From: a virus
Length of the DNA stretch: 35,874 nt
IMG/VR virus record: IMGVR_UViG_3300008050_000132
Span: 1-35,874 of that record
Direction: 5' to 3' (one strand)
How positions within the stretch are numbered: position 1 is the first letter of the stretch; every line of letters starts with the position of its first letter. Both the position numbers and the translations under genes were made by a program. Shown in pieces: positions 1 to 35,874 of the stretch. The notes beneath the pieces are model-generated. The model searched no databases and had not been told where the DNA came from. It saw nothing but the letters and a program-made list of their open reading frames with translations.

Positions 1-1173
1 ATTAAAGGTCTGCTCCGTGATCTGACCGGTCGCGAGATTGAACGAGTAGGGCAAAACACCGCGACAGAAGATAGCATCGATGATAGTGTTCTTCTCACTG
101 GGGTGGTCACCCGCGAGACAGAGGCTGTCGAGCAACACATGGACACATGGAACTACAGGTATCAAGCAGCGCACGTCGAAGGAGTAGTTGAAGATGATGG
201 CGGCGGCTCCATCTATGTCTCTCTTTTAGCCCACATAGACCTCAAGTGGGATAAAGACGCGTGGAATTCGCTTCCCACCGACAGTCGGACTGCTGAACAT
301 TGGGCGGATGAGTTGAACGACTACGGCTGGGGCTGGGCTGACGGTGATTCTTACGCAACTCGTATTTATTCCACCGACGAGAGCATTATTCTCCGAATAA
401 ATATTAATCCCGAAGGCTTGCCGGGTTTCGGCAGTCAAGGTTTCGCCTATAATTCTGAGAACTTCGAAGACTTCTGTGTTGAGGTCAACGGGGTTGACGA
501 TCTATATGATACCCTCTATGGCGAGATCACTCGCATGGCTAAGCGCGATGGCTTTATGGAAGGCGGCACTCTGAACGAGTGGGGCATGGAAATTGTCAAC
601 GGAGAATACGAGTCATACGAGTGGGATTTGACGGCAGAAGAGGGTTATGATCATGAGGAGATCGAAAGTATCGATGCCTCACACACCACATATATCACTG
701 AGCCAGACGGCATGAGCATCCAAGACGCCCGCACGATCTTGGAGAGCAGAGACTTTACTGTTCCCGTGCGCAAGGTGCTGGTGGAGAAAGCATGGGCAGG
801 CACACAGGTATCAGGCGATGACCGTCAATATCCACCCTTCAGAGTGCATACCGAAGAGCTTCGCACGAAAGACGAAACCAACATTCAGCTTATTCTGACT
901 TTTGAGGCTAACGTAAACAGCAGCGATGCTCAAGTCAAGTCTATGAAGTGGACAGTCGATGAGTGGGATGATGAAGATATCCTAGATGCCGCGATCCAAG
1001 CGGTATTCGATAAGATAGTTGGCGGCAGTCGCAAGGCTGGTCGAGCAGACGGCGATTGGGATGAAGAAGCGGAGAAGAGATTTCAAGCTCTGGCTCAAAA
1101 AGAGAAAGAATCATCCCAAGAGGTTACTAACGAGTCCATCGTTAAGAACTGGAAAAACTTTTTATATAACTGA
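1..1173 (+). CDS. C-terminal part of a large repeat-containing phage protein (5' end outside the window start)
   Basis: The frame is open from base 1 to the TGA at 1171-1173, giving 390 residues with no start needed inside the window. The first in-window start-like codon (GTG at 103) has no obvious ribosome site. The protein is acidic and tryptophan-rich. One module, residues about 65-195, has a strand with YVSLLAHIDL, a second strand with ESIILRI, and a helix with DDLYDTLYGEI. A shorter related stretch lies near residues 300-345 (NIQLILTFEA). The same strand-strand-helix order appears at the end of the frame that runs off the right edge (33439-35874), and the two frames join exactly if the window is circular. 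The C terminus ends in VKNWKNFLYN, which resembles the N terminus of that frame. I do not recognise a function; large virion or injected protein is only a guess. Confidence 0.8.
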   Translation: MKGLLRDLTGREIERVGQNTATEDSIDDSVLLTGVVTRETEAVEQHMDTWNYRYQAAHVEGVVEDDGGGSIYVSLLAHIDLKWDKDAWNSLPTDSRTAEHWADELNDYGWGWADGDSYATRIYSTDESIILRININPEGLPGFGSQGFAYNSENFEDFCVEVNGVDDLYDTLYGEITRMAKRDGFMEGGTLNEWGMEIVNGEYESYEWDLTAEEGYDHEEIESIDASHTTYITEPDGMSIQDARTILESRDFTVPVRKVLVEKAWAGTQVSGDDRQYPPFRVHTEELRTKDETNIQLILTFEANVNSSDAQVKSMKWTVDEWDDEDILDAAIQAVFDKIVGGSRKAGRADGDWDEEAEKRFQALAQKEKESSQEVTNESIVKNWKNFLYN

Positions 1174-1181
1174 GGTGATGA

Positions 1182-2021
1182 GTGAATATCATTGGTTTAG
1201 GAGCCGCGGGCTGCAATATCGCAGATGGCTTCGCTAAATACCCGCAATACAACGTTTATAAGCTCGATGTGGGTCTTCCCAAGAAGAAAGGAAACTTTGC
1301 TTTGCCGGAAGTCGTAGCAATCGAGGAATATGACAGCAAGACATTAAACTTTCGATCGTTTTTCAAGGATCTGCGAAAGGGCGATGATGTGCTGTTTGTT
1401 GTCTGTGGCGCCGGCAAGGTGTCAGCAGCAACGTTACGCGTTTTAGAAAAGCTGAAGAAGTGCGATGTCACGGTGCTGTACATCAGACCGGATCGCTCTT
1501 TGCTCAGCAAGCAGGCTCTCATGCACGAACGCGTGGTCTTTAATGTACTACAGGAATACGCGAGATCTGGAGTGTTTGAGAGGACTTACCTCGTCGATAA
1601 TAAAGAAGTTGAGAAAACACTTGACAATGTTTCGGTTCTAGGGTATTATGAACGTATAAATGAATTAATCGTTGATACGATCCACATGACGAACGTTTTT
1701 CTGAACACAAAGACGGTTTATAACACGCCGGCAACTTCGCTAGCAACAGCCCGCGTTTCGACCTTCGGCGTGGTGGATATTGAAAAAAATGAAGAAAAGT
1801 TGTTTTTCCCCCTTGACACCATCAACGAAAGATGTTATATTTATGCTATCAATAAAGAACAACTCGAAACGGACGGAGAACTTTTTACCGCTTTGCGCAA
1901 TCGTAGCGCAGAAAAGGTGGAGGATGAAACCATTGTATCAGTGCGGATTCACTCTACCGACTATGACAACAACTACGGCTATCTGATAGCCAACACCTCT
2001 GAAATACAACAGGAGATTTAA
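1182..2021 (+). CDS. FtsZ/tubulin-like GTPase homolog (divergent)
   Basis: 279 residues, GTG start with the Shine-Dalgarno AGGTGA at 1173-1178. The N terminus NIIGLGAAGCNIADGF matches the first nucleotide-binding loop of FtsZ/tubulin (G-x-G-G-x-G-x-N). The predicted phosphate-loop region reads VVCGAGKVSAAT after a hydrophobic strand, in place of the canonical GGGTGTG. It is followed by a helix and the strand VTVLYIRPD, as in the FtsZ fold. Further on, RVVFNVLQEYARSGVFE and the strand YLVDN resemble the segment leading into the core helix. At 279 residues it is shorter than bacterial FtsZ (about 380) and phage PhuZ (about 315), and it lacks a clear C-terminal tail. Known phage tubulins centre or transport genomes in infected cells, but the degenerate loop makes polymerisation or GTP hydrolysis uncertain. 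The family call is inference from motifs. Confidence 0.6.
   Translation: MNIIGLGAAGCNIADGFAKYPQYNVYKLDVGLPKKKGNFALPEVVAIEEYDSKTLNFRSFFKDLRKGDDVLFVVCGAGKVSAATLRVLEKLKKCDVTVLYIRPDRSLLSKQALMHERVVFNVLQEYARSGVFERTYLVDNKEVEKTLDNVSVLGYYERINELIVDTIHMTNVFLNTKTVYNTPATSLATARVSTFGVVDIEKNEEKLFFPLDTINERCYIYAINKEQLETDGELFTALRNRSAEKVEDETIVSVRIHSTDYDNNYGYLIANTSEIQQEI
1621..1649 (+). promoter_or_regulatory. sigma-70-like promoter candidate inside the FtsZ-like gene
   Basis: TTGACA at 1621-1626 and TATTAT at 1644-1649 with a 17-base spacer, on the coding strand of the upstream gene. It could drive the small gene at 2021 and the SSB gene. It is one of eight sites of this type in the window; being inside a coding region it could be a coincidence. 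Confidence 0.45.
1813..1841 (+). promoter_or_regulatory. sigma-70-like promoter candidate inside the FtsZ-like gene
   Basis: TTGACA at 1813-1818, a 17-base spacer, and TATATT at 1836-1841. It lies about 180 bases before the gene at 2021 and follows the similar site at 1621-1649, so the two may be tandem promoters for the 2021-3151 genes. Confidence 0.45.
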
Positions 2022-2278
2022 TGCTGATGAAAGCATATAACGGAACATTCACCAAGAAGAACGGAGAGGCGAGAACAATGCGGTTCGTTCGTATCACCGA
2101 TATTCCCGAGACATTTATCACGTCTCAGATCAAGGGCACCGGACGCAAGGCAACACTAGCCGAGGGTATGGAGCTTGTCTGGGATTTGGACACTTCGGCA
2201 TTCCGCATGTTTAACTGGAAGACAGTTGACGGCGAGATTGCAGAAATCGAGGTTGATAACCCCTTTGAAGAAAGTTGA
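2021..2278 (+). CDS. small WYL_2-like (Sm/SH3 barrel) phage protein
   Basis: 85 residues; ATG at 2021 overlaps the preceding stop (TAATG), with AGGAGA at 2011-2016. A second ATG at 2027 is equally spaced from that site and would remove two residues. The pattern KKNGEARTMRF followed about 35 residues later by MELVWDLDTSAFRMFNW fits the WYL_2 (formerly DUF2693) family of small phage beta-barrel proteins, which share 'K-[KD]-G-x-x-R-x-M' and 'V-x-D-L-[x]-x-x-[AW]-[FW]-R'. The family is of unknown function. It is co-transcribed with the FtsZ-like gene and sits just before the SSB promoter. The family assignment is from memory of the pattern. Confidence 0.6.
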   Translation: MLMKAYNGTFTKKNGEARTMRFVRITDIPETFITSQIKGTGRKATLAEGMELVWDLDTSAFRMFNWKTVDGEIAEIEVDNPFEES

Positions 2279-2287
2279 AAAAAACAC

Positions 2288-2316
2288 TTGACTTTAGCTT
2301 CAGAATAGGTTATATT
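2288..2316 (+). promoter_or_regulatory. sigma-70-like promoter of the ssDNA-binding protein gene
   Basis: TTGACT at 2288-2293, 17 bases, TATATT at 2311-2316, in the 99-base non-coding gap before 2378. The predicted transcript would have a leader of about 55 bases. AAAAAGGAAAAAA just before the ATG supplies the ribosome site. This is the best-placed of the upstream promoters because it lies outside genes. Confidence 0.7.
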
Positions 2317-2377
2317 ATACACAGCAGATCAAGATATTTGTTGATTTGACTATAACACCAAAAAAGGAAAAAATAAG

Positions 2378-3151
2378 ATGGCGATTGATCTATCAAAAAT
2401 GAAGGCTAAGCTGGATGCCCTTCAAAACAAAGACTCCGGCGACAAGAAGTTTTGGCGACCCCAAGACGGCGAACAAGCGGTACGAATCGTGCCCACTGCA
2501 GATGGCGACCCCTTCCGCGAGTATTTCTTCCACTATAATGTGGGAAATAACCGTGGTTTCCTGTGCCCCAAGCGCAATTACGGTGATGAATGTCCCGTAT
2601 GCGAGTTTGCTTCCCAATTGTGGAAGGAGGGCTCAGCTAAGGATGATGACGAAGCTAAGAAGATGGCTAAGGGGCTTTTTGCCCGTCAGCGCTTCTTCAG
2701 CCCGGTTCTCATCCGAGGCGAGGAAGATCTGGGTGTCCGAGCATGGGGCTATGGCAAGATGGCTTACGAGTCCTTGCTTGGTCTGGTTCTCAATCCCGAA
2801 TACGGTGATATCACCGATCCGGCATCGGGTACCGATCTGGTTCTGACATACGGTAAGCCTTCGGGTGCGTCGTTCCCACAGACGAAGCTGACCCCGCGCC
2901 GTCGTTCCTCTCCTCTCTGCGATGAGGCAGTAGGTGGCGACGAACGCTGTGCGGAGCTTCTCGACAACATTCCCGACTTCGACACTCTCTTTGAGCGTAA
3001 GTCCGCTACTGATGTAGAGGCTATGCTTGATGAGTACCTCGCGGGCGATCAAAGTGCAGAGACTTCCTCGTCTGAGACTACGAAGTACACCGCGCCGACC
3101 ACTACGACTGATCCGGTCGACGCCGCCTTTGACGAGTTGATGGGAGCGTAA
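2378..3151 (+). CDS. single-stranded DNA-binding protein, T4 gp32-like
   Basis: 257 residues. It should coat ssDNA at the replication fork and during recombination. The N terminus is basic and helical (LSKMKAKLDALQ), like the gp32 cooperativity region. Next comes a core with a Zn-binding pattern FLCPKRNYGDECPVCEF near residues 67-83 (Cys-x8-Cys-x2-Cys; a nearby His such as in FFHYNV could be the fourth ligand). The C-terminal 50 residues are Asp/Ser/Thr-rich and end in DAAFDELMGA, the acidic tail that in gp32 recruits other replication proteins. T4 gp32 is about 300 residues, so this is slightly short. It has its own promoter (2288-2316) and terminator (3168-3199), which suits a protein needed in large amounts. 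Confidence 0.85.
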   Translation: MAIDLSKMKAKLDALQNKDSGDKKFWRPQDGEQAVRIVPTADGDPFREYFFHYNVGNNRGFLCPKRNYGDECPVCEFASQLWKEGSAKDDDEAKKMAKGLFARQRFFSPVLIRGEEDLGVRAWGYGKMAYESLLGLVLNPEYGDITDPASGTDLVLTYGKPSGASFPQTKLTPRRRSSPLCDEAVGGDERCAELLDNIPDFDTLFERKSATDVEAMLDEYLAGDQSAETSSSETTKYTAPTTTTDPVDAAFDELMGA

Positions 3152-3167
3152 CCGCTCGACCCACAGG

Positions 3168-3199
3168 GAGGCACAGGGTTATCAGGTGCCTCACTTTTT
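3168..3199 (+). terminator. rho-independent terminator after the SSB gene
   Basis: GAGGCAC at 3168-3174 pairs with GTGCCTC at 3186-3192 across an 11-base loop, followed by a T run (TTTTT at 3195-3199). It lies 16 bases after the SSB stop. The next gene has its own strong ribosome site and may be expressed by partial read-through. Confidence 0.75.
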
Positions 3200-3214
3200 A
3201 CAAGGAGAAACAAG

Positions 3215-3403
3215 ATGCAAGAAGAAGTAAACATGCTTGAGGATCTAATCGATCAGCTTACCGCTGCCCGTTCAGATTATAACAAGTTTTACAATGACGG
3301 TAACAGTGCCGCAGGTACTCGGGTCCGCAAGGTGATGCAGGAAGTTAAGAATTCTGCTCAGACACTGCGGCTCCATATCCAAGAAACCAAGAACAACGCA
3401 TAA
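3215..3403 (+). CDS. Hc1-like (histone H1-like) small DNA-binding protein
   Basis: 62 residues, ATG at 3215 with a strong AAGGAGA at 3202-3208. It is entirely helical and charged. The central pattern F-Y-N-D-G-N-S-A-A-G-T-R-V-R-K followed by M-Q-E-V-K-N-S-A and LRLHIQE resembles the N-terminal coil of chlamydial Hc1 and of small 'histone' proteins annotated in marine phages (GN-x-A-A-x-R-x-R is shared). The lysine-rich tail of Hc1 is absent. A role in DNA compaction or packaging is inferred from the family. It directly precedes the Dam methylase. Confidence 0.5.
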   Translation: MQEEVNMLEDLIDQLTAARSDYNKFYNDGNSAAGTRVRKVMQEVKNSAQTLRLHIQETKNNA

Positions 3404-3413
3404 TCGGGCTCTT

Positions 3414-4259
3414 ATGAAGACGCCCCTCCGTTACCCCGGCGGCAAGACCCGTGCTGTAAAGCATATCTTGCCGTTCATTCCTGAAGGCATATCGCGTTTA
3501 TGCTCGCCTTTCTTCGGGGGTGGCTCAGTTGAGTTAGCGGTAGCATCGAGGGGCGTCGAGGTTATTGGTTACGACAAACTCGTACCGCTTGTCTGGTTTT
3601 GGCAAGCGCTCTGCGGCGACAATGAGCGGCTATCCAATGAGGTAGCCGCTTTGCGTACAGAATACGAAATCGAGGAGAAAGGAAACATTAAACTTGTGTC
3701 CGGGTGCTCCAAAAAAGATTTCATAAGATTTCGGGAAGACTTGAGAGATCCTTCCTTTATGTTCTCCTACGAGAAGGCAGCGAAGTTCTACGCGATCAAT
3801 CGCTCTAGCTTCTCAGGAGCAACCTTTTCGGGCGGCTGGTCCAAGCGAGCATCATACGCTCGCTTCACAGAATCCTCGATCGAGCGATTACGCAGGTTTA
3901 ACGCCGAGAATTTCAGGGTAGACTACGCAGACTTCCAGACGAGCCTCCCGTGGCACCCTAGAGCCTTCCTGTACCTTGACCCCCCCTACCTCCTGCCTAA
4001 AGACGCAGCGATGCTCTACGGGCAAGCTGGGGGGCTTCACGCAGGTTTCGACCATATGGCGCTTTATAACTTGCTTTCCGACAGATCCGATTGGGTAATG
4101 TCGTACAATGACTGTCCAGAAGTCCGTGATCTGTACTGTGACCGCAAGATCGTATCTGCTGAGTGGGCATACGGCATGAAGAATGTCGAATGGGTCGATG
4201 GCAAATGCGTCGGCAAAAAAACAATGGGTTCCTCATCCGAGCTACTAATTATAGGGTAA
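3414..4259 (+). CDS. DNA adenine methyltransferase, D12 class (Dam/M.DpnII-like)
   Basis: 281 residues. It should transfer a methyl group from S-adenosylmethionine to N6 of adenine, GATC being the usual target. Motif X is MKTPLRYPGGKTR at the N terminus. Motif I is SPFFGGGSVEL, residues about 31-41. The middle part FYAINRSSFSGATFSGG matches the D12 target-recognition region. Motif IV is DPPY near residue 190 (LYLDPPYLLP). Length is normal for the family (about 270-280). The ribosome site is weak. The stop TAA overlaps an ATG of the next gene and only five bases separate it from the preferred start at 4265, so the two are translationally linked. The partner is a PD-(D/E)XK-like protein, so the pair may be a modification/cleavage unit. 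Confidence 0.88.
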   Translation: MKTPLRYPGGKTRAVKHILPFIPEGISRLCSPFFGGGSVELAVASRGVEVIGYDKLVPLVWFWQALCGDNERLSNEVAALRTEYEIEEKGNIKLVSGCSKKDFIRFREDLRDPSFMFSYEKAAKFYAINRSSFSGATFSGGWSKRASYARFTESSIERLRRFNAENFRVDYADFQTSLPWHPRAFLYLDPPYLLPKDAAMLYGQAGGLHAGFDHMALYNLLSDRSDWVMSYNDCPEVRDLYCDRKIVSAEWAYGMKNVEWVDGKCVGKKTMGSSSELLIIG

Positions 4260-4264
4260 TGAAT

Positions 4265-5371
4265 ATGAAACCACTAATGGAAGGCTGGCGCAGGTATCTG
4301 AAAGAAGATCTAGATGTTCCCCCTGAAATGGAAAAGGATCTAGACAAACCTCTGCCATCGCCGAGAGACTCTTCAGAGAGCAATTTGAAGCGCGCCCTTC
4401 GTGCTATCGAGGCAGAAGGCTACGACTATAAGATCGTTAAAAATCAGATTAGAGTCTTGGACGATCAACGTTCAGAGACAATGGAAAAGCTGATTCAAAT
4501 GCTCACTCCTATGGGGTTTGTCCACAACCCTATTGGCGGCGGCAGTAGTATCGGGCGTTTAGAGCTTGTTGATCGCAAAGCCGGCAGCGTCTATGTCTAT
4601 GTCAAGCCCAAGAAGCGAACCGCCGCATCTGCCGGGATGGACTTCGAAGAGAAGTTGGCAAACGAGATTACCCAGCGGTATAGCCACATGGGGATCACTG
4701 CCGAAACTGCAGGCTTCGGGCATGGCTCTGATCTGTCTATCAAGAGAGGCGATCAAACGATGATGTCTGTGGAGTTAAAGACAGCACTCTCAGCCGACTT
4801 TGGGCAGTTTAAAGCCCAGTTCAATACGGCTGCTGGAACTTGGGAGCCCCGCCGCACAAAGGGATATGTTAAGAACGAAGAAATTTTCAAGCCCTTGTTT
4901 GACAATTATATGCTCGACTGGCTTAATGCCAACGCGCAGTTTCCAGACATTAACGATCCACGGCTAAACCGCGATAAGAATGAAAAAATTGCTGGTCTTA
5001 AACGATCAACGAACACTGGCGAGCTAAAGAGAGAGCTACAAAAACTATGGTTCGGCGGCAAGACCGACATTAAGGTTCCGTTTGACTTTTCTCACATTGC
5101 CAATTACTATAGCGACAAAGGCGATTCGTTTATTCAAATCGACGCACGCGGTCTGTATGCTCTGAAGCCAGAGGCTCAAGAGCTTCTTGGGGTACCGATG
5201 TTTAAAGACTTGGGACTGTCCTGTGATCTAAGATTCCGCTTCAAGCCATCGTCCGGCGAGAACAGCACTACTAGTTTTACATGCGCGGTGAAGATCAAGG
5301 GGCGTTATAACAAATCAAATCTTAGTTTGACGAACGCAGAAGATTTAGATAAAATCATGTCAATGTTATAA
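4265..5371 (+). CDS. PD-(D/E)XK nuclease-fold candidate linked to the Dam methylase
   Basis: 368 residues from ATG 4265, chosen because AGGG at 4253-4256 is well spaced; ATG 4259 is an alternative. No family is recognised with certainty. Residues 124-172 hold a plausible PD-(D/E)XK core: GMDFEEKLANE (Glu 128/129), then GSDLSIKRGD with Asp156, then SVELKT with Glu170-x-Lys172. The spacing and order fit the catalytic Asp, Glu and Lys of that fold. The N terminus MKPLMEGWRRYLKED is a short amphipathic tag that also appears in modified form at both ends of the large edge-spanning protein. The remainder is mixed alpha/beta with no motif I know. Restriction endonuclease, packaged nuclease or an inactive structural relative are all possible. 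Confidence 0.6.
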   Translation: MKPLMEGWRRYLKEDLDVPPEMEKDLDKPLPSPRDSSESNLKRALRAIEAEGYDYKIVKNQIRVLDDQRSETMEKLIQMLTPMGFVHNPIGGGSSIGRLELVDRKAGSVYVYVKPKKRTAASAGMDFEEKLANEITQRYSHMGITAETAGFGHGSDLSIKRGDQTMMSVELKTALSADFGQFKAQFNTAAGTWEPRRTKGYVKNEEIFKPLFDNYMLDWLNANAQFPDINDPRLNRDKNEKIAGLKRSTNTGELKRELQKLWFGGKTDIKVPFDFSHIANYYSDKGDSFIQIDARGLYALKPEAQELLGVPMFKDLGLSCDLRFRFKPSSGENSTTSFTCAVKIKGRYNKSNLSLTNAEDLDKIMSML

Positions 5372-5378
5372 AAACCTC

Positions 5379-5407
5379 TGGACAATCCAAACAATCTATG
5401 GTATTAT
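5379..5407 (+). promoter_or_regulatory. sigma-70-like promoter of recA
   Basis: TGGACA at 5379-5384 (5 of 6 to consensus), 17-base spacer, TATTAT at 5402-5407, in the 66-base gap before the recombinase gene. The predicted start lies about 25 bases before the ATG at 5438. Confidence 0.65.
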
Positions 5408-5437
5408 AGTATCACAACTCATGACTAGGAATTGAGA

Positions 5438-6568
5438 ATGGCAAGAGCTAAGAAATCAAATGGGGCTGGAAAGCTCTCCATCACGCAGATGCGGGATATG
5501 ATCAACAAGAAGGCTGGTCAGAACGTAGCCCACGATCTAAACGCAGCGAACCCAACGGAGGTAAAGGAATGGATTCCTACAGGCTCCCGGTGGCTGGACT
5601 CTATTATTTGCCGCGGTCGCATCGCTGGCATTCCCATTGGCAAGGTCACAGAGATTGCCGGTTTAGAATCCACAGGAAAGAGTTACATGGCAGCACAGGT
5701 TGCCGCTAACGCTCAAGCCATGGGCATTGACGTTATCTACTTTGATAGTGAGTCGGCTATCGATCCCGCGTTCCTTGAGCGCACCGGCTGCGATCTTAAT
5801 AACCTTTTGTATGTGCAGGCAACTTCGGTTGAGTTTGTTCTGGAGACTATTGAAGAGCTATTGGGATCGAACGATAACCGCATGCTGTTTATCTGGGACT
5901 CTCTGGCTCTCACGCCATCGGTTTCAGACGTTGAGGGAGACTTCAATCCGCTATCCTCGATGGCAGTGAAGGCTCGCATACTCGCAAAGGGTATGTCCAA
6001 GCTGACGGTTCCTATCGCCAACTCTCAGAGCACGTTCCTTGTGCTAAACCAGCTTAAGACCAACATCACGCGCTCGCCTTCAGAGGCTATGACTACTCCG
6101 TACATGACGCCCGGCGGCAAGGCAATGATCTATGCCTATTCGATGCGCATCTGGCTCACCGGTCGAAAGGCGAAGGCAAGCTTCGTTCTTGATGACAAGG
6201 GTTTCCGTATCGGATCTGAAGTTAAGGTAAAGCTTGAGAAGTCTCGTTTCGGGACTCAGGGTCGCCAGTGTAACTTCCGTATTTTATGGGGCGATGACAT
6301 TGGTGTTCAGGACGAAGAAAGTTGGTTCGATGCCATCGGCGGCTCAGATCGCCTTGCCCGCTCCGGAGCATGGTATACCTTGCTTGACCCTCTCGGTGAA
6401 CCGCTTGGCGCGAAGTTTCAGGCATCCAAATGGGTTGAGCGCCTGCAGGACGAAGAATTCCGCAAGACCGTTATGGAGATCATGGATGACGAAGTTATCA
6501 TGAAGTTTCACAACCGTGTCGGAGCCGCATCAGATTTTTATGAAGAAAGTGAAGAAAAGAATGAATAA
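5438..6568 (+). CDS. RecA/UvsX-type recombinase
   Basis: 376 residues from ATG 5438; TAGGA at 5426-5430 supports this over the in-frame TTG at 5432. It should form ATP-dependent filaments on ssDNA and catalyse strand exchange in recombination-dependent replication. Walker A is GLESTGKS, preceded by GIPIGKVTEI as in RecA. The strand DVIYFDSESAIDP corresponds to the RecA 'YIDTEHALDP' segment. Walker B is LFIWDSLALT. Loop 2 carries STFLVLNQLK, with TPGGKAMIYAYSMRIWL following, as in RecA/UvsX. The C terminus is acidic (YEESEEKNE). The family is clear; whether it is closer to RecA or UvsX needs an alignment. Its gp32-like SSB partner is at 2378. Confidence 0.92.
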   Translation: MARAKKSNGAGKLSITQMRDMINKKAGQNVAHDLNAANPTEVKEWIPTGSRWLDSIICRGRIAGIPIGKVTEIAGLESTGKSYMAAQVAANAQAMGIDVIYFDSESAIDPAFLERTGCDLNNLLYVQATSVEFVLETIEELLGSNDNRMLFIWDSLALTPSVSDVEGDFNPLSSMAVKARILAKGMSKLTVPIANSQSTFLVLNQLKTNITRSPSEAMTTPYMTPGGKAMIYAYSMRIWLTGRKAKASFVLDDKGFRIGSEVKVKLEKSRFGTQGRQCNFRILWGDDIGVQDEESWFDAIGGSDRLARSGAWYTLLDPLGEPLGAKFQASKWVERLQDEEFRKTVMEIMDDEVIMKFHNRVGAASDFYEESEEKNE

Positions 6569-6620
6569 AACAATAGGTTCACACGTCTAATATAGTGAAC
6601 AAACAAGGAAGGAGAAAAAT

Positions 6621-6989
6621 ATGAAATTCCTTATTTCGTTGGTAGCCCTCGCTGCCCTCACCGCTCCCGCAACCGCGGAAGCACACAACAACTGTGGCTG
6701 TAATCACGCCCGTGCTGCTGTCTCAGTGGGATCCCCCACTGTGTCTGTTGCGTGGGTGTGGGTACCTGCTAACCGTGCTCAAGGCATTCATGCGCACTGG
6801 TTCCACCCGGCTCATGGTCGTGAATTCACGAACCGTGTCGGTGGTCGACCTGCTGTCCGCCCGAACGCCAATGCAAATTGGGTTCCCGGTCATTGGGAAG
6901 GCAGGCGCCGTAACCGGCACTGGGTTTCTGGACACTGGAGCCCTCGCGCTCAAAATCGTGCGCAGCCCAACCGTCGACGCAACCGCTGA
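6621..6989 (+). CDS. secreted WXXGXW-repeat protein
   Basis: 122 residues with a very strong ribosome site (GGAAGGAG at 6607-6614). Residues 1-21 form a signal peptide: MKFLISLVALAALTAPATAEA, cleavage likely near ATA/EA. The mature part is basic, rich in Asn, Arg, His and Trp, and carries repeats WVWVPAN, NWVPGHWEG and HWVSGHWSP, the pattern of the WXXGXW (YXWXPGXW) repeat family found in periplasmic or outer-membrane proteins of Gram-negative bacteria. CGC near residue 25 could form a disulphide. It stands alone between recA and a strong terminator, has no clear consensus promoter, and looks like a cargo ('moron') gene that alters the host envelope. Function unknown. Confidence 0.75.
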   Translation: MKFLISLVALAALTAPATAEAHNNCGCNHARAAVSVGSPTVSVAWVWVPANRAQGIHAHWFHPAHGREFTNRVGGRPAVRPNANANWVPGHWEGRRRNRHWVSGHWSPRAQNRAQPNRRRNR

Positions 6990-7001
6990 TTGACAAAACT
7001 A

Positions 7002-7040
7002 AGCCCTAGGGAAGAACAAAGCTTCCCTAGGGCTCCCTTT
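7002..7040 (+). terminator. strong rho-independent terminator after the WXXGXW gene
   Basis: A perfect 13-base inverted repeat, 7002-7014 and 7022-7034, with a 7-base loop, followed by CCCTTT. It starts 12 bases after the stop of the secreted-protein gene and ends about 14 bases before the GTG of the deaminase. It is the strongest hairpin I saw in the window. Confidence 0.88.
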
Positions 7041-7053
7041 ATTCGAGTATTCT

Positions 7054-7449
7054 GTGAAGCTAACCGGTCGCCACCGCCGATATATGGAACTGGCGTCCCG
7101 TATGGCACAGAATTCGAACAGCGATGACTATCGCCACGGAGCCCTGTTGCTCCGAGGGTCCAATATTATCGGGCTCTCAACAAACAAGAATCGTCATGCC
7201 TCATTCGGGAACCGCTTTCGCGACCGTAACTGCGGGCATGCAACCCACCACGCCGAGCTTGGCTGTGTTCTGGGTCTAGACCGCAAAAAGACTACGGGCA
7301 CCACAATGTACGTTTGTCGCATCGGCAAGGGCGGAGAATTCCGCCTGTCTAAGCCGTGCAGCATGTGTGCTGCTGTCCTACGCCATGTTGGGGTTAGGCG
7401 CGTATTTTACAGTATTGATAATGAGACGATGGGAGTCTATAAACCATGA
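7054..7449 (+). CDS. deoxycytidylate/cytidine deaminase-family protein
   Basis: 131 residues from GTG 7054. The zinc-dependent deaminase signature is complete: HHAELG (His-Ala-Glu, catalytic Glu) and PCSMCAAVLR (Pro-Cys-x-x-Cys). The N-terminal RHGALLLRGSNIIG corresponds to the first beta hairpin of the fold. dCMP to dUMP conversion would feed dTTP synthesis and fits the dUTPase and RNR nearby, but substrate cannot be set from sequence; tRNA or free-nucleoside deaminases share the motif. I kept the GTG because it preserves the first helix; ATG 7084 would cut it. No good ribosome site is visible and a strong terminator precedes it. Its stop overlaps the exonuclease start (ATGA). Confidence 0.8.
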   Translation: MKLTGRHRRYMELASRMAQNSNSDDYRHGALLLRGSNIIGLSTNKNRHASFGNRFRDRNCGHATHHAELGCVLGLDRKKTTGTTMYVCRIGKGGEFRLSKPCSMCAAVLRHVGVRRVFYSIDNETMGVYKP

Positions 7450-8414
7450 GTAAACCAAGAGTATTAATCATTGACGCGCTGAACATGTATTTTCGTGCGT
7501 ATATTGTCGATCCTAGTCTGTCCACCAACGGACAGCCGATCGGTGGAGTAAAGGGGTTTCTCAAGATCCTACAAAAGCTTGTCCGAGAGACAAAGCCTGA
7601 TCAGATCGTGATCGCGTGGGATGGCGAAGGAGGCTCCCAGAAACGCAAGTCCGTCAACAAGGGGTATAAAGAAGGGCGCAAGCCTATTCGCTTGAATCGG
7701 GACATTCGAAACATGTCCGAGAACGAAGAGATTGAAAACAAGATCTGGCAGCAGACGCGCTTGGTGGAGTATCTAAACCAGATGCCAATCTCTCAGACCA
7801 TGCTTCCGGCAGTTGAGGCTGACGATGTTATTGCATACGTGTCGCGACTCCCTTCTCTGAAGGGCTGGCAGAAGGTGATTATTTCGAGTGATAAAGATTT
7901 CTTCCAGCTTTGTGATGATGAGACTGTGGTTTTCCGCCCAATTCAGAAGAAGGTCGTAAACACAAATCGCTTGCTGGAAGAGTTCAGTATCCACCCAACC
8001 AACATGGCACTCGCCCGGGCTATTGCCGGCGACAAGTCCGACAATCTCCCCGGCATCCGCGGCGTTGGTCTGGGCACAATCAAGAAGCGCTTCCCGTTTT
8101 TTGCTGACGCAGAGTTCTGCACAGTCGACAAGCTCATTGGGTTCTGTGAGGATTCCGAATCAGACCTCAAGGTTTATCAGCAGATCATTGAGGGTCGTGC
8201 TGTTATCGAAGAAAACTATAAGCTTATGCAGTTGTACTCTCCGTCTATCTCCCCGCAGGGAAAAACACAAGTTAGGTTCGCCATTGAAGAGGCAGAACAA
8301 CTCTTTAATAAGACGAAGGTTCAGAGCATGATGATTGACGATGGGTTCGGATCCGGAGATTGGTCATCACTATTTCAAACAATGAGACGAATTGTGGTTG
8401 ACAACAAGTCGTAA
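7446..8414 (+). CDS. 5'-3' exonuclease (Pol I N-terminal domain / FEN / T5 D15-like)
   Basis: 322 residues; ATG overlaps the deaminase stop. A flap/5' exonuclease that removes RNA primers and flaps on the lagging strand. The acidic clusters are in place: IDALNMYFRAY near the N terminus, VEADDVIAYV in the middle, then SSDKDFFQL and the helix-hairpin-helix region AGDKSDNLPGIRGVGLGTIKKR. There is no polymerase domain attached, so it is a stand-alone nuclease of usual phage length. Together with Pol III alpha and the DnaB-type helicase it forms the replication core. A perfect promoter for the next gene overlaps its last codons. Confidence 0.9.
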   Translation: MSKPRVLIIDALNMYFRAYIVDPSLSTNGQPIGGVKGFLKILQKLVRETKPDQIVIAWDGEGGSQKRKSVNKGYKEGRKPIRLNRDIRNMSENEEIENKIWQQTRLVEYLNQMPISQTMLPAVEADDVIAYVSRLPSLKGWQKVIISSDKDFFQLCDDETVVFRPIQKKVVNTNRLLEEFSIHPTNMALARAIAGDKSDNLPGIRGVGLGTIKKRFPFFADAEFCTVDKLIGFCEDSESDLKVYQQIIEGRAVIEENYKLMQLYSPSISPQGKTQVRFAIEEAEQLFNKTKVQSMMIDDGFGSGDWSSLFQTMRRIVVDNKS

Positions 8415-8426
8415 ATGAAGTATAAT
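8398..8426 (+). promoter_or_regulatory. perfect-consensus sigma-70 promoter of the helicase gene
   Basis: TTGACA at 8398-8403, exactly 17 bases, TATAAT at 8421-8426: both hexamers and the spacer are ideal. It overlaps the end of the exonuclease gene and lies 20 bases upstream of the helicase ATG, so the leader would be short (roughly 12-14 bases) but long enough for AGGATG at 8436-8441. Confidence 0.8.
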
Positions 8427-8445
8427 CTTCACTATAGGATGAAGT

Positions 8446-9810
8446 ATGTCAGAAAAGCCCAGCTTTAGCAAATTCGGCAAGAACTTTCAAGAAGGTCTGT
8501 GTCAGCTTATTCTAGAAGATCGTCCGTTCGCGGATCAGATCATTGAAGTGCTGGACATTAACTTTCTAGAACTGTCTTATCTCCGCACTTTCGTGCGACG
8601 GGTATTTTCTTATCGCGACAAGTACAATGTACATCCCTCGCGAAAGATTATGATGACGCTGCTCCGTTCCGAATTGGAGAGTGAGACAGACACCGACAAG
8701 CAACAGGTTCGCTCATACTTTGCGCGCATATGCAACTCTGAGGTCGAGGGTCGTAGTTATATTAAAGAGGTGTCGCTAGATTTTTGCCGAAAGCAGAAGC
8801 TCAAGGAAGCGATGATTGAATCGGTAAAGCTGCTGCAAACATCTTCCTTTGATGAAATCAGTTCCGTGATCAACGCGGCTCTCAAGCTGGGAAGTGACAA
8901 CAACTTCGGTCATGACTATGTTAAGGATTTTGAGGCACGCTTTCAACTGAAGACCCGGAACGCGATTAGCACCGGCTGGAATGAAATCGACAGCCTCTGT
9001 TCGGGCGGGCTGGGCGCCGGCGAGCTTGGGGTTGTTATCGCCCCCACGGGCGCCGGAAAGTCTATGGTACTTACTCACCTCGGAGCACAGGCTGTGAAGG
9101 ATGGCAAAACCGTCATCCACTACACTTTGGAGCTATCAGACGCGGCAATCGGTAACCGATATGATTCTTGTCTTTCCGGCGTACCGCTAGGCGAATTGTA
9201 CCAACTTAAAGAATTAGTATATGAAACAGTGCAGGATATTGAAGGCACACTAATTATTAAAGAGTATCCGACGAAATCTGCGAGCACGCGCACACTTTCA
9301 ACTCACTTGGAAAAGTTGCGAAAGCGAGATATTACGCCGGATATTATCATTGTTGACTACGGCGATCTATTGCGACCAGTAAATTATCAGAAAGAGAAGA
9401 GGAACGAACTTGAATCCATCTATGAAGAACTGCGCGCAATTGCACAAGAAAACAAGTGTCCTCTTTGGACAGCATCACAAACAAACCGGTCCGGATTGAA
9501 TGCGGAAGTTATTACAATGGAGTCGATCAGCGAAGCGTTCAATAAATGCTTTGTGGCAGATTTTATTTTCTCCGTGTCCCGAACCGTCGATGACAAAAAC
9601 AACAACACCGGTCGAGTCTTCGTCGCCAAGAACCGTAACGGACCCGATGGACTTGTATATCCAATCTACATGGATCCAGCATCTGTAAAGATTAAGGTTC
9701 TGCAGTCCACAGGCGAGTCACCGGGCGAGATCATGGAAAACTCTGCAAAGAAGCAAGCAGAGAACCTAAAAGAAAAATATCAAACTTATAAAGCAAACAG
9801 GAACAAATAA
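8446..9810 (+). CDS. replicative DNA helicase, DnaB/gp41 type
   Basis: 454 residues; AGGATG precedes the ATG. It should unwind DNA 5' to 3' as a hexameric ring. The N-terminal ~150 residues are helical (DnaB-N-like) and the C-terminal RecA-like ATPase starts near residue 175. Walker A is APTGAGKS, Walker B is DIIIVDYGDLL, and TASQTNRSG matches DnaB motif H3. DnaB motif H4-like residues follow (VFVAKNRNG). There is no zinc finger or primase domain fused, unlike T7 gp4, and no separate primase is recognised in the window. It has a consensus promoter and is followed 5 bases later by the ribonucleotide reductase gene. Confidence 0.9.
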   Translation: MSEKPSFSKFGKNFQEGLCQLILEDRPFADQIIEVLDINFLELSYLRTFVRRVFSYRDKYNVHPSRKIMMTLLRSELESETDTDKQQVRSYFARICNSEVEGRSYIKEVSLDFCRKQKLKEAMIESVKLLQTSSFDEISSVINAALKLGSDNNFGHDYVKDFEARFQLKTRNAISTGWNEIDSLCSGGLGAGELGVVIAPTGAGKSMVLTHLGAQAVKDGKTVIHYTLELSDAAIGNRYDSCLSGVPLGELYQLKELVYETVQDIEGTLIIKEYPTKSASTRTLSTHLEKLRKRDITPDIIIVDYGDLLRPVNYQKEKRNELESIYEELRAIAQENKCPLWTASQTNRSGLNAEVITMESISEAFNKCFVADFIFSVSRTVDDKNNNTGRVFVAKNRNGPDGLVYPIYMDPASVKIKVLQSTGESPGEIMENSAKKQAENLKEKYQTYKANRNK

Positions 9811-9815
9811 CCACA

Positions 9816-11795
9816 ATGTATGAACAAAAGGAGCGCGATTCTTCAGTCCGTCGTTTTCGACTGTCCGAATCTTTTATCGACAATTACCGAGAGCGACCGG
9901 TCCCATGGGGTCCACTAGGATATGTGACGTTTAAGCGCACATATGCTCGACGCTTAAGCGAGACAACGGACGGAGCCCTCGGCACAGAGGAGTGGCACCA
10001 GACATGCCGCCGCGTGATCGAAGGAATGTTCGACATTCAGAAGCAACACGTTGCCCGATTGGGGCTGGAGTGGAATGATGCAAAGGCACAGCGCACAGCA
10101 AAGGATGCTTATGAACGCTTGTTCTCTCTCAAATGGTCGCCTCCGGGTCGCGGCTTATGGATGATGGGCACAAAGTTCGTTCAAGAGCGCACCGGTGCAG
10201 GCTTGTTCAATTGCGCCTTTAGATCAACGAAGGATGTGTCTGTCAAGGGCGGCTACCTCTTCGCGTGGATGATGGATGCGCTGATGGTTGGCATTGGCGT
10301 TGGTTTCGATACCAAGGGAGCCGGCACAGCAACAGTCCATGACCCTAACTGGGTCGACGATGTGTATGTGATCGATGACAGCCGAGAGGGTTGGGTCCGC
10401 TCCGTACGGATTTTGCTCGATGGCTACTACTTTGGCTCCGATGTTCCGCGCTTTGATTATAGCGCAATCCGCCCGCTTGGTGCGGAAATTAAGGGTTTCG
10501 GCGGCACTTCAGCGGGTCACGGACCTTTGCTGCTTCTGCATGATAGTCTCCGTGAGCTTTATGATTCCCGCATTGGTGAAACAATAACCTCTGTCGATAT
10601 TGTCGATACTGAAAATCTCATTGGCAAGTGTGTTGTTGCCGGAAACGTACGCCGGTCTGCAGCTTTGGCTCTCGGCGCACACGATGATAAAGAATATTTG
10701 TCAATGAAGAACGATCAGGACAAGCTCTATTCACACCGCTGGGGCTCCAACAACTCTTTTGAAGCTCAGGTTGGCATGGACTATTCGTGGCACGCAGCCC
10801 AGAGCCAGAAGAACGGTGAACCCGGATACATCTGGCTGAACAACGCTCGTACCCGAGGTCGCTTTAAGGATGACCCTCGCGACGATGACCGACACGTTAT
10901 GGGGTTCAACCCATGTGTCGAGCAGCAGCTAGAGGACGCCGAGCTTTGCTGCTTGGTCGAAACCTATCCAGCAAAGCATGAAAACTACGACGATTATCTA
11001 AAAACATTAAAGATTGCATATCTTTACGGCAAGACCGTCACGCTGGTGAATACTCATTGGCCAGAGACAAACGCAATCATGCTCAAGAATCGCCGAATCG
11101 GACTGTCACAGTCCGGTGTGGTGCAGGCTTTCGCTAAGCACGGTCGCAGGGAAATCTACGACTGGTGCGACAAGGCATACGATCGTGTACAGGATCTTGA
11201 TGAGGAATATTCAAACTGGCTTTGCATCCCGCGTTCAGTGAGAATGACAAGCATCAAGCCCAGCGGCACAGTCTCTTTGCTCAACGGCTCCACCCCCGGG
11301 ATTCACTTCCCAGAAAGCGAGTATTACATTCGGAGGATCCGGTTCTCTGACACCTCGGAGATGCTCCCGCACCTCGTTGCTGCTGGTTATAAAACTGAGC
11401 CAGATGCGTACTCTCTGAATACTACAGTGGTGGAGTTCCCCGTGAGAGAGCCTCACTTTGAGAAGAGCAAGAAGCATGTCTCAATGTGGGAGCAGCTTGA
11501 GATTGCTGCTCAGTATCAACATTTCTGGGCAGACAACTCGGTTTCTGTAACAGTAACCTTTCAGCCCCACGAAGCACAGTCGATCAAGAGCGCTCTAGAA
11601 ATGTACGAGACTCGCCTGAAGGCAGTGTCGTTTTTGGCTTACAAAGAGACGGGCTACAAGCAAGCACCATACGAGGCGATCACCGAGAGTGAATACAAAA
11701 AAATGAGTAGCGCGATCACGCCGATTAAGCGGATCGAAACTGAAACTGCTGGCGCTGGTACCAAATTCTGTACCAACGACACCTGTACAATTTAG
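9816..11795 (+). CDS. nrdJ: class II (adenosylcobalamin-dependent) ribonucleoside-triphosphate reductase
   Basis: 659 residues. It reduces NTPs to dNTPs through a thiyl radical made by coenzyme B12. Key residues are visible: LFNCAF (first redox Cys, equivalent to Lactobacillus leichmannii Cys119), FNPCVEQQ (thiyl-radical Cys and the catalytic Glu), then AELCCLVE (second redox Cys), and a C-terminal pair FCTNDTCTI (Cys-x4-Cys, reduced by thioredoxin-like donors). The GTSAGHGPL loop and SIKPSGTVSLLNGSTPGIH match the monomeric RTPR type. It is shorter than the 739-residue Lactobacillus enzyme. Being B12-dependent, it needs host or environmental cobalamin but works with or without oxygen. No ribosome site is obvious. 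The GroES-like gene follows after 9 bases. Confidence 0.93.
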   Translation: MYEQKERDSSVRRFRLSESFIDNYRERPVPWGPLGYVTFKRTYARRLSETTDGALGTEEWHQTCRRVIEGMFDIQKQHVARLGLEWNDAKAQRTAKDAYERLFSLKWSPPGRGLWMMGTKFVQERTGAGLFNCAFRSTKDVSVKGGYLFAWMMDALMVGIGVGFDTKGAGTATVHDPNWVDDVYVIDDSREGWVRSVRILLDGYYFGSDVPRFDYSAIRPLGAEIKGFGGTSAGHGPLLLLHDSLRELYDSRIGETITSVDIVDTENLIGKCVVAGNVRRSAALALGAHDDKEYLSMKNDQDKLYSHRWGSNNSFEAQVGMDYSWHAAQSQKNGEPGYIWLNNARTRGRFKDDPRDDDRHVMGFNPCVEQQLEDAELCCLVETYPAKHENYDDYLKTLKIAYLYGKTVTLVNTHWPETNAIMLKNRRIGLSQSGVVQAFAKHGRREIYDWCDKAYDRVQDLDEEYSNWLCIPRSVRMTSIKPSGTVSLLNGSTPGIHFPESEYYIRRIRFSDTSEMLPHLVAAGYKTEPDAYSLNTTVVEFPVREPHFEKSKKHVSMWEQLEIAAQYQHFWADNSVSVTVTFQPHEAQSIKSALEMYETRLKAVSFLAYKETGYKQAPYEAITESEYKKMSSAITPIKRIETETAGAGTKFCTNDTCTI

Positions 11796-11804
11796 GAGGA
11801 AAAA

Positions 11805-12083
11805 GTGAACCTTACACCAAAGAACCGATATATTCGGATTGAAGAGTTGGCAGCAATAGTGCCAGAAGAGAAAGGATTTGTCCTACCAGACAACTACAAG
11901 CCACCGCCGAAAGAGTATGACTATTTTCGAGTCATTTCACAGGCAGAAGATTGTACGCTCGCGCTCAAGAACGGAGACACCATTGCGGTCGAGAGGCACA
12001 TGGTCAAGAATCTAATGTTCCATGAGAAGAAGTATATGTTGGTCTTGGAAAACTATGTTTTGGCTTCGCTTTCGGAAGGATGA
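11805..12083 (+). CDS. GroES/T4 gp31-like co-chaperonin candidate
   Basis: 92 residues, GTG start with an ideal AGGAGG at 11794-11799. Size and layout fit a GroES-fold protein: N-terminal strand NRYIRIEEL, a mobile-loop-like stretch with VLPDNYKPPP, the strand YDYFRVISQAEDC, KNGDTIAVERHMV (as 'GD.V...' in GroES), and C-terminal YMLVLENYVLASL, like the 'DILAIV' ending of GroES. Similar short proteins with 'VLP-[DE]-[DN]-Y' and 'LENYVL' occur in phages with their own GroEL. It would cap the phage GroEL encoded 15 kb away (27100) or the host one. Identity to GroES is not obvious by simple reading, so this is inference. Confidence 0.55.
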   Translation: MNLTPKNRYIRIEELAAIVPEEKGFVLPDNYKPPPKEYDYFRVISQAEDCTLALKNGDTIAVERHMVKNLMFHEKKYMLVLENYVLASLSEG

Positions 12084-12961
12084 AGGGTCACAGGTATCAG
12101 TGGGAAGGCATAATCGTAGGTTATAACCTTAGCGCGCTGATTTACGCATTCTATACGGGCATGCCCGTTGTGGGATATACATCTTCAATGCCATGGCACT
12201 TTGAAAAACTAAGGATCCCGATCAATTTATCGGAGTACGGCATGGGTCGGGGGGTTATAGAGTCTCGGATAGAATTGTGGCACCATCTTTACATGCTCTT
12301 GTCCATGGGCGGTCAGATTCCTTTTGCCGACAACGCCGCCTCTATCCGTGTCGGCGATGGAAGTTTGTTTATCAGTACCGATAATCGGTCGCGACTTGTT
12401 GAGGCGGAACACGAAGTGCTGTGGGTTTTTGATGATCACAACTTAGAAGGTCTGCCCCCAATCACCACAGCCTGTGACCAATACCGGGTTTGTGATTGGT
12501 TTAACGTTCGGTCTGGCATGCGCCACGGAGAGAATATGTTGATGACTCCCGCCGATGATTTTGTTCGAACTATCCACTTCTATCCCACAGAAAGGCTTGA
12601 CGGAAACCACCCAGACAAGAAGGACTTGTGTGTAGAATCGTTTCTGTCAGAGGAGGACTTGGATAAGTTTGAGTACTCTCCCACATATGCCCGCTTTAAA
12701 ACGCTTAGCACAATGAGATCGCTTGGGCTTAAAGGTTCCAGCAACGGTACTTGCCCCAAGTCTGGAAAGAAGAAGCACTATGCACTTAAGATTGAGCACG
12801 ATCGCAGAGAGAAGAAGAAAATATCAATGCATGCATACGACGAGCACAACAAGATCTTTTTTAACAGAGTTACACCCGAAACCCTTTTGTATGAAATTAG
12901 AGGTAGAGCGCTGCCTGTTCCCGCGAACCCATATATTCCAAAAGTATTATTAAGCTCATGA
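12080..12961 (+). CDS. conserved phage hypothetical with N-terminal nucleotide-binding-like segment
   Basis: 293 residues; ATG overlaps the previous stop. I do not recognise a family with confidence. The N terminus is strand-loop-helix: GIIVGYNLSALIYAFYTGMPVVGY, split as GIIVGYNLSALIYAF then TGMPVVGY. This resembles the start of a Rossmann or flavoprotein fold (the same 'G-x-x-x-x-S-x-L-x-A' as in oxidoreductases), but the GxGxxG core is incomplete. A later helix has IELWHHLYMLLSMGG. The C-terminal part contains CPKSGKKKHYALKIEHDRREKK, basic, with a Cys. Its stop overlaps the nucleotidyltransferase-like gene (ATGA), so the two are co-translated. Confidence 0.75.
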   Translation: MKGHRYQWEGIIVGYNLSALIYAFYTGMPVVGYTSSMPWHFEKLRIPINLSEYGMGRGVIESRIELWHHLYMLLSMGGQIPFADNAASIRVGDGSLFISTDNRSRLVEAEHEVLWVFDDHNLEGLPPITTACDQYRVCDWFNVRSGMRHGENMLMTPADDFVRTIHFYPTERLDGNHPDKKDLCVESFLSEEDLDKFEYSPTYARFKTLSTMRSLGLKGSSNGTCPKSGKKKHYALKIEHDRREKKKISMHAYDEHNKIFFNRVTPETLLYEIRGRALPVPANPYIPKVLLSS

Positions 12962-13869
12962 TCGAAACCGGAGTGGCAAACTCTCAGTCATTTCATCTTG
13001 CTGGGATTATCCCGATAGCTGGCATGCCGGCAAACATTAACCTTGGGCTGCCGAATTGCATGGTCCCTATCGCAGAAAATTATACTGCACTTGAACATGC
13101 GGTTGTTCAATGCGCCTACGCCGGCTGCGAAACGATCTGGATCGTATGCAACGATGACACCGCCCCCATCATCCGGCACACCCTCGGAGACACTGTTGAA
13201 GATCCGGTTTGGGTCAGCCGCACAATGTCCCGATTTCCGAGCGAACACAAGCAGCCGATTCCAATTTTCTATGTACCCATCCACCCCAAAGATCGAGACA
13301 AGAGGGATTGCCATGGCTGGAGCGTCCTCCATGGGGCGCTCAGTGCCTATCATATTTCCAGACAGATGAGCAAGTGGATTATCCCAGATCGATTTTTTGT
13401 TGCATTTTCTACTGGCATTTTTGATCCAACTGTGTTAAGATCATATCGTAAGAAGATTTCATCAAGTAAGGGATTCTATCTATCCCACAAGGACAAGACC
13501 ATTCGCGACGGATTACCAATTTGCTTTACCTTCGACGGCGAAGATTTCAAAAGGTTCCGCCGCGACGTACGAGAGAAAGGCACGCCCGGGTGGTACCCGC
13601 CCGCCGAAGGCGAGCAGTACCCCACCAAGAAGCTACCTCTAGAAAAAAGATACTCTGCACGACACTTTTCGCTTGACATTGTGTTCAGATCTGCTATAAT
13701 AGAGGAAGCTAATAAAGTTGAAGTCCCGTGGTTCTACCAGATCGGGGACTGGAACCAATATCGCAAGTTTTTAGCCTCAGAAGAGGCACCCCACCTTGAG
13801 CGTCCGGATAGGCTGTTGCCGACTTCAACGCTCAAACCCATCGGCATCGATATCACAAAAGGAGAATAA
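12958..13869 (+). CDS. nucleotidyltransferase-like protein (sugar-nucleotide type)
   Basis: 303 residues; ATG overlaps the previous stop. The N-terminal 130 residues follow the NTP-transferase layout: strand GIIPIAGMP, a glycine/leucine-rich turn (NLGLPNC), MVPIAENYTALEHAV in place of 'K-P-[ML]-x-P-[IV]-x-x-x-P-[ML]', then the strand and helix CETIWIVCNDDTAPIIRHTLGD. The signature 'GGxGTRL' is replaced by AGMPANI, so it is divergent. FVAFSTGIFD could be the acidic metal-site strand. Substrate unknown; a mannose-1-phosphate-type sugar is attractive because the window also has a phosphomannose isomerase and a phosphomannomutase (31134-32236), but that is inference. A consensus promoter lies inside its 3' part. 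Confidence 0.6.
   Translation: MIETGVANSQSFHLAGIIPIAGMPANINLGLPNCMVPIAENYTALEHAVVQCAYAGCETIWIVCNDDTAPIIRHTLGDTVEDPVWVSRTMSRFPSEHKQPIPIFYVPIHPKDRDKRDCHGWSVLHGALSAYHISRQMSKWIIPDRFFVAFSTGIFDPTVLRSYRKKISSSKGFYLSHKDKTIRDGLPICFTFDGEDFKRFRRDVREKGTPGWYPPAEGEQYPTKKLPLEKRYSARHFSLDIVFRSAIIEEANKVEVPWFYQIGDWNQYRKFLASEEAPHLERPDRLLPTSTLKPIGIDITKGE
13673..13700 (+). promoter_or_regulatory. consensus sigma-70 promoter upstream of the Pol III alpha genes
   Basis: TTGACA at 13673-13678 and TATAAT at 13695-13700, both perfect, with a 16-base spacer. It sits inside the nucleotidyltransferase-like gene, 170 bases before the ATG at 13871, and would transcribe the small helical gene and DNA polymerase III alpha. 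Confidence 0.7.
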
Positions 13870-13870
13870 T

Positions 13871-14077
13871 ATGCCAACTACAAAGAAGAAGACAGTTTCC
13901 GCTGCAGAATTGAAGGAACTAAACGACAAGATTGCAGCACTTGACACCAAGGTGACTAGCATTTGCAAGCGCCTCGGAGGGCTTCGTTATCATGTGATCC
14001 AAGAGAGCGCCAATGGCAACGATCTTGGACCTACCGATTTCGTTCGCCTCGTCGACAACATCATGGACGAGGTATAA
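13871..14077 (+). CDS. small coiled-coil hypothetical protein
   Basis: 68 residues from ATG 13871, with GGAGAATA at 13861-13868. An in-frame start farther upstream (13796) is inside the preceding gene and is not needed. The N terminus is lysine-rich (TTKKKTVSAAEL), followed by a heptad-like helix LKELNDKIAALDTKVTSICK and an acidic C terminus with FVRLVDNIMDE. No family recognised. It lies 6 bases upstream of the polymerase ATG and shares its promoter, so a polymerase-accessory role is possible but unproven. Confidence 0.75.
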   Translation: MPTTKKKTVSAAELKELNDKIAALDTKVTSICKRLGGLRYHVIQESANGNDLGPTDFVRLVDNIMDEV

Positions 14078-14083
14078 CCACCA

Positions 14084-17000
14084 ATGACCACTCGCGCCAA
14101 GCCCGAGATTCCGTTCGTAAACCTTCACGCTCATAGCGTGGCGGGTTCTATTTTTGATGCTCTTGGGTACCCTCAAGAACATATGGATTTTGCATACCAG
14201 AATGGCTGCAATGCCATGGCACTGACGGATCATGGAAACATGAATGGCTTGGCGCATCAGGTGTTACACGCCAAGAAGATGCAGGCAGAGGGCAAAGACT
14301 TTAAGCCCATCTTCGGCGTGGAGGCTTACTTCATTCCTTCTATCAGCGATTGGCGCACCGGCTATGAAGATGCGCGCACGAAGGCTAAGGGCAAGAAGAA
14401 AGAGTCTCAATCAGGAACGACGATTGAAGACGAGGATGCTAGCAAAAAGGTGGTGAAGGATATCCTTCGTCAGCGCGCTCACCTCATTCTGGTGGCACAA
14501 AACCAGACTGGGCTTAACAACCTTTTCAAGCTTATCTCCGAGAGTTATAAGCAGGAGAACTTCTACCGCTACCCGCGCATGGATTATGAGCTACTGGCAA
14601 AGTACTCAGAAGGCGTCATTGCAGCTTCTGCCTGTCTCGGCGGCGTTTACGCTCAGGACTTCTGGCATAGCTGGGAGACAGACGAAGATGGCAAGCGCAC
14701 TTTTGATGAGGCACAAGCTCTCGGTCGCATGTGCGAAACTACTCGCCGCATGCAAGCCATCTTCGGCGACCGCTGGTATGGCGAACTACAGTGGAACAGC
14801 GTACCGGAGCAACATATGCTGAATCAGTGTATCATTGAGATGCACCGCGAGTTCGGCATTGAGTTGATTTCCACAGCAGACAGCCACTATCCTTCGCCGC
14901 AAGCGTGGAAGGATCGCGAGTTGTATAAGCGTCTAGGCTGGCTGGGCAAGTCCAAGCCTGATTATGAGAGTAACGAATTGCCTATTGATGTAGATGAGAT
15001 CGGCTATGAACTGTATCCCAAGAACGGCGATCAGATGTGGGAGGCTTATAAGAAGTACTCTGCTGGTGCCGGGATTGAGTACGATGACGATCTGGTCCTT
15101 ACTTCAATTAAGAACGGCTACGACATCGCCCATAGTCGTATTGATTCCTTCTTTCCCGACAACACGGTCAGGTTGCCTGACTTCGTTGTTCCCGCGGGAC
15201 TGACAGCAACCGAGGCACTTATTAAGCTTAGCCACGAAGGGCTAAAGACTCTCGGCTTCCACGAAAACGAGGATTATATCGATCGCTTGCAGAACGAGCT
15301 TAAGGTCATCGATGACAGAGGCTTCAGTAAGTACTTCCTTACAATGAAGGCTATCGCAGACAAGGCATCAGCGAAGATGCTCACCGGTCCCGGTCGCGGT
15401 TCGGCTGCTGGCTCGCTGGTGGCGTATGCTTTGGGCATCACACAGGTTGATCCTATTAAGTATGGGCTTCTGTTCTCTCGCTTCTTACGCTCTGACGCTA
15501 CGGACTACCCGGATATCGATTATGATGTGTCGGACCCGATGGCGCTCAAGGAAGAGCTTATTGCTGATTGGGGAGAGGACACTGTTGCTCCCATTTCCAA
15601 CTGGAACACACTGCAGCTTAAGTCGCTCATTAAAGACATCGCAAAGTTCTATGGGATCCCCTTCACGGAGGTCAACCCGGTTACTAGCGCGATGATGTTT
15701 GAGGCAACTGGACCAGCGAAGCAGCGCCACGGCATCAAGGCTGGTGTATATGTTCCCACCTTTGACGAGGTGATGGAGTTTAGTGGGTCGCTACAGGCTT
15801 TCTTGGCTAAGTACCCACACGTTAAGACTCACGTTGAGGCGCTCTACGGGCAGGTTCGGTCATGTTCGCGTCATGCCGGCGGAGTTGTGGTCGCGGAGAA
15901 CCTTGATCAATACATGCCGCTTATCAATTCTGGTGGTATCCGACAGACGCCATGGGCAGAGGGTCAGAACGTCCGACACCTTGAGCCCATGGGCTTCATT
16001 AAGTTTGATATCCTTGGGCTGTCAACACTGCGAATGATTGAGGGTGCCATCCGTCACATTCTCCAGCGCCATGCTGGAATCGCTGAGCCGACCTTTGAGC
16101 AGATCAGAGAGTTTTACAACATTAACCTTCACCCGGACCAAATCGACTTCGGAGATCAGGAAGTATATGAGAACATTTTTCATGCCGGCAAGTGGGGAGG
16201 AATCTTCCAGTTCGCAGAGAACGGAGCCCAGCAATTCTGCATCAGGGCTAAGCCGACTAGCATTATTGATATCTCTGCTGTTACTTCTATCTTCCGCCCC
16301 GGTCCATTGAGTGCCGGAGTCGATAAAGACTATGTAGAAGCGAAGCAATCGCCACAGTACATCAAGTACCTGCACCCGATCGTTGAGGAGATTACTCAGG
16401 AGACATACGGCTTCCTGATTTTCCAAGAACAGATCGCGTTGCTGGCTCATAAGTTGGGCAAAGACTTGACACTCGATGAGGCTAATCTTCTTCGCAAGCT
16501 ACTTACTAAGAAGGGAACAGGCAAGAATGATAAGAAAGCGGCTATTCATAAAAAGTTTATTCAAGGTTGTGAAGAGAAGGGCATCAAGGTCTCGGACGCT
16601 GAAGGACTGTGGGATACTTTTGAGTACTTTTCTGGTTATGGCTTTAACAAGTCACACGCAGTGTCGTACTCGGTCCTCTCGTTCCAGTGCGCGTGGCTGA
16701 TGAACTACTTCCCGTCCGAGTGGGTTGCATCCTTCTTGGACAAGGAGCCTGAGTCTCGCAAGGAGAAGGCAATCAACATTGCCAAGACCTCCGGGTTCGC
16801 GATTGCTCCGCTGGATATCAACAAGTCGGGCACAGTCTGGGAGATTAGTTCAGACGGCAAGACTCTGGTACAGCCACTCACTTCGGTGAAGGGTCTTGGT
16901 GAATCAGCTATCGCTCAGGTGATTGCCAACCGTCCGTTTGAAGCCATTGAAGACTTCTTATTCAACGAGAACATCACATACTCTAAGCTCAACAAGAAGG

Positions 17001-17536
17001 CACTGGATGTTCTAATCCGCTGTCAGGCTTTGAACGCTTTGATGGATGACCGCTTCACTGGGCTCAAACACTTCTGGTCTGCTGTTGCTGTCGACCGTCC
17101 GAAGAACCGCAAGAAGTTTGCGGAGAATATCGAACTGTACTCCCCAGAAGGAGACTTCACAGAAGAGGAATTGATTCAGTATCAGGCTGATCTTACAGGA
17201 GTATTCCCGTTCGACTTGGTTTTGAGCAACCGGGTTCGCCAACGCCTAGAGGAGAGGTTCGTGCCGCCACTTGGTGAGTTCGACCCGGATCTGCAGGTGG
17301 CATGGTTCGTGCCGCGCAAGATTACTTCGCGGAAGACCAAGAACGGAAAGATATATTGGGTTGTTGAGGTTATCGATTCATCGAACAAGACAACCAAGAT
17401 CAAGTGCTGGGGTGTACGACCTGAGCGCGGAGACAATGTTCAGATCAATCGCCCGTACATGGCGAAGCTGGACTACGATCCTAAGTGGGGATTCAGCACT
17501 CGCTCGATTCACCACAACTTTAAACTATTGGGGTAA
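14084..17536 (+). CDS. dnaE: DNA polymerase III alpha subunit (DnaE-like, with PHP domain)
   Basis: 1150 residues, near the 1160 of bacterial DnaE. The PHP domain is at the N terminus with its metal ligands apparently intact: VNLHAHSVAG (His15, His17), ALTDHGNM, FGVEAYF, SACLGG and TADSHYP. This suggests active proofreading, unlike E. coli DnaE. The C-family polymerase domain has GPGRGSAAGSLVAY, the catalytic pair in YPDIDYDVSD, and the third acidic residue in IKFDILGLSTLRM. The thumb/finger regions GIFQFAENGAQQF, FRPGPL and YGFNKSHAVSYS match DnaE. A C-terminal OB-fold-like part follows, and I see no clear clamp-binding motif. No clamp or clamp loader is seen in the window. ATG 14084 lies 6 bases after the small upstream gene. 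Confidence 0.95.
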   Translation: MTTRAKPEIPFVNLHAHSVAGSIFDALGYPQEHMDFAYQNGCNAMALTDHGNMNGLAHQVLHAKKMQAEGKDFKPIFGVEAYFIPSISDWRTGYEDARTKAKGKKKESQSGTTIEDEDASKKVVKDILRQRAHLILVAQNQTGLNNLFKLISESYKQENFYRYPRMDYELLAKYSEGVIAASACLGGVYAQDFWHSWETDEDGKRTFDEAQALGRMCETTRRMQAIFGDRWYGELQWNSVPEQHMLNQCIIEMHREFGIELISTADSHYPSPQAWKDRELYKRLGWLGKSKPDYESNELPIDVDEIGYELYPKNGDQMWEAYKKYSAGAGIEYDDDLVLTSIKNGYDIAHSRIDSFFPDNTVRLPDFVVPAGLTATEALIKLSHEGLKTLGFHENEDYIDRLQNELKVIDDRGFSKYFLTMKAIADKASAKMLTGPGRGSAAGSLVAYALGITQVDPIKYGLLFSRFLRSDATDYPDIDYDVSDPMALKEELIADWGEDTVAPISNWNTLQLKSLIKDIAKFYGIPFTEVNPVTSAMMFEATGPAKQRHGIKAGVYVPTFDEVMEFSGSLQAFLAKYPHVKTHVEALYGQVRSCSRHAGGVVVAENLDQYMPLINSGGIRQTPWAEGQNVRHLEPMGFIKFDILGLSTLRMIEGAIRHILQRHAGIAEPTFEQIREFYNINLHPDQIDFGDQEVYENIFHAGKWGGIFQFAENGAQQFCIRAKPTSIIDISAVTSIFRPGPLSAGVDKDYVEAKQSPQYIKYLHPIVEEITQETYGFLIFQEQIALLAHKLGKDLTLDEANLLRKLLTKKGTGKNDKKAAIHKKFIQGCEEKGIKVSDAEGLWDTFEYFSGYGFNKSHAVSYSVLSFQCAWLMNYFPSEWVASFLDKEPESRKEKAINIAKTSGFAIAPLDINKSGTVWEISSDGKTLVQPLTSVKGLGESAIAQVIANRPFEAIEDFLFNENITYSKLNKKALDVLIRCQALNALMDDRFTGLKHFWSAVAVDRPKNRKKFAENIELYSPEGDFTEEELIQYQADLTGVFPFDLVLSNRVRQRLEERFVPPLGEFDPDLQVAWFVPRKITSRKTKNGKIYWVVEVIDSSNKTTKIKCWGVRPERGDNVQINRPYMAKLDYDPKWGFSTRSIHHNFKLLG

Positions 17537-17538
17537 AC

Positions 17539-17988
17539 ATGTCGGATTGCAAAACTGCCTATGATATTATGGATGTTTTTAAAATAGAAGAAGATGAGAT
17601 GTCTATGCAATCGGTGCTGGCTTTGGAGCGAGTTTGGATCTTTATAACTGAGAGATTCAGGTTTGAAAGACTGAGCGATCTCGACCGCTCTGGCGCTAGG
17701 TTGGCGCCCCTTGTGAATGAACAGGCTCAAGTGCTTGTCGCTCATGCAAAGGATTTGAAAAGAGATTGTACTACCGCAGAGTTAAAGGCGATTAACGATC
17801 TATATGATATTTATCTTGCCCGACAAGCGACCAAAGACAAGCTGAATAAACTCCAATTGTCGGCACTGGCGAGATATACTCCGCTTATTAAAGAGATGTA
17901 TGGGGCTTGGACTTCAGCAGTTAATAAGAAAAACGAGATATATCGAAGCCTAAGTCGCGCCCCCGGATCTGGCTTTAGCCGACAATAA
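17539..17988 (+). CDS. helical hypothetical protein after Pol III alpha
   Basis: 149 residues; ATG lies 2 bases after the polymerase stop, with GGGG at 17530-17533 as a weak ribosome site. Mostly alpha-helical with alternating charge: SVLALERVWIFITERFRFERL, split as SVLALERVWIF and ITERFRFERL, then KDLKRDCTTAELKAINDLYD. A basic, Gly/Ser-rich tail RAPGSGFSRQ ends it. No motif or family recognised. The position suggests a replication-linked role, which the sequence cannot confirm. Confidence 0.75.
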   Translation: MSDCKTAYDIMDVFKIEEDEMSMQSVLALERVWIFITERFRFERLSDLDRSGARLAPLVNEQAQVLVAHAKDLKRDCTTAELKAINDLYDIYLARQATKDKLNKLQLSALARYTPLIKEMYGAWTSAVNKKNEIYRSLSRAPGSGFSRQ

Positions 17989-18007
17989 AAAACAAAAGAG
18001 AACAAAC

Positions 18008-18628
18008 ATGAAACATATTATTAACGCTAGTCCTCTGTTGAAGGACTACGATCTCCGAGATAACTTCCCTGTTGTCATCAGAGTCAGAAACTTCAACGAG
18101 GTCACGGCGCGAGACTTTACGCTACAGATGGCGAAGGCTCACAACACTGGGCAACCAGTTGTCCCTGTTATTATCGACAGTTACGGCGGTGCAGTGTACA
18201 GTCTTATGTCTATGATTTCAGATGTACGTAGCTCCAAGCTACCAGTCGCGACGGTTATCCAAGGCAAGGCAATGTCTTGCGGAGCTATCTTCTCGACCTT
18301 CGGCACCAAGGGCATGAGGTATATGGATCCTCACGCTACGGTAATGATCCATGACGTGTCAAGCGGAGCATGGGGAAAGATCGAAGAGATCAAAGCAGAC
18401 GCCAAGGAAGCCGAGAGACTACAGAAGAAGGTCTATCACATGATGGCTGCGAACTGTGGCAAGAGCAAGAACTACTTCTTGAAATTGATTCACGACAAGG
18501 GGCATGCCGACTGGTATCTTGAACCAGACGAGTGCCTTGAGCATGGACTAATCGACCACGTTGACATGCCACAGCTTAATGTCGACATTAACGTAGAGAT
18601 TACGTTTGGTAGCCAAAACCAACAATAA
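18008..18628 (+). CDS. ClpP-like serine protease, copy 1
   Basis: 206 residues. The fold is the ClpP/crotonase type: PVIIDSYGGAVYSLMSM corresponds to the 'SPGG' oxyanion segment, with DSYGG instead of NSPGG. The nucleophile is Ser90 in AMSCGAI, the base is His115 in MIHDVSSG, and the acid is likely Asp168 in ADWYLEPDE, aligned with the ClpP 'RDxFLS' Asp. All three triad residues are present. Length is normal for ClpP (about 200). Membership of the ClpP class does not tell whether it works with an unfoldase, and no ClpX or ClpA is seen here. Phages use such proteins for head maturation or for changing host proteolysis. A second copy is at 23685. Confidence 0.88.
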   Translation: MKHIINASPLLKDYDLRDNFPVVIRVRNFNEVTARDFTLQMAKAHNTGQPVVPVIIDSYGGAVYSLMSMISDVRSSKLPVATVIQGKAMSCGAIFSTFGTKGMRYMDPHATVMIHDVSSGAWGKIEEIKADAKEAERLQKKVYHMMAANCGKSKNYFLKLIHDKGHADWYLEPDECLEHGLIDHVDMPQLNVDINVEITFGSQNQQ

Positions 18629-18640
18629 CAACTACTTAGG

Positions 18641-18880
18641 ATGATGGACTCTTTTGTTATAGTTATCGGTTCTTTCTTTGTGCTGTTCGCCGCTTTTATG
18701 CTGGTGGGCATGTACGCCGCACGCCTACGCCTCAAACGCAGCGAGCGATTGATGGAAGATATGATGAGAGAATACGAGAATGCCTATCAACAGAACCCAG
18801 ACGATGGTTTTCTGCGCGACAATGTTATTGAGTTCCGCGCCCGTCGTTGGGCAGAGCACGAAAAAAACAACAAAAAGTAG
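18641..18880 (+). CDS. small single-pass membrane protein
   Basis: 79 residues; ATG 18641 or 18644. Residues about 4-27 are a hydrophobic helix (FVIVIGSFFVLFAAFMLVGM), followed at once by a basic stretch AARLRLKRSERL and a charged cytoplasmic helix. The topology would be N-out with a cytoplasmic tail. No cysteine or lipobox. The ribosome site is poor (AGG at 18638). No family recognised. Its stop is immediately followed by the -35 box of the next promoter. Confidence 0.65.
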   Translation: MMDSFVIVIGSFFVLFAAFMLVGMYAARLRLKRSERLMEDMMREYENAYQQNPDDGFLRDNVIEFRARRWAEHEKNNKK

Positions 18881-18909
18881 TTGACAACAGCCCCTTTATC
18901 TGTTATTAT
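18881..18909 (+). promoter_or_regulatory. sigma-70-like promoter of the 18942-22657 gene cluster
   Basis: TTGACA at 18881-18886, 17-base spacer, TATTAT at 18904-18909, located in the 61-base gap between genes. It likely drives the run of overlapping genes from 18942 through the sigma-like protein. Confidence 0.72.
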
Positions 18910-18941
18910 ATACATACTAATCATTCACCACAGGAGCAAAA

Positions 18942-19235
18942 ATGAGTGAAGAAGCCCAGCCCACCCCGTCTAAGCGGGAGGCACGCCGCCAACGCTATAT
19001 TATAGAATATGTGCGTTCCCTTAAGGAAATCGAAGATGCAATGGAGCCCTACAAGGAACACCGTCGCGACCTTCGCAATGAGTATCGCCGCCAAGGATGG
19101 CTTACCCGTGATGAGATGAGTATCGCTGTCAAAGCTTATCGTCTTATGAAGGGAGAGGTCGACCTCGACGAACTTTACGAGACTTACAGCGTCCTCTCGA
19201 CTGCTGCTAATCCTGATGCCGAGACCGAGCTATGA
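18942..19235 (+). CDS. charged helical hypothetical protein upstream of dUTPase
   Basis: 97 residues, ATG with AGGAGC at 18932-18937. It is highly charged and helical: KREARRQRYIIEYVRSLKEIEDAM, read as KREARRQRYIIEY then VRSLKEIEDAM, then YKEHRRDLRNEYRRQGWLT and DEMSIAVKAYRLMKGEVD. The order 'helix, DL-x-x-E-x-x-x-x-G, helix with KAYR-x-x-K' reminds me loosely of GapR/DUF2312 nucleoid proteins, but that is weak. Its stop overlaps the dUTPase start (ATGATGA). Confidence 0.7.
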   Translation: MSEEAQPTPSKREARRQRYIIEYVRSLKEIEDAMEPYKEHRRDLRNEYRRQGWLTRDEMSIAVKAYRLMKGEVDLDELYETYSVLSTAANPDAETEL

Positions 19236-19693
19236 TGATCGAATGGTGCCGCACGCACTTTAACGTTCATCCTCCCTCGCGAGCAAACCCTTCTGACGCT
19301 GGACTGGATGTCCACTTCAACCCGAAGGACAACGCATCCGTGACTGTCAGACCCGGTGAGAGCACAATCTTGCCCACCGGTCTGCGGTTCGGGATCCCGT
19401 ACGGTTACATGCTGGAGGTTAAGAACCGCTCAGGCATGGCAGCGAAGCGCAGCCTCATCGTTGGGGCATGTGTCATCGACTCTGGCTATGACGGCGAGGT
19501 ATTTATTAACCTTCATAACATTGGTCAAACCGATCAAATTATCGAATCACACCAGAAGATCGCTCAAGTGGTCATGATTCCGGTGGTTCATTTTCGAGCC
19601 ATGGAGCGCAACAGCGGCGATGATTTATATGGCTGGTATCCAATCACTATCAGTGAACGAGGTGATGGAGCCTTGGGGAGCACAGGTGAGTAG
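19232..19693 (+). CDS. dut: dUTP diphosphatase (trimeric dUTPase)
   Basis: 153 residues. It hydrolyses dUTP to dUMP and PPi, keeping uracil out of phage DNA and supplying dUMP. All five trimeric dUTPase motifs are visible in order: SDAGLDV (1), NRSGMAAKRSL (2), VIDSGYDGEV (3, catalytic Asp), QKIAQVVMIPV (4) and RGDGALGSTG (5, flexible C-terminal P-loop-like arm). Motif 5 has GALGSTG in place of the common GGFGSTG. ATG 19232 or 19235; the start overlaps the upstream stop. The last eight bases overlap the cytochrome gene, which starts in another frame. Confidence 0.93.
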   Translation: MMIEWCRTHFNVHPPSRANPSDAGLDVHFNPKDNASVTVRPGESTILPTGLRFGIPYGYMLEVKNRSGMAAKRSLIVGACVIDSGYDGEVFINLHNIGQTDQIIESHQKIAQVVMIPVVHFRAMERNSGDDLYGWYPITISERGDGALGSTGE

Positions 19694-20018
19694 ACTACTC
19701 ATTATCTTTTTTATCGCTGCGCCCACAGTGGCGCAAGCCAACCCAGCCTCTGACTACAAGACTCAGTGTGCCGCTTGTCATGGCGAGTCCGGAGCAGGCG
19801 ATGGTCCTGCCTCCGCCTCTCTGCCCATAAAGCCGGCTAGCTTTCAGGACGCAAGTTTCTGGGCTTCGCGAACAGATGCACAGGTACGGACAGCGATTGC
19901 TGCTGGCGGCAGTGCGGTGGATAAGTCGCCCTTGATGCCTCCCATCGGGGCAGACTGGACAGAGGCACAGCTAGATGCAATGGTCGCATATTTAAAAACT
20001 CTCAAGGTGAGCAAATGA
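19686..20018 (+). CDS. periplasmic c-type cytochrome (class I, monohaem)
   Basis: 110 residues from GTG 19686, chosen for GGGGAG at 19675-19680 and because it starts exactly at a signal peptide: VSRLLIIFFIAAPTVAQA, cleaved before NPAS. The haem motif is Cys28-Ala-Ala-Cys31-His32 (QCAACHGESG). The likely distal ligand is Met84 in SPLMPPIGADW, followed by the C-terminal helix AQLDAMVAYLKTL typical of class I cytochromes. Haem attachment would need the host Ccm system in the periplasm. It should carry electrons in the host respiratory chain. It is embedded between dUTPase (8-base overlap) and a Dam methylase (4-base overlap), so it is a real part of the phage operon and not an assembly join. Partner proteins are unknown. 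Confidence 0.88.
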   Translation: MSRLLIIFFIAAPTVAQANPASDYKTQCAACHGESGAGDGPASASLPIKPASFQDASFWASRTDAQVRTAIAAGGSAVDKSPLMPPIGADWTEAQLDAMVAYLKTLKVSK

Positions 20019-20500
20019 ACACAGCAACACAACAAACACTATTTTCATCCAAGACGGGTGAGTGGGCAACCCCGCAGGACTTCTTTGAAAAGCTTAACTG
20101 GCGGTTCGGTCCATTCGACTTGGATCCCTGTGCCACCACCCACAATACCAAGTGCGCCAACTTCTTCACAGAAGCAGAGGATGGGCTGTCGAAGGATTGG
20201 TCCGGACACATCGTCTTCGTTAACCCTCCGTACGGCAGAGGTATCGATCAGTGGATCGCGAAAGCCTATCGAGAAGCGCAGAAGAAGCACACCCGAGTGG
20301 TCATGCTGATTCCTTCTCGCACCGACACGCGCTACTGGCACGACTATGTGATGAAGGCAAAAGAGGTTCACTTCGTCAAGGGCAGGCTGAAGTTTGGTGA
20401 CAGCACTAACTCTGCTCCGTTCCCGTCAGCGGTTGTTGTGTTTGAGAACACCATGCTTGACATGTCCGGTCCCATCGCAACCTCGATGAGCCGGTCGTGA
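20015..20500 (+). CDS. phage-type DNA N6-adenine methyltransferase (Dam, PF05869-like)
   Basis: 161 residues; ATG overlaps the cytochrome stop. The pattern WATPQDFFEKLN, then FDLDPCATTHNTK, then FVNPPYGRGIDQWI matches the short phage Dam family, with NPPY as the catalytic motif and DLDPCA as a conserved start of the fold. VVMLIPSRTDTRYW and FVKGRLKFG also match the family. It is unrelated in type to the D12-class Dam at 3414, so the element has two independent adenine methylases. Target unknown. Its stop overlaps the next GTG. Confidence 0.88.
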   Translation: MNTATQQTLFSSKTGEWATPQDFFEKLNWRFGPFDLDPCATTHNTKCANFFTEAEDGLSKDWSGHIVFVNPPYGRGIDQWIAKAYREAQKKHTRVVMLIPSRTDTRYWHDYVMKAKEVHFVKGRLKFGDSTNSAPFPSAVVVFENTMLDMSGPIATSMSRS

Positions 20501-20766
20501 ACAGGAAGCAGCGACGAGCAGCCGAGGCTCTCGCAAAGAAGGCGGAAGACACAGAAGATCCGCTAACAGCCAAAACAGCATTGTTCAGCAAGCTACCAGA
20601 AGAGTGCTTGATGTGTGAGCTACCATTTGATAAGACCGACAACGCGATGGTAACATCGTGGAGCGTAGTAGTCCGAGAAGATAAAGGAGTTGTCAGGCTA
20701 TACTGTCCTGACTGCTGGTCTGCTGCGCAAAAAGTTGTTGAAAAATATAAGAACGGAGAACTATAA
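20497..20766 (+). CDS. small zinc-ribbon-like hypothetical protein
   Basis: 89 residues, GTG start overlapping the methylase stop (GTGA). The N terminus MNRKQRRAAEALAKK is a basic helix seen at the start of many phage proteins. Then come two CxxC pairs, ECLMCELPF and LYCPDCWSAA, separated by about 40 residues with a beta hairpin between (VTSWSVVVREDKGVVRL). The pairs probably bind one Zn ion. Function unknown. The stop overlaps the next start (TAATG). Confidence 0.75.
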   Translation: MNRKQRRAAEALAKKAEDTEDPLTAKTALFSKLPEECLMCELPFDKTDNAMVTSWSVVVREDKGVVRLYCPDCWSAAQKVVEKYKNGEL

Positions 20767-21821
20767 TGAGGACAAAGGTAAGCCTTTGTTATGATGATGT
20801 CCTGCTGGTACCACAGTTTTCGGATATCCGCAGCCGCAAAGAGATTGATATTGGCACCACCTTGGGCACCGGCACCCGGGCGCTTGAACTGGGCATGCCG
20901 ATCATCTCTTCGCCGATGGATACCGTTACTGGACCAGCCATGGCAGAGGTCATGAACGTGTTCGGCGGTTTGGGTATTATCCATCGCTATTGTACGATTG
21001 ACGATCAGGTAAAGATGGTTCGGGCAGCAAAGCAGAATCGCTACCACTCCACCAAAAACGATATTCATGTCAATGTTGGCGCCGCTGTTGGGGTGACCGA
21101 GGGTTTCGAACAGCGCGCCATAGCCTTGCACCAAGCCGGCGTTGATTTCCTTTGTATTGACGTCGCCCACGGTCACCACACTCTGGTGCGTGAAGCAATC
21201 GAAACCCTCCGGTGTCTTATCGGCGGCGACAAACATATCATGGCTGGCAACGTCGCAACTCTTGAGGGAGTTAATGATCTGGCAGACTGGGGAGCAGACT
21301 CTGTACGCTGTAACATCGGTGGAGGATCCATCTGCTCGACAAGGATTCAGACCGGTCACGGCATGCCCGGGCTACAAACTATCATTGAGTGTTCTGAGAC
21401 AGACAGAGATGTGTCGATTATTGCTGACGGTGGAATCCGAAATAGCGGAGACATTGTTAAGGCGCTAGCCGCCGGCGCTGACTGTGTGATGATCGGCTCT
21501 CTCCTCTCTGCTACCACAGAGTCTCCGGGCGCAATCCAATTTGTCGCAGGAGATCGGTTCAAGACCTATCGTGGCATGGCATCGGAAGAAGCCCAGCAAG
21601 ACTGGCGAGGGAAGGCTTCGTCTCTAGAGGGCATTTCAACAATCATTCCTTATAAGGGTTCGGTGACACGCATCTTGGAGCAACTAGATAACGGCATCCG
21701 CAGCGGGTTTTCGTATTCAGGCTCCCGTACTTTGACAGAACTGCAGTCACGCGCCCGGTTTACGCGGCAAACGGCATCGGGCATTTCAGAATCGAAGACG
21801 CATATTCTGGAGAAGAAGTAG
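20766..21821 (+). CDS. IMP dehydrogenase / GMP reductase family enzyme, without CBS domains
   Basis: 351 residues. The TIM-barrel signature is clear: [13 protein letters not shown] at the start, [12 protein letters not shown], the catalytic loop [15 protein letters not shown] with Cys190, and the phosphate site [21 protein letters not shown]. The two CBS domains of bacterial IMPDH are absent. In the flap, the IMPDH Arg-Tyr motif is not seen (I read [17 protein letters not shown] before IIPYKGSV), which points toward a GMP-reductase-like reaction (GMP to IMP) instead of IMP to XMP. I cannot settle this by eye. Either way it would shift the purine pool. TAATG overlap upstream and TAGTG overlap downstream place it in the operon. 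Confidence 0.88.
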
Positions 21822-22147
21822 TGTCAGAAGACTTGTATAATAAGCGGGTAATCTTTCGAGAGAACGACAAGGTACACGCGCAGCTACGAATCAGACTAAA
21901 CTATGACGGCATCAGCCAGTCTGATTTCTTTCGTAGCTGTATTGAGGCTTACTTGGCTCAGGATGCAGAGTTCGAAGACTTCGTTGCATCATTAAGGTCC
22001 AAGAAGAGCAAACATGGGAAAGTCAGGATAGCGAAGTCTAAGAAGTTAGAAGAAAAGGGGAAAGAGACAGTTAATAAGCTTGCTCTTAACCCGAGTGAGA
22101 TTGAAAATATATTTGATATGATTGAGGAAGAACACAATGAGTTATGA
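21821..22147 (+). CDS. ribbon-helix-helix-like candidate regulator
   Basis: 108 residues, GTG start overlapping the upstream stop. The N-terminal 50 residues fit an Arc/MetJ-type ribbon-helix-helix: a strand with KRVIFREND, then KVHAQLRIRL, then a helix with ISQSDFFRSCIEAYLAQD. The next part is strongly basic (LRSKKSKHGKVRIAKSKKLEEK) and the C terminus is acidic. This would suit a small DNA- or RNA-binding regulator, but no family is certain. It sits just before two tiny genes, the second of which looks like a sigma region 4 protein. Confidence 0.6.
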   Translation: MSEDLYNKRVIFRENDKVHAQLRIRLNYDGISQSDFFRSCIEAYLAQDAEFEDFVASLRSKKSKHGKVRIAKSKKLEEKGKETVNKLALNPSEIENIFDMIEEEHNEL

Positions 22148-22406
22148 AATTGGAAGCATCGTGCTACATAGTCGCAAGACTAGCCCGGGCTATTATGGGG
22201 TCATCGTCGAGTCAGAGTTACGCCCCGATGGATCCCTCCCGCCTTGGCGCTGGTATAAGATAAAATTTACCACTCCGCTTCCACCTGAAATGACCGATGG
22301 CTGGTATCGGTGTGATCACGTAACTGTGATTCGGGGCTATGATGAGATAGCTAAGATTCACACTGCCATGATTGCTTCGGAAAATGTGATAGCAGACGCG
22401 GGATGA
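22137..22406 (+). CDS. small beta-rich hypothetical protein
   Basis: 89 residues from ATG 22137, chosen because GAGGAAG at 22124-22130 is well spaced; the in-frame TTG at 22122 is less likely. It overlaps the previous gene by 11 bases. The sequence is beta-rich: YEIGSIVLHSRK, YYGVIVESEL, WRWYKIKF, GWYRCDHVTVI, consistent with an SH3- or KOW-like barrel. No family recognised. Confidence 0.7.
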   Translation: MSYEIGSIVLHSRKTSPGYYGVIVESELRPDGSLPPWRWYKIKFTTPLPPEMTDGWYRCDHVTVIRGYDEIAKIHTAMIASENVIADAG

Positions 22407-22657
22407 GACGTTGTGCCGTTGGGTGTTTAAAAAACAACAGAAGCTGCCGAGTGACAGAGTGCCGTCTGTGGATAGATTATAAGGACGATTTCAATTGTAC
22501 CCTGATAGCCGTTCACAAGCACGGAGCGATGACCTTGCAAGAGGTTGGGAAGAGATTAAAATATACTCCAGCAAGAATACAGCAGTTAGAGAAGCGCGCA
22601 CTTGAAAAGATCTCGCGCCGAGCAGCCTACTTGAAGGATTTTTTATTCTCACACTGA
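22403..22657 (+). CDS. stand-alone sigma-70 region 4-like protein with Cys-rich N terminus
   Basis: 84 residues; ATG overlaps the previous stop. Residues about 45-72 form a sigma region 4.2 helix-turn-helix: MTLQEVGKRLKYTPARIQQ then LEKRALEKI, which matches 'TL-x-E-V-G-x-x-x-x-[VY]-T-x-x-R-I-x-Q-[IL]-E-x-x-A-L-x-K-[IL]' of primary sigma factors almost position by position. Before it lie four cysteines (CAVGC, SCRVTEC) and IDYKDDFNCT, possibly a Zn site. There is no region 2, so by itself it cannot melt a -10 element. It may act as a -35-binding adaptor, like T4 gp33/AsiA-type switching factors, or as a plain regulator. It is the last gene before the later gene set. Confidence 0.7.
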   Translation: MRRCAVGCLKNNRSCRVTECRLWIDYKDDFNCTLIAVHKHGAMTLQEVGKRLKYTPARIQQLEKRALEKISRRAAYLKDFLFSH

Positions 22658-22677
22658 AGCCGTTTGTGTTCCAGTAT

Positions 22678-22689
22678 ACTATTTATTAC
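22678..22689 (+). repeat. 12-base element ACTATTTATTAC, copy 1
   Basis: The same 12 bases recur at 32248-32259. Here the element lies in the 69-base gap before the acidic-protein gene, 37 bases upstream of its ATG. ACTATTTA also appears at 28693-28700, right before the gene at 28706. It could be a late-promoter-like element (compare T4 TATAAATA), but a single exact 12-mer pair can arise by chance in 36 kb. Confidence 0.35.
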
Positions 22690-22726
22690 CGAAGCCTTCA
22701 TAATATTATTAGGAGATTATAAAGCT

Positions 22727-23218
22727 ATGAGCAAGAAGAAGTTAATTTTAAATGAGTCCGTCACACGCAGGTTTATGCGTTTGGCTGAGATTGAATCAAA
22801 GTTCACCGATCAGTTTTTGACTGAGCTTGGTGAAGAAGAGATGGAACTAGGCGGTCCAGAGATGGGCGCCGAGGAAGAGCTACCCGGAGACGAGGCACCT
22901 GAAGAGGCACCTCCCGACGAGGAAGTGGGAGAGACTGTCGAGGTCGACCCCAACGAGCTTGTCTCGGATATCGTGGCTGCGCTGCAGAAGCAGGGCGCCG
23001 ATGTCAGCATGGAGGGTGGCGAAGAAGAAGCCCCCGAAGGCGAAGAGATAGAGCCCATCCCCGGCGAAGAAGAGTTGCCGGCAGAAGCCCCCGAAGAGGA
23101 GCTTATGCAGGAGCTTGAGGACGCCAACGTCAACGTCGCTGACGATGAAGAGACGATCAATGAGGTCGCCCGTCGCGTTGCAGCGCGTCTGGTGGCTGCT
23201 AGCAAACGCCGCCGATAG
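22727..23218 (+). CDS. very acidic hypothetical protein with conserved N-terminal motif
   Basis: 163 residues from ATG 22727, with AGGAGA at 22711-22716; an upstream in-frame GTG at 22664 would add a poorly conserved extension and is rejected. The N terminus KKKLILNESVTRRFMRLAEI is typical of a conserved N-terminal motif I associate with marine phage virion or core proteins. The middle is almost entirely Glu/Pro/Gly/Asp (for example EEAPPDEEVGE), a low-complexity acidic linker. The C terminus is a helix with EVARRVAARLVAAS ending in KRRR. Disordered scaffold-like or internal virion protein is possible. It is followed by a good terminator. Confidence 0.7.
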   Translation: MSKKKLILNESVTRRFMRLAEIESKFTDQFLTELGEEEMELGGPEMGAEEELPGDEAPEEAPPDEEVGETVEVDPNELVSDIVAALQKQGADVSMEGGEEEAPEGEEIEPIPGEEELPAEAPEEELMQELEDANVNVADDEETINEVARRVAARLVAASKRRR

Positions 23219-23261
23219 GCGATAATGCTACACACTAATAATATTTTGCTTTAGCCATGCT

Positions 23262-23294
23262 GCCCCATAGCTTACGCTATGGGGCTGTGTGATT
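23262..23294 (+). terminator. rho-independent terminator after the acidic-protein gene
   Basis: A perfect 10-base stem: GCCCCATAGC at 23262-23271 pairs with GCTATGGGGC at 23276-23285, loop TTAC, followed 7 bases later by TTTT. It lies 44 bases after the upstream stop. Confidence 0.8.
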
Positions 23295-23307
23295 TTATGG
23301 AGTTGAG

Positions 23308-23685
23308 ATGGAATATGCATCGTTAGGTCTAGCAGGACTTATCGGATATATGATGGGGTTAACAGCTTCGAACCTAATGTCTTTAGGGAAGATGGGAGCC
23401 TTGGTTGAGAAAATAGGATTGCAAGCTTTAAGGCTAATGGTTACGATCTCGGAAGATGTCGAGTTTCTTCGTGCCATGAAGCATAAAATGTCACAGGAGA
23501 CTGGAGACACAGCCACTGCAATCAGACAGAAGAACATGGATGATTATGAGTTCAAGCGCTGGAAGAAGTCAACGCTAGAGAGCTTTTTGTCTGCTTACCC
23601 AGAGGTGTTCCGGAAGCGTCAAGCGCCGTTCACAGACTGGGAGGGCGCGCTAAACCATTTAGAAAATAACAAAGGAAAGCTGTAA
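23308..23685 (+). CDS. hypothetical protein with N-terminal hydrophobic segment
   Basis: 125 residues; ATG 23308 follows GGAGTTGAG. Residues about 4-22 are hydrophobic and glycine-containing (ASLGLAGLIGYMMGLTAS) and could be a membrane helix. The rest is helical and charged, with FKRWKKSTLESFLSAYPEVF. No signal-peptide cleavage site. No family recognised. Its stop overlaps the ClpP start (TAATG). Confidence 0.7.
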   Translation: MEYASLGLAGLIGYMMGLTASNLMSLGKMGALVEKIGLQALRLMVTISEDVEFLRAMKHKMSQETGDTATAIRQKNMDDYEFKRWKKSTLESFLSAYPEVFRKRQAPFTDWEGALNHLENNKGKL

Positions 23686-24329
23686 TGTCAAAGCCAAAGA
23701 AAGAGAACCCAGTAGAAGAAACCTCAGATGATGACACTCAGGAAGCGCTCACGCCCGAGCAGCTAGCCGCGGCACTTGGCTTGGAAGCCGATGAAGATAT
23801 GCGCATCGTGGGTCTTTACGGCGATATCGATGAGCGCAAATCCCGAGAAACGCTTAGCGGATTATTGGTTTTACACAATTCTTCCATGCGCGAAATAGAC
23901 GGAGAAGAAGTGTGGGAGCCGTTGGAGTTTATTATCTCAACGTACGGTGGCAGCGCAGACGATATGTTTGCGCTTTATGATGTCATGCGCATGGTCCAAA
24001 AGGACTGCGAAATCCATACATTCGGTCTTGGAAAAGTAATGTCAGCCGGCGTGCTGTTGCTTGCTGCTGGCACAAAGGGCAAGAGAAGGATCGGAGAAAA
24101 CTGTCGCGTCATGATTCACTCAGTCATTGCCGGCAACCATGGTAACCTGCATAACCTTGAGAACGAGATGGACGAGATTAGAAACTCTCAGGAGAACTAT
24201 GTGGCTGCGCTTGTTAAAGAAACCAACCTGACAAAGCGTACGCTAAAGAAGCTGCTTGAGAGAAAGGTAAATGTATATCTATCTGCTGCAGAAGCAGTAG
24301 AATACGGCATTGCTGATATAATTATCTAA
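23685..24329 (+). CDS. ClpP-like serine protease, copy 2, with Ser-His-Asn triad
   Basis: 214 residues; ATG overlaps the upstream stop. An acidic N-terminal extension of about 40 residues precedes the fold. Motifs: ISTYGGSADDM (oxyanion segment), Ser120 in KVMSAGVLLLAAG, His145 in MIHSVIAG. At the position of the catalytic Asp, where ClpP has 'ERDxFLS', this protein has KVNVYLSAAEAVEYGIAD, so the acid is Asn196. Ser-His-Asn triads are known in some ClpP proteins, such as Listeria ClpP1, and reduce activity until partnered. It is clearly different from copy 1 at 18008, so the two are old paralogs or separate acquisitions. In this position (before lysis genes) it might be a head-maturation protease. 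Confidence 0.87.
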   Translation: MSKPKKENPVEETSDDDTQEALTPEQLAAALGLEADEDMRIVGLYGDIDERKSRETLSGLLVLHNSSMREIDGEEVWEPLEFIISTYGGSADDMFALYDVMRMVQKDCEIHTFGLGKVMSAGVLLLAAGTKGKRRIGENCRVMIHSVIAGNHGNLHNLENEMDEIRNSQENYVAALVKETNLTKRTLKKLLERKVNVYLSAAEAVEYGIADIII

Positions 24330-24355
24330 ATATTATTAACCTTTAGGACATGGCT

Positions 24356-25291
24356 ATGGACAAGATCTTCTATAACAAATCGTCACAAGATTCTCTGGGC
24401 TGGAAACCGTCATGGTTTGGCTGTGAATACAACGACGAAACATTGGTCGCAGCTATCAAGAAGTGGCAGAAAGAGAGGGGGCTGAAAGCGGATGGGCTGC
24501 TTGGTCCTGTTAGTTACCGGCGCCTATGGACTGAGCGCGAAGCAGAGATCTCCGAGCATATTCCCCACCCATCCCCTTACAGCAGGGGCTCTCTCGCTTG
24601 CCGCGACAAGAAACACATTGTACACAACGGCAAGTTTATAGAGATTGATTGGGACATGGTGGTCTTGTGGGATGATTCCTTGGGCTTGGACTGCGAAGAG
24701 AACAGTTATTATGATTACGCCGGCAAGCCAGACCGAAAGCCAACCATGTTTGTTAACCACTGGGATGTGTGTTTGTCTTCCGAGTCGTGTACTATGGTGC
24801 TGGGTCGCCGAGGGATCTCGGTACACTTCTGCATTGACAACGATGGCACCATCTACCAGTTGTTAGACACACAGCACGGAGCATGGCATGCCGGCATCGG
24901 CAAAGTGAACCACAAGTCAATCGGCGTAGAGATTAGCAATGCTTACTACCCCAAGTATCAAGACTGGTACGTTAAGAACGGATTCGGCGAGCGCCCGATA
25001 CAAGACGGCGCATGGGTTCACGGCAATAAGCTTGAGCCATTTACAGATTTCTACCCTGTCCAGATCGAAGCGCTTAAAGCATTGTGGAAGGCAGTCCACA
25101 AGGGCATCGGGATCCCTCTTGAGGTACCGGTGAAAAATGGAGAGACTAGCACAACTGTCGAGTCATCTGCAGCCCGCGGAACCTTTAAGGGGTTTGTTAG
25201 TCATTACAACTTGACGAAACGAAAAATAGATTGTGCCGGCTTGGACCTTTTAGCTATAGCTAATGAGGTTAAAGAGGAAATCGGAGACTAA
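24356..25291 (+). CDS. endolysin: N-acetylmuramoyl-L-alanine amidase with peptidoglycan-binding domain
   Basis: 311 residues from ATG 24356, which suits TTAGGA at 24343-24348; ATG 24350 is too close to it. Residues about 10-58 are a PG-binding domain (LVAAIKKWQKERGLKADGLLGP, read as AIKKWQKERGLKADG then LLGPVSYRRLW). The amidase_2 domain follows: FVNHWDV with zinc ligand His135, ISVHFCIDNDGTIYQ, HGAWHAG, KSIGVEIS, and the C-terminal SHYNLTKRKIDCAG, where His and the Cys/Asp supply the other ligands. It cuts the amide bond between muramic acid and the peptide stem and would lyse the host at the end of infection. No signal peptide, so a holin is needed; 28706 is a candidate. Confidence 0.9.
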   Translation: MDKIFYNKSSQDSLGWKPSWFGCEYNDETLVAAIKKWQKERGLKADGLLGPVSYRRLWTEREAEISEHIPHPSPYSRGSLACRDKKHIVHNGKFIEIDWDMVVLWDDSLGLDCEENSYYDYAGKPDRKPTMFVNHWDVCLSSESCTMVLGRRGISVHFCIDNDGTIYQLLDTQHGAWHAGIGKVNHKSIGVEISNAYYPKYQDWYVKNGFGERPIQDGAWVHGNKLEPFTDFYPVQIEALKALWKAVHKGIGIPLEVPVKNGETSTTVESSAARGTFKGFVSHYNLTKRKIDCAGLDLLAIANEVKEEIGD

Positions 25292-25298
25292 TTATAGT

Positions 25299-27041
25299 AT
25301 GAGTGATAAAGAACTAGACCTGCTTGTGGAGCAGTATTTCAAAACCACAGTGGAACCCAGAGCACAGGCTCTCGGCATCGATGCGCTAGTGAAGATGATC
25401 GAAGAGACCATCGGAGATTCATATCCCGACATCGCAGCCCGATCAGATCCTGCCGGCTTCGACACAAACATTAACCCTGAGATGATTGCAAGTCAGGTAC
25501 CCGCTGGCATGGAAGGCGACCGCCCAACGATTGAGCGTATTGTCGCAGAGATCATGGGCGAGCCTGACGTTGCGATGGTAGATTCCGTGATGCTTCACTT
25601 CTCAAACCCACAGGGTCTTGGCGACAAGGGAAGCCCACAGTTCGCGATGAACGAGGCATTGCCTCCCGAGCAGTGGAAAGAATTATACCGTCAGCTTTTG
25701 ATGGTCGGCGTAGACTCTGACATGGTTGAGGCTATCCGGCTCCTAGCCGATAGCGGTATGAGCAAAGACGATCTTCAGGCGATGCTTACCCAGCAGTCGA
25801 TGCAAGACGCCCGCGGCATGCAACAGATGAACGAAGAGCAAACTGCTGGTCAAAAGTTTGTGCTATCACTTCCCAAATACACGCCCACCGAGGCATGGGG
25901 AAACCCAGAACACATGGATCGGGAACAGGTAAACAATATCTTTAAGGTTGTTCGCGGCGGTACTTCTATCGCAGGTCGAATCCAATACCTTAACGAATTC
26001 CTCGACCCAGCGAAGGCGAAGCGCAGGACCAGCCCCCGAGTTATCATCAACACAATGATTATTGTTGAGAGCCTTAAGGCTGCAATGAATCATTTCAATG
26101 AGTCATCAGCCGGCTTCGTGTTTGAAGCGTTCATGGCTGCACTAACCGGTGGGCATCAGGAGGCTGGACGAGTCAAGGGCACACTGCCCATTGAAGACTT
26201 CGTTGCCTTCAGTCAGTATGGCGGCAAGAACATCCCAGTGAGCCTTAAGCTGCTGGGCAAAAGCACGGGTGTTAAAGGAAGCTTTACTAACCTTGTGGAC
26301 TTTTTGTTCGTACGCGGCGAGCCTGCCATCAAATACCTTGTGGCATATAAAACAAAGGAAGAGTCCGGCGCTGTTGGTGCCCTAGAGATCTGGGAGTTCG
26401 ACATTACGAGAGAGAACTTGCCAGAATTCATCGCTGGAGGCTCTAAGAAGACCCGCATGCTGCTGGGCGACGTTTCTCTCGATGAGCTTAACGCTGCCAT
26501 CAAGTCAGGAGACAGGGCACAAATCGCGGCTATCATCACACAGGCTCCCGGCTACACTAAGCGTGGAATGCTCCACAAATCGATAGCTGATGCTGCTCGC
26601 GATGGCGACATCCCACCGGACGCTCCCGCAGAGGAAGAAGAGCCATTGGAATTGTCTGAATCATTAACCTTTTACCAGCGTGAAAAAATCCTTATGGAAG
26701 AAGAGCGCGTGTTGGCAGAGGGACGAGGGGATGATCCCTCACAGTGGGAAGTATCTTTCAAGATGATTCAAAATCTAGGCGGCACTATTAACCTGCAAGG
26801 TCACGGAAATCTAGACTTCACAGCGTCAAGATTTGATGCCATCGCTGAGATCTATGCGAAGACTCTTGAGGGGCGCGTTGCAAACCTCCTTGATGGTGTG
26901 CAGAACCTCACCACAAATATCGGTGAATACTTTTCATCCCGCCAGCGCAGTACCGCGATTACTCACGGTCAAGAAGCGCTGGGCGATGCAGAGGTGGTTA
27001 AGCAGGCGCTTGAAGAAGATATTTCTTCCGATAGCGAATAA
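25299..27041 (+). CDS. large conserved phage protein with PD-(D/E)XK-like core
   Basis: 580 residues from ATG 25299. The N-terminal half is helical and acidic. Around residues 265-340 there is a pattern I associate with a widespread uncharacterised phage protein: NHFNESSAGFVFEAFMAAL (Glu276), TLPIEDFVAF (Asp300), IPVSLKLLGKST (Lys317), then VKGSFTNLVDFLF. Glu, Asp and x-x-Lys in this order fit a PD-(D/E)XK nuclease core, though the Glu before Lys is replaced by Ser. The C-terminal 130 residues are helical and hold a Glu-rich linker (DAPAEEEEPLELSES). It is close to GroEL and ClpP and may be a virion or packaged protein. Function unknown. Confidence 0.6.
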   Translation: MSDKELDLLVEQYFKTTVEPRAQALGIDALVKMIEETIGDSYPDIAARSDPAGFDTNINPEMIASQVPAGMEGDRPTIERIVAEIMGEPDVAMVDSVMLHFSNPQGLGDKGSPQFAMNEALPPEQWKELYRQLLMVGVDSDMVEAIRLLADSGMSKDDLQAMLTQQSMQDARGMQQMNEEQTAGQKFVLSLPKYTPTEAWGNPEHMDREQVNNIFKVVRGGTSIAGRIQYLNEFLDPAKAKRRTSPRVIINTMIIVESLKAAMNHFNESSAGFVFEAFMAALTGGHQEAGRVKGTLPIEDFVAFSQYGGKNIPVSLKLLGKSTGVKGSFTNLVDFLFVRGEPAIKYLVAYKTKEESGAVGALEIWEFDITRENLPEFIAGGSKKTRMLLGDVSLDELNAAIKSGDRAQIAAIITQAPGYTKRGMLHKSIADAARDGDIPPDAPAEEEEPLELSESLTFYQREKILMEEERVLAEGRGDDPSQWEVSFKMIQNLGGTINLQGHGNLDFTASRFDAIAEIYAKTLEGRVANLLDGVQNLTTNIGEYFSSRQRSTAITHGQEALGDAEVVKQALEEDISSDSE

Positions 27042-27047
27042 TAATAC

Positions 27048-27076
27048 TTGACAACCCAGAGAAGTTGGGTTATAAT
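27048..27076 (+). promoter_or_regulatory. perfect-consensus sigma-70 promoter of groEL, with an inverted repeat in the spacer
   Basis: TTGACA at 27048-27053, exactly 17 bases, TATAAT at 27071-27076. Within it, AACCCA at 27053-27058 is inverted at TGGGTT 27066-27071, spanning nearly the whole spacer. It could be a repressor operator. The predicted leader is about 17 bases, just long enough for GAGAGGTG at 27088-27095. Confidence 0.82.
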
Positions 27077-27099
27077 ATAATATAAACGAGAGGTGTACA

Positions 27100-28683
27100 T
27101 TGTCTAAACACTATTGTAAAGGCACAGATTTAAACAAGAAGATTCTAACCGGTGTTAACCTGCTGGCAGATTACACAGCAGCAACGCTAGGACCGCGAGG
27201 AAGGAATGTCATCCTGAAGACGCCCAGCGGCACTCCAGTGATTACAAAGGATGGCGTAACCGTCGCCAACCATATCGATCTAGAGGATCCCTTTGAGAAT
27301 GTAGGGGTGCAGATCATTAAGCAGGCGTCAGCACAGACTAACGCTTCTGCTGGTGATGGTACGACTACCGCAACAGTGTTGGCTCGCGCTATCCTCAACC
27401 AGTCGCAGCGATACATCGCATCAGGCATGTCACCCATCGAACTTAATCGAGGCATGGCTTTGGCAGTTGACGGCATCGTTGAGAACCTCAAGACAATGGC
27501 ACAGCCCATCAAGAGCAAAGAAGACATTGAGCATGTTGCGTCCATCTCGGCTAACAACGACCGCACCCTAGGGAATCTGGTGGCTACGGCAGTTGACAGT
27601 GTGGGCAAGGACGGCTCCGTAACGGTTGAGGAGGCACGCAGTTTGGAGACTAGTCTCGATCTGATTGAGGGTTTCCGCTTTGCTTCGGGTTACACGGCTG
27701 CAGCGTTTGTTACCGACAAGCGCCGCAACTGCGTACGCTACGAGAACCCACTGATTATGATAACAGATTCTAAGATTGAAAGGGTGGACGAGATCTTGCC
27801 AGCTTTGGAGATTGCCGATCGATCGAGCCGCCCACTTATTATTGTTGCGGAAGAGATAGAGGGTCAGGCTCTCGCGGCACTGATCATGAACGCAGTACGC
27901 AGGCAAGAAATGAACTCAGGCATTAAGGTGGCTGCAGTCAAGGCTCCCCGGTACGGTGAGGATCGGCGCAATATTATGCAAGACTTGGCGCTGTCTGTCG
28001 GTGCTACGTTCTTGGCAGTTGTCGATGGCGTTGCCCCGAGTGATGTGACCATTGAGCACATGGGCTCGTCCAAGACGATTGAGATCACCAAAGGTGGCAC
28101 AACAATCGTTGGAGGTACTGGTGACTTCGCCAAGGTCGAAGAGAAGATCGAGGATCTTAAAGCAGAACTGTCAGAAACAGAATCTCTTTATGAGTGCGAG
28201 AAGATTCAAGACCGCATCACGCGCCTAGCTAGTGGCGTTGCTGTGATTCGTGTTGGCGCCGCCACCGAGATCGAAATGACAGAGAAGCGCCACCGCATTG
28301 AGGATGCGCTTGAGGCGGTACGTTCCGCGCAGCAGGAAGGCATTGTGCCCGGTGGCGGCGTGGCTCTGATTCGTGCCGCAGACGGGCTGTCGTTGGACGC
28401 TCCGAATGAGGAGCAGCGCTGTGGCATAGAAGTAATTAAGAACTCAGTCTTCGCCCCTCTTCGCCAGATGGCAATGAACGCCGGCGAGAGCCCCGACTTG
28501 ATTTGCGAGAAGGTGCTGGCATCTTCGTATGAGATGGGTTGGGACTTCTACGCTGGCAGCATGGCAAAGATGGTTGAGACGGGAGTTATTGATCCCGTAA
28601 AGGTGACTCGCTGCGCTCTACAAAACGCAGTTTCTGCCGCCGGTACCTTGTTAACAACTAGTCACGCTATTGTTGGTGTTTAA
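27100..28683 (+). CDS. groEL: GroEL-like chaperonin (Cpn60)
   Basis: 527 residues from TTG 27100, supported by GAGAGGTG at 27088-27095 and by the match of SKHYCKGTDLNKKIL to the chaperonin start. ATP-binding and hydrolysis motifs are intact: TLGPRGRNVIL, TKDGVTVA, GDGTTTATVLARAI, and VGAATEIEM with IEDALEAVRSA (equivalent of Asp398). The apical part carries EEIEGQALAALIMN. The C terminus ends in AIVGV without the GGM repeats of bacterial GroEL, and it is about 20 residues shorter than E. coli GroEL (548). It would fold phage proteins. No groES is next to it; the candidate partner is at 11805. Confidence 0.95.
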   Translation: MSKHYCKGTDLNKKILTGVNLLADYTAATLGPRGRNVILKTPSGTPVITKDGVTVANHIDLEDPFENVGVQIIKQASAQTNASAGDGTTTATVLARAILNQSQRYIASGMSPIELNRGMALAVDGIVENLKTMAQPIKSKEDIEHVASISANNDRTLGNLVATAVDSVGKDGSVTVEEARSLETSLDLIEGFRFASGYTAAAFVTDKRRNCVRYENPLIMITDSKIERVDEILPALEIADRSSRPLIIVAEEIEGQALAALIMNAVRRQEMNSGIKVAAVKAPRYGEDRRNIMQDLALSVGATFLAVVDGVAPSDVTIEHMGSSKTIEITKGGTTIVGGTGDFAKVEEKIEDLKAELSETESLYECEKIQDRITRLASGVAVIRVGAATEIEMTEKRHRIEDALEAVRSAQQEGIVPGGGVALIRAADGLSLDAPNEEQRCGIEVIKNSVFAPLRQMAMNAGESPDLICEKVLASSYEMGWDFYAGSMAKMVETGVIDPVKVTRCALQNAVSAAGTLLTTSHAIVGV

Positions 28684-28705
28684 TGGGCTTCACACTATTT
28701 AGAAT

Positions 28706-29035
28706 ATGATGTCAGACGATTTTACAAATAAAGCAGGCACAATGATGCTTGAATTGAACCAGTCAGTGACTCAGCTTGTCTCAAAGATAGATGTGCTTAG
28801 TAGCGGCATTGATGGTATCAAGGCTGATGTCGTTGGCGTTGCAGAGGACATTTCGAAAATCAAGGAAGCAATGTACAACCCGGATCAGGGCTTGTATGCG
28901 CGTCAGGCACAGCTTGAAGCGAGGATCCACCAGATGGAAGTTTGGAAGGCAGCAAACAATAAGGTTATGTGGACCGTAGTTAGCCTGACGATCGCCTTGC
29001 TTTTGAACAGTCTTTGGGGAATGATCACCCTTTGA
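28706..29035 (+). CDS. coiled-coil protein with C-terminal membrane helix (XhlA-like, holin-accessory candidate)
   Basis: 109 residues; ATG 28706 or 28709, with no ribosome site visible but ACTATTTA just upstream. Residues about 15-75 form a coiled coil (VTQLVSKIDVLSSGIDGIK then EARIHQMEVWKAA). The C-terminal 20 residues are a membrane helix, WTVVSLTIALLLNSLWGMI. The order coiled coil then terminal helix matches XhlA-type holin accessory proteins and some phage anti-holins. It lies 3.4 kb after the endolysin, so a lysis role is plausible but not shown. Confidence 0.65.
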   Translation: MMSDDFTNKAGTMMLELNQSVTQLVSKIDVLSSGIDGIKADVVGVAEDISKIKEAMYNPDQGLYARQAQLEARIHQMEVWKAANNKVMWTVVSLTIALLLNSLWGMITL

Positions 29036-29058
29036 TGAAAGTATCTATGGGAGTATAG

Positions 29059-29358
29059 ATGAGAGTTAATATTACTTATTCAGAAGAGTTGGAGAACATT
29101 CCCGACTTGATTACTGAATTCATGAGAGAGAGCGGCAAGTCTCTGCTGTTCTTGTCCAATCACGTCAGCAGAATTGATGATGTTACAATAAAGGACCAGT
29201 TGAAGGGCGAAGAAATTCTGGAACTTATTGATAAGACTCGCCATAGCCTTGCACGTATTGACCAGCGGCTTGAGGATGCAGCTTCGCTGTTGTCAGGCTA
29301 CAACAACGCCATTCAAGGAAAAGCGGCTCCCTCCGAAAAAGAAACAACAAGTGAATAG
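29059..29358 (+). CDS. helical hypothetical protein
   Basis: 99 residues; ATG 29059. The N terminus is a strand (MRVNITYSEELE). A long coiled helix follows: LDLITEFMRESGKSL-like segment, read in the protein as PDLITEFMRESGKSLLFLSN, then IDDVTIKDQLKGEEILELID, then LARIDQRLEDAASLL. No motif. A Lys/Glu-rich tail overlaps the next GTG by 8 bases. Confidence 0.7.
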   Translation: MRVNITYSEELENIPDLITEFMRESGKSLLFLSNHVSRIDDVTIKDQLKGEEILELIDKTRHSLARIDQRLEDAASLLSGYNNAIQGKAAPSEKETTSE

Positions 29359-29557
29359 CAAATTTGTAACAGGCGATTTGGTTTATGTTCCGCAAGACGT
29401 TCTTTTGTGGGGCGCTACCGGCTCAGCCAAAACAGACAAGCCGACCACCGCAGTCGTGTTGGATGAGTTATCAGATACGCTGGTTATTTTTGTTTATGGT
29501 CGCAGAATGAATGCCAACAAGAGACATATTTACCCCTATACACAGGAGAAAGGATGA
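29351..29557 (+). CDS. small beta-barrel-like hypothetical protein
   Basis: 68 residues from GTG 29351, which overlaps the previous stop region and fits the compact gene spacing; an earlier in-frame start at 29228 would extend into the upstream gene and is not needed. The pattern FVTGDLVYVPQDVLLW then TTAVVLDELSDTLVIFVYG is typical of a small SH3-like barrel. No family recognised. Confidence 0.65.
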   Translation: MNSKFVTGDLVYVPQDVLLWGATGSAKTDKPTTAVVLDELSDTLVIFVYGRRMNANKRHIYPYTQEKG

Positions 29558-29850
29558 AGGGAATTAAGTTAGTGGAGCTTTACGAGCAGCCCACCCAAAT
29601 GTCCGACAACAAGTGGACACTAAGAGAAGTTGTAGTAAACCCAGACTACGTGGTGTGCTTGCGCCCTGACGCGAGAGCGACAACTCTGTTGAAAGAGGGG
29701 ATACTCCCAGACGGCTTGGACACTCGCCAAGAGTTCACAAAGATTCAAATGAGCCGCGGAGCAAGCGGCTTGGATATCGTAGTTGTCGGAGGGATCGCAA
29801 TGATTGAAAACAAGTTGAATATCCCGAGCCAACAACTGCTGAAAGGATAA
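29554..29850 (+). CDS. small hypothetical protein
   Basis: 98 residues; ATG overlaps the previous stop, with AGGAGAAAGG at 29544-29553. The sequence is a mix of short strands and helices (IKLVELYEQP, VVNPDYVVCLRPD, GLDIVVVGGIAMIEN). The hydrophobic strand VVVGGIAMI near residue 77 is the best-formed element. Not recognised. Confidence 0.7.
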   Translation: MKGIKLVELYEQPTQMSDNKWTLREVVVNPDYVVCLRPDARATTLLKEGILPDGLDTRQEFTKIQMSRGASGLDIVVVGGIAMIENKLNIPSQQLLKG

Positions 29851-29851
29851 A

Positions 29852-30142
29852 ATGGCTTTACTTTTCTATCATGTTTATGGCACCGGTCATGACCCGTACA
29901 CTATTGAATCGGTTAAGCACGTAGATAAGTCAGGCTACGAATATGCATTAACCTTTATGGATAAGAGCCCAGAGATGCAAGTCTTTGTTGGTAAGAAATA
30001 TCGTTGGCCAACTTTGCCTTTGATCGTGAAGTGCGATATCAATGGCGACGAAGAGGTAATCGGTGGTTTCGATGATTTGAGATTACATTTGGGAATGGAT
30101 GACGAAGATGACTGCCGCGACTGTCAAAAAAACAAAAAGTGA
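29852..30142 (+). CDS. glutaredoxin-like protein lacking the redox cysteines
   Basis: 96 residues. The C-terminal half reads RWPTLPLIVKCDINGDEEVIGGFDDL, here split as RWPTLPLIV and EVIGGFDDLRLHL: the 'T-[VL]-P-x-[IV] ... I-G-G-[FY]-D-D-L' signature of glutaredoxins. The N-terminal active-site position, where CPYC is expected after the first strand, reads GTGHDPYTIES with no cysteine. So the fold looks retained and the dithiol chemistry lost, like glutathione-binding or structural relatives. Cysteines remain only in the acidic tail (DDCRDCQKNKK). The next gene starts inside its last codons. Confidence 0.6.
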   Translation: MALLFYHVYGTGHDPYTIESVKHVDKSGYEYALTFMDKSPEMQVFVGKKYRWPTLPLIVKCDINGDEEVIGGFDDLRLHLGMDDEDDCRDCQKNKK

Positions 30143-30575
30143 AAACCTTTATCGAGAATACATCGAGAGGATCCGAGCTTTCTTAGAGATAGAATATGAT
30201 ATGTCGGTTGTCTTTGAACGCGACGGAGAAACTGCGCTGTTTCATGATCGCCGCGGCATTGTCCCCGGAGACTTCATAATCATCAATAACCGTGTAAAGC
30301 TTCAGAAGCAGTTATACATGCTGCTACATGAGGTGGGGCATGTCATGTTGCGCGAATCAGAGATCCATCATGAGCGCCGGTTTCCGGCTGCGGTTCTGGG
30401 CAGTCGACGCCCTTCAAGGGCTCACAAGATTGATACTTTGCGTGAAGAAGTGTTGGCATGGGAGAAGGGCTTAGAGGTTGCAGCAGATTTTCAAATCCCT
30501 GTCGATGACAGGTTGTGGCATTCGATGGTTACGAGTGCTCTGTATAAATATCTAGAATGGAGCATGCGTGCCTAG
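30108..30575 (+). CDS. HExxH zinc metallopeptidase-like protein (IrrE/ImmA-like)
   Basis: 155 residues from ATG 30108 (ATG 30099 is also possible). The zinc site is MLLHEVGHVMLRES (HExxH), with REEVLAWEKGLEVAAD as the later acidic helix that could give the third ligand (Glu). A helix with ENLYREYIERIRAFLEI starts the protein, and FIIINNRVKLQKQLYML precedes the zinc helix, an order like ImmA/IrrE peptidases. No signal peptide, so cytoplasmic. ImmA-type enzymes cut phage repressors; here the target is unknown. It overlaps the glutaredoxin-like gene by 35 bases and the membrane-protein gene by 8. Confidence 0.65.
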   Translation: MTAATVKKTKSENLYREYIERIRAFLEIEYDMSVVFERDGETALFHDRRGIVPGDFIIINNRVKLQKQLYMLLHEVGHVMLRESEIHHERRFPAAVLGSRRPSRAHKIDTLREEVLAWEKGLEVAADFQIPVDDRLWHSMVTSALYKYLEWSMRA

Positions 30576-30924
30576 TCTTTCAATTAACTATTTTTACGGT
30601 CTTTGTTTCTTTATTCTGGGGCATGTTTGCGCATGGTTTCAGCTTAACTCTCAGTTTGCATGGGAGTGGTGGGAAGACAAACCTTTACTGGCGGTCAGCA
30701 TCTACTCTATCCCTGTGGGGTTGAGCTTCTGGATGGCTACACGTTATATATTTGAGGAAACAGGAGAGGTATGGTCCGCCCGGTTCATGGGCTTCGCTGC
30801 ATCGTACCTTGTGTTCCCGCTGCTTACGTGGCTCTTGCTAAGCGAGAGCATGTTCACAACTAAGACGATGATTTGCATCGCCTTGTCATTCTGCATCATG
30901 GGCGTGCAGCTATTCTGGAGATAA
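30568..30924 (+). CDS. four-helix integral membrane protein
   Basis: 118 residues, GTG start overlapping the upstream gene. Four hydrophobic segments: INYFYGLCFFILGHVCAWF, LLAVSIYSIPVGLSFWMA, FMGFAASYLVFPLLTWLLL and MICIALSFCIMGVQLFW. Tryptophan-rich (EWWED between helices 1 and 2). It ends right at the membrane exit. The topology resembles small EamA/DMT-like or holin-like proteins, but no conserved motif identifies it. TATAAATA, the T4 late-promoter consensus, is at 30543-30550, 18 bases before the GTG and inside the previous gene. Confidence 0.75.
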   Translation: MPSLSINYFYGLCFFILGHVCAWFQLNSQFAWEWWEDKPLLAVSIYSIPVGLSFWMATRYIFEETGEVWSARFMGFAASYLVFPLLTWLLLSESMFTTKTMICIALSFCIMGVQLFWR

Positions 30925-30925
30925 A

Positions 30926-31132
30926 ATGAATACTAGAGAAATGTGGGAGAACCAAGTAGAGTTACTAACGCGCCACTGCCAGAAGCTTACGCTGCAGGTA
31001 GACGAGTTAGAAGGCAGGCTGCACTACTTTGAGGGTGTCGTGGCTACTCTGCTCATCGCCTTGAAAGAGGGTGGAGTACTGGTAGACAACCCAGACGATG
31101 AGCCGGACACCCCGTCCTATGAGTTCCAGTAA
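30926..31132 (+). CDS. small coiled-coil hypothetical protein
   Basis: 68 residues; ATG 30926, one base after the previous stop. Residues 8-40 form a coiled coil (LLTRHCQKLTLQVDELEGRL) and the tail is acidic and Pro-rich (DNPDDEPDTPSYEF). Not recognised. Confidence 0.65.
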   Translation: MNTREMWENQVELLTRHCQKLTLQVDELEGRLHYFEGVVATLLIALKEGGVLVDNPDDEPDTPSYEFQ

Positions 31133-31133
31133 G

Positions 31134-31496
31134 ATGAGAGTCGAGAAGCCATGGGGCTACGAAGATCGGTGGGCAATCACCGATAAATACCTCGGAAAGA
31201 TTTTATACATCAAGGCTGGGCACAGACTTTCTTTGCAGTACCATGAACAAAAAGACGAGACAATCTACGTCCTCGAAGGATCTTTATTGTTGGAAATGGG
31301 TCCACGCTACGACAGTATGGGCACAGAAACCGGCATCAAGATGGTCATGAAAAAAGGAGAGAGTCAGCGCATCCATCCCGGGCTAATTCATCGTTATTGC
31401 GCAGATAAAGAAGACGTAGTACTAATTGAAGTAAGCACGGCAGAGATTAACGATGTCGTACGTCTCCAAGACGATTACAAACGAGGAAATCATTAA
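31134..31496 (+). CDS. cupin phosphomannose isomerase-like protein (type II PMI)
   Basis: 120 residues from ATG 31134, one base after the previous stop; ATG 31119 is an alternative. It opens with EKPWGYEDRWAITDKY, the hallmark of type II PMI/cupin enzymes. The metal-binding set of the cupin follows: HRLSLQYHEQKDETIYVLEG (two His, Glu) and QRIHPGLIHRYCA (His). It would convert fructose-6-phosphate to mannose-6-phosphate. The single-domain size is usual for the phage/bacterial cupin form, and the GMP domain of bifunctional enzymes is absent. It is followed two bases later by a PMM-like gene, giving two consecutive steps. Confidence 0.82.
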   Translation: MRVEKPWGYEDRWAITDKYLGKILYIKAGHRLSLQYHEQKDETIYVLEGSLLLEMGPRYDSMGTETGIKMVMKKGESQRIHPGLIHRYCADKEDVVLIEVSTAEINDVVRLQDDYKRGNH

Positions 31497-31498
31497 CC

Positions 31499-32236
31499 TT
31501 GCGCACGATATACATGTTCGATGTTGACGGCACCCTGACGCCGGCAAAGCAGAAGATTGTGAAATCTTTCGCGAAGCAGTTTGCGGAGTGGTCAAATGAC
31601 AAAGAGGTTTATCTTATTTCTGGTGGTAGTTTCGTCCGAATCTGTGGGCAGATTACTCCGTCCCTGCTGGACAACATGACTGCTGTGTACGCATGCATGG
31701 GCAACGCCGGCTACATAAGGAAGAAGGACGAATCCCGAGCGTGGATTAAGCGCTACGAGCACACTTTCGAGCCCCCCGCTGGTCTCATCGAGGCGCTTGA
31801 GATTGTTGCAAGGGACTCTCCGCACATAGAAAAGAAGCCTCCCCACTGGGAGGTTCGTTCTGGCATGCTGAACTTCTCTGTCGTTGGACAGAAGGCATCG
31901 AAAGCTCATAGAAAGGCGTACGCCTCCTACGACGCCGAACATCTCGAAAGAGAGACAATCGTAAAAAAACTGCGCCCAATGTTTCCTGAAATTGACTTTG
32001 TTATCGGCGGCGCAGTGAGTTTAGACATTTTCGAGAAAGGAAGAGACAAGTCTCAAGTAATCCGAGAACATTTTAAAGATCTATCAAAGGATGTTATACT
32101 ACACTTTGTAGGAGATCGGGTGGAACACCCGGGCAATGATTACGCAATTGCGCAACTGGTGCTAGAGCACCCAAACGGACATGTCCACAGCGTAAAGTCT
32201 TGGAAAGACACAGCCGAGCTTCTAAAAAGCATTTAA
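31499..32236 (+). CDS. HAD-family phosphomannomutase, eukaryote/PMM2 type
   Basis: 245 residues from TTG 31499, with GAGGAAA at 31483-31489; the start must precede the catalytic strand, which excludes ATG 31514. The HAD motif I is MFDVDGTLTPAKQKI, the exact layout of PMM2 ('DVDGTLTP.RQKI'). SGGSFVRI is motif II. The cap region has RSGMLNFSVVG, as in PMM2 ('RNGMLNVSP'). Motif IV is VGDRVEHPGNDYAIAQ. Length equals PMM2 (about 246). It interconverts mannose-6- and mannose-1-phosphate. With the PMI upstream it makes mannose-1-phosphate, the precursor of GDP-mannose. Confidence 0.88.
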   Translation: MRTIYMFDVDGTLTPAKQKIVKSFAKQFAEWSNDKEVYLISGGSFVRICGQITPSLLDNMTAVYACMGNAGYIRKKDESRAWIKRYEHTFEPPAGLIEALEIVARDSPHIEKKPPHWEVRSGMLNFSVVGQKASKAHRKAYASYDAEHLERETIVKKLRPMFPEIDFVIGGAVSLDIFEKGRDKSQVIREHFKDLSKDVILHFVGDRVEHPGNDYAIAQLVLEHPNGHVHSVKSWKDTAELLKSI

Positions 32237-32247
32237 CCGTTTAACAA

Positions 32248-32259
32248 ACTATTTATTAC
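32248..32259 (+). repeat. 12-base element ACTATTTATTAC, copy 2
   Basis: Exact match to 22678-22689. Here it directly abuts the ATG at 32260, in place of a Shine-Dalgarno site. If it is a -10-like promoter element, the transcript would be almost leaderless. Confidence 0.35.
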
Positions 32260-32637
32260 ATGAATTCGCAAAGAGCAATTGACCTGTGGTTTGGACTTCT
32301 CAAAGAGGCAGACTCAAAAGACCCTGCATATATCCAGCGGAACTACGAGGTGGAAGTTGACGTACGCATCAGCAAGCTCAAGGGCGGCAACAAGGAACAG
32401 ACCTTAGATGACATTCGCTCAATTGAGCGTGTCACCACAGTTACTGACCCTGCCCGGGCTGGACATACTAGCAGGGCGCGCGCCACGGACCAGTACTGGT
32501 TTAACCGATACGTCGTTAAATTCGAGCTAAACAATAACCTTCCACCGAAATATTGGGTCAGGAGATACTTGACGAAAGATTTGGCTAAGATCAAAGGACT
32601 AAGCGTTGTTCGCTATGGTCACCCCGTCGAGGTTTGA
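32260..32637 (+). CDS. conserved small phage protein of unknown function
   Basis: 125 residues; ATG 32260 with no Shine-Dalgarno site. Pattern: VEVDVRISKLKGGNKEQTL then DDIRSIERVTTVTDP, a strand-helix-strand layout like a ferredoxin fold, and VKFELNNNLPPKYWVRRYL then DLAKIKGLSVVRYG. I recall similar small proteins (with 'RISK-x-x-GG-x-x-E-Q' and 'I-R-x-I-x-x-V-T-T-V') in marine phages, without function. Confidence 0.7.
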   Translation: MNSQRAIDLWFGLLKEADSKDPAYIQRNYEVEVDVRISKLKGGNKEQTLDDIRSIERVTTVTDPARAGHTSRARATDQYWFNRYVVKFELNNNLPPKYWVRRYLTKDLAKIKGLSVVRYGHPVEV

Positions 32638-32639
32638 TC

Positions 32640-32885
32640 ATGGTTGGCTCTTTGTTACAGATGGGCAGCACAAAACACATTATTATCGATGTTTTCTGGG
32701 TAGGTTTTGAGCCACAGACGCGCGATATGCAAAAGGAATATTATTATGAGATTTTTTCAATGGGGAACAAAAATGACAAGAAACGTCATGCGATCAATAT
32801 ACGAGACTTCGAAGAAAGTCTGGCGAGCGGGAACATCACGATCCTCTCTTCGCCGACACAATCACGAACTAAGATATCAGGTTGA
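32640..32885 (+). CDS. tentative small ORF overlapping the next gene
   Basis: 81 residues from ATG 32640, two bases after the previous stop. The start MVGSLLQMGSTKHIIIDVFW is plausible protein, but from 32746 on it lies in a different frame of a better-supported gene, overlapping 140 bases. If real, it ends inside that gene. The 108-base gap before 32746 would otherwise be the leader of that gene. I list it only because the gap is otherwise unexplained. Confidence 0.3.
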   Translation: MVGSLLQMGSTKHIIIDVFWVGFEPQTRDMQKEYYYEIFSMGNKNDKKRHAINIRDFEESLASGNITILSSPTQSRTKISG

Positions 32886-33066
32886 AGCTCTAAGGGGTCT
32901 CAACAAGAATCTTCAGACCACCTTAGAAGAAGTCAAAGATGAAAACCTTTTATTGTGGCAACACATGGAAGAGATGAAAGCCTCTGAACGTGCAATCATG
33001 CAGTCGATTACAGACGAACTTCAAGACAACCTTATCCGCACGCTTGAACCTGTTGGAGACGCGTAA
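32746..33066 (+). CDS. coiled-coil hypothetical protein
   Basis: 106 residues from ATG 32746, supported by AAAGGA at 32732-32737. The N terminus is basic (FFQWGTKMTRNVMRSIYE), followed by a basic stretch SLRRHNHELRYQVE and then an acidic coiled coil (LQTTLEEVKDENLLLWQHMEEM). The C terminus has helix and short tail. No family recognised. The stop overlaps the next ATG (TAATG). Confidence 0.65.
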   Translation: MRFFQWGTKMTRNVMRSIYETSKKVWRAGTSRSSLRRHNHELRYQVEALRGLNKNLQTTLEEVKDENLLLWQHMEEMKASERAIMQSITDELQDNLIRTLEPVGDA

Positions 33067-33422
33067 TGTCTTTGGAAGAAACGGAAAGCACGGAAGTCGC
33101 CGAGCCAACCCCCAGCGAACAAGCTGAGACAACAGCCGAAGATCTTAAGCCGAAGCCGCCCCCTAAGATGGCGCCCCGCGGCATCCGTACGTTTACGGTC
33201 TGCCGACAAAGCGATGAATCAGGAGTCTCCGGCGAAGGTGTGGTCATCGAAGGTTGCGAGTTAGCCTCTGGGCACTGCATCATTCACTGGCTCTATCCTC
33301 CGCCACGCGGCGGCATCGCTATCTTCGATTCGCTTGGTGACTTCTTAAAGGTTCATGTCGAGCCCCACCCTTCCAACAAAACCATCATCACGTTTGAGGA
33401 TGGCGAGCAGAATACATACTAA
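33066..33422 (+). CDS. small conserved hypothetical protein
   Basis: 118 residues; ATG overlaps the previous stop. The N-terminal 35 residues are a Glu/Thr/Pro-rich linker (TESTEVAEPTPSEQAETTAE). The C-terminal 80 residues are a beta domain: RTFTVCRQSDESGVSGEGVV, then CIIHWLYPPPRGGIAIFDSL and FLKVHVEPHP. 'VCR-x-x-D-x-S-G-V-S-G-x-G-V-V-x-E-G' is a pattern I have seen in small phage and bacterial proteins of unknown role. Confidence 0.7.
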   Translation: MSLEETESTEVAEPTPSEQAETTAEDLKPKPPPKMAPRGIRTFTVCRQSDESGVSGEGVVIEGCELASGHCIIHWLYPPPRGGIAIFDSLGDFLKVHVEPHPSNKTIITFEDGEQNTY

Positions 33423-33438
33423 TTATAGAGGGATGACA

Positions 33439-35874
33439 ATGGATTATAAAACTATAGCAGAGAACTGGAAGAAGTTCACACAGCAAGCGAAGCCTCTGGC
33501 TCTCACCGAGCGCCGAGACATTATGAATGAAGTCTCAAAGAGCGTTGCTGATAAGATCTATGATTGGATGCGTGAGATGGACCCGTATGGTGATTACGAG
33601 TATGATTTCAATGAAATCTTTGGCGAGAACATGCGCGTCACTTTCCCGATGGACAGTGCCGACACTCGCATGCTCAAAGCAATCCTGCGAGCAGTCAAAC
33701 AAGATGGCTGGTTGCCTCCGATCTCTGACAGTGCCCGCGAACGTCAGCGGAGCATTTACAGCTACGAAAAGAGCCAAGAAACCGGGAGCACCTACAACCC
33801 CGATGGCGGCGAGTGGGAGCCAACCAAAGAAGAGTGGAAGGCATGGGAAGCCTCAGATGCACCCGAGCGTGGGTTCCCCACAAAGAAGGTAAAGCAGAAG
33901 CGACAGCGCCTTGCTGCTGACGGCGGCGGCGAGTACGAAGTAGAGATTGACGTAGCCGACCTTGGGCTAGAGCGCCGAGTCGAGCAAGTGATCCCGAAAG
34001 GACCGAGAGCAGGCGAGAAGATTACTAAGGTTCAGAAGCAGGGAATCAATAAAGTCATTGGCGGTCTTGAGAACAAGGGCAAGCTTCCCGAAGGTGCAGC
34101 GCAGTGGTGGGCTAAGAATCAGACACACTACACGAAAGACAACAACCACAAGAAACTCCAGCAAGGGTTGACCAGTGAAGACAAAGCAGAGAACATGCAC
34201 GTCATCCTGTCACGCCACCCCATCGACGTACTACGCATGAGCGACATTAGCAACATTCACTCATGCCACAGCGAGGGCAGTGAGTATTTTCATTGCGCCA
34301 TCCAAGAGGCGAAAGGTCACGGTCCTATCGCATACGCAGTCACAGAGGCAGAACTTAATAAACTTCTGAAACCCTCTGAGGAAAGAGAACGACCGATTGC
34401 GAAACTCGACAGGATGTATCAGGAGCTAGGACAAGCTGAGAGAATCACAGCTATCCGTCAGGACTACGACACCGAGACACCCGAGGGTGCGTTGATGTTG
34501 TTGTGGGTGTGGGCTAGGACCAACACCGGCACAAAGTGGTGGAACGGAATGGAGAAGAAGGTTGAGATGGCAGCGAAGCCTGAGAAGTTTAAAGAAGTTA
34601 TGCTGCTCGCTCAAGCCAAGGCTCTCAACATCAACCCTCTGTTGTTCAAGCAGTACGTTAAGAACTATGAAGATTGGGAGAGCAGACGCCCCGGCGCGGG
34701 AGATTTCGAGCCATGGAAAGAGATCACATCAGAAGAAGAATACAAAGCTGCACTTGAGAAGCACAGCCAAGAAGCCACCCGAGCGCCAGACCCGAAAGAC
34801 ATTGGCGACCTTGACGATGAAGAGATCTTCAGAGACAGCGACCGTTCCATTGACGGCATCGGCGTAAAGTCTCGCGTTCGACTCAGAAAGTACGTTGATG
34901 ATCCCAACAGCCTAACCTTCGCTGCTCCCGAGAGCAGAACGTACGGCAGAGGCACACCCGGTTTTGTCGGCGCAGTCAGAGAGTTTGTATGGGAGAAGCA
35001 GAAGGGTATGTTTGCTCAAGAGTTGGGAGACACTGACCCCGAGACTGGCAAGGGCGAGGCAACCACGTATTTTATACCACAGTTGGACTACCTCACACGC
35101 CACGGCGGTAGCTACGGCGACACCCGTGATGGCGAGATCCTTAGCATGTTCTTTAGACCGGGCAGAGGCGAGGGCTTGGATGACCCGTACCCTTTCGGCG
35201 CTAGCGTACACCATGATGCCGAGGGCGAGGAAGAAGATCAGTACGAACAAATGGCAGAGGAATATAACAATGCCGTTGACGATCTGAACGACCAAGCCAA
35301 CAACGAGTTGGAACACGCATCCTTCAGCGCATATGTTAATGACGATGATTGGGATCAGGAGCCCTCCGTTTGGGCAGACGGCACGCTGACTCTAAAAATC
35401 CCGCTTGGCTGGGGCGACGATGGTGAGGGCAACGATGTTCATCCGACATATGACATACCCTCATTTGTAGCCGATGTTGATCTCAGCCGCGACTTTGAGA
35501 ACCGCCTCCTCGACCTCCCCAGCGAGTACCCAGAAGAGATCGACTGGAACCACACAGAAGAAGGGCTGGAGATCACTTACATCTTTAGGTGCGAGGATTG
35601 CAACAACCCCGACGATGCCGACTACTTCTTGGATTACATGCGAGAGCTAGACGGCAAGTACGACCGGTTCTACGAGATTATCAGAAAGAGGCTGGTTGAG
35701 GAAGGTTACGCAAATGCTAGCGCATGGGACAACACCAATAGCGAGATTGAAGACTTTGAAGAAAGACTCAAGAACTTTAATATCATTGGAGATGACGATG
35801 ATGACGATCCATCAGGCGAGATCTGGTTTAACCTAGGCGTAGGACACCACAACGCAGACCCAGAGGTGCCGCTA
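33439..35874 (+). CDS. N-terminal part of a large repeat-containing phage protein (runs off the window end)
   Basis: The frame is open to the last base: 812 codons from ATG 33439 (GAGGG at 33428-33432 suits it better than ATG 33433). The N terminus DYKTIAENWKKFTQQAK resembles the tag of the 4265 protein. Near residues 245-300 lies ILSRHPIDVLRMSDIS followed by HSCHSEGSEYFHCAIQEAKGHG (shown in parts: HSCHSEGSEYF, HCAIQEAKGHG), a Cys/His cluster that may bind metal. An amphipathic region with WNGMEKKVEMAAKPEKFKEV follows. The last 190 residues contain a strand-strand-helix module (LTLKIPLGW, EITYIFRCED, KYDRFYEIIRKRLVEEGY) that matches the one in the 1-1173 frame. Joined with that frame it gives about 1202 residues. 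No enzyme motif was found. Confidence 0.8.
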   Translation, partial: MDYKTIAENWKKFTQQAKPLALTERRDIMNEVSKSVADKIYDWMREMDPYGDYEYDFNEIFGENMRVTFPMDSADTRMLKAILRAVKQDGWLPPISDSARERQRSIYSYEKSQETGSTYNPDGGEWEPTKEEWKAWEASDAPERGFPTKKVKQKRQRLAADGGGEYEVEIDVADLGLERRVEQVIPKGPRAGEKITKVQKQGINKVIGGLENKGKLPEGAAQWWAKNQTHYTKDNNHKKLQQGLTSEDKAENMHVILSRHPIDVLRMSDISNIHSCHSEGSEYFHCAIQEAKGHGPIAYAVTEAELNKLLKPSEERERPIAKLDRMYQELGQAERITAIRQDYDTETPEGALMLLWVWARTNTGTKWWNGMEKKVEMAAKPEKFKEVMLLAQAKALNINPLLFKQYVKNYEDWESRRPGAGDFEPWKEITSEEEYKAALEKHSQEATRAPDPKDIGDLDDEEIFRDSDRSIDGIGVKSRVRLRKYVDDPNSLTFAAPESRTYGRGTPGFVGAVREFVWEKQKGMFAQELGDTDPETGKGEATTYFIPQLDYLTRHGGSYGDTRDGEILSMFFRPGRGEGLDDPYPFGASVHHDAEGEEEDQYEQMAEEYNNAVDDLNDQANNELEHASFSAYVNDDDWDQEPSVWADGTLTLKIPLGWGDDGEGNDVHPTYDIPSFVADVDLSRDFENRLLDLPSEYPEEIDWNHTEEGLEITYIFRCEDCNNPDDADYFLDYMRELDGKYDRFYEIIRKRLVEEGYANASAWDNTNSEIEDFEERLKNFNIIGDDDDDDPSGEIWFNLGVGHHNADPEVPL

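Follow-up and report, generated by a model that had tools for sequence, protein, structure and literature searches.

The window, a 35,874-nucleotide stretch of viral DNA (IMG/VR record IMGVR_UViG_3300008050_000132), contains a gene at positions 1182–2021 (+ strand) for a 279-residue protein that we judge, from its predicted structure, to represent a new, reduced branch of the tubulin superfamily. The open reading frame, supported by structure prediction (AlphaFold), fold comparison (Foldseek and VIA) and dN/dS, runs from a GTG start to a TAA stop. It is preceded by a likely ribosome-binding site, GAGGTG (1172–1177, +), which was read directly from the sequence and overlaps the stop codon (1171–1173) of the upstream ORF. 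The dN/dS of the protein against its nearest relatives is ~0.09–0.11; synonymous changes greatly outnumber replacement changes, and the product is therefore under strong purifying selection. With such a start, stop and upstream GAGGTG, and a ratio of ~0.1, the 279-residue ORF proposed in a preliminary description of this DNA is real. That description also placed the gene at the head of a short operon with a single-strand DNA-binding protein (SSB) gene. The gene does not head the operon, because an ORF at 103–1173 ends eight bases upstream of position 1182. The SSB gene (gp32-type; 2378–3151, +; PF08804 E 2e-13, phrog_1192 E 9e-26) is indeed nearby, but is the second gene downstream, after a gene for an 85-residue WYL_2-like protein (Sm-like SH3 barrel; 2021–2278, +) whose start overlaps the preceding stop as TAATG.

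AlphaFold2, run on the window protein without templates and with 78 relatives, gave a model (pLDDT 94.1, pTM 0.92) in which the two-domain tubulin/FtsZ fold is complete, with its core strands, H7 and second domain. The elements, named from their order along the model, are S1-H1-S2, a short S3 and S4-H4-S5-H5-S6-H6-H7, followed in the second domain by S7-S8-H10-S9-S10; H2 and H3 are short helices or are missing. TubZ and FtsZ ranked first in a Foldseek search of the PDB (E ~1e-11 over the whole length), and all of the best 50 matches listed belonged to the tubulin superfamily. PhuZ was absent from the matches listed, which is not evidence against a relation. The closest solved fold is that of CetZ (3zid, 4b45), with a VIA-align Z of 24.0 and 3.0 Å over 257 residues for 3zid; Z was 22.3 for TubZ and ~21 for both FtsZ and microtubule tubulin. 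Among viral models, the best match was an ‘FtsZ Cell division GTPase’ from an uncultured Caudovirales phage (E 2e-12). The outcome was the same for L315, a deep-branching relative 37% identical to the window protein, the model of which (pLDDT 95.2) matched FtsZ in Foldseek (E 6e-11) and CetZ with a Z of 22.5. The structure prediction and fold search suggested in the preliminary description thus bear out its FtsZ/tubulin-like assignment (Foldseek E 1e-11, Z 24), and by predicted fold the reduced family is a member of the tubulin/FtsZ superfamily. The opposite outcome named there, a plain Rossmann dehydrogenase devoid of H7 and the second domain, did not arise. A Rossmann-type dehydrogenase or other nucleotide-binding fold resembling FtsZ at T1 only is extremely improbable: weak TrkA_N and dehydrogenase matches were obtained in the Pfam and PDB sequence searches, but two independent high-confidence models match tubulin/FtsZ in both domains (Z 20–24), and the fold search rejects a plain Rossmann enzyme as far as prediction reaches.

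When the window protein was searched as a single sequence, Pfam, PHROGs, NCBIfam and PDB sequences yielded matches at chance level only. The protein does not match Pfam Tubulin (PF00091), for which two of 18 relatives gave weak matches (best E 0.0064, 17 bits against a curated cut-off of 33), or NCBIfam ftsZ (TIGR00065). The PhuZ profile phrog_4733, which detects phiKZ PhuZ itself at 5e-118, matched neither the window protein nor 17 relatives, and profile searches of PDB sequences with two alignments (A1 and A4) returned nothing significant, with FtsZ at E 3.3. A profile–profile comparison, also suggested in the preliminary description, fell short of significance: hhalign gave E values of 0.014–0.32 against E. 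coli FtsZ, PhuZ and the L142 family (a second phage tubulin, described below), so the homology of the reduced family rests on structure, not on profiles. Because sequence methods remain below significance, the family is missing from the family databases searched.

Relatives are found in uncultured phage genomes, mostly marine. A search of IMG/VR with the window protein alone found 27 loci, whereas a search with an alignment of 18 members found at least 576 confirmed relatives; using divergent members as queries extended the set to more distant relatives. Clustering at 75% identity left 96 non-redundant members of 262–300 residues, to which the conservation counts below refer. The contigs carrying the gene reach 203 kb, the window being a 35.9-kb fragment. 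Three different members were used as tblastn queries against 50,697 named phage records and found no relative there, and a search of GTDB genome contigs with alignment A1 gave 25 pattern matches and no relatives, and thus pointed to no host.

The first nucleotide-binding loop recognized in the preliminary description, NIIGLGAAGCNIADGF, lies at the T1 position. The T1 loop reads GLGAAGCN (residues 5–12; 1194–1217, +), GLGxAGCNIA in the family, with G7 present in 96/96 members, G5 in 94/96 and G10 in 85/96. The phosphate loop, correctly described as changed to CGAGKVSAA, occupies the T4 position (CGAGKVSA, residues 75–82; 1404–1427, +); the family consensus is GGSGxISG, and GGGTG[ST] occurs in none of the 96 members. 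The accompanying statement that known phage tubulins keep this loop is right in part and fails for PhuZ of phiKZ (L233:9931–10914), which reads MGGASGSTIG rather than GGGTG[ST]G and whose GTPase site has been described as competent (PMC3678025). Since an active PhuZ also has an altered T4, the T4 change alone is no proof of lost activity.

Residues expected at the base end of the pocket are retained. Profile alignment with E. coli FtsZ and the L142 family places N140 (1599–1601, +; 89/96) at the conserved T6 asparagine of FtsZ, and YERIN (residues 156–160; 1647–1661, +) at the start of H7, with N160 in 91/96 members and an aromatic residue or histidine at position 156 in 89/96. N140 and N160 are both present in 88/96. 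We take N140, N160 and position 156 to be the equivalents of tubulin N206, N228 and Y224, respectively, the residues that hold the guanine base in tubulin. Judging from this conservation, a guanine nucleotide would be bound through T1, N140 and N160. A few deep relatives (L308, L314, L315, L316 and L322) have lost N140 or both asparagines and have a further altered T4; they retain the QEYARS motif considered below, and L315 retains the fold. The loss of pocket features is thus graded across the family, and because some deep relatives (e.g. L314, L316 and L322) have no pocket asparagine, nucleotide binding is not essential family-wide.

The loss of T7 and H8, unmentioned in the preliminary description, is a stronger argument than the change in T4. 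Active sites in tubulin, FtsZ and PhuZ are shared between neighbouring subunits, one subunit supplying its T7 loop and the base of its H8 to complete the site of the next (PMC3678025). The corresponding H7–S7 loop of the window protein (residues 174–190; 1701–1751, +; 175–191 as read from the model) forms no helix in either model, and residues 174–190 include no acidic residue. Across the family (n=96), this stretch has no strictly conserved acid: the most acidic column, 188, which adjoins S7, is acidic in 60/96 members and the remaining columns in no more than 45. By the alignment and both models, the reduced family therefore lacks the T7 catalytic acid and helix H8. Given the T4 change and this loss, GTP would probably not be hydrolysed, and dynamic head-to-tail protofilaments would not form; a subunit of this kind could present a partner with its nucleotide face, but would not be expected to activate hydrolysis. 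The preliminary description had allowed for either a new branch of phage tubulin or a nucleotide-sensing relative that no longer polymerises; the absence of T7 and H8 favours the latter, and both readings stand. It is decidedly unlikely that the protein is an active cytomotive GTPase of the PhuZ or TubZ kind that has an unusual active site and forms filaments to position or segregate phage DNA. The full tubulin fold, the conserved base contacts, the variability of T4 in PhuZ and the many sites conserved under selection would all fit such a protein, but the T7 acid, H8, a PhuZ-like tail with its acidic ‘knuckle’ and much of the longitudinal interface are missing. The window protein ends seven residues past its last strand, with no C-terminal tail.

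Five residues are invariant in the 96 members (G7, L85, Q124, R128 and S129), and three of these belong to QEYARSG of helix H5 (residues 124–130; 1551–1571, +), where they are kept even in members that have lost the pocket residues. QEYARS does not correspond to any known nucleotide motif; it may mark a partner surface.

The reduced family is placed in the tubulin/FtsZ superfamily by fold and lies outside the PhuZ, TubZ, FtsZ and CetZ families. The window protein shares with CetZ, the closest in structure, a Y-x-x-I-N at the start of H7, but CetZ has SGGTGS at T4 and a T7 acid, both absent from the reduced protein; the two are 16% identical, with 342 ordered residues in CetZ and 279 residues in the window protein. 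TubZ, from Bacillus plasmids and the Clostridium phage c-st, provided the best Foldseek match (4ei7, E 1.1e-11; Z 22 over 274–276 residues) and is likewise borne by phages and plasmids. It has ~400 residues and forms filaments thought to serve partition (PMC3678025), whereas the reduced gene adjoins replication genes, and the active-site loops T4 and T7 of TubZ and CetZ are not retained in the reduced family. PhuZ (phiKZ TubZ) is similarly phage-encoded, with a tubulin fold and an altered T4, but has a T7 catalytic aspartate and a filament-stabilising C-terminal tail (PMC3678025), neither of which is found in the reduced protein; no sequence match links the two. FtsZ resembles the window protein in fold (Foldseek E ~1e-11, Z ~21) and, by profile alignment, has its T6 asparagine and H7 in register with it, but the T4 and T7 motifs, H8 and the C-terminal peptide of FtsZ are missing. 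Two phage tubulins were known in a 2013 paper (PMC3678025), and the count of two kinds was unchanged in a jumbo-phage survey of 2021 (PMC7824862); no description of the reduced family was found in the open-licence papers searched.

A second, canonical tubulin occurs in viruses of the same kind and sometimes in the same genome. The L142 protein is an FtsZ/CetZ-like GTPase of 364 residues (L142:1027–2121, − strand; contig IMGVR_UViG_3300025131_009739) encoded in a 166-kb relative that also carries the reduced gene. Unlike the reduced protein, it keeps GGGGGTGS and FDSKDLE and is detectable by sequence as a relative of CetZ and FtsZ (2e-9), with a weak match, below the cut-off, to NCBIfam ftsZ. 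Its family comprises 107 confirmed contigs from uncultured marine phages, is absent from named phage records and matches nothing in PHROGs except, weakly, phrog_17961 (unknown function). Could the reduced protein be the non-catalytic partner of this GTPase, in an alpha/beta-type pair? Seven of the contigs searched carry both families, and the L142 family keeps the motifs of a catalytic subunit (GGGTGS in 36/36 and a T7-like FD[ST]KDLE in 29/36 aligned members). Most contigs carry one family, however: among contigs of more than 150 kb found via the reduced family, the canonical gene is present in one of six, and in the reverse direction four of ten contigs above 140 kb found via the L142 family have the reduced gene. 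The two genes are not adjacent, lying 83 kb apart in G005. Such a partnership is thus highly unlikely, and obligate pairing with a second tubulin is ruled out by the co-occurrence counts.

The position of the reduced gene is nearly fixed. Among non-redundant loci whose flanking DNA was long enough to be tested, 63/70 have a family-A DNA polymerase (PolA) gene within 1.5 kb upstream; it overlaps the reduced gene or is no more than 20 bases away in 42 of these 63, and is somewhat further off in six of the remaining seven loci. A gp32-type SSB gene lies within 1.5 kb downstream in 68/71 loci, with a WYL_2-like small gene in between in 24/71, and UvsX lies beyond SSB in 29/29; in the window, this UvsX/RecA-like recombinase is encoded at 5432–6568 (+; phrog_97 E 2e-53, PF00154 E 2e-35). 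The linkage to PolA, SSB and UvsX holds for relatives down to ~30% identity. The window is unusual among relatives in that the polymerase is replaced by the ORF at 103–1173 (+; 356 residues, no Pfam or PHROG match), and a DnaE-type DNA polymerase III alpha subunit of 1150 residues is encoded elsewhere (14084–17536, +). With no family-A polymerase beside the tubulin-like gene and a DnaE at a distance, this lineage may have replaced its replicative polymerase by another. The upstream polymerase of the relatives has ~400 residues (e.g. L118:4356–5549), with PF00476 covering mainly its C-terminal part, and may, from this coverage, have no exonuclease domain. The window also encodes two different ClpP-like or head-maturation-protease-like proteins (18008–18628 and 23685–24329, +), an IMP dehydrogenase (guanine nucleotide synthesis; 20766–21821, +) and a GroEL-type chaperonin (27100–28683, +); HSP60 is often carried by jumbo phages with tubulin (PMC7824862).

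This neighbourhood indirectly suggests a role in replication, and the near-fixed place between the polymerase and SSB genes points to the replication fork, but an operon may also include early phage genes of other sorts. Our best explanation, which we regard as having an even chance of being right, is that the reduced tubulin binds a guanine nucleotide without hydrolysing GTP and serves as a scaffold in replication. It would work at or close to the fork, as a fixed scaffold or assembly factor that is possibly gated by the nucleotide. The fuller proposal, that a tubulin-fold protein deprived of hydrolysis and dynamic filaments now forms a nucleotide-gated core component of the DNA replication machinery in a large group of uncultured phages, is possible but doubtful.

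The main rival, itself unlikely, is by analogy a poison of host FtsZ: a tubulin-fold monomer that keeps its nucleotide-bearing face intact but has no T7 face of its own would bind the T7 face of FtsZ, cap or strip its filaments and block host division in the course of infection. In keeping with such a cap, conservation is higher on the T1 side of the protein (S1-T1-H1, 0.70) than in the T7 region (0.39) or H10 (0.48). Host-takeover genes are usually fast-evolving and scattered, and a linkage to PolA, SSB and UvsX that persists to ~30% identity would be unusual for one; the likeness to FtsZ is, moreover, one of fold alone. ARC3, an FtsZ chimera of plant chloroplast division, inhibits chloroplast FtsZ assembly, acting as a regulator of tubulin-family descent instead of forming filaments (PMC5855766); it is an analogy only, ARC3 being eukaryotic and fused to a MORN domain. 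A phage protein in complex with FtsZ is known from T7, namely Gp0.4 (PMC13423816). The replication scaffold is preferred to the FtsZ cap because of the gene order.

The reduced family is, thus, a further and very abundant branch of phage tubulins, unseen by Pfam, PHROGs and NCBIfam, and its link is to a replication operon, not to partition or a spindle. It also offers a well-defined target in a group of viruses frequent in sea water, of which the collection searched contains no cultured member. Having lost the elements on which tubulin dynamics depend, the family can be used to test whether the fold serves without GTP hydrolysis. The evidence suggests that a filament protein has been converted into a fixed component of phage replication; if true, the tubulin fold would be serving at the replication fork, a role not described before.
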